Below, in pieces: positions 1-64,000 of a stretch of DNA of 64,000 bases. The position numbers were made by a program, and so were the translations under genes. The stretch is from NCBI GenBank assembly GCA_031291305.1, contig JARLJH010000005.1, forward strand, positions 40,236-104,235, read 5' to 3'. The stretch comes from Rhodoferax sp. (GTDB lineage Bacteria > Pseudomonadota > Gammaproteobacteria > Burkholderiales > Burkholderiaceae_C). Numbering within the stretch: position 1 is the first letter of the stretch; the number at the start of each line of letters is the position of its first letter. The notes below the pieces were generated by a model, which saw only the letters and a list, made by a program, of their open reading frames with translations, did not search any database and was not told where the DNA came from.

Positions 1-1
1 G

Positions 2-1084
2 TTCAGCTCCGGGCGCATGAGCATCGAGGAAATTCTCGGCAAACTCGACACCGGCGCGGCCGCGCGCGAAGCCACCAAACTCACCGCCCAGGCACCGTAT
101 GAGGTACTGATCGTCGGCGGCGGGCCCGCAGGTGCCGCCGCTGCCGTTTATGCCGCGCGCAAAGGCATCCGCACCGGCATAGCCGCCGAGCGCTTTGGTG
201 GCCAGGTCAATGACACCTTGTCGATCGAAAACTTTATCTCGGTGCTGGAAACTGACGGCCCCAAATTTGCCGCCGCACTGGAAGCCCATGTGAAGGCCTA
301 CAACGTCAACATCATGAATCTGCAGCGGGCTGACAAGCTCATCCCGGCCGCCAAGCCCGGTGGCCTGATCGAAATCCAGCTGGCCAACGGCGGCTCGCTC
401 AAGAGCAAAACCGTCATCCTGAGCACCGGCGCGCGCTGGCGCAATGTCAATGTACCCGGCGAGCAGGAGTACAAAACCAAGGGCGTGGCCTACTGCCCGC
501 ACTGCGACGGCCCGCTGTTCAAGGGCAAGCGCGTGGCGGTGATTGGCGGCGGCAACTCAGGCGTGGAAGCCGCTATTGACTTAGCCGGTGTGGTGGCCCA
601 TGTGACGCTGATCGAATTCGACACCAAACTGCGCGCCGACGCCGTGCTGGTGAGCAAGCTGCAAAGCCTGCCCAATGTGACGATCCACCTCAACGCCCAA
701 ACCACCGAGATCACTGGCGATGGTCAGAAGGTCAACGGCCTGAGCTACAAAGACCGCGCCACCGAGGCCGTCCACCACGTCGAACTCGAAGGCGTGTTTG
801 TACAGATCGGCCTGGTGCCCAACACCGAATGGCTCAAAGGCACCCTGGAACTCTCCAAGCACGGCGAAATCGTGGTCGACGCCAAGGGCGCGACCTCCTT
901 GCCGGGCGTGTTTGCGGCAGGTGATGCAACGACTGTGCCATACAAACAAATCATCATCGCCACCGGCGACGGCGCCAAGGCAGCGCTGAGCGCTTTTGAC
1001 TACCTGATGCGTCTGCCAGCGGTCGTCACGCCAGCAATTGCCGCGCCTCAACTTGCGCCAGTTGGAGAAATGGCCACGGCATAA
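2..1084 (+). CDS. ahpF: Alkyl hydroperoxide reductase subunit F, 3' part (5' end outside window)
   Basis: Flavoprotein that passes electrons from NADH to the peroxiredoxin AhpC; cytoplasmic. The reading frame is open to the left edge, and the residues before the first ATG (F-S-S-G-R-M) match the AhpF linker (FGQGRM in E. coli), so the ATG at 17 is an internal Met and the N-terminal thioredoxin-like domain lies outside the window. Visible are the FAD-binding [10 protein letters not shown] near residue 35 (counted from that Met), the redox pair in [13 protein letters not shown], the second dinucleotide-binding [10 protein letters not shown] and the C-terminal FAD motif [15 protein letters not shown]. 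Free-standing thioredoxin reductase is less likely because similarity to the AhpF C-terminal two thirds is continuous. ahpC is probably just upstream. Confidence 0.93.
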
Positions 1085-1099
1085 GGTCTTACAGCCTCA

Positions 1100-1137
1100 G
1101 GCTGGCTCGGTAAAATCGGGCCAGCCCTCTCTTTTTT
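1100..1137 (+). terminator. Rho-independent terminator of ahpF
   Basis: Stem GGCTGGC (1100-1106) pairs with GCCAGCC (1120-1126) and is followed by a T-rich tail with six T at 1132-1137. It lies 15 bases after the ahpF stop. A second small GC hairpin (CGGCGCC/GGCGCCG) follows just before valS. Confidence 0.8.
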
Positions 1138-1188
1138 ACATTGAGCGGCGCCTGTTGGGCGCCGTTCGTCATTGATTGACCCATCCCC

Positions 1189-4100
1189 ATGACCGACGCA
1201 CCGCAGCAACCCGGCTTGAACAGCCTGTCCAAATCCTTTGAGCCCGCCGCCCTGGAAGCCCACTGGGGCCCTGAGTGGGAAAAACGCGGTTATGGCGTGG
1301 CAGGCGCCCGTGGCACCGGCCAGCCCGACGCGGCTGCCGCTGCGCGTGGTGACAACTTCTGCATCCAGCTGCCCCCCCCCAACGTGACCGGCACGTTGCA
1401 CATGGGCCATGCGTTCAACCAGACCATCATGGACAGCCTGACGCGCTACCACCGCATGGCCGGTTTCAACACCGCCTGGATTCCGGGCACCGACCACGCC
1501 GGTATTGCCACCCAGATCGTGGTCGAGCGCCAGCTGCAAGCCCAAGGCATCAGCCGCCACGACATGGGCCCCACGCCTGCCGAAGCGCGCAAAAACTTCG
1601 TCGCCAAAGTCTGGGAGTGGAAGGAAAAGAGTGGCAACACCATCACCACCCAGATGCGCCGCATGGGCGACACGGTGGACTGGAGCCGCGAATACTTCAC
1701 CATGGACGACAAACTGTCCAAAACGGTGACCGAAACCTTTGTGCGTCTGTACGAGCAAGGTCTGATCTACCGTGGCAAACGCCTGGTCAACTGGGATCCG
1801 GTGTTAATGAGCGCGGTGTCTGACCTGGAAGTGGAATCTGAAGAAGAAGACGGCAGCCTGTGGCACATCATGTACCCGTTTGCCGACGGCCCGCAACTGG
1901 TCAACGGTGAACTGGCTCCCGGCCTGGTGGTGGCCACCACGCGGCCCGAGACCATGCTGGGCGACGTGGCCGCCATGGTTCACCCCGAGGACGAGCGCTA
2001 CGCCCATCTGATCGGCAAACACGTCACCCTGCCCTTGTGCAACCGCACGATTCCGATCATTGCCGACGACTATGTCGACAAAGCCTTTGGCACCGGCGTC
2101 GTCAAAGTCACCCCCGCGCATGACCAGAACGACTATGTAGTTGGCCAGCGCCACAAGCTGCCGATGATTTGTGTACTGACGCTGGATGCAAAAATTAAAG
2201 ATACCAAGGCTGATGACTGGCAAGACAAGCAACGTAATTTGGCACCTCGTGAAGACGGGGCACAGATAACAAATGAAATGTTGCTACAAAAGGATTGGAC
2301 AGTTGACTACATTCCCGCGGCTTACCGAGGACTAGACCGATTTGTAGCCAGAAAACAGATCGTCAAGGACCTGCAGGCTTTAGCGCTGATGGTCGAGATC
2401 AAAAAACACAAACTGATGGTGCCGCGCTGCGCCCGCACCGGCCAGGTGATTGAGCCGATGCTCACCGACCAGTGGTTTGTGGCGATGAGCAAAGTGTCTG
2501 AACAAGACCCGACCGGCAAGAGCATCACCCAAAAAGCCATTGACGCGGTTCAATCTGGCCAAGTCAAGTTTGTGCCCGAGAACTGGGTCAACACCTACAA
2601 CCAGTGGATGAACAACATCCAGGACTGGTGCATCAGCCGCCAGCTCTGGTGGGGCCATCAGATTCCGGCCTGGTATGCCGAAGACGGTACAGTTTTTGTA
2701 GCTAGAAACGAAGACGATGCAAGGGCTAGCGCCGAAAAAGCAGGCTACACCGGTGCCCTGAAGCGCGATGAAGACGTGCTAGACACCTGGTACTCCAGCG
2801 CCCTGGTCCCCTTCAGCACCATGGGTTGGCCCAACGAAGCAGATGCAACCAACACCGCAGCTCAGGCCGGTGCCCGTGCTGAACCGGGCGATTTGGCGAG
2901 CGCAGCGAGTATGAGCCCGGTCGGCACGGGCTCCGACCTGAGCGGAACCAACGCTCAAGCAGGCGCCAAAACAAGCCTCAACGACATCGACCTCTACCTG
3001 CCCAGCAGCGTGCTGGTGACAGGCTACGACATCATCTTCTTCTGGGTCGCCCGGATGATCATGATGACCACCCACTTCACCGGCAAAGTGCCGTTCAAAC
3101 ACGTCTACATCCACGGCCTGGTGCGCGATGCGCAAGGCCACAAGATGAGCAAGTCCGAGGGCAACGTGCTCGACCCGGTGGACCTGATCGACGGCATTGC
3201 CCTGCCCGAGCTGCTGGTCAAGCGCGCCGAAGGCCTGCGCAAGCCCGAAACCGCACCGCAAGTGCGCAAAAACACAGAGAAAGAATTCCCCAACGGCATC
3301 CCCGCCTTTGGTGCCGACGCCCTGCGTTTCACCTTCGCGTCCTTGGCTTCTCTTGGACGCTCTATCAATTTTGATAGCAAGCGCTGCGAAGGCTACCGCA
3401 ACTTCTGCAACAAACTCTGGAACGCCAGCCGCTTCGTGCTGATGAACTGCGAAGGCCAGGACTGCGGTCTGAACGACCACACCCCCGCCGAATGCGCCAC
3501 CGCTGAGTATTTGGACTTCAGCCAGGCCGACCGCTGGATCGTCTCGCTGCTGCAAAAGGTTGAGGCCGAGGTGGCACAAGGCTTCACCGAGTACCGCCTG
3601 GACAACGTGGCCAGCACCATTTACGACTTTGTCTGGAACGAGTTCTGCGACTGGTACCTGGAAATCGCCAAGGTGCAAATCCAGACCGGTGATGATGCGC
3701 AGAAACGCGCCACGCGCCGCACCCTGATCCGCACGCTGGAAACCATCTTGCGATTGGCACATCCGGTGATCCCGTTTGTGACTGAAGAGCTGTGGCAGAA
3801 AGTGGCCCCTGTAGCCGGACGCGCAGGTGCATCCATCGCCATCGCGGCCTACCCGGTGAGCCAGCCTGAGCGCATTGACGACGCGGCAATCGCCCATGTG
3901 GCCAAGCTCAAAACCCTGGTCGATGCCTGCCGCAACCTGCGTGGTGAAATGCAGGTGTCACCCGCTCAACGCCTGCCGCTGTTTGTCATGGCGTCGAACG
4001 CTGAGTCCGCCTTCATGAAGAGCGCAGCCGCGGTGCTGCAAGCCCTGGCCAAACTGAGCGAAGTGCGCGTGTTTGACGACGAGGCCGCGTGGGCCGCAGC

Positions 4101-4362
4101 CGCTCAAGCCGCCCCGGTGGCCGTGGTGGGCGAAGCCCGCGTCTGCCTGTTCATGGAAATTGACGTGGACGCAGAGAAAGCGCGCCTAGGCAAGGAACTG
4201 GCGCGCCTGGAAGGCGAGATCGTCAAGGCCAACGGCAAGCTGGGCAATGAATCTTTCGTGGCACGTGCACCCGCTGCCGTGATTGATCAGGAGCGCAAAC
4301 GGCTGGCGGACTTTGAGGCCACCGTGGCCAAGGTCAAAGACCAGCTGGCTCGGCTGGACTGA
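1189..4362 (+). CDS. valS: Valine--tRNA ligase, with an in-frame palindromic insertion
   Basis: Charges tRNA-Val; class I aminoacyl-tRNA synthetase, cytoplasmic. The HIGH-type motif appears as HMGH at residues 71-74 after PPPNVTGTL, and KMSKS is at 652-656. The editing domain lies between them, the anticodon-binding domain after about 700, and a C-terminal coiled-coil arm rich in Ala, Lys and Glu ends the protein. At 1057 residues it is about 100 longer than typical bacterial ValRS. Part of this is a low-complexity stretch of about 49 residues (about 550-598) between the conserved STMGWP and [14 protein letters not shown] blocks, where E. coli ValRS has only a short link; this DNA is a palindrome (see separate entry). 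The first ATG is used. Confidence 0.97.
2860..2943. repeat. Palindromic element inside valS
   Basis: A 30-base left arm (2860-2889) pairs with a 29-base right arm (2915-2943) around a 25-base loop; arms begin GCTCAGG and end CCTGAGC, with a handful of mismatches. The frame stays open and encodes an Ala/Gly/Ser-rich segment absent from usual ValRS proteins. Confidence 0.7.
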
Positions 4363-4369
4363 TCACCAC

Positions 4370-4392
4370 CGCGCCGAGCACGGCTCGGCGCG
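4370..4392. terminator. GC-rich hairpin between convergent valS and tusA
   Basis: Perfect 10-bp arms CGCGCCGAGC and GCTCGGCGCG around a 3-base loop, 8 bases after the valS stop. There is no T tract on either strand, so efficient intrinsic termination is uncertain; it may act as a bidirectional pause or 3'-end stabiliser. Confidence 0.45.
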
Positions 4393-4414
4393 GCGACTTG
4401 TCGCTCAGGCGGGT

Positions 4415-4645
4415 TCAGCGACGACGCAAGAAGTGCAGATAGGTGCTGTCGCCAATAGTCTGCTGATCCAGCAGTTCGTTGCCGGTTTGCTGGGCAAAGG
4501 CCTTGAAGTCGCGCAGCGACCCTTTGTCGGTGGCCGTCACCTGCAGTGTCTGGCCGCTTTCCATGGTACTGAGCGCTCTTTTGGCGTGAAGGATGGGCAG
4601 GGGGCAGTTCAGGCCGCTGGTGTCGATCTCTTTGTCAATGTGCAT
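4415..4645 (-). CDS. tusA: TusA-family sulfurtransferase
   Basis: Small sulfur-carrier protein of the TusA/SirA/YeeD family, 76 residues, cytoplasmic. The conserved CPxP motif (N-C14-P-L-P17) carries the persulfide cysteine, and the fold-typical Gly-Gln-x-Leu-x-Val-x-x-Thr-Asp strand follows. The ATG at 4645 is preceded by CAGGAAA at normal spacing; a longer upstream reading has no family similarity. It lies 31 bases downstream of cysM on the same strand, so the two probably form a sulfur-metabolism unit. Whether it serves tRNA thiolation or another sulfur transfer cannot be told from sequence. Confidence 0.9.
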   Translation of the reverse strand: MHIDKEIDTSGLNCPLPILHAKRALSTMESGQTLQVTATDKGSLRDFKAFAQQTGNELLDQQTIGDSTYLHFLRRR

Positions 4646-4676
4646 GACGGTTTCCTGAAAAATAGGGGTGCGAATG

Positions 4677-5579
4677 TCAGGCCGGGAACACGCCAGTAGA
4701 CAGATAGCGGTCGCCCCGGTCGCAGACGATGAAAACGATTGTCGCGCGGCGCGCGGTTTTGGCGATCTCCTGCGCCACCCAGCACGCGCCAGCCGCTGAA
4801 ATACCAGCAAAGATGCCTTCCTCACGCGCCAAAGTGCGGCACATCTCCTCGGCGTCTTCCTGGGTCACATACATGAGTTCATCCACATGGGTGGGGTCAT
4901 AAATCTTCGGGATATACGCCTCGGGCCATTTGCGAATTCCAGGAATGCGCGAGCCTTCATGCGGCTGAACACCTATGATTTTGATAGCGGGATTCTTTTC
5001 CTTGAGAAACTGAGACACCCCGGTGATGGTGCCGGTCGTCCCCATGGCACTGACAAAGTGGGTAATCTTGCCCTTGGTATCGGCCCAGATTTCCGGGCCG
5101 GTAGTCTCCACGTGAATACGCGGGTTATCCAGGTTGGAAAACTGGTCCAGCACAAGGCCCTTGCCTTCGCGCGCCATCTGGTCAGCCAGATCGCGCGAAT
5201 ATTCCATGCCGCCACTCTTGGGGGTCAGGATCAGTTCTGCACCAAAGGCCTTCATGGTCTGCGCACGCTCAATCGACAAGTCCTCAGGCATGATCAGAAT
5301 CATGCGGTAACCCTTGACGGCCGCAGCCATAGCCAGCGCTATGCCTGTGTTGCCCGAGGTCGCTTCAATCAGCGTGTCACCGGGCTTGATCTCGCCGCGC
5401 TCCTGAGCGCGAACAATCATCGAAAACGCGGCCCTATCTTTCACCGACCCGGCCGGGTTGTTGCCCTCCAACTTGCCCAAAATCACGTTGCCATGCGACT
5501 GACCCGCGTCTTGGCCGATGCGCTGCAAGCGAACCAAGGGGGTCTTGCCAATCAAATCTTCAATGGTGGAATATTTCAT
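4677..5579 (-). CDS. cysM: O-acetylserine sulfhydrylase B (cysteine synthase)
   Basis: PLP-dependent enzyme that makes cysteine from O-acetylserine and sulfide or thiosulfate. It has 300 residues, normal for CysM (303 in E. coli). The PLP lysine is K47 in NNPAGSVKDRA, followed by the ATSGNTGIALA cofactor-phosphate and substrate loop near residue 70 and SAMGTTGTITG near 175. The start at 5579 is chosen because extension upstream runs through the antisense of tRNA-Leu and has no family similarity. tusA follows after 31 bases. Confidence 0.95.
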   Translation of the reverse strand: MKYSTIEDLIGKTPLVRLQRIGQDAGQSHGNVILGKLEGNNPAGSVKDRAAFSMIVRAQERGEIKPGDTLIEATSGNTGIALAMAAAVKGYRMILIMPEDLSIERAQTMKAFGAELILTPKSGGMEYSRDLADQMAREGKGLVLDQFSNLDNPRIHVETTGPEIWADTKGKITHFVSAMGTTGTITGVSQFLKEKNPAIKIIGVQPHEGSRIPGIRKWPEAYIPKIYDPTHVDELMYVTQEDAEEMCRTLAREEGIFAGISAAGACWVAQEIAKTARRATIVFIVCDRGDRYLSTGVFPA

Positions 5580-5616
5580 ACCCCGCACTGTGCCATAATT
5601 CGCGCTCCCTCCCGCT

Positions 5617-5701
5617 GCCCGGGTGGTGAAATTGGTAGACGCAGGGGACTCAAAATCCCCCTCCGAAAGGAGTGCCGGTTCGATTCCGGCCCCGGGCACC
5701 A
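5617..5701 (+). tRNA. tRNA-Leu(CAA), CCA encoded
   Basis: The acceptor stem GCCCGGG (5617-5623) pairs with CCCGGGC (5691-5697), then A and CCA (5699-5701). The D-arm TGGTGAAATTGGTAGACG is typical of leucine tRNAs. The anticodon stem GGGGA/TCCCC encloses loop CTCAAAA with anticodon CAA at 5651-5653, reading UUG. A variable arm and a GGTTCGATTCC T-arm follow. It diverges from cysM. Confidence 0.97.
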
Positions 5702-5714
5702 CTGGACAAACATG

Positions 5715-5749
5715 AAAAGCCTGCTATTGACTCAATAGCAGGCTTTTTT
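5715..5749 (+). terminator. Terminator of tRNA-Leu
   Basis: A 15-base arm starting AAAAGCCTGCTATTG (5715-5729) pairs with 5733-5747 around a 3-base loop and continues into six T. It is 14 bases past the tRNA end. Confidence 0.9.
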
Positions 5750-5937
5750 CTTGACTGCTTCCATTCCTGAAATATTGCAAGAATTCCAAGCACTGCCATA
5801 AAAGCGTTGCAAACTCACCCATGCCATAAGCAATGATGATAGAGCCCCAATTGGAGAAATCCATTGTTGAGCCGAAGCCGTCAATGCAATAGACTCTCGA
5901 TGAACAGGGCAGAAAAAAAAGTTCACCTAGGTTCTAT

Positions 5938-6324
5938 ATGTCGCTGGAATGGACCGATGGCTACAAAGTTGGCCATGATGAAATTGACGCCCAGCATCAG
6001 CGCTTGTTCAGCCTCGTCAATGATTTCCTTGCTGCAAAGGACAAAGTCGGGTTGACGGTCTGCGCCATGGCGTTATCCAAATACACCTATGAACACTTGG
6101 CTTATGAGGAAAGCCTCATGAGCAAGTGGCAGTACCTTGAAGCGACCGATCATTTGACACAACACAATAGCCTCATTTCACTTTTGGATGACGTTGTACA
6201 AAGCCTTCCGAAAAACAACTTCAATATAGATGATTTGGAAGCTTTTTTGTCGGATTGGCTTTTGCTCCATATTGCGGCAGCAGATCAAAAACTGGCGATC
6301 TACCTCAAATTCATTGGTGAATAA
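5938..6324 (+). CDS. Bacteriohemerythrin, single domain
   Basis: Di-iron O2-binding protein of 128 residues, cytoplasmic, with no signal peptide. The full ligand set for the bacterial hemerythrin fold is visible: H20 (IDAQH), H53 and E57 (YEHLAYEE), H72 and H76 (DHLTQH), H111 and D116 (HIAAAD). Length matches stand-alone bacteriohemerythrins, which store or sense oxygen. It is flanked by tRNA-Leu and an unknown gene. The 188 bases upstream show no clear promoter. It is the first of three hemerythrin genes in the window. Confidence 0.9.
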   Translation: MSLEWTDGYKVGHDEIDAQHQRLFSLVNDFLAAKDKVGLTVCAMALSKYTYEHLAYEESLMSKWQYLEATDHLTQHNSLISLLDDVVQSLPKNNFNIDDLEAFLSDWLLLHIAAADQKLAIYLKFIGE

Positions 6325-6523
6325 GGCCAAGTTGGCGTCTTTACAGCACGCTGCAGAGCAGCGCCAGCGGTCGAGTCACCTTGCCTGCACCACGTTCATG
6401 TGACAGAAATGTCAAGCTTCCTTCGCTCACAAACATTCGTGCCCACTTTCAACTTTCAAACTGAACTTGCGGCTAGCTCGCCGATCCAATGTCGTTCCTG
6501 ACTTGTCACGTCTCGCTAGAAAA

Positions 6524-6868
6524 ATGCACAACTTTAGTATCAATAGCGGTAAGAATGAGGCTTTAGAGTTTCCTCCTTTGGTGGACAAGCCGGAAGAGGA
6601 AAATGAAGTGGACACCTGGCCGATGCCCTTGCACGACCTGCCCGTGGAACATCAAGTTCAGCAGGCCCTGATCGTTGTGGCCCATAGACACCCTCATATT
6701 GCCAAGGCCATTGCCACGTTTTGGGGCTATCAGGAAGGTGCGGATTACCTGAAACAACTGATTTTTGATGGCTCAGACCCGAAAAGCCACACGCGCGAGG
6801 GTTTCAAGGCTGACGTGCTGACGGCCTTACTCAACCTACAGTCATTGCATGTGATCAAGCGACCCTAG
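6524..6868 (+). CDS. Hypothetical protein
   Basis: A 114-residue product that I do not recognise. It has no signal peptide or membrane span. The N-terminal third is acidic (KPEEENEVDTWP) and the rest is mixed helix with a basic-aromatic patch (AHRHPHIAKAIATFWGYQEG). The ATG at 6524 is preferred to an upstream start at 6467, which adds an arginine-rich stretch, but no good ribosome site supports either. The 199 bases before it hold no recognised feature. The sequence is less GC-rich than its neighbours. Confidence 0.5.
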   Translation: MHNFSINSGKNEALEFPPLVDKPEEENEVDTWPMPLHDLPVEHQVQQALIVVAHRHPHIAKAIATFWGYQEGADYLKQLIFDGSDPKSHTREGFKADVLTALLNLQSLHVIKRP

Positions 6869-6904
6869 TGTGGCTCGCAGCATCGAGCAGATACTTGGTC
6901 TCTT

Positions 6905-7843
6905 CTATCCAGCCAGCCCCTGCAACACGGTGGGGTAGCGCAGTGTCAAACGTAATTCTTTTTTCAGCCGCGAATTGTCCATGCGCCGGGACTCGCTCAT
7001 GAAACTCAGCAGCGCCAACGGCAGGCGTTGTTGTGCCTCATCGCGCGTCAGGCGCACGGGGTGCGGCAATCCATACAAGTCAGCGGCCAGCTCAAAGTAA
7101 TCGGCCATCTTCAGGCAGGTGTCGTCATTGGCGTTGTAGATGCGTTGCGCTGCGCCATGCCAAAGAGCAGCGACGCAGGCGCGTGCCAGGTCGTCGGCAT
7201 GGATGTGGTTGGTATAGACATCGTCCTCAGCCCGCAGCATGGGCGTGCCGCGCAGCAGCCGTTCGCGCGGAGTACCGCCCACACGGTTGGGCGCATAAAT
7301 ACCGGGAATGCGCAAAATAGTGCTGGGCACGCCGCTGGCGCGGCCAAAGTGACGCACTTGGCGTTCTGCATCAATTCGCCTCTTGGCCCTTGATGTATAT
7401 GGGTTTACAGCTCTACTTTCCGTAACAACCTCACCATGGCAATCGCCATAGACACCGCTGGTGGAACCATACACCAGAGAGTCCGGCAGACGACGCCGCA
7501 ACAAAACATGCATCAGCGCCTGGGTCCGTGGGTCGCTGTGATCACTGTCGGGTGGCGGTGCCAGATGAACCACCCGCGTGGCCAAGCCGCTCAGCCGTTG
7601 CAGGGATGCCGGTGCATCCAGATTACCCAGCAGCGGCGTGATGCCCTGGGCACGCAGTTCATCGACACGCGCTGCGCTGCTACTCAACGCCAACAGGCGC
7701 ACCCGGCCACGCATCAGCTTGGCCACGCGCAAACCGACGTCACCGCAACCCACCAGCAGCACGCGTTCGCGCCGGAAACGTGCAGGCAGCGCCCCGGGGC
7801 GTGTGGCATACAAAAGGGGATGTGAGCTTGTCAATGCGGGCAA
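6905..7843 (-). CDS. NAD(P)-dependent epimerase/dehydratase, YeeZ-like
   Basis: Extended short-chain dehydrogenase with 312 residues and a Rossmann fold. The nucleotide-binding motif LLVGCGDVGLRVAK lies at about residue 29, and the sugar-epimerase-like YGSTSGVYGD and RIPGIYAPNR blocks follow; the family's YxxxK is represented by YTSRAK. The probable start is TTG at 7843, because GGAAGGAT lies at good spacing upstream and no suitable ATG is present. It diverges from the flavin reductase gene with only 47 bases between the start codons, so the promoters must overlap. The substrate is unknown. Confidence 0.8.
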   Translation of the reverse strand: MPALTSSHPLLYATRPGALPARFRRERVLLVGCGDVGLRVAKLMRGRVRLLALSSSAARVDELRAQGITPLLGNLDAPASLQRLSGLATRVVHLAPPPDSDHSDPRTQALMHVLLRRRLPDSLVYGSTSGVYGDCHGEVVTESRAVNPYTSRAKRRIDAERQVRHFGRASGVPSTILRIPGIYAPNRVGGTPRERLLRGTPMLRAEDDVYTNHIHADDLARACVAALWHGAAQRIYNANDDTCLKMADYFELAADLYGLPHPVRLTRDEAQQRLPLALLSFMSESRRMDNSRLKKELRLTLRYPTVLQGLAG

Positions 7844-7890
7844 AATGCGATCCTTCCAGTTTTGATTTCAGTGCCAAGGATAACGACAAC

Positions 7891-8958
7891 ATGCCCCCCG
7901 CAGCCGACACCTCTTCAACTTTTCAGGTCACCATTGAACCCAGTCACCGCACTTTCACCGTCTCCGAGGGCGAATCCCTGCTGGCAGGTGGCATCCGGGA
8001 AGGCATCAACCTGCCATATGGCTGCAAGGACGGCGCGTGCGGTTCCTGCAAATGCAAGAAACTCAGTGGCAGCGTGGTGCACGGCCCGCATCAGGCCAAA
8101 GCCTTGAGCGAAGATGAGGAAGCGCAGGGCTTTGTGTTGACCTGCTGCGCCACGGCCGAGAGCGACGTGGTGCTGGAGTCGCGCCAGGTCACAGCCGAAG
8201 GCGCCTTTCCCATCAAGAAAATGCCCACGCGCGTCACCCTGATGGAGAAAAAATCCGACGACGTGATTCGCCTGCTGCTGCAACTGCCTGCCCACGAGCC
8301 GTTTAAGTACCACGCCGGGCAATACATCGAATTTATGCTGGCGGGTGGCTTGAGACGCAGCTACTCCATGGCCAACGCGCCCCACACGCTGGCTGCTGGC
8401 AACTTGCTGGAACTGCACATTCGCCACATGCCCGGCGGCCAGTTCACCGATGTCGTGTTTGGCAGCATGAAAGAGCGCGACATCCTGCGCATCGAGGGCC
8501 CCTACGGCAGCTTCTATCTGCGCGAAAACAGTGACAAGCCGCTGATCTTTCTGGCCTCTGGCACCGGTTTTGCCCCGATTAAAGCGCTGATTGAGCACAT
8601 GCAGTTTGCCAACATCACCCGCCCGGTTACGCTGTACTGGGGTGGGCGCCGACCGGCCGACCTTTATATGACCGACTGGGTCACCGCCCGCCTGGCCGAG
8701 ATGCCGCAGCTGCGCTTTGTGCCCGTGGTGTCGGACGCCCTGCCCGAGGACGGCTGGACCGGGCGCACCGGTTTTGTGCATCAGGCTGTGCTGCAAGATA
8801 TACCGGACCTGTCCGGCTATCAGGTGTACGCCTGCGGCGCACCGATTGTGGTGGAGTCGGCCCAGCACGACTACATTCGCGCGGGCTTGCCGGTAGACGA
8901 GTTTTATGCCGATTCATTCACCTCCGAGGCCGACCGGACCACGCTGACTTCCGCTTAA
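7891..8958 (+). CDS. CDP-6-deoxy-glucoseen reductase-like 2Fe-2S flavin reductase
   Basis: Electron-transfer protein of 355 residues. The N-terminal plant-type ferredoxin domain has cysteines in GCKDGACGSCKC with a fourth in VLTCCA (residues about 1-95). The FAD domain has the RRSYSMANAP motif, and the NAD domain has LIFLASGTGFAPIKA and YACGAP. This arrangement matches AscD-type reductases and phenol-hydroxylase reductases; Burkholderiales carry many copies of unknown partner. The start at 7891 has AAGGA 10 bases upstream. The Bug-protein gene follows 19 bases later and may be co-transcribed. Confidence 0.85.
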   Translation: MPPAADTSSTFQVTIEPSHRTFTVSEGESLLAGGIREGINLPYGCKDGACGSCKCKKLSGSVVHGPHQAKALSEDEEAQGFVLTCCATAESDVVLESRQVTAEGAFPIKKMPTRVTLMEKKSDDVIRLLLQLPAHEPFKYHAGQYIEFMLAGGLRRSYSMANAPHTLAAGNLLELHIRHMPGGQFTDVVFGSMKERDILRIEGPYGSFYLRENSDKPLIFLASGTGFAPIKALIEHMQFANITRPVTLYWGGRRPADLYMTDWVTARLAEMPQLRFVPVVSDALPEDGWTGRTGFVHQAVLQDIPDLSGYQVYACGAPIVVESAQHDYIRAGLPVDEFYADSFTSEADRTTLTSA

Positions 8959-8977
8959 CTCATTCAAGGACACAACG

Positions 8978-9949
8978 ATGCGAACACGCTCATTCCTGCT
9001 GACCGCCTTGGCCCTGGTGGCCGCCGCCGCCATGCCGCTGGCCCAGGCACAGGACAAACCCATCCACCTGATCGTGCCGTACGCCGCTGGTGGTCCGCTG
9101 GACATCACCGCACGCGTGCTGGCAGAACACGTCAAGAGCAGCCTGGGCACGATCATCATTGACAACAAGCCCGGTGCAGGTGGCAACATCGGCGCCAATG
9201 CCGTGGCCAAGGCTGCGCCTGACGGCCTGACCATTGGCATCGCCGCCACAGCCACCCACGCGGTCAACCCCTGGCTGTACGCCAAGATGCCCTTCAACGC
9301 GGCCACGGACTTTGCCCCCATCACGCAGATGGTGCGCGTGCCCAACGTGCTGGTGATGAACGCCGACACCGCCACCCGCCTGAAGATCAACAGCGTGAAG
9401 GACCTGATTGCCTACGCCAAGGCCAACCCTGGCAAACTCAATTACGGCAGCGGTGGCAACGGCAGCGCGGGCCATCTGGCCGGTGAGCTGTTCAAGAAAG
9501 ACGCTGGTATTTTTGCCGTGCACATCCCCTACAACGGCGGTAACCCGGCTCAACTCGCCCTCTTGAGCGGCCAAGTGGATTTCAACTTTGACAACCTGTC
9601 CACCGCCGCGCCCAACATCAAGGCAGGCAAGCTCAAGGCGCTGGCCGTCACCACCCTGACCCCATCGGCAGCGCTGCCGGGCGTGCCGCCCGTGGCCGAC
9701 ACCCTGAAAGGCTTTTCCGTGGATACATGGTGGGGCCTGGTGGCACCCGCTGGCACACCCAAAGAGGTGATCGCCAAGCTCAACGCAGCTTTTGTCGCCG
9801 CGTTGAATGCGCCCGAGACCAAAGCCCGTTTTGCCCTGCTGATGGCCGAACCCGTGCCCACCACGCCCGAGGCTTTCGGCGCGCTGATGACCCGCGAACG
9901 AACCAAGTACGAAGGCATGGTCAAAGCCTCGGGTGCCAAAGTAGATTGA
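8978..9949 (+). CDS. Bug-family (TctC-type) substrate-binding protein
   Basis: Periplasmic binding protein of the tripartite tricarboxylate transporter family, 323 residues. A cleavable signal peptide ends ...AQA|QDKP, and the mature start KPIHLIVPYAAGGPLDITAR is the family signature. The GKLNYGSGGNGSAGHLAGELF block follows. No TctA/TctB membrane genes are nearby, as is usual for the greatly expanded Bug family in Burkholderiales, so the ligand (typically a carboxylate) is unknown. Good ribosome site (AAGGA) before the ATG. Confidence 0.9.
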   Translation: MRTRSFLLTALALVAAAAMPLAQAQDKPIHLIVPYAAGGPLDITARVLAEHVKSSLGTIIIDNKPGAGGNIGANAVAKAAPDGLTIGIAATATHAVNPWLYAKMPFNAATDFAPITQMVRVPNVLVMNADTATRLKINSVKDLIAYAKANPGKLNYGSGGNGSAGHLAGELFKKDAGIFAVHIPYNGGNPAQLALLSGQVDFNFDNLSTAAPNIKAGKLKALAVTTLTPSAALPGVPPVADTLKGFSVDTWWGLVAPAGTPKEVIAKLNAAFVAALNAPETKARFALLMAEPVPTTPEAFGALMTRERTKYEGMVKASGAKVD

Positions 9950-9967
9950 CGCCCCGTACCGGGTGCG

Positions 9968-10351
9968 TCAAGGGGTGACTGCTGGCGCCACCTTGGCGGC
10001 ATTCAGACGCCGGATGCGCTGCGCCCGTTTCAACTGAACCGCTGCCGCAGACACAGGCTGTTGGGGTGGCATGGACTGTTGTTGCGAGAACGCCGGGCGC
10101 GGCGCACTGGCGGCCAAGCGTTTGGCCTGACTCTGGCTCAACTGGGTGGCCGCCTGCCCCTGAATCAGGCGCTGTTTCTGCTGTCCCTGCTGCTTGATCA
10201 GGTCCGGGATTCCAGTGGCCGGATTCGCCACGTTGGTTTGTGCCCAAACACCGCCGCAAACCACCAACAGCACGGCGACCGACAGAGCGCGAACTCTCCC
10301 GCGAAGCCACGCAGGAGGGACTGAGCGGCAAGACAGCCGGGCGTCATTCAT
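9968..10351 (-). CDS. Secreted Gln-rich hypothetical protein
   Basis: A 127-residue product with an N-terminal signal peptide (basic RGR, then hydrophobic ALSVAVLLVVCGGVWA, cleavage before QTN). The mature part is rich in Gln, Ala and Arg (QQGQQKQRLIQGQ and QQQSMPPQQP) and probably disordered. The start at 10351 overlaps the end of puuD by 8 bases, suggesting translational coupling to the urate operon. I do not recognise a family. Confidence 0.6.
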   Translation of the reverse strand: MNDARLSCRSVPPAWLRGRVRALSVAVLLVVCGGVWAQTNVANPATGIPDLIKQQGQQKQRLIQGQAATQLSQSQAKRLAASAPRPAFSQQQSMPPQQPVSAAAVQLKRAQRIRRLNAAKVAPAVTP

Positions 10352-11585
10352 CCACACGGGCGCCCGACTCAAACCACTGCGCAATGATCTGCCGCTCGGC
10401 CGCCGAAATGTGGGTGGTGTTGCTCATGGGCATGACCTTGGTGACCACCGCCTGCTGGTAGATATTGGCGGCGTTTTGCTTGACATATTGCGGTGCGTCA
10501 AAGCGCAGGCCTTTGGACTGCACCGTCGGGCCATGGCACAGGTAGCAGCGCTGCTCCAGCACAGTTTGCAGAGTCTTATAGGATATTTGACCTGTAGCCC
10601 CCGTATTACCTTGGCCGCCAGCTATAGATAAAGTAGCACTCTGAGAAGCAGACTCGGGCTGCGGCCTGAGCCAGACAATCATCGCCACAATCACCGCCAC
10701 ACCCACTAGCGCGTAAGGCAGCGGGTTGGCGTTGCGCCCCAGCTTGTAACCATGGCGCATGACAAAAAACTGGCGGATCGCCGCGCCAGCAAACATCATG
10801 GCAATCAGCACCAGCCAGGATTGCGGGTGGTTGTAGGTAAAGCTGTAATGCCCGCTGAGCATGGCAAACAGCACCGGCAGCGTGAAGTAGGTGTTGTGCA
10901 CGCTGCGCTGCTTGCCACGGATGCCGTGGATCGGGTCCACCGGCTCACCGGCCTTGATGCTGGCGACCACCTTGCGCTGGCCCGGAATGATCCAGTGCGC
11001 CACATTGGCGCTCATGGTCGTGCCCATCATCGCGCCGACAATCAAAAACGAGGCCTTCCCGGCAAACCAGTGGGTCGACAGCCAGCTGGCCACGCACACC
11101 AGCGCAAACACTCCTGCGCCCACCATCGCGTCGCCGTTCTTGCGCTGACCCAAGGTGCGGCAGATCAGGTCATACAGCAGCCAGAAGACCACCAAAAATG
11201 CGAGCGCCACTCCGCCGGCCTGCATCGGCGTCCAGTCCATCTTGGCTTTGTCCACCAGATAAACATTGGCGCTCCACAGGTAAGAGATGGCAAACAGCGA
11301 AAAGCCGGTCAGCCAAGTGCTGTAGGCCTCCCAGTAAAACCAGTGCAAATGGCCGGGCAACTGGGGCGGGCGCACTGCAAACTTCACCGGGTGGTAAAAA
11401 CCACCGCCGTGTACAGCCCACAGTTCACCACTGACGCCCTGCTTTTTCAGGTCGTCGTCCACCGGCGGCGTCAGGCTGCTGTCGAGAAACACAAAGTAAA
11501 ACGAGGAGCCAATCCAGGCAATCGCCGTGATCACATGCACCCAGCGCAACAGCAGGCTGCCCCATTCAAGGTAATAACTTTCCAT
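10344..11585 (-). CDS. puuD: Membrane urate hydroxylase with C-terminal cytochrome c domain
   Basis: PuuD-type enzyme oxidising urate to 5-hydroxyisourate in the inner membrane. The N-terminal part has about eight hydrophobic segments (LLLRWVHVITAIAWIGSSFYF, HWFYWEAYSTWLTGFSLFAISY and others), with conserved histidines and HNTYFTLPVLFAMLSGHY. The C-terminal domain (about residues 340-413) has one heme site, CYLCH. It is 413 residues, normal for PuuD. The linker between the parts (about 316-338) is encoded by a copy of the dispersed repeat. It lies downstream of xdhC (10 bases) and upstream of the secreted Gln-rich protein. Confidence 0.93.
   Translation of the reverse strand: MESYYLEWGSLLLRWVHVITAIAWIGSSFYFVFLDSSLTPPVDDDLKKQGVSGELWAVHGGGFYHPVKFAVRPPQLPGHLHWFYWEAYSTWLTGFSLFAISYLWSANVYLVDKAKMDWTPMQAGGVALAFLVVFWLLYDLICRTLGQRKNGDAMVGAGVFALVCVASWLSTHWFAGKASFLIVGAMMGTTMSANVAHWIIPGQRKVVASIKAGEPVDPIHGIRGKQRSVHNTYFTLPVLFAMLSGHYSFTYNHPQSWLVLIAMMFAGAAIRQFFVMRHGYKLGRNANPLPYALVGVAVIVAMIVWLRPQPESASQSATLSIAGGQGNTGATGQISYKTLQTVLEQRCYLCHGPTVQSKGLRFDAPQYVKQNAANIYQQAVVTKVMPMSNTTHISAAERQIIAQWFESGARVDE
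10575..10637 (-). repeat. Dispersed 60-bp repeat inside puuD
   Basis: Read on the minus strand: GCTACTTTATCTATAGCTGG, then GGTAATACGGGGGCTACAGG, then TCAAATATCCTATAAG. This follows the same order of blocks (ATAGCTG, GGGCTACAGG, TATAAg) as the intergenic copies at 21190, 36482 and 52911. The frame stays open and encodes Ser/Gly/Thr-rich linker. Confidence 0.7.
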
Positions 11586-11595
11586 CCAATAACCT

Positions 11596-12441
11596 TTAGT
11601 CGTTGTGCGCAGATGCTACGCGATGGGTAACTTGCTGAGTAACTTGCAAGAGTTGTGCCGCCACTGCCACCGCGATCACTTCGGGCTCTTTGCCAGCAAT
11701 TCCCGCGATACCAATCGGACAGGTCACCTGCGCCAGCTCTGCTTCACTGAAACCGCGTGCCGCCAGGCGGTGGCTGAACGTGGCCCACTTACTGCGGCTG
11801 CCAATCAGACCGATAAACGGCACATCGGCGCGCGTGCGTTGGCGCTGCAGGCAGGCCATCACCACATCCAGGTCTTCGGCGTGGCTGAAGCTCATGATCA
11901 GCACATGCGCGCCGGGCGGCAGACTGGTCACGGCGGCATGCACCGGTTGCGAATGTTCACATAGCACCCGGTCGAACACATCAAATGGAAATATCTCTTC
12001 GCGGCTATCCACCCACTGCAAACGCAGCGGCAGGGTTTGCAGCAGCGCCATCAACGCTCGCCCCACGTGACCGCCGCCAAACAACGCCACCACCGGCCAG
12101 CTTGCCATTTGCTCTATCTGCCGCTGATGTAGCACGGGCAGGTCCGACGTGCTCACACATTCATAGCGCAAATGGACCTCACCACCGCAACACTGACCCA
12201 GCGCGGGCCCCAGCGGGTAACGCCGCAGTTGCGCGGGCCCGGCCGCCTCAAGCATCTGCCGGGCCTCCTGCTGCGCCTGCCACTCGATGTGACCACCACC
12301 GACTGTGCCCAACACATGGTCGGCAAAAACGGCCATCCACGCGCCCGCCTCGCGCGGCACCGAACCGCGATGCGACTGCACCGTGACGAGCACGGCGTCC
12401 TGCGTCGCCAGATCCTGCAAAAACTGATCAAACTTTGTCAC
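11596..12441 (-). CDS. xdhC: Xanthine dehydrogenase accessory protein XdhC
   Basis: Molybdenum-cofactor binding and insertion factor for xanthine dehydrogenase, 281 residues, cytoplasmic. The N-terminal XdhC/CoxI domain has VQSHRGSVPREAGAWM and LGPALGQCCGG (the conserved Cys pair), and the C-terminal Rossmann domain has VVALFGGGHVGRALM and FIGLIGSRSKW. The start is GTG at 12441 with AAAGG just upstream. The xdhA and xdhB genes are not in the window. Its place directly before puuD ties purine oxidation to urate breakdown. Confidence 0.93.
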   Translation of the reverse strand: MTKFDQFLQDLATQDAVLVTVQSHRGSVPREAGAWMAVFADHVLGTVGGGHIEWQAQQEARQMLEAAGPAQLRRYPLGPALGQCCGGEVHLRYECVSTSDLPVLHQRQIEQMASWPVVALFGGGHVGRALMALLQTLPLRLQWVDSREEIFPFDVFDRVLCEHSQPVHAAVTSLPPGAHVLIMSFSHAEDLDVVMACLQRQRTRADVPFIGLIGSRSKWATFSHRLAARGFSEAELAQVTCPIGIAGIAGKEPEVIAVAVAAQLLQVTQQVTHRVASAHND

Positions 12442-12560
12442 AAACCTTTACCCACTTTTCGCCCGGCCCTCTTTAAATCCAATCACATTTGCGGCATATT
12501 ACGCAGTGTGCCTGTCGAGCCATGGTAAACCTGACCGATCACCTCCCGCAAAAACACATC

Positions 12561-13082
12561 ATGAACCTGTTCAACACATCCCGCACCAAGCTGACGGCAT
12601 TGGGTTTGTCCGTGGCCTCTGCCATTGCAGCATTCCTGGCCGGCTGTACATCCACTCCGTTGCCACCACCAGCCACCGTCACGGTACCCCCACCCAAAGT
12701 TCCTGTACCCAACGCAACCTCACCTGCAGCACCCCCTTCGGTGTCACAGGCGGTCACACCGCGCGCCTACCGGCGCGATGCTGCCAGCCTGATTTACGCC
12801 AAAAATGCGGACCGCATTTACCATGGAAAGATGCCACCGCTGCTGTATGCCGTCGGTGTCTTGCAGGTAGAGCTGGACGGCAAAGGGCGCGTCACCGGCA
12901 TCAGCTGGATGCGCGCGCCCACACAGGCGCCAGAAGTCATGGCTGAAATTGAGCACACCGTGCGCGCCGCAGCGCCCTACCCCGCCCCGGTTCGCATGGG
13001 CCGCGTGACCTATACCGACACTTGGCTGTGGCACAAGAGCGGCACCTTTCAGCTCGACACCTTGACGGAAGGGCAATACTGA
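12561..13082 (+). CDS. Lipoprotein with TonB-C-like domain
   Basis: A 173-residue protein with a lipoprotein signal (hydrophobic stretch then LAGC, lipidated Cys near residue 31). A Pro-rich spacer (PLPPPATVTVPPPKVPVP) is followed by a C-terminal domain resembling the TonB C-terminus (GVLQVELDGKGRVTGI, then AAPYPAPV). The spacer could span the periplasm, but a lipid anchor instead of a TonB transmembrane helix makes a classical TonB role doubtful. The ATG at 12561 is chosen over upstream codons because the signal peptide starts there. It diverges from xdhC across 119 bases. Confidence 0.6.
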   Translation: MNLFNTSRTKLTALGLSVASAIAAFLAGCTSTPLPPPATVTVPPPKVPVPNATSPAAPPSVSQAVTPRAYRRDAASLIYAKNADRIYHGKMPPLLYAVGVLQVELDGKGRVTGISWMRAPTQAPEVMAEIEHTVRAAAPYPAPVRMGRVTYTDTWLWHKSGTFQLDTLTEGQY

Positions 13083-13122
13083 AACCTGAGACATTGCTCT
13101 GTCCTCAACTGATTGTCGGATG

Positions 13123-13476
13123 TCATGACCCCCGATACGTCGAGTAGCTCCACGGACTGACCAGCAGCGGCACGTGATAGTGCGCAGCCGGGTCGGCAAC
13201 CCCAAAGTCCAGACTCACCTGATTCAGAAAATTCGGCTCGGGCAGCGCCACACCGCACGCTTTGAAATACGCTGCCACGTCAAACACCAGCCGGTAGGTG
13301 CCGCGCTGCAGCTCACTGCTACTGAGCAGCAAACCATCCGGGTTGCGGCCATCGGCATTCAGCACCAGTTGCTTGATCAGCTGCACATCACCCGTGCCTG
13401 TGGCCAGCAGCGTGACCGCCATGCCCGCCGCGGGTGTGCCGTGCATGGTGTCCAACACATGCGTACTCAGTCCCAT
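13123..13476 (-). CDS. uraH: 5-hydroxyisourate hydrolase (transthyretin-like)
   Basis: Hydrolyses 5-hydroxyisourate to OHCU, the second step of urate breakdown; 117 residues. It starts with the family sequence MGLSTHVLDTMHGTPAAGM (His of the active site) and ends with YHVPLLVSPWSYSTYRGS, the YRGS C-terminus that separates hydrolases from vertebrate transthyretin. The start is at 13476, preceded by GGAGGAG. It diverges from puuE across 104 bases. Confidence 0.96.
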   Translation of the reverse strand: MGLSTHVLDTMHGTPAAGMAVTLLATGTGDVQLIKQLVLNADGRNPDGLLLSSSELQRGTYRLVFDVAAYFKACGVALPEPNFLNQVSLDFGVADPAAHYHVPLLVSPWSYSTYRGS

Positions 13477-13580
13477 GATGATCTCCTCCAAATAAGGTCA
13501 AAGTGTAGGTGGCTCAGCCGTCGCAGCTATCATGCCAGCCTACCTTCCTTGATGACACACCACAGGCTGACTTTGCACCC

Positions 13581-14540
13581 ATGAGCCACTACAACAGTAC
13601 CCTGCCCTACCCGCGTGACCTCAAAGGCCACGGCCCCCAACCACCGCACGCCCAGTGGCCCAACCAGGCCCGTGTGGCCGTGCAGTTTGTCCTGAACTAC
13701 GAAGAAGGCGGCGAAAACTGCGTGCTGCATGGCGACGCGGGTTCCGAGCAGTTCCTGTCCGAGATGTTCAACCCGGCCAGCTACCCGGAGCGCCACATCA
13801 GCATGGAAGGCATTTACGAATACGGCAGCCGCGCTGGCGTCTGGCGCATCCTGCGCGAGTTCGAGCAGCGCGGCCTGCCACTGACCGTGTTTGGCGTCAG
13901 CATGGCGCTGGAGCGCTACCCCGAACTGGTGCAGGCCTGCCAGCAATTGGGGCATGAGATTGCCTGCCACGGCTGGCGCTGGATCCATTACCAGAACCTG
14001 CCCGAATCGGTAGAACGCGAGCACATGGCGCGCGGCATGGAAATTTTGACCGGACTGATGGGTGAGCGCCCGCTGGGCTGGTACACCGGGCGCGACAGCC
14101 CCAACACGCGCCGCCTGGTGGCCGACTTTGGTGGCTTTGAATACGACGCCGACTACTACGGCGATGACCTGCCGTTCTGGATGGAGGTGCGCAAAACCGA
14201 TGGCACGGTCGCGCCGCAACTCATCGTGCCCTACACGCTGGACTGCAACGACATGCGCTTTGCCCTGCCACAGGGCTACTCCCATGCCGACCCGTTCTTC
14301 CAGTACCTGAAAGACACGTTCGATACGCTCTATGCCGAAGGCGACCCTGCCGGGCTGAATGCGCCGAAGATGATGAGTGTCGGCATGCATTGCCGCCTGC
14401 TGGGGCGGCCTGGACGCATCACGGCGCTACAAAGGTTTCTGGATCACATCGGGCGGCATAGCGATGTGTGGGTGTGTCGGCGGCTGGATATTGCGCGGCA
14501 CTGGAAGGCGGTGCATCCGTATCAGGCTGAGCTGGCGTGA
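13581..14540 (+). CDS. puuE: Allantoinase PuuE (polysaccharide-deacetylase fold)
   Basis: Converts allantoin to allantoate; 319 residues, metal-independent CE4-fold enzyme. The PuuE signatures are RVAVQFVLNYEEGGENCVLHGD, FGVSMALERYPELVQ, IACHGWRWIHYQ, LGWYTGRDSPNTRRLV and YDADYYGDDLPFW. The start at 13581 (MSHYNSTLPYPRDLKGHG) matches the usual N-terminus; an upstream in-frame codon adds unconserved residues. It is divergent from uraH, and the uraD-allC fusion follows after 277 bases. Confidence 0.95.
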   Translation: MSHYNSTLPYPRDLKGHGPQPPHAQWPNQARVAVQFVLNYEEGGENCVLHGDAGSEQFLSEMFNPASYPERHISMEGIYEYGSRAGVWRILREFEQRGLPLTVFGVSMALERYPELVQACQQLGHEIACHGWRWIHYQNLPESVEREHMARGMEILTGLMGERPLGWYTGRDSPNTRRLVADFGGFEYDADYYGDDLPFWMEVRKTDGTVAPQLIVPYTLDCNDMRFALPQGYSHADPFFQYLKDTFDTLYAEGDPAGLNAPKMMSVGMHCRLLGRPGRITALQRFLDHIGRHSDVWVCRRLDIARHWKAVHPYQAELA

Positions 14541-14582
14541 GGTTTGCTTGGCTCAACGCAGCATGCGGTGAACAATCATCTT

Positions 14583-14640
14583 CATAAGATTTTTTGACCT
14601 CTAGCCCTTTTGCATCAAGCGCATCTAGCTATTTAATTTA
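14583..14640 (-). repeat. Dispersed 60-bp repeat, intergenic copy
   Basis: On the minus strand it reads AAATTAAATAGCTAGATGCG, CTTGATGCAAAAGGGCTAGA, GGTCAAAAAATCTTATGAAG: the same block order as the other copies. It lies between puuE and uraD-allC. Confidence 0.65.
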
Positions 14641-14665
14641 GAGCAAATCATTGATGTTTGTTGAT

Positions 14666-14698
14666 CCCCCCCTATCCCCCCCGCACCTGATCCCCCCC
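14666..14698. repeat. Three C7 tracts in 33 bases
   Basis: Runs of exactly seven C at 14666-14672, 14676-14682 and 14692-14698, separated by TAT and GCACCTGAT, about 120-150 bases before the uraD-allC start. The rest of the 277-base gap shows no convincing promoter. Confidence 0.7.
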
Positions 14699-14817
14699 GC
14701 CGGGGCGGAAAGGGGCGCCAACAGCCATATATGGACGCGTCTTTTCAGTGAGGACGTACCAGACCTTGGGCAACAGGCGCTTGATCGTCGGCTGCGCGCA
14801 ACGGGAACCCACACACC

Positions 14818-16713
14818 ATGCCACTAACACTCAGCCAGCTCAATGCCGCGCCTGCGCCAGAGGCCTTGTCGATGCTCGACGGTCTGTACGAACACTCGCC
14901 GTGGATCGCCGAGGCGGCGTTGCAACAACGGCCCTTTCAGTCGGTGGCCCAGCTCAAGTACCTGCTCACCGAGGTACTGGACAAGGCCGGGCGCAAGGCG
15001 CAAATCGCGCTGATCCGCGCCCACCCCGAGCTGGCTGGCAAGGCGATGGTCAGCCAGAGCCTCACGGCGGAGTCCACCAATGAACAAAGCAAGGCCGGGC
15101 TGACAAATTGCAGCGCCGAAGAATTTGCCCGGCTGCAGCAGCTCAACGCTGAGTACAACGCCAAGTTCGGCTGGCCATTCATCCTGGCGGTGCGTGGCCC
15201 GCGCGGCACGGGGTTGAGCCGCGCCGAGATCATCGCCACGTTTGAACGCCGCCTGCACGGCCACCCTGACTTTGAGCTGCAGGAGTGCCTGCGCAACATC
15301 CACCGCATTGCCGAGATTCGTCTGAACGACAAGTTTGGCCTCACACCCACGCTGGGCAATGATGTCTGGGACTGGCAAGAAGCGTTGAGCGAATTCTCAG
15401 AACCCGGCTTCGCCGAGCAAGGCCAGCTCACCGTCACCTACCTGAGCGACGCGCACCGCGCCTGCGCCGCACGCATCCAGGGCTGGATGCTGGCATGCGG
15501 CTTTGACAGCGCGCACATCGATGCCGTGGGCAACGTCGTCGGGCGTTATGAAGCGCTGGCAAACGTCTTTGACACCAGCAGTCAAGACGCCATCAGCAAC
15601 AACAATGATAGCTACTTGCCAAGGCAGAACGGGGAATACAGCCCGAAAACGCTTATAAAACCAAAAACGTTGCTGACCGGCAGCCACTACGACACGGTGC
15701 GCAACGCCGGCAAATACGATGGCCGCCTGGGCATCTTTGTGCCGATGGCCTGCGTGCGCGAATTGCACCGCGCCGGTCGGCGGCTGCCGTTTGCCATCGA
15801 GGTGGTGGCGTTTGCCGAAGAAGAAGGCCAGCGCTTCAAAGCCACGTTTTTGGGCTCGGGCGCGCTCACCGGCGACTTCAACCCCGAGTGGCTCGATCAG
15901 CTGGATGCCGACGGCATCTCGATGTGGCAGGCCATGCAGCACGCCGTACTCTGCCCCAGCGGCGACAAAGCGGCAGCGCTGCAGGCCATTGCCGCACTCA
16001 AGCGCGACCCGACGCAGTACATGGGTTTTGTCGAAGTGCACATCGAACAGGGCCCGGTGCTCAACGCGCTGAACCTGCCGCTGGGCGTGGTGACTGCCAT
16101 CAACGCCAGCGTACGCTATGTCGGTGAAGTCATCGGCACCGCCAGCCACGCCGGTACCACACCGATGAATCAGCGCCAGGACGCCGCCTGCGCGGTGGCC
16201 GAACTGGCGCTGTATCTGGAACAACGCGCCGCCCAGGATGGCGACTCGGTGGCAACCATGGGGCAGCTGAACGTGCCCGCTGGCAGCATCAACGTGGTGC
16301 CGGGGCGTTGCAGCTTCAGCCTGGACTTGCGCGCCCCCAACGACCTGCAGCGCAATGCACTTGAGGGTGACGTGCTTCAGAAGTTAGAGCAATTCTGCAC
16401 CCGCCGTGGTGTGCGCTATGAGATACAGCCGACGATGCGCGTCAGCGCTGCCCCCAGTGCACCGGAGTGGCAGCAGCGCTGGGAAGCCGCCGTGACGGCA
16501 CTCGGCCTGCCAGTGCACCGTCTGCCCAGCGGCGCGGGTCACGACGCCATGAAGCTGCACGAGGTGATGCCGCAGGCCATGCTGTTTGTGCGTGGCCAGA
16601 ACGCCGGCATCAGCCACAACCCGCTCGAATCCACCACCAGCGATGACATGCAACTGGCTGTCGAAGCGTTTGCGCAGCTGCTGGAGCAGCTGGCGGGGAA
16701 GAACCGTTCGTGA
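14818..16713 (+). CDS. OHCU decarboxylase / allantoate amidohydrolase fusion
   Basis: Bifunctional urate-pathway protein, 631 residues. Residues 1-170 are UraD (OHCU decarboxylase), with the catalytic His in IRAHPELAGK, SAEEFARLQQLNAEYNAKFG, and FPF-type WPFILAVRG. Residues about 195-628 form an M20-family AllC/HyuC-type hydrolase with metal-site blocks GSHYDTV, DGRLGI, VAFAEEEGQRF and VEVHIEQGPVL, plus RGQNAGISHNPLE. It would supply the third and fifth steps, giving S-allantoin and cleaving allantoate. Residues 248-281, between GRYEAL and KTLLTGSHYDTV, form an extra loop encoded by the dispersed repeat. Confidence 0.93.
   Translation: MPLTLSQLNAAPAPEALSMLDGLYEHSPWIAEAALQQRPFQSVAQLKYLLTEVLDKAGRKAQIALIRAHPELAGKAMVSQSLTAESTNEQSKAGLTNCSAEEFARLQQLNAEYNAKFGWPFILAVRGPRGTGLSRAEIIATFERRLHGHPDFELQECLRNIHRIAEIRLNDKFGLTPTLGNDVWDWQEALSEFSEPGFAEQGQLTVTYLSDAHRACAARIQGWMLACGFDSAHIDAVGNVVGRYEALANVFDTSSQDAISNNNDSYLPRQNGEYSPKTLIKPKTLLTGSHYDTVRNAGKYDGRLGIFVPMACVRELHRAGRRLPFAIEVVAFAEEEGQRFKATFLGSGALTGDFNPEWLDQLDADGISMWQAMQHAVLCPSGDKAAALQAIAALKRDPTQYMGFVEVHIEQGPVLNALNLPLGVVTAINASVRYVGEVIGTASHAGTTPMNQRQDAACAVAELALYLEQRAAQDGDSVATMGQLNVPAGSINVVPGRCSFSLDLRAPNDLQRNALEGDVLQKLEQFCTRRGVRYEIQPTMRVSAAPSAPEWQQRWEAAVTALGLPVHRLPSGAGHDAMKLHEVMPQAMLFVRGQNAGISHNPLESTTSDDMQLAVEAFAQLLEQLAGKNRS
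15608..15660 (+). repeat. Dispersed 60-bp repeat inside uraD-allC
   Basis: Reads ATAGCTACTTGCCAAGGCAG, AACGGGGAATACAGCCCGAA, AACGCTTATAAAA, matching the block order ATAGCT-CTTGC-GGG-TACAG-CC-TTATAA of the intergenic copies. It is in frame and encodes a loop of about 34 residues absent from usual AllC proteins. Confidence 0.65.
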
Positions 16714-16740
16714 CGCCCTCCTGTTCGGCTTTAACCCGCT

Positions 16741-16854
16741 GCGTGCATGGGGTGTCCAACTCCGCGAATGTCCCCCGGCTTGGGACTAGCCCAAGCCTCC
16801 TCCTTAATTTGGCGAAACCCCCAGTCCACGCTACGTCAGACACCCCATGCACGC
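16741..16854. repeat. Inverted repeat enclosing a second hairpin
   Basis: Perfect 16-base arms GCGTGCATGGGGTGTC (16741-16756) and GACACCCCATGCACGC (16839-16854). Within the 82-base interior, GGCTTGGG (16777-16784) pairs with CCCAAGCC (16790-16797). The region from 16714 to 17075 has no gene. Confidence 0.75.
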
Positions 16855-16918
16855 CGCTTATCGTCCACGTCAACCTGCCGGTATTTCCCCATCCCAGCCA
16901 GACCACCCACGATGTCAG

Positions 16919-16993
16919 CGCAGCAGTCGGTTGGGGCGCCCCCCCGATTTCTGGTACCCCAGTATGAGGGGGGCACCCCAACCGGCTGCTGCG
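16919..16993. repeat. Large hairpin upstream of the M20 gene
   Basis: Arms of 26 bases (16919-16944 and 16968-16993) pair with two non-Watson-Crick positions; the arms start CGCAGCAG and end CTGCTGCG and include GGTTGGGG. The 23-base loop itself holds CTGG...CCAG. A nearby AGCGGACACCCCAGTTTTAA at 17011-17030 resembles the terminal repeats of some IS21-type elements, but no transposase is present. Confidence 0.75.
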
Positions 16994-17075
16994 CGGCGCC
17001 TCACACGTGAAGCGGACACCCCAGTTTTAAGCCGCCACGAACAACCGAAAATTGCACACAACTCTGGATATGAAC

Positions 17076-18305
17076 ATGACCGCCACCTACACCCAACTCG
17101 ACGCCTGGATTGACGCCCACTTTGACGAGCAAGTCGCCTTCCTGCAAGAACTCGTGCGCGTGCCCACCGACACGCCGCCCGGCAACAACGCGCCGCACGC
17201 CGACCGCACCGCCGAGCTGCTGGTGGATATGGGCCTGGATGTTCAGAAATACCCGGTGCCTGCGCCTCTGGTCGAAGCCGCCGGGCTGCAAAGCATCACC
17301 AACCTAATCGTGCGCCGCAGCTATGGCGAGGGCGGCCGCACCGTGGCGCTCAACGCCCATGGCGATGTGGTGCCTCCCGGCGAAGGCTGGACGCATGACC
17401 CCTATGGCGGCGAGATTGAAGACGGCAAGCTGTTTGGCCGCGCGGCAGCGGTCAGCAAGTGCGACTTTTCCACCTACACCTTTGCCATCCGTGCCCTGGA
17501 GGCGGTGGCCAAGCCGACGCAAGGCCAGATCGACCTGCTGCTGACCTATGACGAGGAGTTTGGCGGTGAAGTCGGCCCCGGCTGGCTGCTGGCCAATCAG
17601 CTCACCGAACCTGACTTGATGATTGCGGCAGGCTTCAGCTACCAGGTGATCACCGCGCACAACGGCTGCCTGCAGCTCGAAGTGACGGTGCATGGCCAGA
17701 TGGCGCACGCCGCCATCCCGGAGTCGGGCGTGGACGCACTGCAGGCGGCGGTGCAGATTCTCAACGTGCTGTACGCGCAAAACGCGCTGTACCGCGCCCA
17801 CATCACCTCGCAGGTGGAGGGCATCACGCACCCCTACCTGAACGTCGGCCTGATCGAAGGCGGCACGAACACCAACGTCATCCCAGGCCGCGTGACATTC
17901 AAGCTTGATCGCCGCATGATTCCTGAGGAAGATGCTACACAAGTAGAAGCAACGCTGCGCCAGCTCATCACCCAGGCGGTTGAAACCCTGCCCGGCGTCA
18001 CGGTGGATATCCGGCGCATGCTGCTGGCCCAGTCGATGAAACCGCTGCCGGGCAACCAGCCGCTGGTGCAAGCGCTACAGAAGCACGGCCAGGAGGTTTT
18101 TGGCGAAGTCATCCCGGCGCTGGGCACGCCGCTGTACACCGACGTGCGACTGTTTGTCGAGCGCGGCATCCCGGGCGTGATTTATGGCGCCGGGCCGCGC
18201 ACCGTGCTCGAATCGCACGCCAAACGTGCCGACGAGCGCATCGACCTGTACGACCTGCGTCGTGCCACCAAAGTCATCGCGCGCACACTGCACGATTTGC
18301 TGTGA
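17076..18305 (+). CDS. M20-family metallohydrolase (ArgE/DapE type)
   Basis: Zinc-dependent amidohydrolase of about 409 residues. Metal-site blocks are ALNAHGDVVPPGEGW (His, with Asp two residues on), the family-variant GRAAAVSKCDFSTY, YDEEFGGEVG (Glu pair) and the C-terminal LESHAKRADER (His). A dimerisation domain (about 190-300) contains GQMAHAAIPESGVDA. The start at 17076 is preferred because CTGGA lies 7 bases upstream; ATG at 17070 and TTG at 17052 are alternatives. The substrate is unknown; its place after the urate genes suggests an N-acyl or ureido compound (inference). Confidence 0.8.
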   Translation: MTATYTQLDAWIDAHFDEQVAFLQELVRVPTDTPPGNNAPHADRTAELLVDMGLDVQKYPVPAPLVEAAGLQSITNLIVRRSYGEGGRTVALNAHGDVVPPGEGWTHDPYGGEIEDGKLFGRAAAVSKCDFSTYTFAIRALEAVAKPTQGQIDLLLTYDEEFGGEVGPGWLLANQLTEPDLMIAAGFSYQVITAHNGCLQLEVTVHGQMAHAAIPESGVDALQAAVQILNVLYAQNALYRAHITSQVEGITHPYLNVGLIEGGTNTNVIPGRVTFKLDRRMIPEEDATQVEATLRQLITQAVETLPGVTVDIRRMLLAQSMKPLPGNQPLVQALQKHGQEVFGEVIPALGTPLYTDVRLFVERGIPGVIYGAGPRTVLESHAKRADERIDLYDLRRATKVIARTLHDLL

Positions 18306-18328
18306 AACGCACTACCAAGCCGGTCGCT

Positions 18329-18411
18329 GTGAAAAATTTCACGGAATAAGCAAGCAATCTAAATTTCCGTTGCGTAGCCCCGCTTTGGGGACGACATTTG
18401 TAACAAATGTC
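18329..18411. promoter_or_regulatory. Two palindromes upstream of the tandem hemerythrin gene
   Basis: GTGAAAAATTTCAC (18329-18342, perfect) and GACATTTGTAACAAATGTC (18393-18411, 8-base arms). Both look like binding sites for dimeric regulators. They lie 130-215 bases before the hemerythrin start; I cannot assign a regulator. Confidence 0.4.
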
Positions 18412-18542
18412 ACATAATCTTAATGTTGGTCAGGATCACTTGCCAGAGGGTTCTGTCCTAATACTAGGTACGCAGAAAGTTGGATGCAAGCCAAATGATC
18501 GGCGTCGTGCGTTGAGCAATACAAGTTAATGGCAAGTAAGAC

Positions 18543-19424
18543 ATGAAAAAAGACAATTGGTTATCCGATTTGGAGACTGGCATATTTGAGCTGGATCGAG
18601 ACAATCGAGCTTTGATGGGTCTGATAGATCGGGTTGTCGCTGCCGCCGAGTCGACAGATTCGTCCGACCTTCAAAACGCCCTGATAAAACTTCAGGATCA
18701 GGCAAAAATTGATTTTGCCCGAGAAGATAGGCTCATGGATGCGCTCAAATACCAAGGTGCAGCCCAGCACCAGTCTGAACACCAGCAGTTGTTGGCAGAA
18801 ATTCAGAATCAAATTGGCGACCTAACGGCTGGACAGGCACACACGCCACATATTCTTCGATTCCAGAAAAACTGGTTTATTCAACACGTTTCAAGCCAAG
18901 ATGTGTTGCTTGGGAAAGCCATCTTGGAACAGAAAGGGATTCATGACCGACGTCATGATGCGGACGAACCAGGAATAACAGAAGACGAACTCGACGCCTT
19001 TGAAGACAGACGACAAGGCATTCTTGACCCGGTTGTCTGGTCCAGCAAATTCGATGTTGGCGTTGAAGCCATCGATGCCGGGCATCGTGCCATGGTAGAG
19101 CTTTACAACTCAATTATTGATCTCACGCCATCCAACAATAGGACTCAACTGGCGACCTGGCTGGAACTGCTCGGAAACACCACCGCAGCACATTTTGATA
19201 CCGAAGAGAAGCTGATGGCTCAGTTCAACTACGAAGACGCCGCAGCTCACAAAAACGAACACCGGAAACTTCTTCAAGAGTATGGGCATCAGGTCGAAGA
19301 TTGGCGAGAAAATCATATTTCATCTGTTTTTTTGTGTCGCTTCATGTACCGTTGGCTATTGCGCCATATCGTAACCACGGACAGACATTTGGGTGAAGCA
19401 ATCCAGCTTCAAAGCGTTCGCTAG
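18543..19424 (+). CDS. Tandem hemerythrin protein, N-terminal domain degenerate
   Basis: A 293-residue cytoplasmic protein with two hemerythrin-like domains. The C-terminal domain (about 163-293) keeps every ligand: H181, H217, E221, H236, H240, H275, D280. The N-terminal domain (1-130) keeps E61, H76, H80, H115 and D120 but has N21 where the first His belongs (ELDRDN) and D57 where the second belongs (KIDFARED). It therefore probably cannot hold a normal di-iron centre. A charged linker with DRRHDADEPGITEDELD joins them. Codon use is less GC-rich than nearby genes. Its role may be redox or NO/O2 sensing (inference). Confidence 0.85.
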   Translation: MKKDNWLSDLETGIFELDRDNRALMGLIDRVVAAAESTDSSDLQNALIKLQDQAKIDFAREDRLMDALKYQGAAQHQSEHQQLLAEIQNQIGDLTAGQAHTPHILRFQKNWFIQHVSSQDVLLGKAILEQKGIHDRRHDADEPGITEDELDAFEDRRQGILDPVVWSSKFDVGVEAIDAGHRAMVELYNSIIDLTPSNNRTQLATWLELLGNTTAAHFDTEEKLMAQFNYEDAAAHKNEHRKLLQEYGHQVEDWRENHISSVFLCRFMYRWLLRHIVTTDRHLGEAIQLQSVR

Positions 19425-19557
19425 GCCCGACACCGTGTGGCTCGGCAATGCCATTGACCATCTTGCCGCTTACTCCCCGCGACTCGACCAAACGGGCAGA
19501 ACCTGAGAACGTTATATTTACAAATCAGTTGACATTGAGTTTTCAGAAAGCCAGTAA

Positions 19558-20448
19558 ATGGGGCTTTTCAAGCGTTCGATTCTGGTGATCTGGTGGACAG
19601 CCATTCGGCCGCGCACCCTGAGCATGGCCGCCACGCCTGTGGTGCTGGGCTCAGCACTGGCCTGGGCAGATCAGGCTGCGCCGCTGTGGCCGGTGTTTCT
19701 GGCTACCCTGCTGTGCGCCCTGCTGATCCAGATCGGCACCAATCTTCACAATGACGTGGCTGATTTCGAGCGCGGTGCCGACCGCCCGGATCGTCTTGGC
19801 CCACTGCGCGTCACCGTAGCAGGCTGGGCCACACCGCAAAGTGTGCACAGGGTTGCTGCGTTGAGCTTTGCGCTAGCCTTTATGCTGGGTGCCTACCTGG
19901 TGCAGCAAGGTGGCTGGCCGATTCTGGCGATAGGCGTCGCCTCGCTGATCGCTGGTTGGGCCTATTTGGGGGGAGCGCACCCGATTTCCCACAGCGCCCT
20001 AGGCGAGGTGTTTGTGCTGGTGTTCTTTGGCATGCTGGCCGTGGTCGGCAGCCACTGGCTGCAAAGCGGCAACACCGCACCGGCAGCGTGGCTGAGTGGC
20101 GCGGTAGTCGGTTTACCAGCCGCCGCGGTGCTACTGGTCAACAATTACCGCGACCGAGAAGCCGACCAGCGCCAAGGCCGCCACACGCTGGCGGCACGCC
20201 TGGGTGATAGAGGGGCGGAGCGCGCCTATGCAACCATGGTGCTGCTACCTTTTGCGCTGGTGCTGGGTGTGGCGTGGGTTGCACACCCCGGCGCGTTGCT
20301 TTCGCTGCTGGCACTGCCCTACGCTCTCACATTGATCCCAAGGCTGCACCGTCAGGCGTCTGGCGCACAACTCAACGGGCTGCTGGGTGCCACTGCCAAG
20401 CTGGGGCTATGGCTGGGGCTGTTGCTGGCAATGGGCGTGTTTCTGTAA
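19558..20448 (+). CDS. UbiA-family prenyltransferase, MenA-like
   Basis: Integral membrane prenyltransferase of 296 residues with about eight or nine hydrophobic segments. The two Asp-rich prenyl-diphosphate motifs are NDVADFERGAD (about residue 65) and NNYRDREADQRQGRHTLA (about 197), which match 1,4-dihydroxy-2-naphthoate polyprenyltransferase (MenA). No other menaquinone gene is in the window. Function is inferred from motif similarity, and another UbiA acceptor cannot be excluded. It is convergent with the ABC ATPase gene. Confidence 0.8.
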   Translation: MGLFKRSILVIWWTAIRPRTLSMAATPVVLGSALAWADQAAPLWPVFLATLLCALLIQIGTNLHNDVADFERGADRPDRLGPLRVTVAGWATPQSVHRVAALSFALAFMLGAYLVQQGGWPILAIGVASLIAGWAYLGGAHPISHSALGEVFVLVFFGMLAVVGSHWLQSGNTAPAAWLSGAVVGLPAAAVLLVNNYRDREADQRQGRHTLAARLGDRGAERAYATMVLLPFALVLGVAWVAHPGALLSLLALPYALTLIPRLHRQASGAQLNGLLGATAKLGLWLGLLLAMGVFL

Positions 20449-20504
20449 ATCCGGCAGCAACGCGCAAGCTGATGCCTTTTGGTCAGGGCCTCGCACGCCT
20501 GATC

Positions 20505-21185
20505 TCACCCGCCGCATACATCCAGATCAATCACCTGCGCCAGTGGCACGCCGTCAAGGGCTTCGTAATGCGCCACCACCCAGGCGCGCTCCGTCTCGCA
20601 GGCACCGGCAGCCAGTTGCTGCAGCACAAAGCGGATTGAGGGCTTGTCCAGCGCTGCAAACGGGTCGTCCAGCAAAGTGACCGAGGCACCTGCGGCAAAC
20701 GCCGATGCCAGCCAGACCTTGCGCTTGGAGCCGGTGGATAGCATGTACAGCGGCTTGTCCAGATGCTCGGTGAGCGACAGGCCAGCCAGCAGTTCATGAA
20801 ATTGCGGCGCATCGGGTGGCCAGAAATCGGGGTAGCGCTGGCGCGTCTGAGCGAAATATTGCAGCGGCGTCACGGCATCCAATGCCTGCGTCTGCGGGTC
20901 CGCCCAGAAGATGTGCCGCTGGTAGGCTTGGGGTTGTGACTGTAGCGACACCTCGCGCACCTGTAAGCGGCCCGCCTGCGCCGCCAGCTCACCCGCCAGC
21001 AGCCGAAGCAGCGTGGTCTTGCCCGCGCCGTCATCGCCGAGCACCAGGGTGACACCCGCCGAGATGTCGGCATCAAAGTCTTTGAAAAGCGCGCGCTGAG
21101 GGTAATCAAAACACAGCCGTTCGACCTGCAAAAGCACAGGCTGCGAGGACGAATGGGTTGCAAGCAGAGGCTGGATTGGCGGCAT
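20505..21185 (-). CDS. Orphan ABC transporter ATP-binding protein
   Basis: A 226-residue ATPase. Walker A is LGDDGAGKTTLLRLLAG, the signature is the unusual LSTGSKRKVWLA in place of LSGGQ, and Walker B is VTLLDDPFAALD. The final His switch is in VVAHYE. Length and spacing resemble CcmA-type heme-exporter ATPases, but no permease is adjacent on either side. Exported substrate unknown. Confidence 0.75.
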   Translation of the reverse strand: MPPIQPLLATHSSSQPVLLQVERLCFDYPQRALFKDFDADISAGVTLVLGDDGAGKTTLLRLLAGELAAQAGRLQVREVSLQSQPQAYQRHIFWADPQTQALDAVTPLQYFAQTRQRYPDFWPPDAPQFHELLAGLSLTEHLDKPLYMLSTGSKRKVWLASAFAAGASVTLLDDPFAALDKPSIRFVLQQLAAGACETERAWVVAHYEALDGVPLAQVIDLDVCGG

Positions 21186-21189
21186 AATA

Positions 21190-21262
21190 ACTACAACATC
21201 AGTAGCTGCATACCCTTAATTTACAAGGGCTACAGGCCGATTTCTTATATAAATCCTGGCAA
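21190..21262 (+). repeat. Dispersed 60-bp repeat, intergenic copy
   Basis: Contains TAGCTGC, then AAGGGCTACAGGCCGATTTC, then TTATATAAAT. It occupies most of the gap between the ABC ATPase start and the aldehyde dehydrogenase stop. Confidence 0.7.
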
Positions 21263-21274
21263 GGACTGCTGGCA

Positions 21275-22696
21275 TCAGCGAATCAGGAACGCCAGCACCC
21301 GGTCGGCAAATTTGCCATACGGCGGCCACAGGAATTTGAGTGTGCTCAAGCGTGTCTGGTAAAACACTGGCCGCATTTTGGAAAAGGTCTCAAAGCCTTC
21401 ATGTCCGTGGTAATGCCCCATGCCAGAGTCGCCCACGCCGCCAAAGGGCAGGTCATGCTGGCCCACGTGAAACAGCGCGTCATTCACCGAGACACCGCCG
21501 CTCATCACATGGTCGATGATGTGTTGAATTTTGGCGCGGTCATAGCTGAACGGGTACACCGCCAGCGGGCGCGGCCCGGCGTTGATGCTGGCCATGACGG
21601 CGTCCAGCGACATGTAGCTGCGCAGCGGCAGGATCGGCCCAAAGATCTCGCGCTGCAGCAGCAGGCTGTCTGGCGGGGCGTTGAGCACGATGTGCGGCGC
21701 GATCTTGCGGGTGTCACGGTCAAACGCCAGACCGTCCATCAGGGACAGCACTTGCGCACCACGGTTGCGTGCGTCTTCCAGCGCCACCAGCAGGCGCTCA
21801 AACGCGCGCTGGTCGATGATGGAGGTGTAGTCGGGCGAGTCCAGACTGGGGTAGCGCTTTGCGACCAAAGCGCGTGCCAGGTTGACAAATTCGTCCACCT
21901 TGGCTTCTGGCAGCCAGGCGTGATCAACCGTGGTGCAGATTTGCCCGGCGTTGAGCAGCTTGACAAACAGGATGCGCTCTGCGGCAAGCTTGAGCGGAAA
22001 GTCATCACACACGATGGCAGGTGCCTTGCCACCGAGTTCCAGCGTCACCGGGCACAGGTTCTGCGCAGCGGCGGCCATGACCGCCTTGCCGGTTTGGCCC
22101 GAGCCGGTGAAAAGCAGATGGTCGAACTTGAGCTTGGAAAATTCCACCCCTACGCCGCCGGTTTCGTCAAAAAACCGCAGCTTCTCAGGCGGGAAATAAG
22201 CGGGCATGTGCTGGATCAGGTACGCCGCCAGGTGACGCGAGTTTTCGCTCATCTTCACCATGGCCCGGTTACCCGCAGCAAAGATGTAGGACAGCGGCAC
22301 CATACTCAGGTTCAGCGGAAAGTTCCACGGCACGATGACGCCCACCACGCCCAGCGGCTGCGGTAAGACGCGGTTGCTGGCACCCAGAAAGTTGCGCCAG
22401 TCCACCGAGCGCCGCTGCGGACGCATCCAACCACGCAGGTGCTTGAGGATGTGGTCAATGCCATCGACCGCTGGGAACACCTCGGCCAGCAGGGTCTCGT
22501 GGCGCGAGCGGTGACCGTAATCCAGGCTGACGGCGTCACACAACGCTTCTTTGTGTTCGCGGATGAAGCGCTGCAAAGTATGCAGGTCAGCCTTGCGCTC
22601 GGCCAAACTGGGTACAGGGTGCGCCAGATAAGCCTGGCGCTGCAGAGCCAGTGTGTCTTGCAACACACCAACGGGAGGGGTTTCAAAGTGCATCAT
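21275..22696 (-). CDS. Coniferyl-aldehyde-dehydrogenase-type enzyme
   Basis: NAD(P)-dependent aldehyde dehydrogenase, about 474 residues, CalB type. Catalytic Glu is in TLELGGKAPAIV and catalytic Cys in NAGQICTTVDH. The cofactor site is GVVGVIVPWNFPLNL and FTGSGQTGKAV. The C-terminal WPPYGKFADRVLAFLIR is typical of the coniferyl aldehyde/fatty aldehyde branch. The start is uncertain: two adjacent Met codons at 22696 and 22693 begin the homologous region, and codons further upstream are unconserved. It lies downstream of the VF530 gene on the same strand, 199 bases apart. Confidence 0.88.
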   Translation of the reverse strand: MMHFETPPVGVLQDTLALQRQAYLAHPVPSLAERKADLHTLQRFIREHKEALCDAVSLDYGHRSRHETLLAEVFPAVDGIDHILKHLRGWMRPQRRSVDWRNFLGASNRVLPQPLGVVGVIVPWNFPLNLSMVPLSYIFAAGNRAMVKMSENSRHLAAYLIQHMPAYFPPEKLRFFDETGGVGVEFSKLKFDHLLFTGSGQTGKAVMAAAAQNLCPVTLELGGKAPAIVCDDFPLKLAAERILFVKLLNAGQICTTVDHAWLPEAKVDEFVNLARALVAKRYPSLDSPDYTSIIDQRAFERLLVALEDARNRGAQVLSLMDGLAFDRDTRKIAPHIVLNAPPDSLLLQREIFGPILPLRSYMSLDAVMASINAGPRPLAVYPFSYDRAKIQHIIDHVMSGGVSVNDALFHVGQHDLPFGGVGDSGMGHYHGHEGFETFSKMRPVFYQTRLSTLKFLWPPYGKFADRVLAFLIR

Positions 22697-22895
22697 GATG
22701 TCTGGCAGTTTATGCCGCAAAGCCCGGTTACGCATCACCGTGGAGCGCTTTGAACGCGCGCCCCTAACGCCCATGAAACCCAGGCGACGCCCCGGACGAT
22801 GAAAGCGGCAATTCACACACATGCCGACATAGGTCATTTCAGTCGTCGTGACTGCTCTTTCACATGAAGTGCTATGGCCTGCCTCCGTGTGGCAG

Positions 22896-23189
22896 TCAGC
22901 GCGATGTACCCCGGCGAATCTCGCGCAGCATGAACAGGAAAAGCCCCTCCACCTTTTCCCGCGCCCAGGGTGTCTTGCGCAAGAACTTCAGACTCGATGA
23001 CACGCTGGGCTCCAGCACAAAACAGCGCACCGGAATGCGCTCACCCAAGCCCACCCAGCCGTAATGCGCGACCAGTTCGGTGAGCATGGCCTGCAGCGTG
23101 ACGCCGTGCAAGGGATTACGGGGTTGCGCTGACGGCGGCGGTACGGGATCAGCACCTGGATCGGGCAAGGGAATAGATGGGTCGGACAT
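22896..23189 (-). CDS. VF530-family (DUF2132) protein
   Basis: A 97-residue protein. The family core is [33 protein letters not shown] and [20 protein letters not shown]; the founding structure (VF0530) suggests nucleic-acid binding, but function is not established. The N-terminal 25 residues are Pro/Asp-rich. The start at 23189 is the only ATG giving the compact protein. It diverges from the hemerythrin-GGDEF gene across 72 bases. Confidence 0.85.
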
Positions 23190-23261
23190 GCTGATATTTT
23201 GACCTGACTTGGTGCAACAATGCGAGCTCCCGTGCGCAGTCAATCCACTAGAAAGACGTTT

Positions 23262-24380
23262 ATGAAAGCATTTCGTTGGGATCCCTGCTTTTTGACTGGA
23301 CTCCCCACTGTCGATGAACAGCACCATTACCTGGTTGACATCATCAACCAATTTGGCGACGCGTTGATGCGCCCGCAAGGTGCCAGTTCTGCCGAAATTG
23401 AAGCGCTTTTTGACGAACTGAAGCGCTACACGATCTACCACTTTCAGGAAGAAGAAGCGCTGATGGAGCGCTCTGGTGTGTATCCGGCTCATATCACGCA
23501 CCATCGCCATGAACACGCCCAGTTTTTGCAGGATGTCGTCCATATGCACACCGGCATGGCGGGTGATGATCGCGAGGCCGCCACCGCTTTGCTGAACTTC
23601 TTGAGCAACTGGCTGGCATTCCACATTTTGGGCACTGACCGACTCATGGCCTGGCTAAAGGATGCAGCACAGGCCGGCAGCTCGGTAGAAGATGCCCTGG
23701 AAGCTTTCAAGAAAACCCGCGACCCCGCTACCGCCACCCTGGTGCAAGCCATGAACCAACTGGTGGCCCAGGTGTCCGAGCGTAGCCGCGCCCTGTTTGA
23801 ACTGAACCGGACGTTGGAAGCCCGTGTGACCGAACGCACATTGGCGCTGTCGGAGTTGAACCAGCGGCTGGAGAGCATCGCCATGACCGACGTGCTGACC
23901 GGTCTGCCCAACCGTCGACAAGCCATGCAGGTGCTGGAGCGCGAATGGCAGGCAGCCACGGACAGCGGTACCCCGCTGGCCTGCATGATGATTGACGCTG
24001 ACGGCTTCAAGAAAATCAACGACACCCATGGCCATGACGCGGGTGATGTCGTACTACGTGAGCTGGCTCGGTGCCTGCAAAACGCCGTGCGCAATGACGA
24101 TATGGTCTGCCGACTGGGTGGTGACGAGTTTCTGATCATCTGCGCGCACACACCGCTTGATGGAGCCATGCTGACAGCTGAAAAAGTGCGCCGCGAAGTC
24201 TCTGCACTGCAGGTTGCTGCGGGCAACGGCTTCTGGTCCGGCAGCGTCAGTGTTGGCGTGGCGACACGCCTGCCAGGCATGACAAACTTTGAGTTCCTGC
24301 TCAAGGCCGCCGACGAAGGCGTCTATGCCGCCAAGGCCAACGGGCGCAATTGCGTGGCAAGTGTGCAGTCAGAGGCTTGA
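23262..24380 (+). CDS. Hemerythrin-GGDEF diguanylate cyclase
   Basis: A 372-residue cytoplasmic signalling protein. The N-terminal hemerythrin domain (1-135) has the ligands H21, H60, E64, H81, H85, H121 and D126. A helical coiled coil (about 160-205, [20 protein letters not shown]) connects to a GGDEF domain with the active-site sequence RLGGDEF (GGDEF at 286-290) and an intact inhibitory I-site R277-N-D-D280. This suggests c-di-GMP synthesis controlled by oxygen or redox at a di-iron site, as known for other Bhr-DGC proteins. It starts at 23262 after AAAGACG. Confidence 0.92.
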
Positions 24381-24595
24381 TTCCACAGCCCCACCAGCCT
24401 GCGTGATGTGCAGGCGCGTCCAACTGTTTTAACGTTGCTCGGCAGGGTTTCAAGTCCTGAGCACCCATACGCCACAAGGCGTATTTCCCAAACTCCTGTG
24501 CTTCCCTAAAGTCACTCCATCGCTGATCGAAAGCCTGATTCAGACCTCAGGCAGCCACCAGCGACAACGGTTTCATCAACTCTGGAGTAGCACAC

Positions 24596-25867
24596 ATGTC
24601 ATCTTTGAATTCACGTCGTTTTGCCCTCAAGGCGCTGTCGGTCGCCGCTGCGCTGTCTACCCTGACCGCACTGCCAGCCCTGGCCGCTGACACCATCAAG
24701 GTCGGCGTTTTGCACAGCCTGTCAGGCACCATGGCCATTTCTGAAACCGTGTTGAAAGACACCGTGTTGATGGCGATTGACGACATCAACGCCCACGGCG
24801 GCGTGCTGGGCAAACAGCTGGAGCCCGTGGTGGTTGACCCCGCTTCCAACTGGCCACTGTTTGCCGAAAAGACCAAGCAGTTGCTGGGTCAGGACAAAGT
24901 CGCAGTGATCTTTGGCTGCTGGACTTCGGTGTCGCGCAAATCGGTGTTGCCAGTCGTTGAAGAAATGAACGGCCTGCTGTTCTACCCGGTTCAGTACGAA
25001 GGTGAAGAACTGTCGAAAAACGTGTTCTACACCGGTGCTGCGCCCAACCAGCAAGCCATTCCGGCAGTGGATTATTTGATGAGCAAGGATGGTGGCGGCG
25101 CCAAACGCTTCGTGCTGCTGGGCACCGACTATGTGTACCCGCGCACCACCAACAAGATCCTGCGCGCTTACCTGCACAGCAAGGGCGTGGCTGACAAAGA
25201 CATCGATGAGAAATACACACCGTTTGGCCACTCTGACTATCAGACCATCGTGGCCGACATCAAGAAGTTCTCTGCCGGTGGCAAGACCGCCGTGGTGTCC
25301 ACCATCAACGGCGACTCCAACGTACCCTTCTACAAAGAACTCGGCAACGCTGGCCTGAAGGCCAAGGACGTGCCAGTTGTCGCTTTCTCGGTGGGTGAAG
25401 AAGAGTTGCGCGGCGTGGACACCAAGCCACTGGTCGGCCACCTGGCTGCCTGGAACTACTTCATGAGCCTCAAGAACCCGACCAACACGGCGTTCATCAA
25501 GCAGTGGAGCGACTACGCCAAAGCCAAGAACCGGCCTAACGCTGACAAGCCATTGACCAACGACCCCATGGAAGCCACCTGGATTGGCATCCACATGTGG
25601 AAACAAGCGGTTGAAAAAGCCAAGAGCACCGATACCGACAAGGTGGTGGCAGCCATGGCTGGCCAGAAGTTCAAAGCACCCAGCGGCATCATGTCTGAAA
25701 TGGACATGAAGAACCATCACCTGCACAAGAGCGTGTTCATCGGTGAAATCAAGGCCGACGGCCAGTTCAACGTGGTCTGGAAGACACCCGGCCCGGTGAA
25801 GGCCATGCCTTGGTCTCCGTACATTGAAGGCAATGCCGGTAAGCCTGACGAGCCCGCTAAAAAGTAA
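24596..25867 (+). CDS. urtA: Urea ABC transporter, substrate-binding protein
   Basis: Periplasmic urea-binding protein, 423 residues. The signal peptide (to ALA|ADTIK) has a twin-arginine-like SRRFALK. Conserved blocks are VGVLHSLSGTMAISE, FGCWTSVSRKSVLPVVEE, LLFYPVQYEGEE and ATWIGIHMW, typical of UrtA. First gene of urtABCDE. The 215 bases upstream contain a perfect ATACGCC/GGCGTAT hairpin (about 24469-24486), but no certain promoter. Confidence 0.96.
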   Translation: MSSLNSRRFALKALSVAAALSTLTALPALAADTIKVGVLHSLSGTMAISETVLKDTVLMAIDDINAHGGVLGKQLEPVVVDPASNWPLFAEKTKQLLGQDKVAVIFGCWTSVSRKSVLPVVEEMNGLLFYPVQYEGEELSKNVFYTGAAPNQQAIPAVDYLMSKDGGGAKRFVLLGTDYVYPRTTNKILRAYLHSKGVADKDIDEKYTPFGHSDYQTIVADIKKFSAGGKTAVVSTINGDSNVPFYKELGNAGLKAKDVPVVAFSVGEEELRGVDTKPLVGHLAAWNYFMSLKNPTNTAFIKQWSDYAKAKNRPNADKPLTNDPMEATWIGIHMWKQAVEKAKSTDTDKVVAAMAGQKFKAPSGIMSEMDMKNHHLHKSVFIGEIKADGQFNVVWKTPGPVKAMPWSPYIEGNAGKPDEPAKK

Positions 25868-25985
25868 AGCGCTCGCCTACTGCGCAGCCTGATCTGAGGG
25901 GTTGCGGTGCTCTGCGTACATAAAGTACGCGTGCGCTCCTCACCCCTCACCTCAAGCTGCTCGCTACGGCGCTCACTTTACTTTT
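25859..25985. repeat. Long stem-loop between urtA and urtB
   Basis: Imperfect arms of about 60 bases (25859-25919 and 25925-25985) around the loop ATAAA; the tip GCGTAC/GTACGC, the block GAGGGGT/ACCCCTC and the base AAAGTAAAG/CTTTACTTT pair. It begins at the urtA stop codon. No T tract follows, so it is more likely an RNA stabiliser or partial terminator. Confidence 0.7.
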
Positions 25986-26082
25986 GAAGCTCAAGTAACG
26001 GTTCAACGGGTTCTGTCAAAGACAACCCAAAGGAAATTGCAGCGTGGGCATGGCTGCCGTACCCACTCTACAGGTTCTGACT

Positions 26083-27654
26083 ATGTTCAAAAAAATACTC
26101 CCATTAGCTTTTATTTTCATAGCTAGCCATGCTTACTGTCTAACGGCTGACGAGGCAAAAGGCATCACGCTTGGAGAAACGGATGCGCGCATTGAGGCGC
26201 TGGCCAAAGCCATGGCGACGGCAGACGACAAAACTGCTGCTTTTCTGCAGGCCATGTCGGATGACGCCGTCAAAGTGTTGGGCGACAAGGTGCTGATCGT
26301 GAAAGATGACAAGGGGATTGACCCTGTAACCGGCGCTGAGCAGCCTTTGCCAGACGATGCGCAAGACGTGATCAGCAACAACCGCATGCGCGGCGAAATC
26401 GATTCGGCGCTGGCCGCCCTCAAGCTGTTCTCCAAAGACGATGCGGTGCGCGCCGCAGCGGTCAAACAACTGCAAAGCGACGCCGACGAAACCAAGCTGC
26501 CGCTGATCGAGAAGGCGCTGGCCACGGAGCAAAACCCGGACATCAAAGAGCGTCTGCGCATGGTGCGCGCTGGCGCCATGCTCGGTAGCGCGGACCCGGC
26601 CAAGCGCGTACGGGCAGCCAACCTGCTGGCCACCAGCGGCCAGACCAACACCAAAACCATGCTGATCGAACGCCTGCAGGTTGAGACCGACCCCGCTGCC
26701 AAGTCAGCATTGACGGCGGCGCTGCGCCAAGTGAACTCGGCGCTGGCCTGGGGTGACCGGCTGGGCGCTGCGTTCAGCGGCATCAGCCTGGGTTCGATCC
26801 TGCTATTGGTCGCCCTTGGGCTGGCCATCACCTACGGGCTGATGGGCGTGATCAACATGGCGCACGGCGAGCTGATGATGATTGGCGCCTACGCCACCTA
26901 TGTGGTGCAGGGCGTGTTTCAGAAATACCTGCCAGGCGCGTTTGACTGGTATCTGCTGGCCGCAGTACCGGTGGCCTTCATGGCGTCTGCCCTGATGGGG
27001 GCGATTCTGGAGCGTAGCGTGATCCGCTTCCTGTATGGCCGCCCGCTGGAGACGCTGCTGGCCACCTGGGGGATCAGTCTGGTGCTGATGCAATTGGTAC
27101 GTAGCGTGTTCGGCGCGCAGAACGTGGGCGTGGAAAACCCGTCTTGGATGAGCGGCGGTGTGCAGGTGCTGGGCAACCTGTCGCTGCCCTACAACCGGCT
27201 GGTGATCATCGGGTTTGCCATTTTTGTGCTTGGCAGCGTGGCCTGGCTGATTGGCAAGACACGCCTGGGCCTGTTTGTGCGCGGCGTCACGCAAAACCGG
27301 CCGATTGCTTCGTGCATGGGCGTCAACACCGCCCGCATTGATACCTATGCGTTTGCTTTGGGTTCGGGCATTGCTGGGCTGGCGGGCTGCGCGCTCAGTC
27401 AGGTGGGCAACGTCGGACCGGATCTAGGTCAGGGCTACATCGTGGACGCCTTCATGGTGGTGGTGCTGGGTGGTGTCGGCCAATTGGCCGGTACGGTTTA
27501 CGCCGCGCTGGGCTTGGGTATTTTGAACAAATTTCTGGAGGGCATGACCGGTGCGGTATTGGCCAAGATTGCGGTGCTGGTGTTCATCATCATCTTTATC
27601 CAAAAACGACCGCAAGGTATCTTCGCCATGAAAGGCCGCTCTGCGGAGGCGTGA
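26083..27654 (+). CDS. urtB: Urea ABC transporter permease UrtB
   Basis: Inner-membrane permease, 523 residues. It has a signal sequence (MFKKILPLAFIFIASHAYC), a periplasmic helical domain (about 25-225, with repeats such as VRAAAVKQLQSDADE), and a LivH-type permease domain with GLAITYGLMGVINMAHGELMM and GLAGCALSQVGNVGPDLGQGY. The long N-terminal domain is standard for UrtB. The ATG at 26083 is chosen because the signal peptide starts there. Confidence 0.95.
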   Translation: MFKKILPLAFIFIASHAYCLTADEAKGITLGETDARIEALAKAMATADDKTAAFLQAMSDDAVKVLGDKVLIVKDDKGIDPVTGAEQPLPDDAQDVISNNRMRGEIDSALAALKLFSKDDAVRAAAVKQLQSDADETKLPLIEKALATEQNPDIKERLRMVRAGAMLGSADPAKRVRAANLLATSGQTNTKTMLIERLQVETDPAAKSALTAALRQVNSALAWGDRLGAAFSGISLGSILLLVALGLAITYGLMGVINMAHGELMMIGAYATYVVQGVFQKYLPGAFDWYLLAAVPVAFMASALMGAILERSVIRFLYGRPLETLLATWGISLVLMQLVRSVFGAQNVGVENPSWMSGGVQVLGNLSLPYNRLVIIGFAIFVLGSVAWLIGKTRLGLFVRGVTQNRPIASCMGVNTARIDTYAFALGSGIAGLAGCALSQVGNVGPDLGQGYIVDAFMVVVLGGVGQLAGTVYAALGLGILNKFLEGMTGAVLAKIAVLVFIIIFIQKRPQGIFAMKGRSAEA

Positions 27655-27656
27655 TC

Positions 27657-28775
27657 ATGAACAAGACATCCTCAAATTCCGTCGCCCTCCCCGCACCAGC
27701 GCCGTTGCTCAGCCGCACCGGCTGGGGGGCTTTTCTGACAGCCCTGATCGTCGTCTGTGCCGTCGCACCGGTACTCAACCTGCTGGTGCCAACGGGCAGC
27801 GTGTTTCATCTGAGCGACTACGGCGTTGGATTGGTGGGCCGCATCATGTGCTACGCCATCTGCGCGCTGGCCATGGACCTGATCTGGGGCTACACCGGCA
27901 TTTTGAGTCTGGGCCACGGCCTGTTTTTTGCGCTCGGTGGCTACGCCATGGGCATGTACCTGATGCGCCAGATCGGCCTGGACGGCAACTACAAGAGCGA
28001 GTTGCCCGACTTCATGGTGTTTCTGGACTGGAAAGAGCTACCCTGGCACTGGCTGCTATCGGGCAGCTTTGCCGCCACACTGTTCCTGGTGGTGGCCGTG
28101 CCCGGGTTGGTGGCCTTTGTGTTTGGCTACTTTGCCTTTCGCTCGCGCATCAAAGGGGTGTACTTTTCCATCATCACCCAGGCCATGACGTTCGCAGCGA
28201 TGCTGCTGTTTTTCCGCAATGAAACCGGCTTTGGCGGCAACAACGGGTTTACCGACTTCAAACGCATCCTGAACATCCCGATTGCCACGCAGGAGATGCG
28301 CATGACGCTGTTCGTGCTGACCGGCGTAACGCTGCTGGGCTTCTTTTTGATGGCGCGCTGGCTGGTGCGCAGCAAATTTGGCCGCGTGCTACAGGCGGTG
28401 CGCGACGCCGAGACCCGCGTCATGTTCAGCGGCTACAACCCGCTGGGCTACAAGCTCACCATCTGGACCATCTCGGCCATGATGTGCGGCGTGGCCGGTG
28501 CGCTGTATGTGCCGCAGGTGGGCATCATCAACCCCAGTGAAATGAGCCCGGCTAATTCGATCGAGATCGCCATCTGGGCTGCCGTGGGTGGCCGCGCCAC
28601 GTTGATCGGGCCAATCCTCGGTGCCTTCATTGTCAGCGGCGCCAAGAGCTGGCTCACCGTGGCCTACCCCGAGTTCTGGTTGTACTTTTTGGGCGCCCTG
28701 TTCATTGGTGTGACGCTGTTCCTGCCGGATGGCGTGGTCGGCTTGGTGAAGAAATTGAAAGGTAGCCGGAAATGA
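27657..28775 (+). CDS. urtC: Urea ABC transporter permease UrtC
   Basis: LivM-type inner-membrane permease, 372 residues, partner of UrtB. Visible are DLIWGYTGILSLGHGLFFALGGYAMG and VRDAETRVMFSGYNP (cytoplasmic EAA-like loop) and a C-terminal FLPDGVVGLVKKL. The start at 27657 is chosen for GGAGG 7 bases upstream; it lies 2 bases after the urtB stop. Confidence 0.95.
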   Translation: MNKTSSNSVALPAPAPLLSRTGWGAFLTALIVVCAVAPVLNLLVPTGSVFHLSDYGVGLVGRIMCYAICALAMDLIWGYTGILSLGHGLFFALGGYAMGMYLMRQIGLDGNYKSELPDFMVFLDWKELPWHWLLSGSFAATLFLVVAVPGLVAFVFGYFAFRSRIKGVYFSIITQAMTFAAMLLFFRNETGFGGNNGFTDFKRILNIPIATQEMRMTLFVLTGVTLLGFFLMARWLVRSKFGRVLQAVRDAETRVMFSGYNPLGYKLTIWTISAMMCGVAGALYVPQVGIINPSEMSPANSIEIAIWAAVGGRATLIGPILGAFIVSGAKSWLTVAYPEFWLYFLGALFIGVTLFLPDGVVGLVKKLKGSRK

Positions 28776-29653
28776 CCCCCGAACTGATGGAGGAAAACGC
28801 GCGCCGCGCCGATACCTACCGCGCCGCGCATCCCAATGACACCGGCAAGACCGAGTCTGGTGGCCGGGCGGCAGGCTTCTCGCGGCTAGCTGTTGCGGGC
28901 GAGGTGGACGTGACCCATGGCCGCATTCTTTACCTCGAAGACGTGAGCGTGAGCTTTGACGGTTTCAAGGCCATCAACAAGCTGAGTCTGGACATTGCAC
29001 CGGGCGAACTACGCTGCATCATCGGCCCCAACGGCGCGGGCAAAACCACCATGATGGACATCATCACCGGCAAGACCCGCCCCGATGAAGGTCGCGTGTT
29101 CTTTGGTAGCACCATTGATTTGTTGCGTTTCAAAGAGGCCGACATCGCCCAGATGGGCATTGGCCGCAAGTTCCAAAAGCCCACCGTGTTCGAGCAGCTC
29201 ACGGTGTTTGAAAACCTGGAACTGGCCCTGAAGACCAACAAGGCCGTCACCGCCTCCATGCGCTTCAAGCTGGATTCCAACCAGAGCGACCGGCTGGCCG
29301 AGGTGCTGCACACCATTCATCTGGCAGACAGTGTGTCGCGCCAAGCCGGTTACCTGAGCCACGGGCAGAAGCAGTGGCTGGAGATCGGCATGCTGCTGAT
29401 GCAAGACCCCAAACTGCTGTTGCTGGACGAGCCTGTGGCAGGGATGACCGATGAAGAAACTGAGCGCACCGCCGAGCTGTTTTTGTCTTTGAAGGGCAAA
29501 CACTCGCTGATGGTGGTGGAGCATGACATGAGCTTCATCAACACCATCTCGGACATCGTGACCGTGCTGTGCGATGGCTCGGTGCTGGCGCAGGGGACGC
29601 TGGCGCAGGTGCAAAGTGATGAACGGGTGATTGAGGTGTATCTTGGACGGTGA
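28772..29653 (+). CDS. urtD: Urea ABC transporter ATP-binding protein UrtD
   Basis: LivG-type ATPase, 293 residues, with an extended N-terminus of about 50 residues. Walker A is GPNGAGKTTMMDIITGK, the signature is LSHGQKQWLEIGMLL and Walker B is LLLLDEPVAGM. Its ATGA start overlaps the urtC stop. A 600-base repeat region separates it from urtE. Confidence 0.95.
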   Translation: MTPELMEENARRADTYRAAHPNDTGKTESGGRAAGFSRLAVAGEVDVTHGRILYLEDVSVSFDGFKAINKLSLDIAPGELRCIIGPNGAGKTTMMDIITGKTRPDEGRVFFGSTIDLLRFKEADIAQMGIGRKFQKPTVFEQLTVFENLELALKTNKAVTASMRFKLDSNQSDRLAEVLHTIHLADSVSRQAGYLSHGQKQWLEIGMLLMQDPKLLLLDEPVAGMTDEETERTAELFLSLKGKHSLMVVEHDMSFINTISDIVTVLCDGSVLAQGTLAQVQSDERVIEVYLGR

Positions 29654-29680
29654 GGCTTTGTCTTTGCCAGACGGGGTGGC

Positions 29681-30216
29681 CGGGATGTGCGCCCGGCTGC
29701 GCACTCACTTTCTTTTGCCTCGCCAAACGAAAGTAAGCAAAGAAAAAGCGACCCCACTGTCTGCGACCCGCAGCGTTGCTACGGGCAACCTGCGCTGTGG
29801 GTTTGGGACGGGGAACCGCTCGAACTCGGCTATCGCCTCAGACAATCGCGGTTCCTTTTCCCGCCCCAAGCCCACAGCGCAGGCGCATACAGAGGGGACC
29901 CTAGACACCGTGCTCGTGGCGCTGCGCACCACATTGCACTGGGGCGTGCCACACACCCAGCGCTGCAATGCCCGCCAAAGGCGGGCGAGCAGCGCTGTCC
30001 CCCACGCCGTTTTGCGTCGGCGAGTAGCGCAGGGCTGGGCGGATCAGGGCTCGCGATTGTTTGAGGCGAAGCCGAGTTCGAGCGAGACCCCGCCCAGACC
30101 GAGCAACGCAGCGAACCGGCACGCAGTGACGGCGACGCATTCGGCTCGCCTTTTCTTTGCTTACTTTCTTTTGGCGAAGCAAAAGAAAGTAAGTGCGCGG
30201 TCGGGCGCATGTCCCG
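29681..30216. repeat. Composite inverted-repeat element between urtD and urtE
   Basis: Outer arms of about 70 bases (29681-29752 and 30143-30216) are inverted copies sharing CTTTCTTTTGC, TCGCCAAA and GAAAGTAAGCAAAGAAAA. Inside are further inverted pairs: CCTGCGCTGTGGGTTTGGGA with its complement near 29860-29885, and CTCGGCTATCGCCTCA with its complement near 30065. No transposase or credible gene is present in the 600-base gap. Confidence 0.75.
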
Positions 30217-30256
30217 ACCCGCTACCGCAGAAAAAAACAATAAAGGATAAAGACAG

Positions 30257-30949
30257 ATGCTGAACGTCACCAACATCAACCAATACTACGGCGGCTCCCA
30301 CATCCTGCGCGACGTGAACCTGCAAGCCAGCCTGGGCAAAGTCACCGTCATCCTGGGGCGCAACGGCGTCGGCAAAACCACCTTGCTCAAAAGCCTGATG
30401 GGCCTGATTCCGATTAAAACGGGTGCTATTGAATTTGACGGTAAGCCGATTCAGAACGCCACGCCTTACGAACGCGCCCGAGCGGGCATCGGCTTTGTGC
30501 CACAGGGCCGCGAAATTTTTGCCCGATTGACCGTCGAAGAAAACCTGCGTATGGGCCTGGCCTACAAACCAGCCAGCACACCGATTCCATCCGAACTGTT
30601 TGAGCTGTTTCCGGTGTTGAAGCAAATGCTGCAACGCCGTGGCGGTGACCTGTCTGGTGGCCAGCAGCAGCAACTGGCCATTGCCCGCGCCCTGGCCGCT
30701 GGCCCCAAACTACTGATGCTCGATGAGCCGACCGAAGGCATCCAACCCAGCATCATCAAAGACATTGGCCGCGTCATCCGCATGCTGGCCGACCGGGGCG
30801 ACATGGCCATCGTGCTGGTGGAGCAGTACTACGACTTTGCACAGGAACTGGCCGACAACTACGTGGTGATGGAACGCGGCGCCATCAAGGCGCAAGGCTT
30901 GGGTGCCAATATGGAAGCCGAAGGCGTGCGCCAGATGGTGGCGATTTAG
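30257..30949 (+). CDS. urtE: Urea ABC transporter ATP-binding protein UrtE
   Basis: LivF-type ATPase, 230 residues. Walker A is LGRNGVGKTTLLKSLMG, the signature is DLSGGQQQQLAIARAL and Walker B is LLMLDEPTEGIQPS. MLNVTNINQYYGGSHILR is the usual N-terminus. Preceded by AAAGGATAAAG, a good ribosome site. It ends the urt set but is physically separated from urtD by the repeat element. Confidence 0.95.
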   Translation: MLNVTNINQYYGGSHILRDVNLQASLGKVTVILGRNGVGKTTLLKSLMGLIPIKTGAIEFDGKPIQNATPYERARAGIGFVPQGREIFARLTVEENLRMGLAYKPASTPIPSELFELFPVLKQMLQRRGGDLSGGQQQQLAIARALAAGPKLLMLDEPTEGIQPSIIKDIGRVIRMLADRGDMAIVLVEQYYDFAQELADNYVVMERGAIKAQGLGANMEAEGVRQMVAI

Positions 30950-31007
30950 CCTCGTCACGCAAGCGCGCCACCGATGCCCACTCAACTCGCGCAGCAGCTG
31001 ACGACGG

Positions 31008-31991
31008 CTACTGCTTTTTCAGCAAATCTCTCTGCGCGTTGAGATACGCGCCCAGCGCGTTGATCCGGTTGGCCAGGCTGAAGGCCGGTAGGTCCTTGTA
31101 CTCAGACCAGTCGATGGACGCATAGGCTTCGTCAAAGCTCTGCAGGTTCGCCACAGCCTCGGCCATCTGCGCCGCCAGATAGCTAAGGTAGCGATGCGTC
31201 AAGCCCAGATCCTTGTCCGGTTCGTAAGACGCTGCGCCATGGCCCGGAATGGCAATCTTGGGCGGCTTTTCGGACATGCGGTCCAGCGCTGCCAACCACA
31301 CCTTGGGGTCCGCGTCCCCCACAAACGGCAGGCGCCCGGTGAAAAACAGGTCGCCCGCAAACACCACGCCCAGTTCTTCCACGCGCATCATCATCTCGTC
31401 GGGTGCATGCGCACCCAAGGCGTCGATCAGGGTGAAGTGGTAGCGCCCGAGTTGAAAGGTTTCGTTTTGTGTCGGCGTGATCTTGGCTTGGCGCGGGGCC
31501 AGAATCAGGTGGGTGTCATCGTTCACCCACGGAAACAGGTCCTGACGCCGCTCTTCCAGGCGACGGGTGGTGTTGTCACTTTTGAACACAACCACTGACT
31601 CGGGATGGGCAATGATCTCCACACCCGGTCCGGCAAACGCCTGGATACCGTAAAAATGGTCCGCGTGGTAGTGCGACACCACCACCATCTTGACCTTCTC
31701 GCCACTGGCCTCTTCGATGAGCTTGCGCATCTTGGCACCCAGCGCGGGTGTACCCAGCGTGTCAAACACCACCAGCCCTGCCCCCGTGGCCACCGCGCCC
31801 GCATTGGAGATAAACCCGGCATTGGCCGAGCTGGCGGCGCCCGACTGCCCCTGAACGTAATACACGTCCTGCCCCACCTTGTGCAGTTCCATCGGCGGCA
31901 AGCCGTCGGACTCTGCGCTGGCCCAGGCGCAAAACCCCAAACCCACGGCAACAACACCGGCACAAAGCCCCCGACGAATCACATGCAACAT
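31008..31991 (-). CDS. Secreted metallo-beta-lactamase-fold hydrolase
   Basis: A 327-residue periplasmic MBL-fold protein. The signal peptide ends ...AWASA|ES. The metal motif HxHxDH appears as H107-Y-H109-A-D111-H112, and further ligands are in IIAHPES, VVFAGDLFF and AIPGHGAA. It resembles the SoxH / quinoprotein-relay metallohydrolase group. Neighbours give no substrate hint. Confidence 0.82.
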   Translation of the reverse strand: MLHVIRRGLCAGVVAVGLGFCAWASAESDGLPPMELHKVGQDVYYVQGQSGAASSANAGFISNAGAVATGAGLVVFDTLGTPALGAKMRKLIEEASGEKVKMVVVSHYHADHFYGIQAFAGPGVEIIAHPESVVVFKSDNTTRRLEERRQDLFPWVNDDTHLILAPRQAKITPTQNETFQLGRYHFTLIDALGAHAPDEMMMRVEELGVVFAGDLFFTGRLPFVGDADPKVWLAALDRMSEKPPKIAIPGHGAASYEPDKDLGLTHRYLSYLAAQMAEAVANLQSFDEAYASIDWSEYKDLPAFSLANRINALGAYLNAQRDLLKKQ

Positions 31992-32058
31992 GACAACCCC
32001 TTTGATTTAAGTCTGGGAGTGTGCAGCTGCAACAGGTGAATCACCAGTGGGGAAAACC

Positions 32059-32095
32059 ATCGGTAAATCAGCAATTAATGATTTACAAGACCGAT
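32059..32095. terminator. Hairpin downstream of cobA
   Basis: ATCGGTAAATCA (32059-32070) pairs with TGATTTAC-AAG-ACCGAT (32079-32095) around an 8-base loop. It is about 70 bases past the cobA stop on the minus strand and could mark the end of the nas transcript; no clear T tract. Confidence 0.4.
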
Positions 32096-32143
32096 AGCTC
32101 GTTTGCCAACCAGGCCTGCACGCACCACCGCATGCCGCTCTGC

Positions 32144-32169
32144 CCTGAAACGCCTGCGCTGGTTTCAGG
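32144..32169 (-). other. Hairpin overlapping the cobA stop codon
   Basis: Perfect arms CCTGAAAC (32144-32151) and GTTTCAGG (32162-32169) straddle the end of cobA. May stabilise the 3' end of the nas transcript. Confidence 0.35.
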
Positions 32170-33031
32170 CGCTACGCGCCAGCAGATGCACGTCTGGCTG
32201 CTGGACCTGCTCTGAATTTTGCAGTGACAGCAAACCCTGCATCACATCCCCAACCACGATCACGCTGGGGCTGGCCAGTCGCTCGCGCTCGATCGTCGTG
32301 CACAAATTCTCCAAAGTGCAAACGGCGTGACGCTGGTTACGCAGGCTCACGTTCTGAATGATGGCCACGGGCGTTTGTGCACTCAAGCCTTGCATCAAGT
32401 CCTGTTGAATCACCCCGGCGCCCCGCACGCCCATGTAAATCACCAGCGTCAGGCGTGCCACCTGGGCCGTGTGGGCCAGCAGGGCGAAATCGGTGCCGCT
32501 GCTGCCGGGCTTGGCATGGCCGGTGACGAACACCACACCATGGGCATGATCACGGTGTGTCAGCGGCACACCCAGCGATGTCACGCCCGCCAGCCCGGCG
32601 GTGATACCGTTGACCACCTCCACCCGCACACCTGCGGCCTGCAGGTTCTCCACCTCTTCGCCACCACGGCCAAACACAAACGGGTCACCACCCTTGAGGC
32701 GCACCACATGTTCGCCTTCGCGCACCGCCATCAGAATGAGTTTCTCAATGAAAGCCTGGGGTGTCGATTTGCAGCCACCGCGCTTGCCAACGCTCACCAA
32801 GCGGGCACTGGGCGATGCCAGCGCCACCACAGCGTCGCTGACCAGATCGTCCACCAGCAGCACGGTCGCCGACTGGATGGCTTTGACGGCCTTGACCGTC
32901 AGCAACTCCGGGTCGCCCGGACCGGCACCCACCAGGGTGCAGCGGCCCTGCGATGACATGCTGCCGATGTGTGACGATCCGATCTGGTCGACGACCGGTC
33001 GGGAGGGCAAAGTAAAGGGATGAATGGTCAT
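32165..33031 (-). CDS. cobA: Uroporphyrinogen-III C-methyltransferase
   Basis: SAM-dependent bis-methylase producing precorrin-2, the siroheme precursor; 288 residues. Visible are LVGAGPGDPELLTVKA (SAM loop), VRLKGGDPFVFGRGGEE and VVNGITAGLAGVTSLGVPLTHRD, all SUMT signatures. The start at 33031 has AGGA upstream; the in-frame extension above it is unconserved. Last gene of the nas unit, supplying siroheme for NirB. It lies 155 bases after nasA. Confidence 0.95.
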   Translation of the reverse strand: MTIHPFTLPSRPVVDQIGSSHIGSMSSQGRCTLVGAGPGDPELLTVKAVKAIQSATVLLVDDLVSDAVVALASPSARLVSVGKRGGCKSTPQAFIEKLILMAVREGEHVVRLKGGDPFVFGRGGEEVENLQAAGVRVEVVNGITAGLAGVTSLGVPLTHRDHAHGVVFVTGHAKPGSSGTDFALLAHTAQVARLTLVIYMGVRGAGVIQQDLMQGLSAQTPVAIIQNVSLRNQRHAVCTLENLCTTIERERLASPSVIVVGDVMQGLLSLQNSEQVQQPDVHLLARSA

Positions 33032-33145
33032 GGGGTCTTCCTCCTGGTGGTGTGACAGATCTGCACGATGTATGCACCATCCATGCCAAAGCGGATGCCC
33101 TTGGGGGTGGCCAGTGCTCATGAGCGCGATTGTGGAGAATGATTG

Positions 33146-33160
33146 ATAACCGAACGTTAT
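33146..33160 (-). promoter_or_regulatory. Possible LysR-type (NAC/CysB-like) operator before cobA
   Basis: ATAAC-N5-GTTAT, which also fits ATA-N9-TAT, the form described for NAC sites. It lies about 115 bases upstream of the cobA start. One short match only, so tentative. Confidence 0.3.
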
Positions 33161-33186
33161 GAGCTTATGCCGCAGCACCCGTGTGA

Positions 33187-36057
33187 TCACGCTGCCAGAG
33201 CAGCCAGCACGGGAACCTGCCGCACCAAACGCTGCAACTGCGGCACGCAGGATCCGCAGTTAGTGCCACAGCGCAGCGAGGCCTGCAATGCCACCAGCCG
33301 ATCTGATTCGCCCACCCTGCAGGTGCTCAAGAACTTCTGGATAGCCACATCGCTCACATTGAAACAGGTGCACACCTGCTGCCCTTGGGAGACCACGGGC
33401 ACTGGCGGCGTAGCACCGGGGGCCAGCAAGGCTGGGCCAAACTGTTGCGCGGGCAAACTCTCCTTGAGCAAGGTCGTGATCCATGCCTGAGCACGCGTAT
33501 CGCCCGCCAGCATAAATCCTTCCAGCAGCGTTTTCCCGTCCTCCCGCTTCAGGTTCAGGGCGCGGCGCTGACCGCGTTTGGTATCCGAGTAGCGCAGGAT
33601 ATCCTGGTCATCCAGGCCCAGCGCCGCCTCCACCTGGCACAGCAAGCCCTCGCCGGGCGACTGGCGGTGTGCCGCACGAAACAGCACCCCCGTGCGCTCG
33701 CGGCCAAAAGGCACGCAGGTGGCAAAGTCCAGCTGCGGCATCAGCGCCACCAGTTGCGCGCGGGCGGTATGCGCCAACTCAGACGGCAGCCAGGCCAGCG
33801 CCAGCAGGGTCCAGGGCAAATCGGCCTTCTCGACCTGGACAGCGGCGTGTTTGAACTCGGGCTGTTTGGAGCTCGGGCAATACGCCGATGTCGTCAGCGC
33901 ATTGACCCCGGCCAGCGGCTGACCATCAGCGCCCTGCCCGCTCAGCACCTCGCTGCCCCAATGCATGGCCATGAAGACCTGGGTCAGCGCCAGTTCTTCA
34001 CTGGCCTGCACCGGCACCAGCAGCGTACCGCGCTTGCTGCTAACGCGCACCAGGTCGCCGTCGGCGAAGCCGCGCCGACTCATGTCTTGTGGATGCATTT
34101 GCAGCACCGGTTCGGGCACATGGCCGAACAGCCGCCCCAGGGTGCCGGTGCGGCTCATGCCGTGCCACTGGTCACGCAGTCGCCCGGTATTGAGCGAGAA
34201 CGGATACGCCGACACCCGCGCCTCAGCCACCGGCTTGTACGCCACGGCGGCAAACCGCGCGCGACCATCGGGCGTGTGAAAGCGGCCATCGACATAGAGG
34301 CGCGCCTGGCCAAGGCTGTGATAGCCCGGCGTTGCCGCCGCTGCCACGGTCGTCGTCGCCGCCGCCTCGGGGCAAGGCCATTGTTGCGGGCCGTGGGCAT
34401 CGAGCAAGGCATAGCTCAAGCCGGTGATGTCCAGATCGCGCCCGCGCGTCGTTTCGCGGTGTTCCAGCCACACCGCTTGCGCGTCGGCATACGGCAGCAG
34501 CGTGGGCTGGCCGGGGCGCAGCACGGTCTCCAGTCGCTGACCGATCTGCTGGGCAATGCGCCAGTCGTCGCGTGGACCGTCATGGGGGAAGTCCGGGTGC
34601 GTGGGCGCAGGCACGGCGGCGCGCATGCGGCTGATGCGGCGCTCGCTGTTGGTCATGGTGCCGTCTTTTTCACCCCAGGTGGTGGCAGGCAGCAGCAGGT
34701 CGGCGTAATTGCAGGTGGCGGTGGTGGCGAATGCTTCCTGCACGATGACGAATTCGGCGCGCTGCAAGGCGCGGCGTACGGTGGCCTGGTCGGGCAGGGA
34801 CTGAGCCGGGTTGGTGCATGCAATCCACAGCGCCTTGACCTCGCCATCGGCAGCGGCCTGAAACATCTCGATGGCCGTGCGTCCGGGCGTCTGTGGCACG
34901 CTGTCCACGCCCCACAGGGCCGCCACTTCGGCGCGGTGCGCGGGGTTGGCCAGATCGCGATGCGCCGAGAGCAGGTTGGCCAGGCCACCAACCTCGCGTC
35001 CCCCCATGGCATTGGGCTGGCCGGTCAGGCTGAACGGCCCGGCACCGGGCTGGCCGATCTGCCCGGTGGCCAGGTGCAGGTTGATGAGGGCGGCGTTTTT
35101 GGCGGTGCCGCTGCTGGACTGGTTGAGCCCCTGGCAATACAGGCTGAGCGTCGGCAGGCGCTGGCTAGCTGCGCCTGCGGCATCCTCCACACCCGCAAAC
35201 CAGCGCGCCGCCGTGAACAGGTCTGCTTTGGGCAAGCGGCACAGGCTGGCCACATGGTCGGGGGTGAAGTCGCGCACCAAGGCCTTGAGCGCGTCAAAGC
35301 CGTTGGTATGGGCGGCGATGTAGGCGTTGTCGGTCCAGCCCTCCCACAACATGATGTGCAACAGGCCATGAAACAGAGCCACGTCGGTGCCGGGTTGCAG
35401 CGGCAGGTGCAGGTCGGCGATGCTCGCGGTGTCGGTACGCCGAGGGTCGGCGACGATGATTTTCATCGCCGGGTTGCGCGCCTTGGCGTCCTCGATGCGG
35501 CGAAACAGAATCGGGTGCGCCCAGGCGGCGTTGCTGCCGGCAATGAACAGTGTCTGCGCGTGGTTAACGTCGTCGTAACAGGCGGGCGGCGCATCCATGC
35601 CCAGCGTCAGCTTGTAGCCCGCTACCGCGCTGCTCATGCACAGGCGCGAGTTGGTGTCGATCTGGTTGGTGCCCAGCACGCCTTTGACGAGCTTGTTGAA
35701 CACGTAATAGTCTTCGGTGAGCAACTGGCCGCTGACATACACACCCAGCGCGTCGGCACCGTGCTGCTGCACGATACCGCTCAGGCGCTCGGCGGCATGG
35801 TCCAACGCCGTCGACCAGTTCACCGGCTGGGGTACGGCGCCCCGGCTGGTGCGCAGCTGCGGCGCGAGCAGCCGGGTCTGCCGCGCCACATCCGCAGATG
35901 CCGTTTGCGCCAGCGTCGATCCCTTGGTGCACAGGCGGCCAAAGTTGGCGGGGTGGTGCGGGTCACCTTTGATGCCAATGATGCGACGGCCATCGGACTC
36001 GATGATCACCCCGCAGCCCACGCCACAGTACGGACAGGTGGAACGTGTTTCGGTCAT
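33187..36057 (-). CDS. nasA: Assimilatory nitrate reductase, catalytic subunit
   Basis: Cytoplasmic molybdopterin enzyme reducing nitrate to nitrite; 956 residues. The N-terminal 4Fe-4S site is CPYCGVGC with LCTKG. Mo-bis-MGD domains follow, with GTNQIDTNSRLCMSSAVAGY (residue 140 region) and the dinucleotide-binding domain after about 650 (NTGRLRDQWHGMSRTG). The C-terminal BFD-like 2Fe-2S domain (VCTCFNVSD, then CGTNCGSC) accepts electrons. NasA of this length with the C-terminal cluster is usual in proteobacteria. It starts 42 bases after nirD. Confidence 0.95.
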   Translation of the reverse strand: MTETRSTCPYCGVGCGVIIESDGRRIIGIKGDPHHPANFGRLCTKGSTLAQTASADVARQTRLLAPQLRTSRGAVPQPVNWSTALDHAAERLSGIVQQHGADALGVYVSGQLLTEDYYVFNKLVKGVLGTNQIDTNSRLCMSSAVAGYKLTLGMDAPPACYDDVNHAQTLFIAGSNAAWAHPILFRRIEDAKARNPAMKIIVADPRRTDTASIADLHLPLQPGTDVALFHGLLHIMLWEGWTDNAYIAAHTNGFDALKALVRDFTPDHVASLCRLPKADLFTAARWFAGVEDAAGAASQRLPTLSLYCQGLNQSSSGTAKNAALINLHLATGQIGQPGAGPFSLTGQPNAMGGREVGGLANLLSAHRDLANPAHRAEVAALWGVDSVPQTPGRTAIEMFQAAADGEVKALWIACTNPAQSLPDQATVRRALQRAEFVIVQEAFATTATCNYADLLLPATTWGEKDGTMTNSERRISRMRAAVPAPTHPDFPHDGPRDDWRIAQQIGQRLETVLRPGQPTLLPYADAQAVWLEHRETTRGRDLDITGLSYALLDAHGPQQWPCPEAAATTTVAAAATPGYHSLGQARLYVDGRFHTPDGRARFAAVAYKPVAEARVSAYPFSLNTGRLRDQWHGMSRTGTLGRLFGHVPEPVLQMHPQDMSRRGFADGDLVRVSSKRGTLLVPVQASEELALTQVFMAMHWGSEVLSGQGADGQPLAGVNALTTSAYCPSSKQPEFKHAAVQVEKADLPWTLLALAWLPSELAHTARAQLVALMPQLDFATCVPFGRERTGVLFRAAHRQSPGEGLLCQVEAALGLDDQDILRYSDTKRGQRRALNLKREDGKTLLEGFMLAGDTRAQAWITTLLKESLPAQQFGPALLAPGATPPVPVVSQGQQVCTCFNVSDVAIQKFLSTCRVGESDRLVALQASLRCGTNCGSCVPQLQRLVRQVPVLAALAA

Positions 36058-36099
36058 GGCATGTCTTTCAGATGCGCTTTGGCGGTGGCCAAGGCGTCT

Positions 36100-36480
36100 T
36101 CAGGCACAGGCCTGAGACCGTGGTCCGGCCACCGGGCGCGTTTCGTTGAGGGCGTGGTTGGCCAGTTCCTGAGCCAACAGAAACACCTGATCGTCCTCCA
36201 CCTTGACGGTGAATTTGGGTGTGCAGCCCTCATCGGGCGCGGCAGCCTGACCCGTGCACAGCCCAATCGTCCAGTTGTGCAAGGGGCAGGCCACGCTGGT
36301 GCCAAAGACGATGCCTTGGCTCAAGGGGCCGCCCTTGTGCGGGCAGCGGTCCAGCAGCGCAAACACCTCGTCCTGGTCATTGCGAAACACGGCGACGTCG
36401 AGCCCCTGGGCGCGGGTCACGCGGCGTGCACCCAAAACGGGGATGTCGTCAAGCCGACAGATGGCGATCCAGTCATTCAT
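36100..36480 (-). CDS. nirD: Nitrite reductase (NADH) small subunit
   Basis: Rieske-fold subunit of assimilatory nitrite reductase, 126 residues. The start MNDWIAICRLDDIPVLGARR is typical. Both Rieske ligand pairs are present (CPHKGGPL and CPLHNW), unlike E. coli NirD, which has lost them. The start at 36480 is chosen by homology; the longer frame upstream runs through the dispersed repeat. Confidence 0.93.
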   Translation of the reverse strand: MNDWIAICRLDDIPVLGARRVTRAQGLDVAVFRNDQDEVFALLDRCPHKGGPLSQGIVFGTSVACPLHNWTIGLCTGQAAAPDEGCTPKFTVKVEDDQVFLLAQELANHALNETRPVAGPRSQACA

Positions 36481-36481
36481 T

Positions 36482-36545
36482 TTGCTATTTCCTTTATAGC
36501 TACTAGCCAAGATATATCCTGGGATACAGCCGGATTTCTCATATA
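36482..36545 (+). repeat. Dispersed 60-bp repeat, between nirB and nirD
   Basis: Contains TTTATAGCTACTAGCCAAGA, TATATCCTGGGATACAGCCG and GATTTCTCATATAAGC. It lies within the nas operon, directly upstream of the nirD start and reaching the nirB stop. Confidence 0.65.
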
Positions 36546-39013
36546 AGCACCGAATCCTCGGCACTCAGGGCTGCAAACTGGCGGGTATCCACCGCCGCCT
36601 TGTCAAACTCAAACCAAGGGTCGGGTTCGCCGTCCAGTGCAAACTGCAGTTGTTCCCACAGCGCCTTGCGCCCCGCATGGTCTTCGACGACTTTTTTCTT
36701 GATGTAATCGAGGCCGACACGGTTCACGTAATGCACCGTGCGCTCCAGATACCAGCCTTCCTGGCGGTACAACTCACAAAACGCGCCGGTGTACTCCAGC
36801 ACCTCGGCAGCAGTCTTGACCTTGACCAGAAAGTGCGCGACTTCGGTTTTGATGCCGCCGTTGCCAGCCACATACATCTCCCAGCCGCTGTCCACGCCAA
36901 TGACACCCACGTCCTTGATACCGGCCTCGGCACAGTTGCGCGGGCAGCCGCTGACGGCAAATTTCACCTTGTGCGGGGCGTACATGCGCCACATGGCGCG
37001 TTCCAGGTCCTTGCCCATCTGCGTGCTGTCTTGCGTGCCCATGCGGCACCACTCGCTGCCGACGCAGGTTTTGACCGTGCGCAGCGCCTTGGCGTAAGCA
37101 TGGCCGCTGGGCATGCCGATGTCTTTCCAGACCGCTTGCAGGTCTTCTTTTTTGACGCCCAGCAAATCGATGCGCTGGCCACCCGTCACCTTCACGGTCG
37201 GGATCTTGTACTTGTCCACCACGTCGGCGATGCGCCGCAACTCGCTGGCCGAGGTCTCGCCGCCCCACATGCGCGGAATGACGCTGTAGCTGCCATCTTT
37301 CTGGATGTTGGCGTGAGAACGTTCGTTGATGAAACGGCTTTGCGGGTCGTCTTTGGCCTCTTTGGGCCAGGTGCTGATCAGGTAGTAGTTGAGCGCCGGG
37401 CGGCAGCTGGCACAGCCGTTGGGTGTTTTCCAGTCCAGAAATTTGAAGGTGTCAGCAATCGTCAGCAGCTTGTTGTCGCGAATCGCGTCGCGCACGGCCT
37501 GGTGCCCATGGTCGGTGCAGGCGCACATGGCCTTGGTTTTGGGCGTGGCCGAGTAGTCGCCGCCGGCGGTGAACATCAGCAGTTGTTCCACCAGACCGGT
37601 GCAGGAGCCGCATGAGGCGCTGGCCTTGGTGTGTTTGCGCACCTCGTCCAGCGTGAACAGTCCCTTGTCCTTGATGGCCTTGCAGATGGTGCCCTTGGTG
37701 ACGCCGTTGCAGCCGCAGACCTCGTCGCTGTCGGCCATGGCGGCCGCCTTGTTCTGACCCTGGTGGCCCACGTCGCCGATGTTGCTTTCGCCAAACATCA
37801 GACGGTCGCGGATGTCGGCAATCGGTCGGCCATCGCGCAGCAGCTTGAAGTACCAGCTGCCATCCACCGTGTCGCCGTACAGGCAGGCGCCGATCAGTTT
37901 GTCGTCCTTGAGCACCAGCTTCTTGTACACGCCGCCCTTGGGGTCGCTCATGATGATTTCTTCCGTGCCCTCACCCCCGGTGAAGTTACCCGCTGAAAAC
38001 AGGTCGATGCCGGTGACCTTGAGCTTGGTCGAGGTCAACGAGCCCACATACCTCCCAATGCCAAACTGCGCCAGATGGTTGGCCGCCACCTTGGCCTGCT
38101 CGAAAAGCGGCGCCACCAGGCCGTAGGCGGTACCCCGGTGCGCGGCACATTCGCCCACGCTGTAAATCCGGGCATCGGTGATGGTTTGCAGGGTGTCAGT
38201 GACCACAATGCCTTTGTCGCAGTGCAAGCGCATGCTCTGCGCCAGTTCCACATTGGGGCGGATGCCGACCGCCATGACCACCAGGTCAGCCGGTACAACG
38301 CTACCATCTTTGAAGCGCACAGCCCCCACTCTATCTGGGCTGGAAGCCGATTCGGCGGGTAAAAAGCATTCGGTCTGCGCCCCCATCAAAAAGCTCAGGC
38401 CGCGCTCTTCCAGCGACTTTTGCAGCAGTTTGCCAGCCACCACGTCAAGCTGGCGCTCCATCAGCGTCGGCATCACATGCACCACGCTGACCGTCATGCC
38501 GCGGCGCATCAGGCCGTTGGCCGCCTCCAGGCCCAGCAGGCCGCCACCGATCACCACCGCGTGTTTGTAGTTGCGCGCCGCCTCGATCATGGCGTTGGTG
38601 TCGGCAATGTCGCGGTAAGCGATCACACCTTGCAGGTCCTTGCCCGGCAAGGGCAGCATGAAGGGGTTGGAGCCGGTGCACAGCAGCAGGCGGTCGTACT
38701 CGGCGTCAATCTTGTCGCCATGGGCATTTTCCGCGTGCACCACACGTTTCACGCGGTCCACCGAGGTCACGCGCCAACCGGCATGCAGGGTGATGTGGTT
38801 GTCGCTGTACCACTCGAACGGGTTGAGCACGATCTCATCAAGCGTCTGCTCACCCGCCAGCACGGGTGACAGCAGAATGCGGTTGTAGTTGGGGTGCGGC
38901 TCAGCGCCAAAGACCGTGATGTCGTACAGATCCGGGGCGATTTTGAGCAACTCTTCGATCGTGCGGACACCGGCCATGCCGTTACCCACCATGACCAATT
39001 TCATTTTTTTCAT
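36539..39013 (-). CDS. nirB: Nitrite reductase (NADH) large subunit
   Basis: Siroheme/4Fe-4S/FAD enzyme reducing nitrite to ammonia in the cytoplasm; 824 residues. The N-terminal FAD/NAD module has VMVGNGMAGVRTIEEL and VVIGGGLLGLEAANGL. BFD-type 2Fe-2S domains follow (CGCNGVTKGTICKAI, CGSCTGLV). The siroheme-4Fe4S cysteines are in CVGSEWC and SGCPRNCAEAG near residues 640-690. The ATG at 39013 has GAGGA at good spacing. Confidence 0.96.
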   Translation of the reverse strand: MKKMKLVMVGNGMAGVRTIEELLKIAPDLYDITVFGAEPHPNYNRILLSPVLAGEQTLDEIVLNPFEWYSDNHITLHAGWRVTSVDRVKRVVHAENAHGDKIDAEYDRLLLCTGSNPFMLPLPGKDLQGVIAYRDIADTNAMIEAARNYKHAVVIGGGLLGLEAANGLMRRGMTVSVVHVMPTLMERQLDVVAGKLLQKSLEERGLSFLMGAQTECFLPAESASSPDRVGAVRFKDGSVVPADLVVMAVGIRPNVELAQSMRLHCDKGIVVTDTLQTITDARIYSVGECAAHRGTAYGLVAPLFEQAKVAANHLAQFGIGRYVGSLTSTKLKVTGIDLFSAGNFTGGEGTEEIIMSDPKGGVYKKLVLKDDKLIGACLYGDTVDGSWYFKLLRDGRPIADIRDRLMFGESNIGDVGHQGQNKAAAMADSDEVCGCNGVTKGTICKAIKDKGLFTLDEVRKHTKASASCGSCTGLVEQLLMFTAGGDYSATPKTKAMCACTDHGHQAVRDAIRDNKLLTIADTFKFLDWKTPNGCASCRPALNYYLISTWPKEAKDDPQSRFINERSHANIQKDGSYSVIPRMWGGETSASELRRIADVVDKYKIPTVKVTGGQRIDLLGVKKEDLQAVWKDIGMPSGHAYAKALRTVKTCVGSEWCRMGTQDSTQMGKDLERAMWRMYAPHKVKFAVSGCPRNCAEAGIKDVGVIGVDSGWEMYVAGNGGIKTEVAHFLVKVKTAAEVLEYTGAFCELYRQEGWYLERTVHYVNRVGLDYIKKKVVEDHAGRKALWEQLQFALDGEPDPWFEFDKAAVDTRQFAALSAEDSVLI

Positions 39014-39022
39014 GTTGTGTCC

Positions 39023-40846
39023 TCAGTGCTGGCGACCACATTGCTCAAGGAAACCAATCAGTTCCTCACGCAAGTCGTAGTAGCGGGGGTGTTCAAGTAA
39101 AGCATCGCGGGTGCGCGGGCGCTCCAGTGGCACATCCATGATGCGGCCGATCTTGGCCCGGGGACCATTGCTCATCATCACCACACGGTCGGCCAGCAAA
39201 ATGGCCTCGTCCACATCGTGTGTGACCATGATGGCCGTCACCCGGTTGCGCGCCCAGACTTCCATCAGGACTTCCTGCAGCTCCCAGCGCGTGAGCGCGT
39301 CCAGCATGCCAAAGGGCTCATCGAGCAGCAGCAGTTTCGGCTGCAAGGCAAAGGCGCGGGCAATGCCAACCCGCTGCTTCATGCCGTTGGACAGTTCACT
39401 GGCACGCTTGTGCATCGACGAACCGAGCCCGACGCGCTGCAAGTAATAGCCCGCCATGTCGGCCCGCTCGGTCGCGCTGACGTGGGGAAAGACCCGCGCC
39501 ACACCGAGCATCACGTTGTCATAGGCTGTGAGCCAGGGCACCAGACTTGGCGACTGGAACACTAGGCCGCGATCCGGTCCGGCGTCACGCACCTCGCGTC
39601 CGTCCAGCACGATCACGCCTTCAGAAATATCGGCCAAGCCCGCCATCATGGACAACACGGTGGATTTGCCACAGCCCGAGTGACCGATCAAGGAGATGAA
39701 CTCGCCTTTCTTGATCTTCAAATCGAAGCCATCAACGACCGTTTGTGGCCCTTTGGGTGTCGGGTAGATCTTGACCACCCGGGAGAACTCGGCGTAGCGC
39801 TCGTCGCTGGCGCGCTCCTGAGCACCACTCTGGGTGTCGTGAACCGGAGCCAGCAGTGCCTCGGCAGCCATCTTCTCGGCCAGATCAGCGTGCCGCATGC
39901 CCAGCCGCTTGGCCAGGGTGGTTTTGGGCGCAGGAGGCAGCTCAGATGCAGGCACCAATGTGGGTAGATGAATGACTTTGGCACTGCTGGCGTTGGGCCG
40001 CTCATGGGCCATGCGCAGCAGGGTCTGGGTGATTTCGCCGCGCAGCTTCTGGTACTGCGCGTTGTGGTTCATGGCCTGGCGGTCACGCGGGCGCGGCAGG
40101 TCCACGGTGAAGGACTTGCCCAGACCGGCACCGGGTCCAACTTCCAGCGGGATCACGCGGTCGGCCAGCATCAGGGCTTCATCGACGTCGTTGGTGATCA
40201 GCAGGACGGTTTTCTTGTCCTCGCTCCAGATGCGCACGATTTCGTCCTGCAACTGTGCGCGGGTCAGCGCGTCCAGTGCCGACAGGGGTTCGTCGAGCAA
40301 CAACACATCGGGGTCGGTGGCCAACGCCCGCGCCACGGAAACCCGTTGACGCATGCCGCCCGACAACTGCTGCGGCTTTTTGTCGATGGCGGCAGACAGG
40401 CCGACCAAGGCCACATAGCGCCGCGTGCGCTCGGCACGTTGCTCAGCACTTTCACCTGCAAACACCCGGTCCACGGCCAAGGCGACGTTTTCACCCACCG
40501 TGAGCCAGGGCATCAGCGAGTAGCTCTGGAACACGATGCCCCGATCCGGTCCCGGCTCGGTGATCGGTTTGCCGCCCTTGAGCACCTCGCCGCTGTCGGC
40601 CTGTTCCAGACCGGCCAGCAGGTTCACCAGCGTGGTTTTGCCACTGCCGGAAAAGCCCACGATGGCCACAAATTCGCCAGCGGCGATGTCCAGGTTGATG
40701 TTCTTGAGCACCTCGGCGCGTGCCGCGCCTTGTCCATAGCCTTTGCTCACGCCACTGAGGCTGAGGGCCGGGAGCTCCGGCACGACAGTGAGCGTCGGGC
40801 CGTGGGACGGGGTGTTTTCAGTTTCCAACTTGAGTGCGTTACCCAT
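39023..40846 (-). CDS. Nitrate ABC transporter, two ATPase domains in one chain
   Basis: A 607-residue NrtC/NrtD-like protein with two complete ATPases. Domain 1 (about 25-270): Walker [17 protein letters not shown], signature [15 protein letters not shown], Walker [13 protein letters not shown]. Domain 2 (about 350-600): Walker [17 protein letters not shown], signature [15 protein letters not shown], Walker [14 protein letters not shown] Pro/Ala-rich linker with [20 protein letters not shown] joins them. The cyanobacterial NrtC C-terminal binding domain is absent. Cytoplasmic face of NrtB. Confidence 0.9.
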
Positions 40847-40861
40847 GATTTTTCCTATGCC

Positions 40862-41827
40862 TCAACGGCGTGCGCTCAGGTCTTGCAGCAATTGCATGAT
40901 GCGGTCCAGGCCGAAGCCGATCAGGCCAATCGTGAAAACGGCCACGATGATCCGGCTGAGCGAATCGGAGCTGCCGTTCTGGAACTCGTCCCAGACGAAT
41001 TTACCCAGGCCGGGGTTTTGCGCCAGCATCTCGGCGGCGATCAGCACCATCCAGCCCACGCCCAGCGAAATGCGCATGCCAGCAAAAATGAAGGGCAAGG
41101 CCGACGGCAGAATGATCTTGCGCACCCGGGTCATCAATGGCAGCTTCAGCACCCGCCCGACGTTCACCAGGTCACGGTCCACCGAGGTGACACCAATGGC
41201 GGTGTTGATCAGCGTCGGCCACAGCGAGCACAAGGTGACGGTGATCGCCGAGACCAGAAACGATTTCTCAAACATCGGTTCGCCATGCGTGACATAGAGC
41301 GCACTCACCAGCAGCGTGACGATGGGTAGCCAGGCCAATGGCGACACCGGCCGAAAAATCTGCACGATGGGGTTGATGGCGGCCTGGACAAAGCGCGAGG
41401 AGCCCGCCAGGATGCCCAGCGGCACGGCCACCAGGGTGGCCAGCAAGAAGCCCGCAAACACGGTCTTCAGACTGGTCAGGATCTGTGCCAGATAGGTGGG
41501 TTTGCCGGTGTAGGCACGGATGACGGGCTCGTAGCTGGGGTCCTGCGCCTTGAGTTCCGCATTGCGCTTTTCCTGGCGCTCGTAGAACGCCGAGCGGCGG
41601 GCCTGCTCACCCAGGTAATCGTCCCACAGCGATTTGGTTTGCGCCAGCACCTGAACCGGCCCGGGCAAAACACCCAGACTGGTCTGGATGTTGGACGCCA
41701 CCGCACCCCACAGGGCCATGAACAGTACCAATGACACCAGGGGAATGCCCAAGGTGAACATCAGCGCGCGCCCCGCTCCAGCGGGATCGCTGCCGATGCG
41801 CATGAATCGATTCAGTATGCCTTGCAT
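40862..41827 (-). CDS. nrtB: Nitrate ABC transporter permease
   Basis: Inner-membrane permease, 321 residues, of the NrtB/TauC/SsuC type. About six hydrophobic segments; the cytoplasmic EAA-like loop is near NVGRVLKLPLMTRVRKIILPSALPFI. A charged insert between TM1 and TM2 (GEQARRSAFYERQEKRNAEL) is also common in proteobacterial NrtB. It sits 15 bases upstream of the ATPase gene. Confidence 0.92.
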   Translation of the reverse strand: MQGILNRFMRIGSDPAGAGRALMFTLGIPLVSLVLFMALWGAVASNIQTSLGVLPGPVQVLAQTKSLWDDYLGEQARRSAFYERQEKRNAELKAQDPSYEPVIRAYTGKPTYLAQILTSLKTVFAGFLLATLVAVPLGILAGSSRFVQAAINPIVQIFRPVSPLAWLPIVTLLVSALYVTHGEPMFEKSFLVSAITVTLCSLWPTLINTAIGVTSVDRDLVNVGRVLKLPLMTRVRKIILPSALPFIFAGMRISLGVGWMVLIAAEMLAQNPGLGKFVWDEFQNGSSDSLSRIIVAVFTIGLIGFGLDRIMQLLQDLSARR

Positions 41828-41858
41828 GGGAAGGTCCTTTCTTGATCAGTAGGTGCAC

Positions 41859-43232
41859 TCAGGCCTTGTCAGCGCCCTTGAGCCCGATGGGGAATTTCTT
41901 CAAGTAATCGTTGGGCTTGCGGCCGTCGTAGCTGATGCCGTCAATGAAGCCTTCCTGCACGCCCTTGAAGCCGTCGGTCTTGGGCACATCGGTCGCTTTG
42001 ATCTTGCCCTCGGCAATCAACTCGTTGGCCGCTTGCATGTAGACCTCGGGCAGATACACCTTCTTGGCGGTGTCGATGTACCAGCTGTCGGGCTTGGACT
42101 CGGCAATCTGGCCCCAACGACGCATCTGAGTCAGGTACCAGACGGCATCGCTGTAGAACGGGAAGGTGGCGTAGTTCTTGAAGAACACGTTGAAGTCCGG
42201 TGCCGGGCGCTTGTCACCCTTTTCGTATTCAAAGGTGCCAGTCATGCTGTTGCCGATGACGGCAGCATCCGCCCCCACGTAGTTGGACTTGGACAGAATC
42301 TTGACGGCTTCAATGCGGTTGGCCATGCTGGCATCAAGCCATTGCCCGGCGCGAATCAGCGCCTTGACCACGGCGACGTGGGTGCGCGGGTTTTGCTTGG
42401 CCCAGGCGCTGGTCACGCCAAACACTTTCTCGGGCTTGTACTTCCAGATGTCGTGGTCAATGATGAGCGGCACACCGATGCCTTTGATCACCGCCTGCTG
42501 GTTCCAGGGCTCGCCAACGCAATAGCCGTTGATGGTGCCCGCTTCCATGGTGGACGGCATTTGCGGCGGCGGTGTCACCGACAGCAGCACGTCGGCTTTT
42601 TTGGTGCCTGTGATGTCGCTGGGCGTGTAGTAACCGGGGTTCAGACCACCGGCAGCCAGCCAGTAACGCAGCTCGTAGTTATGGGTGGACACCGGGAACA
42701 CCATGCCCATCTTGAACGACTTGCCTTCTTTCTTCCAGGCATCAACCACTTTTTTCAGCACGTCGGCCTTGATCGGGTGCTTGACCTGACCGCCCTCCAT
42801 GGGCAGAAATTTCTTCATCTCACCCCAGACTTCGTTGGACACGGTGATGCCGTTGCCATTGAGATCCATGCTGAAAGCGGTGACCACATCCGCCTTGGTA
42901 CCGACACCGATGGTGGCACCCAGAGGCTGCCCGGCCAGCATGTGGGCGCCGTCAAGTTGACCACCGATCACACCGTCAAGCAGCACTTTCCAGTTGGCTT
43001 GCGCTTCCAGCGTCACATACAGACCTTCGTCCTCAAAGAAGTGCTTTTCATAGGCGATGACCAGCGGTGCGCAGTCGGTCAGCTTGATGAAACCAAATTT
43101 CAGTTCAGCCTTTTCAGGTTGTTTGATCTTTTGCGCTTGTGCCGCACGCGGCAGTCCCAGGGCAGCCGTACCGGCCAATGCAACCGAGGCGGTGATGAGG
43201 CGACGGCGATCCAACGAAATGTTCGAGTTCAT
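41859..43232 (-). CDS. nrtA: Nitrate ABC transporter substrate-binding protein
   Basis: Periplasmic nitrate-binding protein, 457 residues. The twin-arginine signal [14 protein letters not shown] runs to ...RAAQA|QKIK. CmpA/NrtA signatures are [53 protein letters not shown] and EPWNQQAV. The start at 43232 is where the signal begins; the in-frame extension upstream is not conserved. Confidence 0.93.
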
Positions 43233-43272
43233 GAAGAGTCCTTTTGATAAAAAGAGGTGAGGTGAGCCAGGT

Positions 43273-44541
43273 TCAGGCCATGCAGGTCTGGCGCCGCTGT
43301 GGCGCACGAACCGTGAACGCATCGGCGTAGGCCACCGGGTCGCTGCCATCCCAGACCACGCCGTCCATCAGCGTTGAGCGCCGCATCGGACTGGTGGGCA
43401 GGTTGATGTTCAGCGCTGAAGCGGCTTGCCGGTACAGCTCGACCTGGTTGATCTGCTGGGCCACGCCCAGGTAGTCGGGGTGGGCATCAAGCAGCCCCCA
43501 GCGTTTATGCTGCGTCAGGAACCACATGCCGTCAGACAAATAGGGGAAATTCACCGCGCCGTCGCCGTGGAAGGCCATCGGGTTCGGGTCGGTCCAGGTC
43601 CGACCCAATCCGTCTTCGTATCGGCCCAGAATGCGCTCGCTGATGCCATTGACCGGCGTGTTCACATACGCCTTGCTGGCAATCGTTTCTGCCATCTTCT
43701 GACGGTTGGCCGGGCTGGCATCAATCCAGCGGCTGGCCTCCAGCACCGCCATGGTCACGGCGCGCGCCGTGTTGGGGTGGGTCTTGACAAAGTCCTGCGT
43801 GCTGCCCAGCACTTTTTCAGGATGATTGGCCCACACATCCTGCGACGATGCGGCGTGAATGGACACGCCCTCGATGATGCCGCGATGGTTCCAGGGCTCG
43901 CCCACCGAGAAACCGTCCATCGCGCCCAGCCGGGCGCTGCTCACCATCTGGGGCGGAGGCACCACAATCGTCTTGACATCGGTCACCGGGTTGACGCCCG
44001 CCGAGGCCAACCAGTAGTTCAACCACATGGCGTGCGTGCCGGTGGGAAAAGTCTGGGCAAAGACGTAATCGCGCGGCTTCTTGTGCATCAGATCGACCAA
44101 AGAGGCCAGGTTGACCGCGCCCTGGTCGGCCAGCTTGCGCGACAGGCTCAAGCCTTGGCCGTTCTGGTTCAAGGTCATCAACACGGCCATGTCTTTCTTC
44201 GGGCCACCAAGCCCCAGATGCACGCCGTAAACCAGGCCATACAGCACCTGTGCAAAGTCCAGCTCGCCGCTGACGAGCTTGTCACGCACACCCGCCCAGC
44301 TGGCTTCCCGGGTGGGAATGATCTTGATGCCGTATTTCCGGTCAAAACCCAGTTCGGCCGCCATCACCACGCTGGCACAGTCGGTGAGCGGCAGAAAGCC
44401 GACCTTCACCTCGGTGATTTCCGGTGCATCGGAGCCCCCCGGATAGGCCGCAGCGCTTGCGGCAGATGTCATACCCGTGGCATCCGCAGCCAGCCCAGGC
44501 TGGGCCGAGCCGCCTGCATTGGAAGGTAAAGCATTCGTCAT
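43273..44541 (-). CDS. nasS: NasS-type cytoplasmic nitrate sensor (NrtA-like)
   Basis: A 422-residue CmpA/NrtA-family protein with [55 protein letters not shown] and EPWNHRGI. It has no signal peptide: the N-terminus is Ser/Ala/Gly-rich and not hydrophobic. With nasT adjacent, this fits NasS, which holds the antiterminator NasT inactive until nitrate or nitrite binds. Start 44541, preceded by AAGGA. It is the first gene behind the ANTAR leader. Confidence 0.85.
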
Positions 44542-44569
44542 AACCAGTTCCTTCAAGGTTTCAAAGGCC

Positions 44570-44637
44570 AAAAAAAAAGGCGTCCTCACGTTGCGACACG
44601 CATCAAAAATGCGGTGTCTGCAAGTGGGGACGCCTTT
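44570..44637 (-). terminator. Leader terminator before nasS
   Basis: On the minus strand AAAGGCGTCC (44637-44628) pairs with GGACGCC (44585-44579) and is followed by nine T. The interior forms a further stem (GACACCGCAT against ATGCGTGTC). It ends 28 bases before the nasS start, so it would block nasS and all genes behind it unless suppressed. Confidence 0.88.
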
Positions 44638-44652
44638 GTCCGGTGTGACCAG

Positions 44653-44702
44653 CGCTACCCGCCGTTGGGTAGCGTTTGTCAAATGACCATCAGTGGTCTT
44701 GA
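44653..44702 (-). ncRNA. ANTAR-type antiterminator leader (tandem hexaloop hairpins)
   Basis: Minus strand. Hairpin 1: TCAAGACC (44702-44695), loop ACTGAT, GGTC (44688-44685), bulge AT, TTGA. Hairpin 2: CGCTACCC (44674-44667), loop AACGGC, GGGTAGCG (44660-44653). Both loops have six bases with A at position 1 and G at position 4, the known requirement for ANTAR-protein binding. A 4-base linker separates them, and the terminator arm begins 16 bases after. Confidence 0.85.
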
Positions 44703-44710
44703 TAAATGTC

Positions 44711-44728
44711 AAGCAATCACTGTGCCAA
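44711..44728 (-). promoter_or_regulatory. Sigma-54 promoter of the nas operon
   Basis: TTGGCACAGTGATTGCTT on the minus strand has the -24 GG (44726-44725) and -12 GC (44714-44713) exactly 10 bases apart and matches TGGCAC-N5-TTGC. Transcription would start near 44701, at the first base pairs of the ANTAR hairpins. An inverted repeat GTGCCA-N8-TGGCAC (44722-44741) overlaps the -24 element. Confidence 0.8.
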
Positions 44729-44764
44729 TGCTATGTGGCACCGATCTGGCCGCCATGACGTGCT

Positions 44765-44832
44765 ATGTCAGCTATATATTAAAGAGCTATATGCCAATGA
44801 TTTACGGGGGTTATAGGTTATTTTTATGTATA
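44765..44832 (+). repeat. Dispersed 60-bp repeat, between nasT and nasS
   Basis: A diverged copy: AGCTATATATTAAAGAGCTA, TATGCCAATGATTTACGGGG, GTTATAGGTTATTTTTATGT, ATAACC. It lies between the nasT stop and the sigma-54 promoter. Confidence 0.45.
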
Positions 44833-44949
44833 ACCTCGCAAGGTATTCAGCGTAGCCCTGATGTTGTGCCTTGCACCGAAACAGGTACAGCAGCGCACGA
44901 TTCACGGTCATGGCCGCGCCTTCAAAGTGCGCGGTGACCCCTCAAAGGG

Positions 44950-45576
44950 CTAGCCCAGCAGGTCCGCCGCATCGAGCATGCGCTGCGCCAAATCAACCAG
45001 CTTGAGGTTTTTGTCCATGGCGGTTTTGCGCAGCTTGGCGTAGGCCGCCTCTTCCGTCAGTTGCTGGCGCTGCATCAGCAGGCCTTTGGCGCGGTCGATC
45101 ACCTTGCGGTCCTGAATTTCGGCTTTGGCATCGGCCAGTTCGGCCCGCAAGGATTGTTCGTGCTCGAAACGTGCCATCGCCACGTCCAGAATCGGGCGAA
45201 TGCGCTCGGGCGACAAACCCGCCACGATGTACGCCGACACGCCCGCAGCCACGGCGGCTCGCGCGTTGTTGCTGTCCTGATCGTTGGTGAACATGACGAT
45301 GGGGCGGCGTGCATCACGCGTGGCCATGACCACGTGCTCCAGCGCGTCACGCGCATCGCTTTCGGCGTCCACAATGATCATGTCAGGCTGTAGCTGCGCG
45401 ATGCGATCCGCTAGAAACACATCGGCAGGCAAGGTGGCGATCAGGTTGAAGCCGTTTTCCAGCAGCCCAATGCGCAGGCTGCGCGAGCGCTCCGCCTGTG
45501 TGCGGGCGTAGTCGTCGTCCGGCGCTGGCAACGCCAGGTCGGGAGCCACCACCACGATACGCAAAGCAGGGTTCAT
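44950..45576 (-). CDS. nasT: Nitrate-responsive antitermination regulator NasT
   Basis: A 208-residue response-regulator-like protein. The N-terminal receiver-like domain (about 1-130; DMIIVDAESDARDALEHV, PIVMFTND) is followed by a C-terminal ANTAR RNA-binding domain (about 145-205) with DRAKGLLMQRQQLTEEAAYAKLRK and the end LVDLAQRML. NasT binds hexaloop RNA hairpins to suppress terminators. Start 45576; upstream Met codons are unconserved. It lies 370 bases upstream of its predicted target leader, outside the attenuated segment. Confidence 0.92.
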   Translation of the reverse strand: MNPALRIVVVAPDLALPAPDDDYARTQAERSRSLRIGLLENGFNLIATLPADVFLADRIAQLQPDMIIVDAESDARDALEHVVMATRDARRPIVMFTNDQDSNNARAAVAAGVSAYIVAGLSPERIRPILDVAMARFEHEQSLRAELADAKAEIQDRKVIDRAKGLLMQRQQLTEEAAYAKLRKTAMDKNLKLVDLAQRMLDAADLLG

Positions 45577-45641
45577 TACGGTCTTCGCAGCAAGATTCAA
45601 GCCGTCTTCCTACCGATCACATCGACAACATGCACTCACGG

Positions 45642-46637
45642 CTAGTGAGTAGGCTGGCACATTTGCACCGTCGCCTGACCACGTTGCCAGCACGGGCTGG
45701 CGGCCGTGCTATCGAGTGAGGGAATGCCGTCCATATTGATCGCTGCCACGCGCGTGTCCAAGCCAACCACACCCTGCTTGTCCAGCTGCAGGCGCAGCAC
45801 CCAGCCACGGCGCTGATTGGCGTTGTCAGTTTCCTTCATGACGAAGTTGCCGACGCTGTAGATGATGGGTTTGCCCTGGTAATGCGCAATCTCCTGGGTC
45901 ACATGCGGGTGCCCGCCAATCACGGCGTCTGCGCCAGCGTCGATCATCAGCCGCGCGAGTTGCCGCTGGCGCGGGTTGGACGTGAGTTCGTTTTCCCAAC
46001 CCCAGTGCATGATCGGAATGACCAGATCGGCCTTGTAAAAAATACGCGCTTTCTTTATGTCGGCCACCACCTGCTCATCTTCGCTCCAGGCCACGCCAGG
46101 CGCGTCGGCATCGGCCTCGAAGCTGCGTGGCATGAATTCGTTGTAACCCAGCAGGGCGATGCGTAGGCCTTTGCGCTCCAGGATCAGCGGGGTGTGCGCC
46201 TCGGACAAGTTGTGGCCGCCGCCAAAGTGGCCCAACTGCGCTTGATCCATCAAGCCCAGCATCTCGGCAAACGCCTCGCGGCCATAGTCGCCCGAATGGT
46301 TGTTGGCCAGCGCCAGCGCGTCAAAGTGGCGCTTGAGCACACCCAGCGCACGCGGATGCGCCCTGAAGGTGTATATCTTGTCGCCCGCCGAACCGGTGGT
46401 GGCCACCACGCATTCCAAATTTGCCACACGGATATCCGCCTGCTTGAACAAAGCATCAAAGTTGGCCAGCGGGTCGCCTCCGGCGCGAATCATCTCGCCT
46501 GCGGCATCGTTCAGCACAATGTCGCCCGCAAACACCAGGCTGACCGGACCGCTGCCCGAGGCAGCATCAGCGGCCAACGCCCCACTGCTCCATGCCAGCA
46601 GCAAGGCGCACATTCCATACATCCAAGCGCGGCTCAT
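45642..46637 (-). CDS. CapA-family metallophosphatase-like protein
   Basis: A 331-residue secreted protein (signal to SGALA|ADAA) with the calcineurin-like CapA domain: LVFAGDIVLND, ANLECVV, DALALANNHSGDYG, PIMHWGWENE and VIGGHPHVTQ. CapA proteins are linked to poly-gamma-glutamate or surface polymer synthesis, but no other capsule gene is near. It overlaps the preceding secreted hypothetical by ATGA and precedes nasT by 65 bases. Confidence 0.85.
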   Translation of the reverse strand: MSRAWMYGMCALLLAWSSGALAADAASGSGPVSLVFAGDIVLNDAAGEMIRAGGDPLANFDALFKQADIRVANLECVVATTGSAGDKIYTFRAHPRALGVLKRHFDALALANNHSGDYGREAFAEMLGLMDQAQLGHFGGGHNLSEAHTPLILERKGLRIALLGYNEFMPRSFEADADAPGVAWSEDEQVVADIKKARIFYKADLVIPIMHWGWENELTSNPRQRQLARLMIDAGADAVIGGHPHVTQEIAHYQGKPIIYSVGNFVMKETDNANQRRGWVLRLQLDKQGVVGLDTRVAAINMDGIPSLDSTAASPCWQRGQATVQMCQPTH

Positions 46638-47047
46638 GGCTGCACTCCTTGCAACGTGCAGTTGTAGATCAGCTCACGCTCCAGATGCCCGGCGTACAGA
46701 TGTTGCTCACCGGTCAGCGACGCGGGCAGCTGCGCGCTGGCAAACGGCGGCAGGTATTTGGCCTCCTGAATCAACACCGGCTGGCTGGCGGTGTCCAGAT
46801 AGGCGTAAAGCTTGATGTAGTCCAACCGGCTGCCCTGCCCCACCACCACCGGCTTGAACCAGAACCGCCCGCCAATGTCCACCGAAGCCACCACGTAGGG
46901 GTCGGCCACTGGCGTGGCCTCGATGGTCTGGGTGCTGCCCGCGTAGGTGACGGCACAGCGCAGCAGGGGCGTGGCCTGAGCGGGCTGTGCCAAGCAAAAC
47001 CCGGCAAGGGTCAGCAAGGCCATGGTGTAAAGGTGTGAAAAATGCAT
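46634..47047 (-). CDS. Secreted hypothetical protein
   Basis: A 137-residue product with a signal peptide (HLYTMALLTLAGFCLAQPAQA|TPL). The mature part has two Cys (LRCAVTYAG and YNCTLQG) that could form one disulfide. Its stop overlaps the CapA-like start by 4 bases, which suggests translational coupling and a shared surface role. No family recognised. Confidence 0.6.
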   Translation of the reverse strand: MHFSHLYTMALLTLAGFCLAQPAQATPLLRCAVTYAGSTQTIEATPVADPYVVASVDIGGRFWFKPVVVGQGSRLDYIKLYAYLDTASQPVLIQEAKYLPPFASAQLPASLTGEQHLYAGHLERELIYNCTLQGVQP

Positions 47048-47170
47048 GGCGCGTATTCTGCGTCATTCGGACGTTCACACCGTACCTCGCTGACATGGCG
47101 ATCCTTGTGCTCAAAGACCACCCAGAAAATCGCCCGGGATACTTCGAGACGGCCTTGGAGTCTGCCCCGG

Positions 47171-49270
47171 TCAAACGCTGGTCTTCTTTCGACGGATCGC
47201 CATGAAACCCATCAGGCCCAGACCTTGCAGCAGCATCGCCAAGGTGGCCGGTTCAGGCACAGAAGATACATCGGTGTACATGCCATCAAAGCTGTACTTG
47301 ACCGCCTGACCGTTGATCGTGGTGCCGCTCATCAGCGCCAGGAAGTTGGCGTCGCCGGACAGGTTCCCCAGGAACCTGAAGGCATAGCTTGGAGAAATGT
47401 CAAACGCATAGTTCAGCACGCTGAGTGTTTTGTCAGCAATGATCGATCCCAAGGCATCAAAGGTGATTGACGACAAGCCCAGGTCGATGACCGAGTTGTC
47501 AAGCAGGTCCAGGCTGGCAAAGGTCTGCCCATCCGCGCCACCCGCGTCCAGCAATTGCAAGGTACCACCGTCCAAATCCAGGGCCACATCAGACGCAACG
47601 CGGTTGGCACCGTGCAACGCCAGAGTGCCGCTGGTCACGGCGACGGATTTGAAGTCGGAAATCATGCCCGCGTAATCAAACCGGTTACCGGCACCTGCCT
47701 CCACCGTCATGGTATTGGTACCACCTTTGCCACCATCGATGTCACCGATGACCTGTGCTGCGCCACCCTGGATGTACAAGGCGTTGTTGCCCGCACCCAG
47801 GTTGATGGCCTTACCGCTGCTATCGGCTTTGATGATGCCTAGGTTGTACACGGTGTCGTTGTCGGCGCCGGTTTTGAGGGCCACCGCTGTGCCACCGCCT
47901 TCGATGGTGCCGCCTGCCTGGTTGGTGATGGTGGTGGCATAGCCGCTGGCCAGGGCAGAGGTAAAGGCAATACCGGAATCGGAGTCGCCCTTGATCAGGC
48001 CGCTGTTGGTGATGGTGGTCGGGCCGTAGGGAGCCTGAATGGCGATCGGGTTGCCATTGGCATCCTTGTCGACACCCGCAATCGTGATGCCGCGGCCGGT
48101 GCCGGTGTTGCCTGCCGGTGTGCCAATCGAGCCCTGAATCGTGCCCGAGTTGACGATGGTGCCACCACCCACTGTGACACCCTCGCTGGTGTCATTATTG
48201 GAATTCAATGATCGGATAGTGCCGGTGTTGGTGATGTTGACCAGACCATCCACGTCCACGCCGTCGCCGTCAGCCGTGACGCCATTGCCAGTGATGGTGC
48301 CGTGGTTGACGATGGTGACAACCTCTTTGCCATTGACGCCATCGATGTTGATGCCCGAGCCGTTGTTCCCCTGAATGGTGCCGCTGTTGGTCACGCTCAT
48401 GGTGTAGGCGCCCCCATTGACGGTGGCATCGGTGTTGCCACCGGTGATGCCATGGCGACCACCAGAAATAAGCGCATTCGCGTCAAAGGTGTTGCCATTG
48501 ATCACGCCATTGGTGATCTGCACGCCCGAATTGGTCTGCGCGTCAATGCCATCGCTGCTGCTGCCCGTGCTGGTGGTGGATTTGATCGTGCCGTAGTTGT
48601 TCACCACGCCATTGACGCCGGGGCGAACCGCATCGGCTTCCGATGCCTGCATGACACCGGTAGCGTAGTTGTTGACCACATTGCTGCCTGCGGTGATGGC
48701 ATTGAAGTCCACCACCTGCGCGCCACCCGCTGAGGCGTTGAGCGAGGTCATGACACCGTAGTTGTTCAGCGTCACGCTGGCGGGCGACTTGTTCATCTGA
48801 ATCACATCAGCGTCCGCAGCTGTCATCGACGCGGTTGCGTTGGTCACACTGCCGTTGGTGATGGTCAGGCCTGACACCCCGGTGTTGTCACGGATCACGC
48901 GACCGGTGCCTGTCTGGCTGATGGTGCCGAGGTTGGTCAGCGTGGCGTTGTTGCCGGTGATGGTCACCGCGACTGTCCCACCACTGACCGTCAGCGAACC
49001 GGTATCACTGACCGTGCCACCCTGGCCCGAACCGCTGCCCAAGGTTTGGCCAGAGGTGATCGCGCCGGTGATACTGAACGGCCCGGCCAGCGCCGAGCCC
49101 ACGCTCAAGGGCAAAACAGCGGCAAGCGCCAGGGCGCTAACCAGTGCACGTGGCTCAAAGCGACGTGACCCGAAGGCCGTGCCACCTTGCAAAGCAGCAC
49201 TGCGGTGCGCCTGCGCGTTACATGCGCTAGCGAACTGCGCAGATGATGTTGTGAAAGACAAGCTTGACAT
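47171..49270 (-). CDS. PEP-CTERM surface protein with beta-helix repeats
   Basis: A 699-residue exported protein. A long N-terminal export region runs to ...VGSALA|GPF. The body is made of repeated motifs of the form N-x-GTI-x-G (TNSGTIQGNNGSG, NHGTITGNG, TNTGTIRS, VNSGTIQG, TNSGLIKGD, NLGIIKAD), typical of a beta-helix. It ends with VPEPATLAMLLQGLGLMGFMAIRRKK, here the PEP motif, hydrophobic span and basic tail. This predicts exosortase processing (enzyme not in window). Start 49270 after GGAG. Confidence 0.85.
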   Translation of the reverse strand: MSSLSFTTSSAQFASACNAQAHRSAALQGGTAFGSRRFEPRALVSALALAAVLPLSVGSALAGPFSITGAITSGQTLGSGSGQGGTVSDTGSLTVSGGTVAVTITGNNATLTNLGTISQTGTGRVIRDNTGVSGLTITNGSVTNATASMTAADADVIQMNKSPASVTLNNYGVMTSLNASAGGAQVVDFNAITAGSNVVNNYATGVMQASEADAVRPGVNGVVNNYGTIKSTTSTGSSSDGIDAQTNSGVQITNGVINGNTFDANALISGGRHGITGGNTDATVNGGAYTMSVTNSGTIQGNNGSGINIDGVNGKEVVTIVNHGTITGNGVTADGDGVDVDGLVNITNTGTIRSLNSNNDTSEGVTVGGGTIVNSGTIQGSIGTPAGNTGTGRGITIAGVDKDANGNPIAIQAPYGPTTITNSGLIKGDSDSGIAFTSALASGYATTITNQAGGTIEGGGTAVALKTGADNDTVYNLGIIKADSSGKAINLGAGNNALYIQGGAAQVIGDIDGGKGGTNTMTVEAGAGNRFDYAGMISDFKSVAVTSGTLALHGANRVASDVALDLDGGTLQLLDAGGADGQTFASLDLLDNSVIDLGLSSITFDALGSIIADKTLSVLNYAFDISPSYAFRFLGNLSGDANFLALMSGTTINGQAVKYSFDGMYTDVSSVPEPATLAMLLQGLGLMGFMAIRRKKTSV

Positions 49271-49447
49271 GGAGAGCTCCGAAGACGGATGGTTCTGGAT
49301 TCGCCTCGATGGGCACGGTTTGGACAAAAGCCGTCCATCATCCGCAAAGTTTGTGACGCTTGCATGACCCCTGCACACCAAGCATCAGCGCAGCGCCATG
49401 TCACCGCGCTGACATATCCAATTGCTATCGTTTCCCAGGAAGCCTCT

Positions 49448-49468
49448 GCACCTTTGGGTGCTTTTTTT
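49448..49468 (+). terminator. Intrinsic terminator without an assigned gene
   Basis: GCACC (49448-49452) and GGTGC (49457-49461) with a 4-base loop, followed by seven T (49462-49468), on the plus strand. It lies 19 bases before the start of the next plus-strand gene, with no plus-strand gene upstream that it could serve. Confidence 0.55.
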
Positions 49469-49487
49469 ATTCCCAGAATCAACTCCA

Positions 49488-49877
49488 ATGCAAAAGTTAC
49501 TCGCGTGGATAGCCCCCTTGGCTACCGTTGTTATCGCCCTGGCGCTCGCCGTGCTGGCCTTTCAAACCATCCGCTCACACGACACGCCTGAGCTGACCAC
49601 GCCCTATCAGGCCATCGCCTTGATGAATGGTCAGGTCTTTTTTGGGCGCGCCGAGGGGCTGGAGCGAGACTATGTGGTGCTGCATGACGTGTTCTATATC
49701 CAAAGTCGGCAAAACCCCGATACCAAGCAGGTCAGCAACGTGCTGATCAAACGTGGCGGTGAAGCACATGCCCCTGACCGCATGATCGTCAACCGGCTAC
49801 AGTTGCTACTGATCGAGCCGGTGGCCGAGAACTCGCAGATCGCCAAGCTGATCGCCGAGCAGAACAAGGCGCATTGA
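49488..49877 (+). CDS. Small membrane-anchored hypothetical protein
   Basis: A 129-residue product with one N-terminal transmembrane helix (LLAWIAPLATVVIALALAVLAF) and a soluble domain containing ALMNGQVFFGRAEGLERDYV and DVFYIQSRQNPDT. Similar short proteins occur in Burkholderiales without assigned function (from memory, not searched). The start at 49488 follows immediately after the plus-strand terminator above; its own promoter must lie in or near that hairpin. It is convergent with ureD. Confidence 0.65.
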   Translation: MQKLLAWIAPLATVVIALALAVLAFQTIRSHDTPELTTPYQAIALMNGQVFFGRAEGLERDYVVLHDVFYIQSRQNPDTKQVSNVLIKRGGEAHAPDRMIVNRLQLLLIEPVAENSQIAKLIAEQNKAH

Positions 49878-49928
49878 TCACCAAGCGTTGACCAATCGGT
49901 GTCTGCCAGGCCAAACACGGATTACATG

Positions 49929-50759
49929 TCAGGTGGACCAAATCCGGGGGCTGACCGCAGGCAACTGCCAAAAATGCGCCCGCCAGACCAGCCACACTTG
50001 CCGCAGCAACTGCATAGCCGGTTCCACCAGCGGCGACAGCACGCGCAGCACCATCACTTGGCCATTGGGACAGGTGGCGCCTGCGGTGGCGCTCAATGTG
50101 TGGGCAGCAATCACCTGGCGCGCCAACTCCAGCCCGGCCTCGCGGCGGTTGCGCTCCAGGGCTGTGCCGGTGACGAAAAACAGCGAGGCCATGCAGCGCT
50201 GTCCGGCCAGACCCAACGGACCATCCATCAATCGGACATCGGCGGCGTCCACGCGACCACGCTCCAGCCACACGCCGGGCACCTCAATGTGCTGCAAAAA
50301 GCTGCCCTGCTCAAACGGCAAGGCGGCGCCGGGCAGGCCAAACGCCGTCACATCCCAACCGATAAATTCCGCCTGCGGGGCCAGTTCCAGACTCAGGCGG
50401 TTTTCCGCCTTGCATTGGTTGTAGGCCAGGGCTTCGAGCGGCAGCCACTCCAGCCGCGCCTGGTCTGCCAGGGTGATGTGCGTGCGCTGCAACGCCAGTT
50501 CACCGGCTGATCGGTAAAAGCGTGTCGCACCCGGCGTAGTGATCAGGCCATGCGCGTTGCCACCGGCCGCCACGGTGATGTCCAGCGTGTCACCACCGAC
50601 CAGCCCGCCCGGCGGATGCACCAGCACGTTGTGGCAAATGGCATCGCCCTCGGGGTACAGGCTTTGCAGCACGCGCAGCGGGCCGACGTGGGTGTGGCGA
50701 GCGACAGTGCGCTGTTGTTCAGCGGCGTAGTGGATGTCGAGTTGGGCGTGCCAGGTCAT
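49929..50759 (-). CDS. ureD: Urease accessory protein UreD
   Basis: Nickel-insertion chaperone of urease, 276 residues, cytoplasmic. Signatures are LHNV-type ICHNVLVHPPGGLVGGDTLDI, TPGATRFYRSAG, LEWLPLEALAYNQC and FIGWDVTAFGLP. It lies 49 bases after the deaminase gene as last gene of the ABC/deaminase unit. The urease structural genes and ureEFG are not in the window, which is unusual because ureD normally precedes ureA. Confidence 0.93.
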   Translation of the reverse strand: MTWHAQLDIHYAAEQQRTVARHTHVGPLRVLQSLYPEGDAICHNVLVHPPGGLVGGDTLDITVAAGGNAHGLITTPGATRFYRSAGELALQRTHITLADQARLEWLPLEALAYNQCKAENRLSLELAPQAEFIGWDVTAFGLPGAALPFEQGSFLQHIEVPGVWLERGRVDAADVRLMDGPLGLAGQRCMASLFFVTGTALERNRREAGLELARQVIAAHTLSATAGATCPNGQVMVLRVLSPLVEPAMQLLRQVWLVWRAHFWQLPAVSPRIWST

Positions 50760-50808
50760 GGGGCAAGTTTAGGCGGCACCGCTGCGCAGCGATGGCACCA
50801 CGATCTGC

Positions 50809-51291
50809 TCAGGCTTTCCAGAACGTGATGTGCAGCGCCGCAATTTCAGCCTCGACCTCGGCCACCGGGCCGATCACCTCAATGGCTTTTTGTCCGGCGG
50901 CAAACACGCTACGACAAGGCAGGTCCATGGTCGGGTTCTCGGCGTGATTGCCGGTGAGTTCCAGCAAGCGGCGCTCGGTCATGCCAAACACCAGCTTGCC
51001 AATGTGCGCCCAGTACTGCGTGCCCGCACACATGGCGCAGGGTTCCACGGTGGTGACCAAGGTGCATTGCCACAAAAAATCAGGAGCATACTGTCCAGAC
51101 GCTGTGCGGGCTAGCACCGATTCTGCATGATTGACTGCATCCACATTACCCTGCTCCAGCAGCACCGTCTCGCCATCAGGCGCCACCAGAATCGCCCCGA
51201 ACGGGTGGTGCTCCTGCGCCAAGGCGCGCGCCGCCACCGCGTTGGCGCTGCGAAGGTGGCGGTTGACTTGTTCTGGAGTCATGGTCAGCAT
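50809..51291 (-). CDS. Nucleoside/base deaminase (CMP/dCMP-deaminase fold)
   Basis: Zinc deaminase of about 161 residues. Zn-site motifs are NHAESVLA (HAE) and TTVEPCAMCAG (PCxxC), as in guanine deaminase (GuaD) and TadA-like enzymes. Start is uncertain: TTG at 51300 overlaps the permease stop (TTGA), ATG at 51291 and ATG at 51282 are alternatives; 51291 is used. Lying within an ABC transporter and ureD unit, it probably releases ammonia from an imported base (inference). Confidence 0.8.
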   Translation of the reverse strand: MLTMTPEQVNRHLRSANAVAARALAQEHHPFGAILVAPDGETVLLEQGNVDAVNHAESVLARTASGQYAPDFLWQCTLVTTVEPCAMCAGTQYWAHIGKLVFGMTERRLLELTGNHAENPTMDLPCRSVFAAGQKAIEVIGPVAEVEAEIAALHITFWKA

Positions 51292-51296
51292 CCGGT

Positions 51297-52064
51297 TCAA
51301 TGTCCCTGGGAGCCGCGATGCGCCCAGGCGGTGGTGTGTTTCTCGATGGCCGAAAACAGCTCATACATCACCATCGCCATGGCACCCACCACCACCAGCC
51401 CGGCAAAGGCCAGGCCCATTTGCATGCTGGATCCCGCCGACACCAGCAGGTAGCCAATGCCTTCGTTGGCAGCCGTCATCTCGCTCACGGTGGTGCCGAC
51501 AAACGCCAGCGTGATGGCGACCTTGAGCGAACCATAAAAATACGGCATGGAGCGCGGCAGGCCGACCTTGATCAGCACGTCCCAGCGCCGGGCGCCCAGC
51601 ACGCGCAGCACGTCTTCGAGCTCCGGCTCCAGCGTGGCCAGGCCGGTGGCGATGTTGACCATGATGGGGAAGAAACTGATCAGAAACGCGGTCAGGATGG
51701 CAGGGCCAACCCCGATGCCGAACCACACCACCAGAATCGGCACAAACGCCGCCTTGGGCAGTGCGTTGAACGCGGTCATCAGCGGGTACACCGCCGCATA
51801 CGCCAGGCGCGAGCTGCCAATCACAAAACCCAGCAGCACTCCCACCACAATCGCCAGACCGAAGCCGACCATGGTCACCCAAAACGTGCGCCAAGCGTGG
51901 CCGGCAATGGTGTCGCGGAACTCCCAGAATTGCGTCCAGATGCGCCAGGGGCTGGGAAAAATGAACTCCGACACATTGAAGGCCGAGCACAACACCTGCC
52001 ACAGCACGATGACCGCCGTCAGCAGCAGCCAGGGCGACCAGATTTCCATTTGTTTTTTGTTCAT
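51297..52064 (-). CDS. ABC transporter permease (SsuC/ThiX type)
   Basis: A 255-residue inner-membrane protein with about six hydrophobic segments. The cytoplasmic coupling loop contains LEDVLRVLGARRWDVLIKVGLP. Partner of the ATPase and binding protein upstream. The substrate class is taurine/nitrate/pyrimidine-type; not resolvable from the permease. Confidence 0.88.
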   Translation of the reverse strand: MNKKQMEIWSPWLLLTAVIVLWQVLCSAFNVSEFIFPSPWRIWTQFWEFRDTIAGHAWRTFWVTMVGFGLAIVVGVLLGFVIGSSRLAYAAVYPLMTAFNALPKAAFVPILVVWFGIGVGPAILTAFLISFFPIMVNIATGLATLEPELEDVLRVLGARRWDVLIKVGLPRSMPYFYGSLKVAITLAFVGTTVSEMTAANEGIGYLLVSAGSSMQMGLAFAGLVVVGAMAMVMYELFSAIEKHTTAWAHRGSQGH

Positions 52065-52076
52065 GGTGTGGCCTTA

Positions 52077-52901
52077 TTACGCAATAGCTGCACCAGTTTG
52101 GCGCACGGCACCGATATGGCCGCGCAGTTCGTGCACCAGGTCACCAAACTCTTGGGTGTAGGTGATGTCCAAGTCCCGCGGACGGGGCAAATCGATCTCG
52201 CGACGCACCACAAAGCGGCCAGGGCTCTTGCTCATGACGTACACGGTGTCGGCCAGAAACACCGACTCGCGCAAGTCGTGCGTGACCAAAATCACGTTGA
52301 ACTTCTGCTCGGTCCACAAGTCGCGCAAGATGCACCACAACTCTTCGCGCGTGAAGGCGTCCAGGGCGCCAAAGGGCTCGTCGAGCAGTAGCATCTTGGG
52401 CTCGTGGATCAGCGCGCGGCAGATGCTGGCGCGCTGCTGCATGCCGCCCGAGAGCTGCCACGGGAACTTGTCCTCATACCCCGCCAAACCCACTTTTTGC
52501 AGCAGGGCTCTAGCGCGCTCCTCGTACTCCTTGCGTTTGGCTTTGAAGTTGCTGCGGTAGGGCTCGACAATTTCCAGCGGCAGCAACACGTTGTCCACCG
52601 TGGTACGCCAAGGCAGCAGGCTGGAGGCCTGAAACGCCATGCCGGAAATTTTCAAAGGCCCGGTCACCGGCTGCTGGTCGATCAGGATCTTGCCCATCGA
52701 CGGCATCTTCAAACCGGTGGCCAGCTTCATGAAGGTGGACTTGCCGCAGCCCGATGGCCCGACGATGGCGATGAACTCACCCTGGCGCACCTTCAGGTCA
52801 ATGGCCTCCACGGCAAACTGGTTTTGCGCCAGCAACTCGTCGTTATAAGCCAGCCAAACGTCCGAGAAGTCGACAAACCAAGGGGCGGGTGTTTTGTTCA
52901 T
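52077..52901 (-). CDS. ABC transporter ATP-binding protein (SsuB/ThiZ type)
   Basis: A 274-residue ATPase. Walker A is GPSGCGKSTFMKLATG, signature LSGGMQQRASICRAL, Walker [13 protein letters not shown], and switch His in LVTHDLRE. It lies 12 bases upstream of the permease gene. The dispersed repeat occupies part of the 152-base gap between it and the binding-protein gene. Confidence 0.92.
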   Translation of the reverse strand: MNKTPAPWFVDFSDVWLAYNDELLAQNQFAVEAIDLKVRQGEFIAIVGPSGCGKSTFMKLATGLKMPSMGKILIDQQPVTGPLKISGMAFQASSLLPWRTTVDNVLLPLEIVEPYRSNFKAKRKEYEERARALLQKVGLAGYEDKFPWQLSGGMQQRASICRALIHEPKMLLLDEPFGALDAFTREELWCILRDLWTEQKFNVILVTHDLRESVFLADTVYVMSKSPGRFVVRREIDLPRPRDLDITYTQEFGDLVHELRGHIGAVRQTGAAIA

Positions 52902-52910
52902 ATTTGTATA

Positions 52911-52972
52911 AGAAATTGGCTTCTAGCCCCTTTTGAATCTAGGCAAGCAGCTATCAATTAGATACAAAACTG
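52911..52972 (-). repeat. Dispersed 60-bp repeat, well-preserved copy
   Basis: On the minus strand: ATTGATAGCTGCTTGCCTAG, ATTCAAAAGGGGCTAGAAGC, CAATTTCTTATACAAA. This copy best shows the consensus: ATAGCTGCTTGC, then GGGCTAGAGGCC, then ATTTCTTATA. It lies inside the operon, between the binding-protein and ATPase genes. Confidence 0.7.
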
Positions 52973-53053
52973 CCTGCCTATGACTCACTGCGTTCTGACT
53001 CTGTGCCCCCAACCTTCATGGCTTCACGCCAGGCGTGGGGCAGGTGTCTGCGC

Positions 53054-54082
53054 CTATTTCTTGGGCAACACGTCCAGCACCGCTTTGCTGGGCAAGAAGC
53101 TGCCATTCCAGATCGCATCCGGATTCACCCGGCTCTTGGTATTGAAGGCGTCAGACACCTGACTGGCCATCAGCGCCAAGCGCGGGCCGTTGACTTGGCC
53201 GAACCCCTCGGCATGGGCGCCGGGGCTGTTGATCACGGTATCAATGGCCAGCTTCAGGCGGCGGGTTTCCAGATCGACATTGACGATGCCGTCACGCGCC
53301 TTCACGTCGGCAATGGCGGCTGCCGGGTTGGCGATCACGTCTTTGGCACCCTTGGCGAAAGCGGCCAAAAACGCCTTGATGGCTTCCGGGTGTTCCTTGA
53401 TGAGCTTGGGCGACGCAATGATGACGTTGCCATACAGCTTGACGCCGTAATCCGGATACGGCAGCACCACCACGTCAGACGCCTTGACGCCACGTGCTTC
53501 CAGGTTCAGCAGGGACGTGAAAGTGAAGCCGGTGATGGCATCCAGATCGCCACGCACCAGCATGGTTTCGCGCAGCGCCGGGTCCATCGCCGTCCAGGTC
53601 ACGCCGGTCACTTTGTTGGCCTTGGCAAAGATCGGGAAAGCGCGGCGACCTGCGTCAAACACCGGCGCACCGAGCTTTTTGCCACTGAGGTCGGCGGGTG
53701 TCTTGATGCCGGATTTTTTCAGCGCCATCACCGAGGCCGGTGTGACGTTGTAGACCATCATCACCGCCACCGGCATGTTCGGCGCATCCGGGTTGTTGGC
53801 CTGGAACTCCATCAGCGCGGCCAGGTCGGCAAAGCCCATGTCGTAGGCGCCCGAGGCGACGCGCGTCACCGTGCCACCCGAGCCGTTGCCCGCATCAATG
53901 CTCACATCAAGTTTGGCGTCCTTGAAATAGCCTTTGGCGGCAGGCGTCAGAAACAGCGCGCTCGGGCCTTCAAAACGCCAGTCGAGCTGAAACTTGATCG
54001 GCGTGGTTTGCGCTTGAGCCTGACCCAGAAAGGACGCTGCAGCCACAACGACTGCGGCTTGAAGAAAACCTCGTTTGAACAT
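53054..54082 (-). CDS. NMT1/ThiY-like ABC substrate-binding protein
   Basis: A 342-residue periplasmic protein with a signal peptide (to GQAQA|QTTP). PIKFQLDWRFEGPSALFLTPAAKGYF is the NMT1/THI5-like opening, followed by GNGSGGTVTRVASGAYDMGFADLAALMEF. Such proteins bind pyrimidines, taurine or related small molecules. The gene sits behind a sigma-54 promoter, with a deaminase and ureD downstream, which favours a nitrogenous base as substrate (inference). Ribosome site GAGG. Confidence 0.85.
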   Translation of the reverse strand: MFKRGFLQAAVVVAAASFLGQAQAQTTPIKFQLDWRFEGPSALFLTPAAKGYFKDAKLDVSIDAGNGSGGTVTRVASGAYDMGFADLAALMEFQANNPDAPNMPVAVMMVYNVTPASVMALKKSGIKTPADLSGKKLGAPVFDAGRRAFPIFAKANKVTGVTWTAMDPALRETMLVRGDLDAITGFTFTSLLNLEARGVKASDVVVLPYPDYGVKLYGNVIIASPKLIKEHPEAIKAFLAAFAKGAKDVIANPAAAIADVKARDGIVNVDLETRRLKLAIDTVINSPGAHAEGFGQVNGPRLALMASQVSDAFNTKSRVNPDAIWNGSFLPSKAVLDVLPKK

Positions 54083-54120
54083 GTGAACCTCGTTAAAGCT
54101 GGTTGAACCCCGTCAACGAA

Positions 54121-54135
54121 GCAATAACGATGCCA
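54121..54135 (-). promoter_or_regulatory. Sigma-54 promoter of the ABC/deaminase/ureD operon
   Basis: Minus strand TGGCATCGTTATTGC: GG (54134-54133) and GC (54122-54121) are exactly 10 bases apart and both half-sites fit TGGCA and TTGC. The predicted start near 54109 leaves a leader of about 27 bases with a ribosome site. Confidence 0.65.
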
Positions 54136-54150
54136 CGCGGCCAATCGGCC

Positions 54151-54591
54151 TCAGGGTCGCAGATACGACCAGCCTTCTTGCTCGCGCCGCATGATCTCAA
54201 CCACGCCCGACGACGCATAGCCAATGGATGGATTCATGTCGGCCTTGGTCAGCTTTTTGGCGGCCATGGTGTTTTCACACGCGGCCACCTGAACACCTGA
54301 CTTGACTGCTTCGCTGACCCGATCAGCCACGGAAGAATCAGCGGTGAGCATGTCGATGCCCGGACCAAAGGCCACGATCTCGATCTTGACCTTGTCAGCG
54401 CCCAGATCATGCTGCGCGTTCCTGGCATTGTTGAGTGCCAGGTTCCATTTGGCGGCATCGCCGTCGCTGACCTGGATCACCAGCTTGGATGGCGTCGCGG
54501 TGTTGGCGCTGGCTGCCATGTTGGCGCAGCCGGTGGCCAAAAAGGTGCCGCCCAACAAGGCCAGCGCGAGCGCGTAAGTTCTGCGATTCAT
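54151..54591 (-). CDS. DsrE-like lipoprotein
   Basis: A 146-residue protein with a lipoprotein signal (LALLGGTFLATGC, Cys22). The mature part KLVIQVSDGDAAKWNLALNN, then DLGADKVKIEIVAFGPGIDML and VQVAACENTM resembles the DsrE/DsrF-like fold found in secreted forms in Burkholderiales. Sulfur chemistry is not established for this group. It is upstream of the ABC unit; the sigma-54 promoter lies just past its stop. Confidence 0.7.
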   Translation of the reverse strand: MNRRTYALALALLGGTFLATGCANMAASANTATPSKLVIQVSDGDAAKWNLALNNARNAQHDLGADKVKIEIVAFGPGIDMLTADSSVADRVSEAVKSGVQVAACENTMAAKKLTKADMNPSIGYASSGVVEIMRREQEGWSYLRP

Positions 54592-54651
54592 GGGGTTTGT
54601 CTCCGTCGTTTTAATGGTCGATGCGTTGCCGCACGGTGCGCCTTGGTAGCG

Positions 54652-54724
54652 TCACAGCGCGGATATTAGCCGCGACAGATAAAGCCCCTTTACCTTGTCG
54701 GGGGATCCTCGCGCCCAATCCGCA
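54652..54724 (-). pseudogene. Possible 3' remnant of a VF530-family gene
   Basis: A minus-strand frame ends WARGSPDKVKGLYLSRLI and a stop, resembling the VF530 end [14 protein letters not shown] (intact copy at 22896-23189) with a 9-base insertion. Short and diverged; may be chance. Confidence 0.35.
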
Positions 54725-54862
54725 TGCCCATCACCACCAACGCCGCAGCCGCAAACGCCCCCTGTAAAACGTGAACACTGCGCCATAGCTGTCCCACAAC
54801 CACCCCGCCACGCCACCGGCCAGCAGCAAGGCCAAACCGCTGAGCAAATTAAGAAAGCCGAA
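54725..54862 (-). pseudogene. 3' fragment of an MFS transporter gene
   Basis: Residues FGFLNLLSGLALLLAGGV and AGWLWDSYGAVFTFYRG match the C-terminal part of the intact MFS protein at 59700-60896 (YGFFNLLSGLAMLLASGV, AGWLWDSFGAAFTFYGG). At DNA level the two stretches look roughly 85 percent alike. A shift at a run of five G leads into a hydrophobic tail (GAFAAAALVVMGMRIGRED). Similarity stops abruptly at about 54863, where AT-rich DNA begins. Confidence 0.7.
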
Positions 54863-54967
54863 GGAATGAAGGAAATCATTCACTTTTTCCTTCAAATCCG
54901 AGCATAGGTAATTAAGGCAAAGTAAGATACAACAACATTGAGAGACCATGCACAAATCATTTCAAAT

Positions 54968-55912
54968 ATGACCCAAACAAACATCACAAGCCAACTTGTT
55001 GCATTTCAAGGTTATATATCTGCCTGTCAAAAAAGCTATGCGAAGTGCATCGATGTAGTGGAACATCAACATTCAATTGCTGGTATGGATGCGACCATGC
55101 GTCTGCATCACCTGAAATTCGATGGAAACGGACAACCAATGATTGCTGCATTAGCAGAAACTTTATATGGTCACATCATTGATTATTGCCTCTCGGTACG
55201 AAACCGTGCTACGCCACTCACTTCGATAGAAGCAGCAAAGCTAACAAAAGAAGCAAGAAAACTCTTTATTCATCCAACCAATACTTTAGCTAGTCCTGAC
55301 ACAACTGGAGAAGCGGGAGAAATATTGCTCTACTTTCTTCTGGAATCAGTCCTTGGCGTACCGCAAATTGTTGCCAAAATGGAACTAAAAACGAACCCTA
55401 ATGACGAACTGAAGGGGTCTGATGGAATTCACATGTGTTGGAACGAACAGGATGAGCGTGTAGACTTGTTCTTCGGTGAAGCGAAGCTATACCAAGATGT
55501 TGGTGGCGCAATAACATCAGCACTGAGAAGTATAGATACATTTCACGATAATGGCATGCAACAGCATGAGTTTTCAATGGTCACCAAGCACTTCAAATAT
55601 ACCGATGTGAATGTAAAAGCCGCAGTTACTCAACTATTGGAATTTGGAGCACCTACTGGTGACATTCGAATTAATCATGCGTGTTTGATTGGCTATGACT
55701 GGAGGGAGTACGGAAATCTCCCAAAAATGGCAACCTCAGTATTGACGGATGAATTTAGGAAGCGGTACTTGGCTGACAGTCAAAGACTACACGAACACCT
55801 TCAAAAACGATTTGATACCTTTCAGAAAAAACATCTTCGATTCGAAGTGTTTTTTATTCCCTTTCCTACGGTCCAAGATTTCCGGGATGCCTTCAACAAG
55901 GCTCTAAATTAA
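54968..55912 (+). CDS. hamA: Hachiman antiphage system nuclease-like protein HamA (DUF1837)
   Basis: A 314-residue protein of the DUF1837 family, the effector of Hachiman defence. A PD-(D/E)xK-like set is visible: GEAGE (E115, E118), D152 in LKGSDGIHM, and E171-A-K173 in LFFGEAKLY. In studied Hachiman systems HamA forms a complex with the helicase HamB and degrades DNA when HamB senses damage or infection. The start is uncertain (ATG at 54968 or TTG at 54938; no clear ribosome site). Much more AT-rich than the rest of the window. hamB follows 12 bases later. Confidence 0.85.
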   Translation: MTQTNITSQLVAFQGYISACQKSYAKCIDVVEHQHSIAGMDATMRLHHLKFDGNGQPMIAALAETLYGHIIDYCLSVRNRATPLTSIEAAKLTKEARKLFIHPTNTLASPDTTGEAGEILLYFLLESVLGVPQIVAKMELKTNPNDELKGSDGIHMCWNEQDERVDLFFGEAKLYQDVGGAITSALRSIDTFHDNGMQQHEFSMVTKHFKYTDVNVKAAVTQLLEFGAPTGDIRINHACLIGYDWREYGNLPKMATSVLTDEFRKRYLADSQRLHEHLQKRFDTFQKKHLRFEVFFIPFPTVQDFRDAFNKALN

Positions 55913-55924
55913 AGGAAAAAGCAG

Positions 55925-58489
55925 ATGTCTGACGTGAGCTATTTGACAAGACCCGAATTGCCAAAATTTCATGACCTATACAGGAAAATGCTCCGTAACG
56001 ACATCAATGAACAACTGCCGGGAATAGCATTAGTTGAATCTGATCCGATTACGGAGGGAGAAATTCGATTGCTTGTTGGCTATGCATCCATGCTTTCCAC
56101 TTCGTCAGAAGCAATTGATCGAGCACAAGCCTATGAGATTGCTACTCGCTTGATTGAGATAGAGGGAACGAGCAGCTCCAGCCTAGTGTCCGTTGCCGAT
56201 ATTGTCTTGTCACGTATTGGCAATTTTCCTGGAAGAAGTCTTCTGCGTGACAGATACACATCGTCTCCAGATACGGCACCGCATGCACCGTATCGGTTGT
56301 GGTTAGAACGTGCTACACGTGAAATTGAGAATTCGGTAACTCATTTCGAGGGCAATGAAATCGCATTAACCGACTTCCAATATAGGCTGTTCGATGCACT
56401 GGATCAGTCATCATCCGTGAGCGTTTCGGCCCCCACCTCGGCAGGAAAATCTTTTGTTATGGGGTTGGATTTGATCAGGCGGTTGCGCAAGGGCGACCCG
56501 AGCGGCCCGGCTTGCGTTGTCTATCTGGTGCCTACCAGAGCACTAATCAGGGAGGTTTCCTCAAAACTACGCGAGCACCTGCGGAAAGCAAGGCTTGAAA
56601 CTGTACCGGTACGTTCTGTTCCGTTTCCTGTCGACAAAGAAAAAGCTCAACAAGGGGCCGTCTATGTATTGACCCAAGAACGATTGATGAGCCTGCTGCA
56701 TTCTGCTCATGGAAAGCCCTGGGTTACGACTCTAGTGGTAGATGAAGCGCAGGGGATACAAGATGACAGCCGTGGAATTATTCTTCAGAGCTCTATAGAG
56801 GCGGTGCTGCGGTTTTTCCCGGGTGCGGAAATTTTCTTCGCTAGCCCCCTAATCAAGAATCCAGAATACCTCCTATCGCTGTTTGGTCGATTTCAAGGAG
56901 AAGTTTCATTCGTAGAGACACTGTCTCCAGTATCACAAAATCTTATATTGGTATCACAGGTCCAGAATAAAAAAAACAGAGCCAAATTTGAAATTCTTCT
57001 TCAAAACGAACACCTTGATCTTGGAATTAGAGACTTAGGATTTCCATTTCGTGGTAGCAAGTTCACACAGCAATCAGACTTAGCTAGAGCTGTAACCCGA
57101 GATGACGAAGCCACAATCCTTTTTGCAAACGGGGCTGCATACACTGAAAGCCTGGCTGAAGCACTTATCAATGGGCAGTCAGAACCCACCTATCTCGATC
57201 CGAGAATTGTAGAATTTATTGAGTTTCTCCGAACTGAAATTCACCCGGAGTATCCATTGATTAAGATGCTTCCTCATGGCGTAGCTTTCCACTATGGTGA
57301 TATGCCAGCCATTGTTCGAGCCAGAGTCGAAGATCTATTCAAGGAAGGCATACTTAGATTTGTTTGCTGTACGAGCACTTTGCTTCAAGGTGTAAATCTA
57401 CCTGCACGCCACATTATTATTGAAAACCCAAAGCGAGGGTCGGGAAACTCAATGAAGCGTAGTGACTTCTTGAATCTTTCTGGCAGAGCTGGAAGGTTGT
57501 TGCACGAGTTTCATGGAAACATTTGGTGCTTACGCCCTACTGAATGGGAAGAACAATGTTATGAGGGAGAGCTGCTACAGGATATTCGCTCGGCCATGAG
57601 CGAAGCAATGGCCGATGGTGGATCAACCATACAACGCTTGCTTTCTGATGAGGCAAAACCAGATGAGGTGGACATGGCTGAGGCGGCTTTTGGAAAGGTC
57701 GTCAACGATTTTATTGCAACCGGCAACAGTCTTGTGAACTCTGAGTTCAGAACTGAACAAAATGAAGCTGCGCTGGCGCTGACTGAAAAGAAGTGTCAGG
57801 AAATTAAAATCACGCTACCCATTGAAGTTCTAGATGCCAATCGTGCCGTTAGACCTGATCGTTTGCAGTCGCTTTATGACTATATGAAGGCGGTGCTTGA
57901 TCCGACAACTCTGCTACCAATAAAGCCAGGTTTAACGAACTCCAATCAACGAATGAAAGAAATCATTAAAGTATTACAAGAAAAACTTGCTAACATTCAT
58001 AATGAGAGCTATATTTTTTATAATGTTTTGGCGTGCAAATGGATTTATAATGCACCTCTAAGAAAAATTATCGCAGAGCATATTGATTATCTCAGAAAAG
58101 AAAAATACGACACGCGAAAAACATCAGCAATCATTAGGGAGTTATTGCATACACTAGAAAAAGATATACGTTACCGACTGGTTAAGTATTTTATTGCCTA
58201 CACCAGTATTCTAGCGCTAGTGCTTCATGAGAGAAATAATGCCGATGCAGCAGAGGCCATTGAGCCATTTCACATATATCTCGAATGTGGCGCTTCTGAT
58301 CGAATCGCATTGAATCTAATTACTCTTGGATTTTCTAGAGTAACGGCAATTGCCCTCCATGACAAAGTAGCATTTCCCGTCGATGCAACTCCAGAAGAGT
58401 GTCTAGCTAAATTAGGGCAGATAAACATCGAACATCTCAATATCTCTAAGCTATGTATTAGAGAGGTTCGCGAACTGGTGGGACGCTAA
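55925..58489 (+). CDS. hamB: Hachiman helicase HamB
   Basis: An 854-residue superfamily 2 DEAD/DEAH-type helicase. Walker A is APTSAGKSF (169-177), motif II is VVDEAQ near 271, motif Ia includes LVPTRALIREVSS, and motif VI region is LSGRAGRLLHEF near 518. The C-terminal 300 residues are helical and Lys/Asn-rich. Preceded by AAAGGAAAAA at good spacing. Adjacent to hamA and equally AT-rich, the pair makes a complete two-gene Hachiman locus. Confidence 0.88.
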   Translation: MSDVSYLTRPELPKFHDLYRKMLRNDINEQLPGIALVESDPITEGEIRLLVGYASMLSTSSEAIDRAQAYEIATRLIEIEGTSSSSLVSVADIVLSRIGNFPGRSLLRDRYTSSPDTAPHAPYRLWLERATREIENSVTHFEGNEIALTDFQYRLFDALDQSSSVSVSAPTSAGKSFVMGLDLIRRLRKGDPSGPACVVYLVPTRALIREVSSKLREHLRKARLETVPVRSVPFPVDKEKAQQGAVYVLTQERLMSLLHSAHGKPWVTTLVVDEAQGIQDDSRGIILQSSIEAVLRFFPGAEIFFASPLIKNPEYLLSLFGRFQGEVSFVETLSPVSQNLILVSQVQNKKNRAKFEILLQNEHLDLGIRDLGFPFRGSKFTQQSDLARAVTRDDEATILFANGAAYTESLAEALINGQSEPTYLDPRIVEFIEFLRTEIHPEYPLIKMLPHGVAFHYGDMPAIVRARVEDLFKEGILRFVCCTSTLLQGVNLPARHIIIENPKRGSGNSMKRSDFLNLSGRAGRLLHEFHGNIWCLRPTEWEEQCYEGELLQDIRSAMSEAMADGGSTIQRLLSDEAKPDEVDMAEAAFGKVVNDFIATGNSLVNSEFRTEQNEAALALTEKKCQEIKITLPIEVLDANRAVRPDRLQSLYDYMKAVLDPTTLLPIKPGLTNSNQRMKEIIKVLQEKLANIHNESYIFYNVLACKWIYNAPLRKIIAEHIDYLRKEKYDTRKTSAIIRELLHTLEKDIRYRLVKYFIAYTSILALVLHERNNADAAEAIEPFHIYLECGASDRIALNLITLGFSRVTAIALHDKVAFPVDATPEECLAKLGQINIEHLNISKLCIREVRELVGR

Positions 58490-58567
58490 TTTAAATAGAT
58501 ATTGATAATACAAACATGGATAGCCAAGAGCGATGAATAATAGGTTGCGTACCCTTTTGCCCAATCT

Positions 58568-59629
58568 CTACCCCTCTAGCCCTGCCTCCACAGCAACTTT
58601 CAGGCGCTGCTCAAAATCGTATTGCGGATACCTCAAGACCATGGCTTTAAAACCTTGATCCAGGCGGCGACGCCAACCTAGCCCGTTTTCAATGACCTTG
58701 CTCCAAAGTACGCCCATTTGCACCTCATCGTGGGTTAGCAAGTAGTCCATCAACGCCGCCGCCTGATGCACATCCTTGACAGCTTTTGTGCGTTGCTCTT
58801 GTGATCTTTCACCGTAGACAAGGAGCTTGTGGATGGCGTAGCGCTCAGGCCTCGGCAGGTTCACCACTATCGGACCGCTTTTGGCCACCAGGGTGCAGCG
58901 CATGGGGTCTTCCAGTGACAACTCCATAAACCGCAAGGGCTGCATCGTTAACCCCAGGCGAGCGATGTGTACGGGCGCATCTTCAGTGCGACCTCTGGAG
59001 GTGAGAAAGTCCAGATCAAAGTCCGGCTCATCGGCTTTTCTGAACGAGGTCTTACTGTTATTGGGCACAAACCCCATCTTCAACGAATCAATGGCAGCGG
59101 TGGCATCGATCGTCAAACTCTCCGGAAGGGCCAGCGACACATTGCGCCCCGCGTGTGCAAAATCCAGATCCAAGGTGGCCGCACCACCTGTCCACAGTAC
59201 GCCAAACAAATTCTGGTAGGCCAAAAATGCATGCGTGCCCACCAGAATGCCTCCGGCAGAAAACAGGCCACTGGCCGCCAGCCGACCAATCACCCGCGCA
59301 TGTTTGGCGGGTATTTCCGCGCAGCCGAGTTCGATGGCGGCTCGGGTGAGCTGTACCAGATGCTGCCTGGCTTGTTTGGCCACCGGGTTGGCATGGTACT
59401 GGATCAAGGCTCGGGTGGCCTCGTCATCCGGACCGACATAGGACTGCGCAAGCCGCCCGTCAGGCGTCTTTAGCTGGTAGTACCAGTATTGGCGCCCCGC
59501 GACTGCTTTTTTGGCAAAACCACCAGGTACATCTGCAATGCTGCGCGCCAAGTCAGCTTGGCGGGCAGCGGTATCCAGACCGGCAAAGGCGGTTTGTGTG
59601 GCCAGTGGGAATTCTGTGTAGAGCGACAT
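58568..59629 (-). CDS. GSU2403-type nucleotidyltransferase-fold protein
   Basis: A 353-residue protein. Central LFSAGGILVGTHAFLAYQN, then ATLDLDFAH, then DFDLDFLTSRGR fits the NTP_transf_8 (GSU2403) family with paired Asp motifs of a minimal nucleotidyltransferase fold, the superfamily that also holds AbiEii and MenT toxins. The N-terminus has YWYYQLKTPDGRLAQSYVGPD. Activity is unknown. Codon use is GC-rich, unlike the adjacent hamAB. A palindrome sits directly before its start. Convergent with hamB. Confidence 0.75.
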   Translation of the reverse strand: MSLYTEFPLATQTAFAGLDTAARQADLARSIADVPGGFAKKAVAGRQYWYYQLKTPDGRLAQSYVGPDDEATRALIQYHANPVAKQARQHLVQLTRAAIELGCAEIPAKHARVIGRLAASGLFSAGGILVGTHAFLAYQNLFGVLWTGGAATLDLDFAHAGRNVSLALPESLTIDATAAIDSLKMGFVPNNSKTSFRKADEPDFDLDFLTSRGRTEDAPVHIARLGLTMQPLRFMELSLEDPMRCTLVAKSGPIVVNLPRPERYAIHKLLVYGERSQEQRTKAVKDVHQAAALMDYLLTHDEVQMGVLWSKVIENGLGWRRRLDQGFKAMVLRYPQYDFEQRLKVAVEAGLEG

Positions 59630-59630
59630 T

Positions 59631-59659
59631 TATACTACCTAAAATTATTTGGTAGTATA
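59631..59659 (-). promoter_or_regulatory. Palindrome overlapping the ribosome site of the nucleotidyltransferase gene
   Basis: TATACTACC (59631-59639), 11-base AT-rich spacer, GGTAGTATA (59651-59659), perfect arms. On the minus strand the arm nearest the gene contains AGGTAG, the likely ribosome site, one base before the end and start codon region. It could be a protein operator or an RNA hairpin hiding the ribosome site. Confidence 0.65.
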
Positions 59660-59699
59660 TATCGCTGCACCTGCAAAACTTGCCGCATGCGATGGCAAG

Positions 59700-60896
59700 C
59701 TATGCACCACTTTGCCGCCTAAACCGCACGGCCAACACGATCAACGACAGGACACCGAAGGCCGCACCACCATAAAACGTAAAGGCAGCTCCAAAGCTGT
59801 CCCACAACCACCCCGCCACGCCGCTGGCCAGCAGCATGGCCAAGCCACTGAGCAGATTGAAAAAACCGTAGGCGGTGCCGCGCAGATCGGCGGGCGCGGT
59901 ATTGGCCACCATGGCGGCCAGCAGACCCTGGGTCATGCCCATGTGAATGCCCCACAGCGCCACCCCGGCCAGCACCGAGCCCCAATGGTTGCTGCTGGCC
60001 AGCACTAGGTCGGCCGCCACCAGCACCAGCAAACCCAGCGCCAGCAGCTTGGTATGGCTCATGCGATCCGACAGCTTGCCAAACGGGTAAGCGCTGGCCG
60101 CATACACCAGATTCATCGCCACCATCACCAGCGGCACCAGCGCCATCGCCACCCCGCTTTGCTGCGCGCGCAGCACCAAAAAAGCCTCGCTAAAACGCGC
60201 CAGGGTAAACACCGCGCCCACACCCACGACCCACCAGTAGGCTGACCCCAGGCGCTTGAGGTTGTCGCGACGAATCGGGTTGCTGCGCTTCTCGCCAGCC
60301 GGGCGATCCGGTTCCCTCACGCCGGTCAGCAACAAGGCCACTGCCATCAGCCCCGGCACCACCGCCACCCAGAATACCGCCCGAAAGTCATTGGCCCACA
60401 GCAGCATCAGGCCCACGCCCAGCAGCGGGCCGACAAACGCCCCCACGGTGTCCAGCGACTGGCGCAGCCCAAAGGCCGCACCGCGTAGCGGTTCTGGTGT
60501 GACATCGGCCACCAGCGCATCACGCGGCGCACCGCGAATGCCTTTGCCAACGCGGTCCACCAACCGCGCTGTCACCACCCAGCCCACGCCGCTGGCCAGC
60601 GCAAATATGGGTTTGGTGAACGCACCCAGCGCATAGCCCAAAGCGGCCAGCCCCTTGCGCTGACGCCAGTAGTCGCTGAGCACGCCGGAGAACACCTTGA
60701 CGATCAGCGCCGTGGCCTCGGCAGCACCTTCGATCAGCCCGACCGTCAAGGCGCTGGCACCCAACACCGTGACCATGAACATGGGCAGCAGGCCGTGGAT
60801 CATCTCGGATGACACATCCATCAGCAGGCTGACGAAGCCCAGCACCCAGACGGTTTTGGGGAGCTGACTCAGGGTCGTGGGCAAACGCTTTGGCAT
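59700..60896 (-). CDS. MFS transporter
   Basis: A 398-residue inner-membrane protein with about 12 hydrophobic segments. The loop 2-3 motif region is VFSGVLSDYWRQRKGLAALG, and DRVGKGIRGAPRDALVADV is characteristic of a group of drug/unknown-substrate MFS proteins in proteobacteria. The C-terminal half repeats the pattern with YPFGKLSDRMSHTKLL. Substrate unknown. A truncated relative of its 3' end lies at 54725-54862, on the other side of the Hachiman island. Confidence 0.85.
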   Translation of the reverse strand: MPKRLPTTLSQLPKTVWVLGFVSLLMDVSSEMIHGLLPMFMVTVLGASALTVGLIEGAAEATALIVKVFSGVLSDYWRQRKGLAALGYALGAFTKPIFALASGVGWVVTARLVDRVGKGIRGAPRDALVADVTPEPLRGAAFGLRQSLDTVGAFVGPLLGVGLMLLWANDFRAVFWVAVVPGLMAVALLLTGVREPDRPAGEKRSNPIRRDNLKRLGSAYWWVVGVGAVFTLARFSEAFLVLRAQQSGVAMALVPLVMVAMNLVYAASAYPFGKLSDRMSHTKLLALGLLVLVAADLVLASSNHWGSVLAGVALWGIHMGMTQGLLAAMVANTAPADLRGTAYGFFNLLSGLAMLLASGVAGWLWDSFGAAFTFYGGAAFGVLSLIVLAVRFRRQSGA

Positions 60897-60921
60897 GGCA
60901 TCAGACTTTCCAAGAAATCAT

Positions 60922-60978
60922 CGCTACAAAAATAGAAACTACTTGCCCAGGAAAATCAAGGGCTACAAGCCAAAAACA
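60922..60978 (+). repeat. Dispersed 60-bp repeat, partial copy
   Basis: ATAGAAACTACTTGCCCAGG, AAAATCAAGGGCTACAAGCC, AAAAACACC. It lies between the MFS start and the MocR stop. Confidence 0.55.
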
Positions 60979-60981
60979 CCA

Positions 60982-62493
60982 TCAATAGATAGCAGACGGT
61001 GCGTTGGACGATGTCGCTGACTCCGCGGCCCGGCGCATTTTCTTGAGCGTGGCTTCCAGCCATTTCAACACCTCCGGGTTCTGGCTGGTGGCGATGTTCA
61101 TGCGCAGGAAGGTGCTGGGCGTCTGTTGCGGCGAAAACAGCGCCCCCGGCGCCAGCAAATAACCGGCCTCCAGCGCCAGTGCGGCCAGCGCAATGGTGTC
61201 CACGCCGGTGTCAAACCAGCCCTGATAGCCCGCCTGGGGTCGGCAATAGGCTTTCAGCCCCAGCGACTCCAACCGGGCAAAGGTGGGCTCGCGCAGTTCG
61301 TCCAGCGCGGCGTGCACCCGCTGGCAGTGCTTGCGGTAGCTGCCTTCGGTGAGCGCCCGGTGCACGATGCGCTCGTTGATTTCCGGCGTGGCCAGCGCCG
61401 TCAGCAGCTTCTGGTTGCCCAGCGACTCGGCAATCTCGGGCGTGGCGGCCAGGTATCCCACGCGCACGTTGGGCACCAGCATCTTGGAAAAACTGCCCAG
61501 ATAAATCACCCGCTTGAGTTGGTCCAGGCTGGCCAGCCGCGCGGCAGTCACGCCGGGGGGCAAGAAGTCAGCGTAGATGTCGTCTTCCACCACGATCATG
61601 TCGTGCGCTTCGGCCACGCGCATGATCTGGTAGGCGCTGGCCGCAGTCAGCACGGTGCCGGTCGGGTTGTGCAGCACGGTGTTGAGAATCAGCATCCGGG
61701 GCTGGCAGTTCGCCGCCAGTTCGGCCAGCGCTTTCACGTCCGGGCCCTGCGGTGTGTAGGGCATGCTGATCAGATTCGCCCCCATCATCGCCAAAGAGCT
61801 GAGCTGCGCCGACCATGCCGGATCGCCGACGATCACGTTGTCGCCTGGGCGCAAAAACTTGCGCGCAATCAGGTCCACCGCCTGCGTGGCGCCCGAGGTG
61901 GTCAGAATCTGCGCGGGTGTGGCCGACACCTCCAGCTCGGCCAGACGCCGGGCAATCTGCTCGCGCAAGGGTGCATAACCCTGCGCCAGTGCGGCATGCG
62001 ACAACTGCAACCCGGCTGTGGCGGCCACGGCACGCAGGCCACCTTTGATCAAGTCGCCACCGCACAAATCCGGCGGCAGGTAGCCAAAGCCGGGGGCTTT
62101 GTCGGCGGGGATGCCGCTTTGCATGTTGCGCACCAGCCAGCCCATGTCGATGCTTTGCGTGCGCACCGGGCTGGCTTTAGCCCGCTTGGCCGGGCTGGCG
62201 GCGGCGTCAGGCTCGCGCACAAAAAAGCCAGCGCCGCGTCGCGCCTGCAAGCGCCCACGTGCCACCAGCCGTTCATACGCCTCCACCACGGTGAAGCGCG
62301 ACACGCCGCGATCCAGCGCCAGCTGACGCACCGACGGCATGCGCATGCCGGGGCGCAACACCTGCTGGCTCATGCGCAGCTCGGCCCACTGCACCAGTTG
62401 TTCCACCAAGGTGCCCTGCCCGCTCAACGCGATGCCGGAGTCGGTGGCGCTATGCACGCCGGAATCGGATGAGTCTGCTTTGATGAGTTTCAT
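60982..62493 (-). CDS. MocR-family regulator (GntR HTH + aminotransferase domain)
   Basis: A 503-residue PLP-dependent transcription regulator. The N-terminal winged helix (about 15-90) has MRMPSVRQLALDRGVSRFTV and VEAYERLVARGRL. The C-terminal class I aminotransferase-like domain has TSGATQAVDLIARKFL, GDPAWSAQ, VVEDDIYADF and the PLP lysine region YLGSFSKMLVPNVRVGY. Such regulators usually act on a divergent gene; here that is DUF2917. Start 62493; the upstream Met gives unconserved residues. Confidence 0.9.
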   Translation of the reverse strand: MKLIKADSSDSGVHSATDSGIALSGQGTLVEQLVQWAELRMSQQVLRPGMRMPSVRQLALDRGVSRFTVVEAYERLVARGRLQARRGAGFFVREPDAAASPAKRAKASPVRTQSIDMGWLVRNMQSGIPADKAPGFGYLPPDLCGGDLIKGGLRAVAATAGLQLSHAALAQGYAPLREQIARRLAELEVSATPAQILTTSGATQAVDLIARKFLRPGDNVIVGDPAWSAQLSSLAMMGANLISMPYTPQGPDVKALAELAANCQPRMLILNTVLHNPTGTVLTAASAYQIMRVAEAHDMIVVEDDIYADFLPPGVTAARLASLDQLKRVIYLGSFSKMLVPNVRVGYLAATPEIAESLGNQKLLTALATPEINERIVHRALTEGSYRKHCQRVHAALDELREPTFARLESLGLKAYCRPQAGYQGWFDTGVDTIALAALALEAGYLLAPGALFSPQQTPSTFLRMNIATSQNPEVLKWLEATLKKMRRAAESATSSNAPSAIY

Positions 62494-62503
62494 GGTGACA
62501 TGA

Positions 62504-62570
62504 TTGTATTGGCGGCAGGACCAGGCCAGTTTGCACAAGTATCTCGGTGACTGTATTGGTACTGTACAGG
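62504..62570. promoter_or_regulatory. Candidate MocR operators in the divergent gap
   Basis: TTGTATTGG at 62504-62512 and TGTATTGG at 62552-62559 are direct repeats; the second continues into GTACTGTACAGG. Spaced direct repeats between the MocR gene and its divergent partner are typical of this regulator family. Confidence 0.45.
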
Positions 62571-62645
62571 TATTTATCCTACATTTTCAATACCGGAATA
62601 CACCACCGGCAAACACCTTGAATGTTGACTTGAAAGGAGTCCCCC

Positions 62646-62969
62646 ATGCGCCAGATAGAGCACTTTGAATTGGCCACACCGCAGCCGGTGTCCCTGAAGC
62701 TGGGCGCGGGCTGCATGATCCGCGTTACCCACGGGCGCTTGTGGCTGACGCGCCCCGATCACCGGGACGACGTGTGGCTGCACGCCGGTGAAAGCTGGAC
62801 ACTGCCCGCCAGCGGCAAGGTGTGGATCAGCGCCGAGCCAGCGGCGCAGTTTCAGCTGGCGCAGGCGTTCGAACCGTGGCGCTGGTCGTGGCTGGCGCTG
62901 CTGCGATCACTGTGGCCAGCACGGTCGCGCCGCGCAAGTTTGCCGCTGCACACCGCCCCAGCCCGCTGA
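62646..62969 (+). CDS. DUF2917 family protein
   Basis: A 107-residue protein. GCMIRVTHGRLWLTRPDHRDDVWLH and GESWTLPASGKVWISAEPAAQFQL are the DUF2917 core (a small cupin-like beta fold of unknown function), and the C-terminus has an amphipathic WRWSWLALLRSLWP segment. GAAAGGAG precedes the start. Divergent from the MocR regulator. Confidence 0.8.
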   Translation: MRQIEHFELATPQPVSLKLGAGCMIRVTHGRLWLTRPDHRDDVWLHAGESWTLPASGKVWISAEPAAQFQLAQAFEPWRWSWLALLRSLWPARSRRASLPLHTAPAR

Positions 62970-62997
62970 TCTTGCAACACCGCAATCACTACCACAT

Positions 62998-63055
62998 TGA
63001 TAGCTGTATGCCGAGACAATGACTGGGCTACAGACCAAAAACACGTATAAAAATC
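62998..63055 (+). repeat. Dispersed 60-bp repeat, intergenic copy
   Basis: TTGATAGCTGTATGCCGAGA, CAATGACTGGGCTACAGACC, AAAAACACGTATAAAAATC. It ends immediately at the GNAT start codon and supplies its upstream region. Confidence 0.65.
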
Positions 63056-63571
63056 ATGAACATCCGTGACGCCACCGCCCAGGATGCGGCCACCCTCGCC
63101 GCGCTGATCAGCGCCGCCAACCGCGATGTGGCGACCCAGTTCGGCCTGACGTTGGAAAACTGCCCCAAGCACCCGTCGTTTTGCACCGAGAACTGGGTCC
63201 AGACCGACCAGGCACGTGGTGAGCGCTACTTTTTGACCGAAGAAGCGGCAAAGCCCATCGCCTGCGTGGCGTTTGAGCTAGCGACTGCCGACGTGGCCTA
63301 TCTGAATCGCTTGTCGGTGCTGCCCGCCCACCGGCGATGCGGCATCGGCGCGCGCCTAGTGCAGCATGTCATCCATCTGGCCCGCGCACAGGGGTGCAAG
63401 AGCGTCAGCATCGGCGTGATTGGCGAGCACACTGACTTGCAGCGCTGGTACGCCAAGCTAGGGTTTATCACTGGCGAGACCCGACGTTTTGCGTACCTGC
63501 CGTTTTCAGTGACCTACATGCGCTTGGCCGTGCCGACACTTGACGCGGCTATCAGCTGGTCGGGCATGTGA
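63056..63571 (+). CDS. GNAT N-acetyltransferase
   Basis: A 171-residue acyl-CoA-dependent acetyltransferase. The core is YLNRLSVLPAHRRCGIGARLVQHV (acetyl-CoA loop R-R-x-G-I-G) and SIGVIGEHTDLQRWYAKLGF. Substrate unknown. Upstream DNA is a copy of the dispersed repeat, with no clear ribosome site. Confidence 0.85.
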   Translation: MNIRDATAQDAATLAALISAANRDVATQFGLTLENCPKHPSFCTENWVQTDQARGERYFLTEEAAKPIACVAFELATADVAYLNRLSVLPAHRRCGIGARLVQHVIHLARAQGCKSVSIGVIGEHTDLQRWYAKLGFITGETRRFAYLPFSVTYMRLAVPTLDAAISWSGM

Positions 63572-63642
63572 GTCGGGGGCGGCTTGGGGCTGAGTGCGGG
63601 CGTTGCATCATGAGCCAAGCTTGCAGGGTCTGTCCACGCGAG

Positions 63643-63738
63643 GACTCAGGACGGCGTGGCACTCAGCTACGCGGCTGTCCCCCGCCCTGTGGGCTCCTCC
63701 TTGATGCCGCTACGCCGAGCGCCACGCCGTCCTGAGTC
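63643..63738. repeat. Large inverted repeat near the right edge
   Basis: 33-base arms (63643-63675 and 63706-63738) around a 30-base loop; the outer 18 bases GACTCAGGACGGCGTGGC and GCCACGCCGTCCTGAGTC are perfect. The 429 bases from 63572 to 64000 hold no other supported gene. Confidence 0.8.
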
Positions 63739-63883
63739 AGCCAGCACCGTCTGGTATTCATGCAGAGCACCCCCACATCGCTGGCGAGGACCAGACATGA
63801 TGCACTCGTCGGGTGGCTTGGACGAATGTTCACTGTCGCTGCGGTGCGGGTGCCCGTTTAAGGCTGTTATGCACAGTTCCCAG

Positions 63884-64000
63884 TTATCGGTAGTTGCCGT
63901 TCGAAATTATCCGCCTGTCATTGGTAAAGTCACCATCTTGGCGACTTTTGTTCTCTACATAGTTCCATCGACTTGTATCTGGCCAAGACTTCGAAAGGCG
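63884..64000 (-). CDS. Possible 3' end of a gene running off the right edge
   Basis: A minus-strand frame of 39 codons is open to the window edge and ends TAA at 63884. It reads WNYVENKSRQDGDFTNDRR in part. DNA here is less GC-rich. No family recognised; could be chance. Confidence 0.2.
   Translation of the reverse strand, partial: RLSKSWPDTSRWNYVENKSRQDGDFTNDRRIISNGNYR

Follow-up and report, generated by a model that had tools for sequence, protein, structure and literature searches.

What decides whether transcription enters the nitrate assimilation operon of this Rhodoferax, and what is the protein encoded first behind that decision? In the 64,000-nucleotide stretch of DNA analysed here (the window), the operon and the regulatory gene nasT both lie on the minus strand, and the short leader between them had been read in a preliminary description as a NasT-controlled switch in front of nasS. 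We consider it about 80% probable that this leader is a sigma-54-driven antiterminator of the NasT/ANTAR type that terminates by default, for which we infer NasT binding and a response to nitrate. The genes are, in order of transcription:

44950..45600, minus strand: nasT, ANTAR antiterminator whose receiver domain is degenerate (listed at 216 aa; its precise start is uncertain).
43273..44541, minus strand: SBP1 (the earlier nasS), nitrate-binding-type protein of the NrtA lineage, no Tat signal, 422 aa (Pfam NMT1_2, 301.7 bits).
41859..43232, minus strand: nrtA2, second solute-binding protein (Pfam NMT1_2, 321.9 bits; Tat-type signal read by eye).
40862..41827, minus strand: nrtB permease (TIGR01183, 164.2 bits, under the cut-off of 209.05).
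39023..40846, minus strand: nrtC/D, fused double ATPase of 607 aa (matches TIGR01184 in two stretches, 609.9 bits).
36539..39013, minus strand: nirB, nitrite reductase large subunit (TIGR02374, 889.3 bits; 93% identical to that of L018).

The nasT product matches the Pfam ANTAR family at 70.1 bits and Response_reg at 20.4 bits, the latter under the cut-off, and is 88% identical to NasT of the Rhodoferax ferrireducens MAG L018. As had been described, nasT itself is outside the switch, and one solute-binding-protein gene together with the transport genes and nirB lies behind it. For comparison, related loci were retrieved with the protein behind the leader and the best 80 of 532 relatives were used. 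Among these 80 loci, nasT stands upstream on the same strand in 68 and was not found in the other 12 within the fetched stretch (at most 5 kb, with less for L039, L073 and L074), the SBP1 orthologue is followed by nrtB in 79 (the L002 stretch ends first), and nirB falls within the stretch in 32. Two ANTAR genes were found in the genome, one being the nasT next to the leader. The other (L082, positions 1063-1686 on contig C7 of the same genome) lies directly behind a frame that resembles a PAS/histidine kinase by eye, and perhaps belongs to a different two-component ANTAR pair.

Between nasT and SBP1 the control region contains the following elements, where A1 and G4 denote A and G at loop positions 1 and 4:

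44916..44930, minus strand: possible degenerate NtrC enhancer GCAC-N7-GCGC, one mismatch from GCAC-N7-GTGC.
44713..44727, minus strand: sigma-54 -24/-12 promoter TGGCACAGTGATTGC, called on motif and conservation, with a predicted start at about 44701.
44685..44698, minus strand: H1, at the predicted 5' end, a stem of 5 bp (GACCA/TGGTC) capped by the tetraloop CTGA, supported by covariation; not an ANTAR hexaloop.
44653..44674, minus strand: H2, ANTAR P1, 8-bp stem and A1/G4 hexaloop, CGCTACCC-AACGGC-GGGTAGCG, supported by covariation.
44628..44641, minus strand: H3, ANTAR P2 and antiterminator, GGAC-AAAGGC-GTCC (A1, G4), whose loop and 3' arm are the 5' arm of the terminator.
44570..44637, minus strand: intrinsic terminator AAAGGCGTCC...GGACGCCTTT plus T9 (pairing AAAGGCGTCC...GGACGCC), excluded by H3, called on sequence and folding.

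The sigma-54-type box is present as first described (TGGCAC-AGTGA-TTGC, 44727-44713, minus strand, with GG-N10-GC spacing). Taken alone this box is poor evidence, with three matches in the 64-kb window versus 0.66 expected and 6 of 100 shuffles reaching three; genome-wide the pattern is enriched (50 matches versus 9 for the reversed pattern). Because the box by itself is weak in the window, the promoter call rests on conservation: TGGCA[C/T]-N6-TGC occurs upstream of the same gene in 78 of the best 80 of 532 relatives, the exceptions being L004 with a looser box and L065 with none. Using what we take to be the distance from -12 to +1, the predicted start near 44701 lies three bases ahead of hairpin 1, in line with the earlier placement. 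GCAC-N7-GTGC has the half-site spacing of NtrC, and exact copies were found in 50 of 79 regions upstream of the box versus 0.4 in base-shuffled regions (single bases shuffled, not dinucleotides). The upstream region of the window has no exact site; its best site has one mismatch, a level also attained by about 11 of the 79 regions after shuffling, and is not significant alone. In Acidovorax citrulli, deletion of ntrC reportedly lowers expression of a gene called 'nasS' and raises that of nasT (PMC10052978). Acidovorax is present among the relatives, and the A. citrulli 'nasS' is matched by name only to the gene behind the leader.

The choice of switch hairpins can be judged against the rule for ANTAR targets, by which A1 and G4 are present in the loops of both P1 and P2, and P2 overlaps the terminator (PMC3369936; PMC3369931). 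The preliminary description had taken hairpins 1 and 2, with loops ACTGAT and AACGGC, as the tandem pair bound by NasT, and the gene behind them as an ordinary NasS. Both hairpins exist, the first as GACC-ACTGAT-GGTC (44698-44685), and loop 1 does read A1 and G4 in the window; ACTGAT is nevertheless no genuine hexaloop. We compared 32 aligned leaders, namely the window and 31 leaders picked for similar spacing, so that the pair counts describe one subtype. In these leaders the H1 stem is conserved, and the first and sixth loop bases covary while staying paired in 25 of 32 (A-U 11, C-G 8, G-C 6, other 7), which makes a five-pair stem with a tetraloop the best reading of H1; in the window the tetraloop form has an energy of -4.5 versus -4.0 kcal/mol for the hexaloop form. 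Of the 32 leaders, 15 have A1 in loop 1 and 21 have G4 there; in loops 2 and 3 both bases are found in all 32. A few relatives do have a fuller loop-1 hexaloop (for example gagaccAAAGGCggtctc in L035). Since A1/G4 is not kept in loop 1 and a fifth base pair covaries there, H1 was rejected as a member of the ANTAR tandem. Further, in L006 and L032 (Mitsuaria, Roseateles) H2 lies too near the box for any H1, yet H2 and H3 are kept. The H1 and H2 version would moreover have no mutually exclusive switch, since neither hairpin overlaps the terminator. Together with the descent of SBP1 described below, which contradicts an ordinary NasS, we find this model quite improbable.

The true pair is hairpins 2 and 3, of which H3 (GGAC-AAAGGC-GTCC, 44641-44628) was absent from the earlier list and was found by scanning for A1/G4 hexaloops. 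Such hexaloops with a stem of at least 4 bp number 91 on the 64-kb minus strand, or about 0.2 expected per 134 bases, and by this sequence rule the leader has three, an unusual number. H2 is supported by covariation, with seven of eight pairs changed on both sides and a score of 0.563 versus 0.234 in shuffled alignments, none of the 500 shuffles attaining it. The H3 stem does not vary within the 32-leader alignment, which gives it no covariation support from that set; elsewhere it varies with pairing preserved (gaac/gttc, gagc/gttc, gggc/gccc). A strict rule (A1/G4 hexaloop, stem of at least 4, 3' arm forming the terminator 5' arm) was satisfied in 68 of 81 loci versus a shuffled mean of 0.8. 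A relaxed rule (A or G at loop position 1, stem of at least 3) gave 79 of 81 versus 5.75 in shuffled loci, a somewhat generous count, as at least five selected hairpins are not true H3 (GCAGGG in L016, GCAGGA in L055, ACGGCT in L065, and H2 in L014 and L079). L014 and L079 do possess a true H3 outside these picks; L011 and L060 fail the relaxed rule, L011 having an H3 hairpin with an unusual terminator. An earlier count that allowed Watson-Crick terminator pairing only (41 of 79, or 44 with A or G at loop position 1; shuffled 0) was replaced because it missed G-U pairs. An additional upstream A1/G4 hexaloop was seen in 70 of 81 loci, and none was found in nine of 79 (L009, L014, L016, L025, L034, L055, L064, L075, L079).

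The terminator is present as had been stated, with nine T and 28 bases ahead of the ATG at 44541 (44637-44570, minus strand). Folded stepwise in 4-base increments, the leader shows H3 from 44626 until 44586, after which the terminator replaces it, and the terminator form is calculated at -63.6 versus -49.7 kcal/mol with H3 forced, a gap of about 14 kcal/mol. The counts and the folding thus agree on the property of the second hairpin of an ANTAR dual-hairpin RNA, which overlaps and excludes the terminator. On sequence grounds H2 and H3 are the canonical ANTAR P1/P2 pair, with ANTAR binding itself predicted.

Two variations were seen across the family. P2 loops with G instead of A at position 1 (GACGGC, GATGGC, GACGAC) form a natural exception to the A1 rule in eight loci (L001, L027, L038, L046, L056, L057, L067, L071), which include Rhizobacter, Piscinibacter and Azohydromonas. 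An outer pairing around the 8-bp H2 stem (44645-44683) seems recurrent, as TGAC/GGTC in the window fold and GACAG/CTGTC in L039.

An ANTAR covariance model, the check proposed for the leader at the outset, gave a positive result. A model of H2 and H3 was built from 30 relatives, with the window left out as the test and L075 left out for its H2 loop AACGCA, and it recovered the window at 66.2 bits (E 1.9e-16). The next matches in the same genome reached 19.9 (E 0.054) and 15.9 bits, scoring having covered 150 of the 2,837 first-look candidates. At E of at most 0.1 the model matches 33 of 55 other loci, made up of 30 of 49 relatives, the Erwinia nasR-nasF region (21.6 bits) and those of Caballeronia and Burkholderia stagnalis; the regions of Paracoccus, XES5 and Phyllobacterium gave no match at that threshold, so the model covers one subtype. 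The weak matches near nitrate genes lie at L128:1796-1876 (minus) and 2222-2266 (plus) in Caballeronia and at L132:2512-2554 in B. stagnalis, where nasT and a signal-less partner are paired with no space between them for a leader. A second leader in the same genome was considered at C22:791-804 (L084:791-804, minus strand), the single place that matches the H3 core with one mismatch, and rejected, as no T run follows; its AAAGGC hexaloop hairpin shortly before a repeat-rich open frame is probably chance, and loose H3-core matches in the genome number 94 versus 137 for the reversed control.

At the Rfam cut-offs the whole window gave only a tRNA (5617-5698). A relaxed search placed the leader below the gathering score of two families, at 26.4 bits (E 0.0012, gathering 70) for P11 and 27.7 bits (E 0.0041, about 0.004; gathering 43.2) for narK RNA, so that it belongs to neither at those scores. 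P11 (RF00625) is taken here as the Pseudomonas NalA leader, which precedes nirBD. Its consensus shares with the window a similar box, GGACAAAGGCGUCC and GGACGCC, and it differs in the stem inside the terminator and in the genes that follow, which are SBP1-nrtABC-nirB behind the window leader. The narK RNA (RF03032) has a conserved GGCACA-N4-UUGCU that we read as a sigma-54 box and CGACAAAGACGUCG that we read as a P2-type hexaloop, while its middle hairpin aligns poorly to the window. Both models (window 44579-44739) appear to take sigma-54 promoter DNA as 'RNA' consensus, part of which P11 pairs; both carry a P2-type hexaloop and look like a single NasT/ANTAR leader family. We found no report of narK RNA as an ANTAR target in titles and abstract openings of the open-licence literature. 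The P11 match, which spans promoter and terminator, raises the alternative that the leader acts mainly as a free small RNA, like the Pseudomonas sRNA P11, instead of a switch in cis. The mutual exclusion of H3 and terminator speaks against this, as does the position of the leader, which among the best 80 of 532 relatives stays ahead of the transporter operon, and P11 is itself presumably the NalA leader; we regard a free small RNA as extremely unlikely.

Published systems offer close precedents. According to PMC3795266 and PMC5424462, NasT binds the nasA leader, and nitrate frees NasT from NasS. In Pseudomonas, a review (PMC12830290) describes NalA as subject to NasT antitermination with sigma-54 and NtrC in a nitrate assimilation operon. 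The window resembles NalA in its sigma-54-type promoter and nitrate assimilation operon, with control by NtrC and NasT predicted, and the -24/-12 promoter just before the hairpins that marks a NalA-type leader is found in the window and in 78 of the 80 loci (best 80 of 532). Because its folding fits the ANTAR rule and these NasT and NalA precedents, the leader is most likely a NasT-controlled antiterminator. The Klebsiella and Erwinia NasR-nasF leaders also have P1 and P2 loops with A1 and G4 and a P2 overlapping the terminator (PMC3369936), and Erwinia rhapontici has the same order of regulator, leader, nrtABC and nirB. NasR, unlike the NasT of the window, senses nitrate itself, NasT having no recognised nitrate-sensing domain according to PMC3795266. 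In Paracoccus denitrificans, NasT likewise works with a signal-less NrtA-like partner, a hairpin leader precedes the nas operon, and mutation of hairpin HI abolishes growth on nitrate (PMC5424462). There, however, nasTS is cotranscribed upstream of the leader, whereas SBP1 lies behind it and belongs to the NrtA/NasF lineage with about 30% identity to Paracoccus NasS. The AmiC-AmiR system of Pseudomonas aeruginosa is similar in placing the ligand-binding protein of an ANTAR regulator, a separate protein, behind the switch (amiECBRS; PMC3369936), although there the regulator gene is also behind it and the window nasT is outside.

Taken together, the leader would work as follows. Transcription would start from the sigma-54 promoter, probably driven by NtrC, and would terminate by default. 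H2 (AACGGC) and then H3 (AAAGGC) would fold ahead of synthesis of the terminator 3' arm, H1 being a 5'-terminal stem-tetraloop outside the switch proper. With nitrate present, free NasT would bind both A1/G4 loops as a dimer and hold H3, keeping the 3' arm GTCC out of the terminator and allowing RNA polymerase to continue into SBP1-nrtA2-nrtB-nrtCD-nirB. Without free NasT, the more stable terminator would win. The leader is in this sense a NasT leader of the ordinary kind, though a well-supported one, and the interest of the locus lies in SBP1 and in the missing NasS of its relatives.

By descent SBP1 is not the nasS that it had been called. It shares 63-74% identity with Tat-type orthologues and 30-32% with the NasS of Paracoccus, Phyllobacterium and strain XES5, and its best solved-structure match is NrtA 2g29. 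In a tree of 32 proteins it nests within the exported-NrtA clade (99/98), next to a congener with weak support (82/87) and on an end branch of 0.49, apart from the three NasS proteins, which form a separate group. Against a NasS profile it scores 351 bits versus 346-381 for full-length congeneric NrtAs and so shows no pull toward classical NasS. The export signal was read in 102 loci (the 80 and 22 from congeners, with some genomes probably occurring twice), any RR within 50 in-frame residues ahead of the mature start counting as a signal. It is present in 99 of 99 readable orthologues, which leave out L114 and L115 (other type) and L116 (contig edge) as lacking the mature start motif, and is absent from SBP1; no other genome among those read has a signal-less SBP1 orthologue. 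SBP1 thus lacks an export signal as a NasS does, with a hydropathy maximum of 0.63 versus 1.00-1.80 in 19 relatives. A frame error hiding the Tat signal was rejected, as the other two frames show none. The pocket residues W82, Q129, H170 and K243 are kept, aligned to W102, Q155, H196 and K269, presumably the nitrate residues of 2g29. In Caballeronia and B. stagnalis, nasT is followed directly by a signal-less protein of the SBP1 type, which in Caballeronia adjoins the NrtA/NasF clade on a long branch; this arrangement indicates that NrtA-like proteins can pair with nasT in a nasT-first order.

The rest of the operon suggests, from its sequence relationships, that the transporter was replaced and the old NrtA remained ahead of it: nrtB and the ATPase resemble the genes downstream in the relatives at only 31-45% and 47-56%, against the 88% of nasT and 93% of nirB to L018. 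No second solute-binding protein was found at E 1e-10 in any of the 80 related loci. In the window nrtA2 is 36% identical to SBP1 in a search of the same genome, and two congeners that have no close NasT carry relatives of nrtA2 (66-67%).

SBP1 could accordingly be a decaying relic of NrtA whose nrtBC were replaced by nrtA2-nrtB-nrtCD, the leader then driving the new transporter and nirB and NasT being controlled otherwise. Its long branch and lost signal and the complete second transporter downstream would suit such decay, as would its fast evolution: SBP1 is changed at 16 of 175 columns invariant in 19 relatives, eight of these clustered in residues 202-232, while leaving out each Burkholderiales relative in turn gave 0-4 such changes and Erwinia gave 32 of 207. 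On the other hand, the 422-aa frame is intact with its pocket residues kept, dN/dS between SBP1 and four NrtAs is 0.18-0.29 versus 0.10-0.17 in four Burkholderiales NrtA pairs (0.20 for NrtA versus Erwinia NasF), and the genome yielded only one other protein of the NrtA/NasS type. We regard the relic as possible, if unlikely. We lean towards SBP1 acting as the cytoplasmic, nitrate-responsive partner of NasT: descended from NrtA, stripped of its Tat signal and with its pocket kept, it would most likely be a NasS derived from NrtA and encoded behind its own switch. The negative feedback loop proposed at the outset holds only if SBP1 inhibits NasT.

How NasT would sense nitrate elsewhere in the genus was assessed in 60 sampled genomes, including the one studied here. 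A NasT with at least 75% identity over nearly the whole length occurs in 20 of the 60 (G020 additionally has a fragment). Thirteen of the 19 NasT-bearing congeners have only one NrtA/NasS-type protein below E 1e-10 and the other six have at least one more. Eight of these 13 are at least 98% complete (G003, G006, G013, G024, G032, G033, G037, G055), and in these a NasS profile found nothing better than E 1e-6 besides NrtA. From these searches, those congeners appear to lack a separate NasS for their NasT. For the genome studied here, too, a distinct NasS at another place was rejected, SBP1 and nrtA2 being the only two proteins of the type found. In L114 and L115, two congeners without a close NasT, an ANTAR match lies in a 438-aa frame (NasR-sized) beside a different nrtABC, which suggests that NasT was swapped for NasR within the genus.

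A tentative and rather doubtful proposal is that in Rhodoferax and its kin the Tat-exported NrtA, folded in the cytoplasm before export, doubles as the nitrate sensor of NasT, and that the NrtA of the window became a full-time NasS. Three points weigh against it: the NasS-profile score of SBP1 is no better than those of NrtAs, its fast evolution may reflect decay, and the change is seen in a single genome. We found no report of NrtA acting as NasS in titles and abstract openings of the open-licence literature.

The leader RNA itself, a NasT leader backed by covariation, identifies the hairpins that make up the switch, and the comparison suggests that the narK RNA and P11 entries of Rfam are sigma-54 promoters joined to ANTAR antiterminators. 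If the proposal for NrtA were true, uptake protein, sensor and feedback inhibitor would be one gene product, encoded first behind the NasT leader, and in the window the transport job would have passed to a new ABC cassette as a transporter subunit turned regulator. The locus thereby raises a testable question, namely how the nitrate signal reaches NasT in those bacteria for which no separate NasS was detected.
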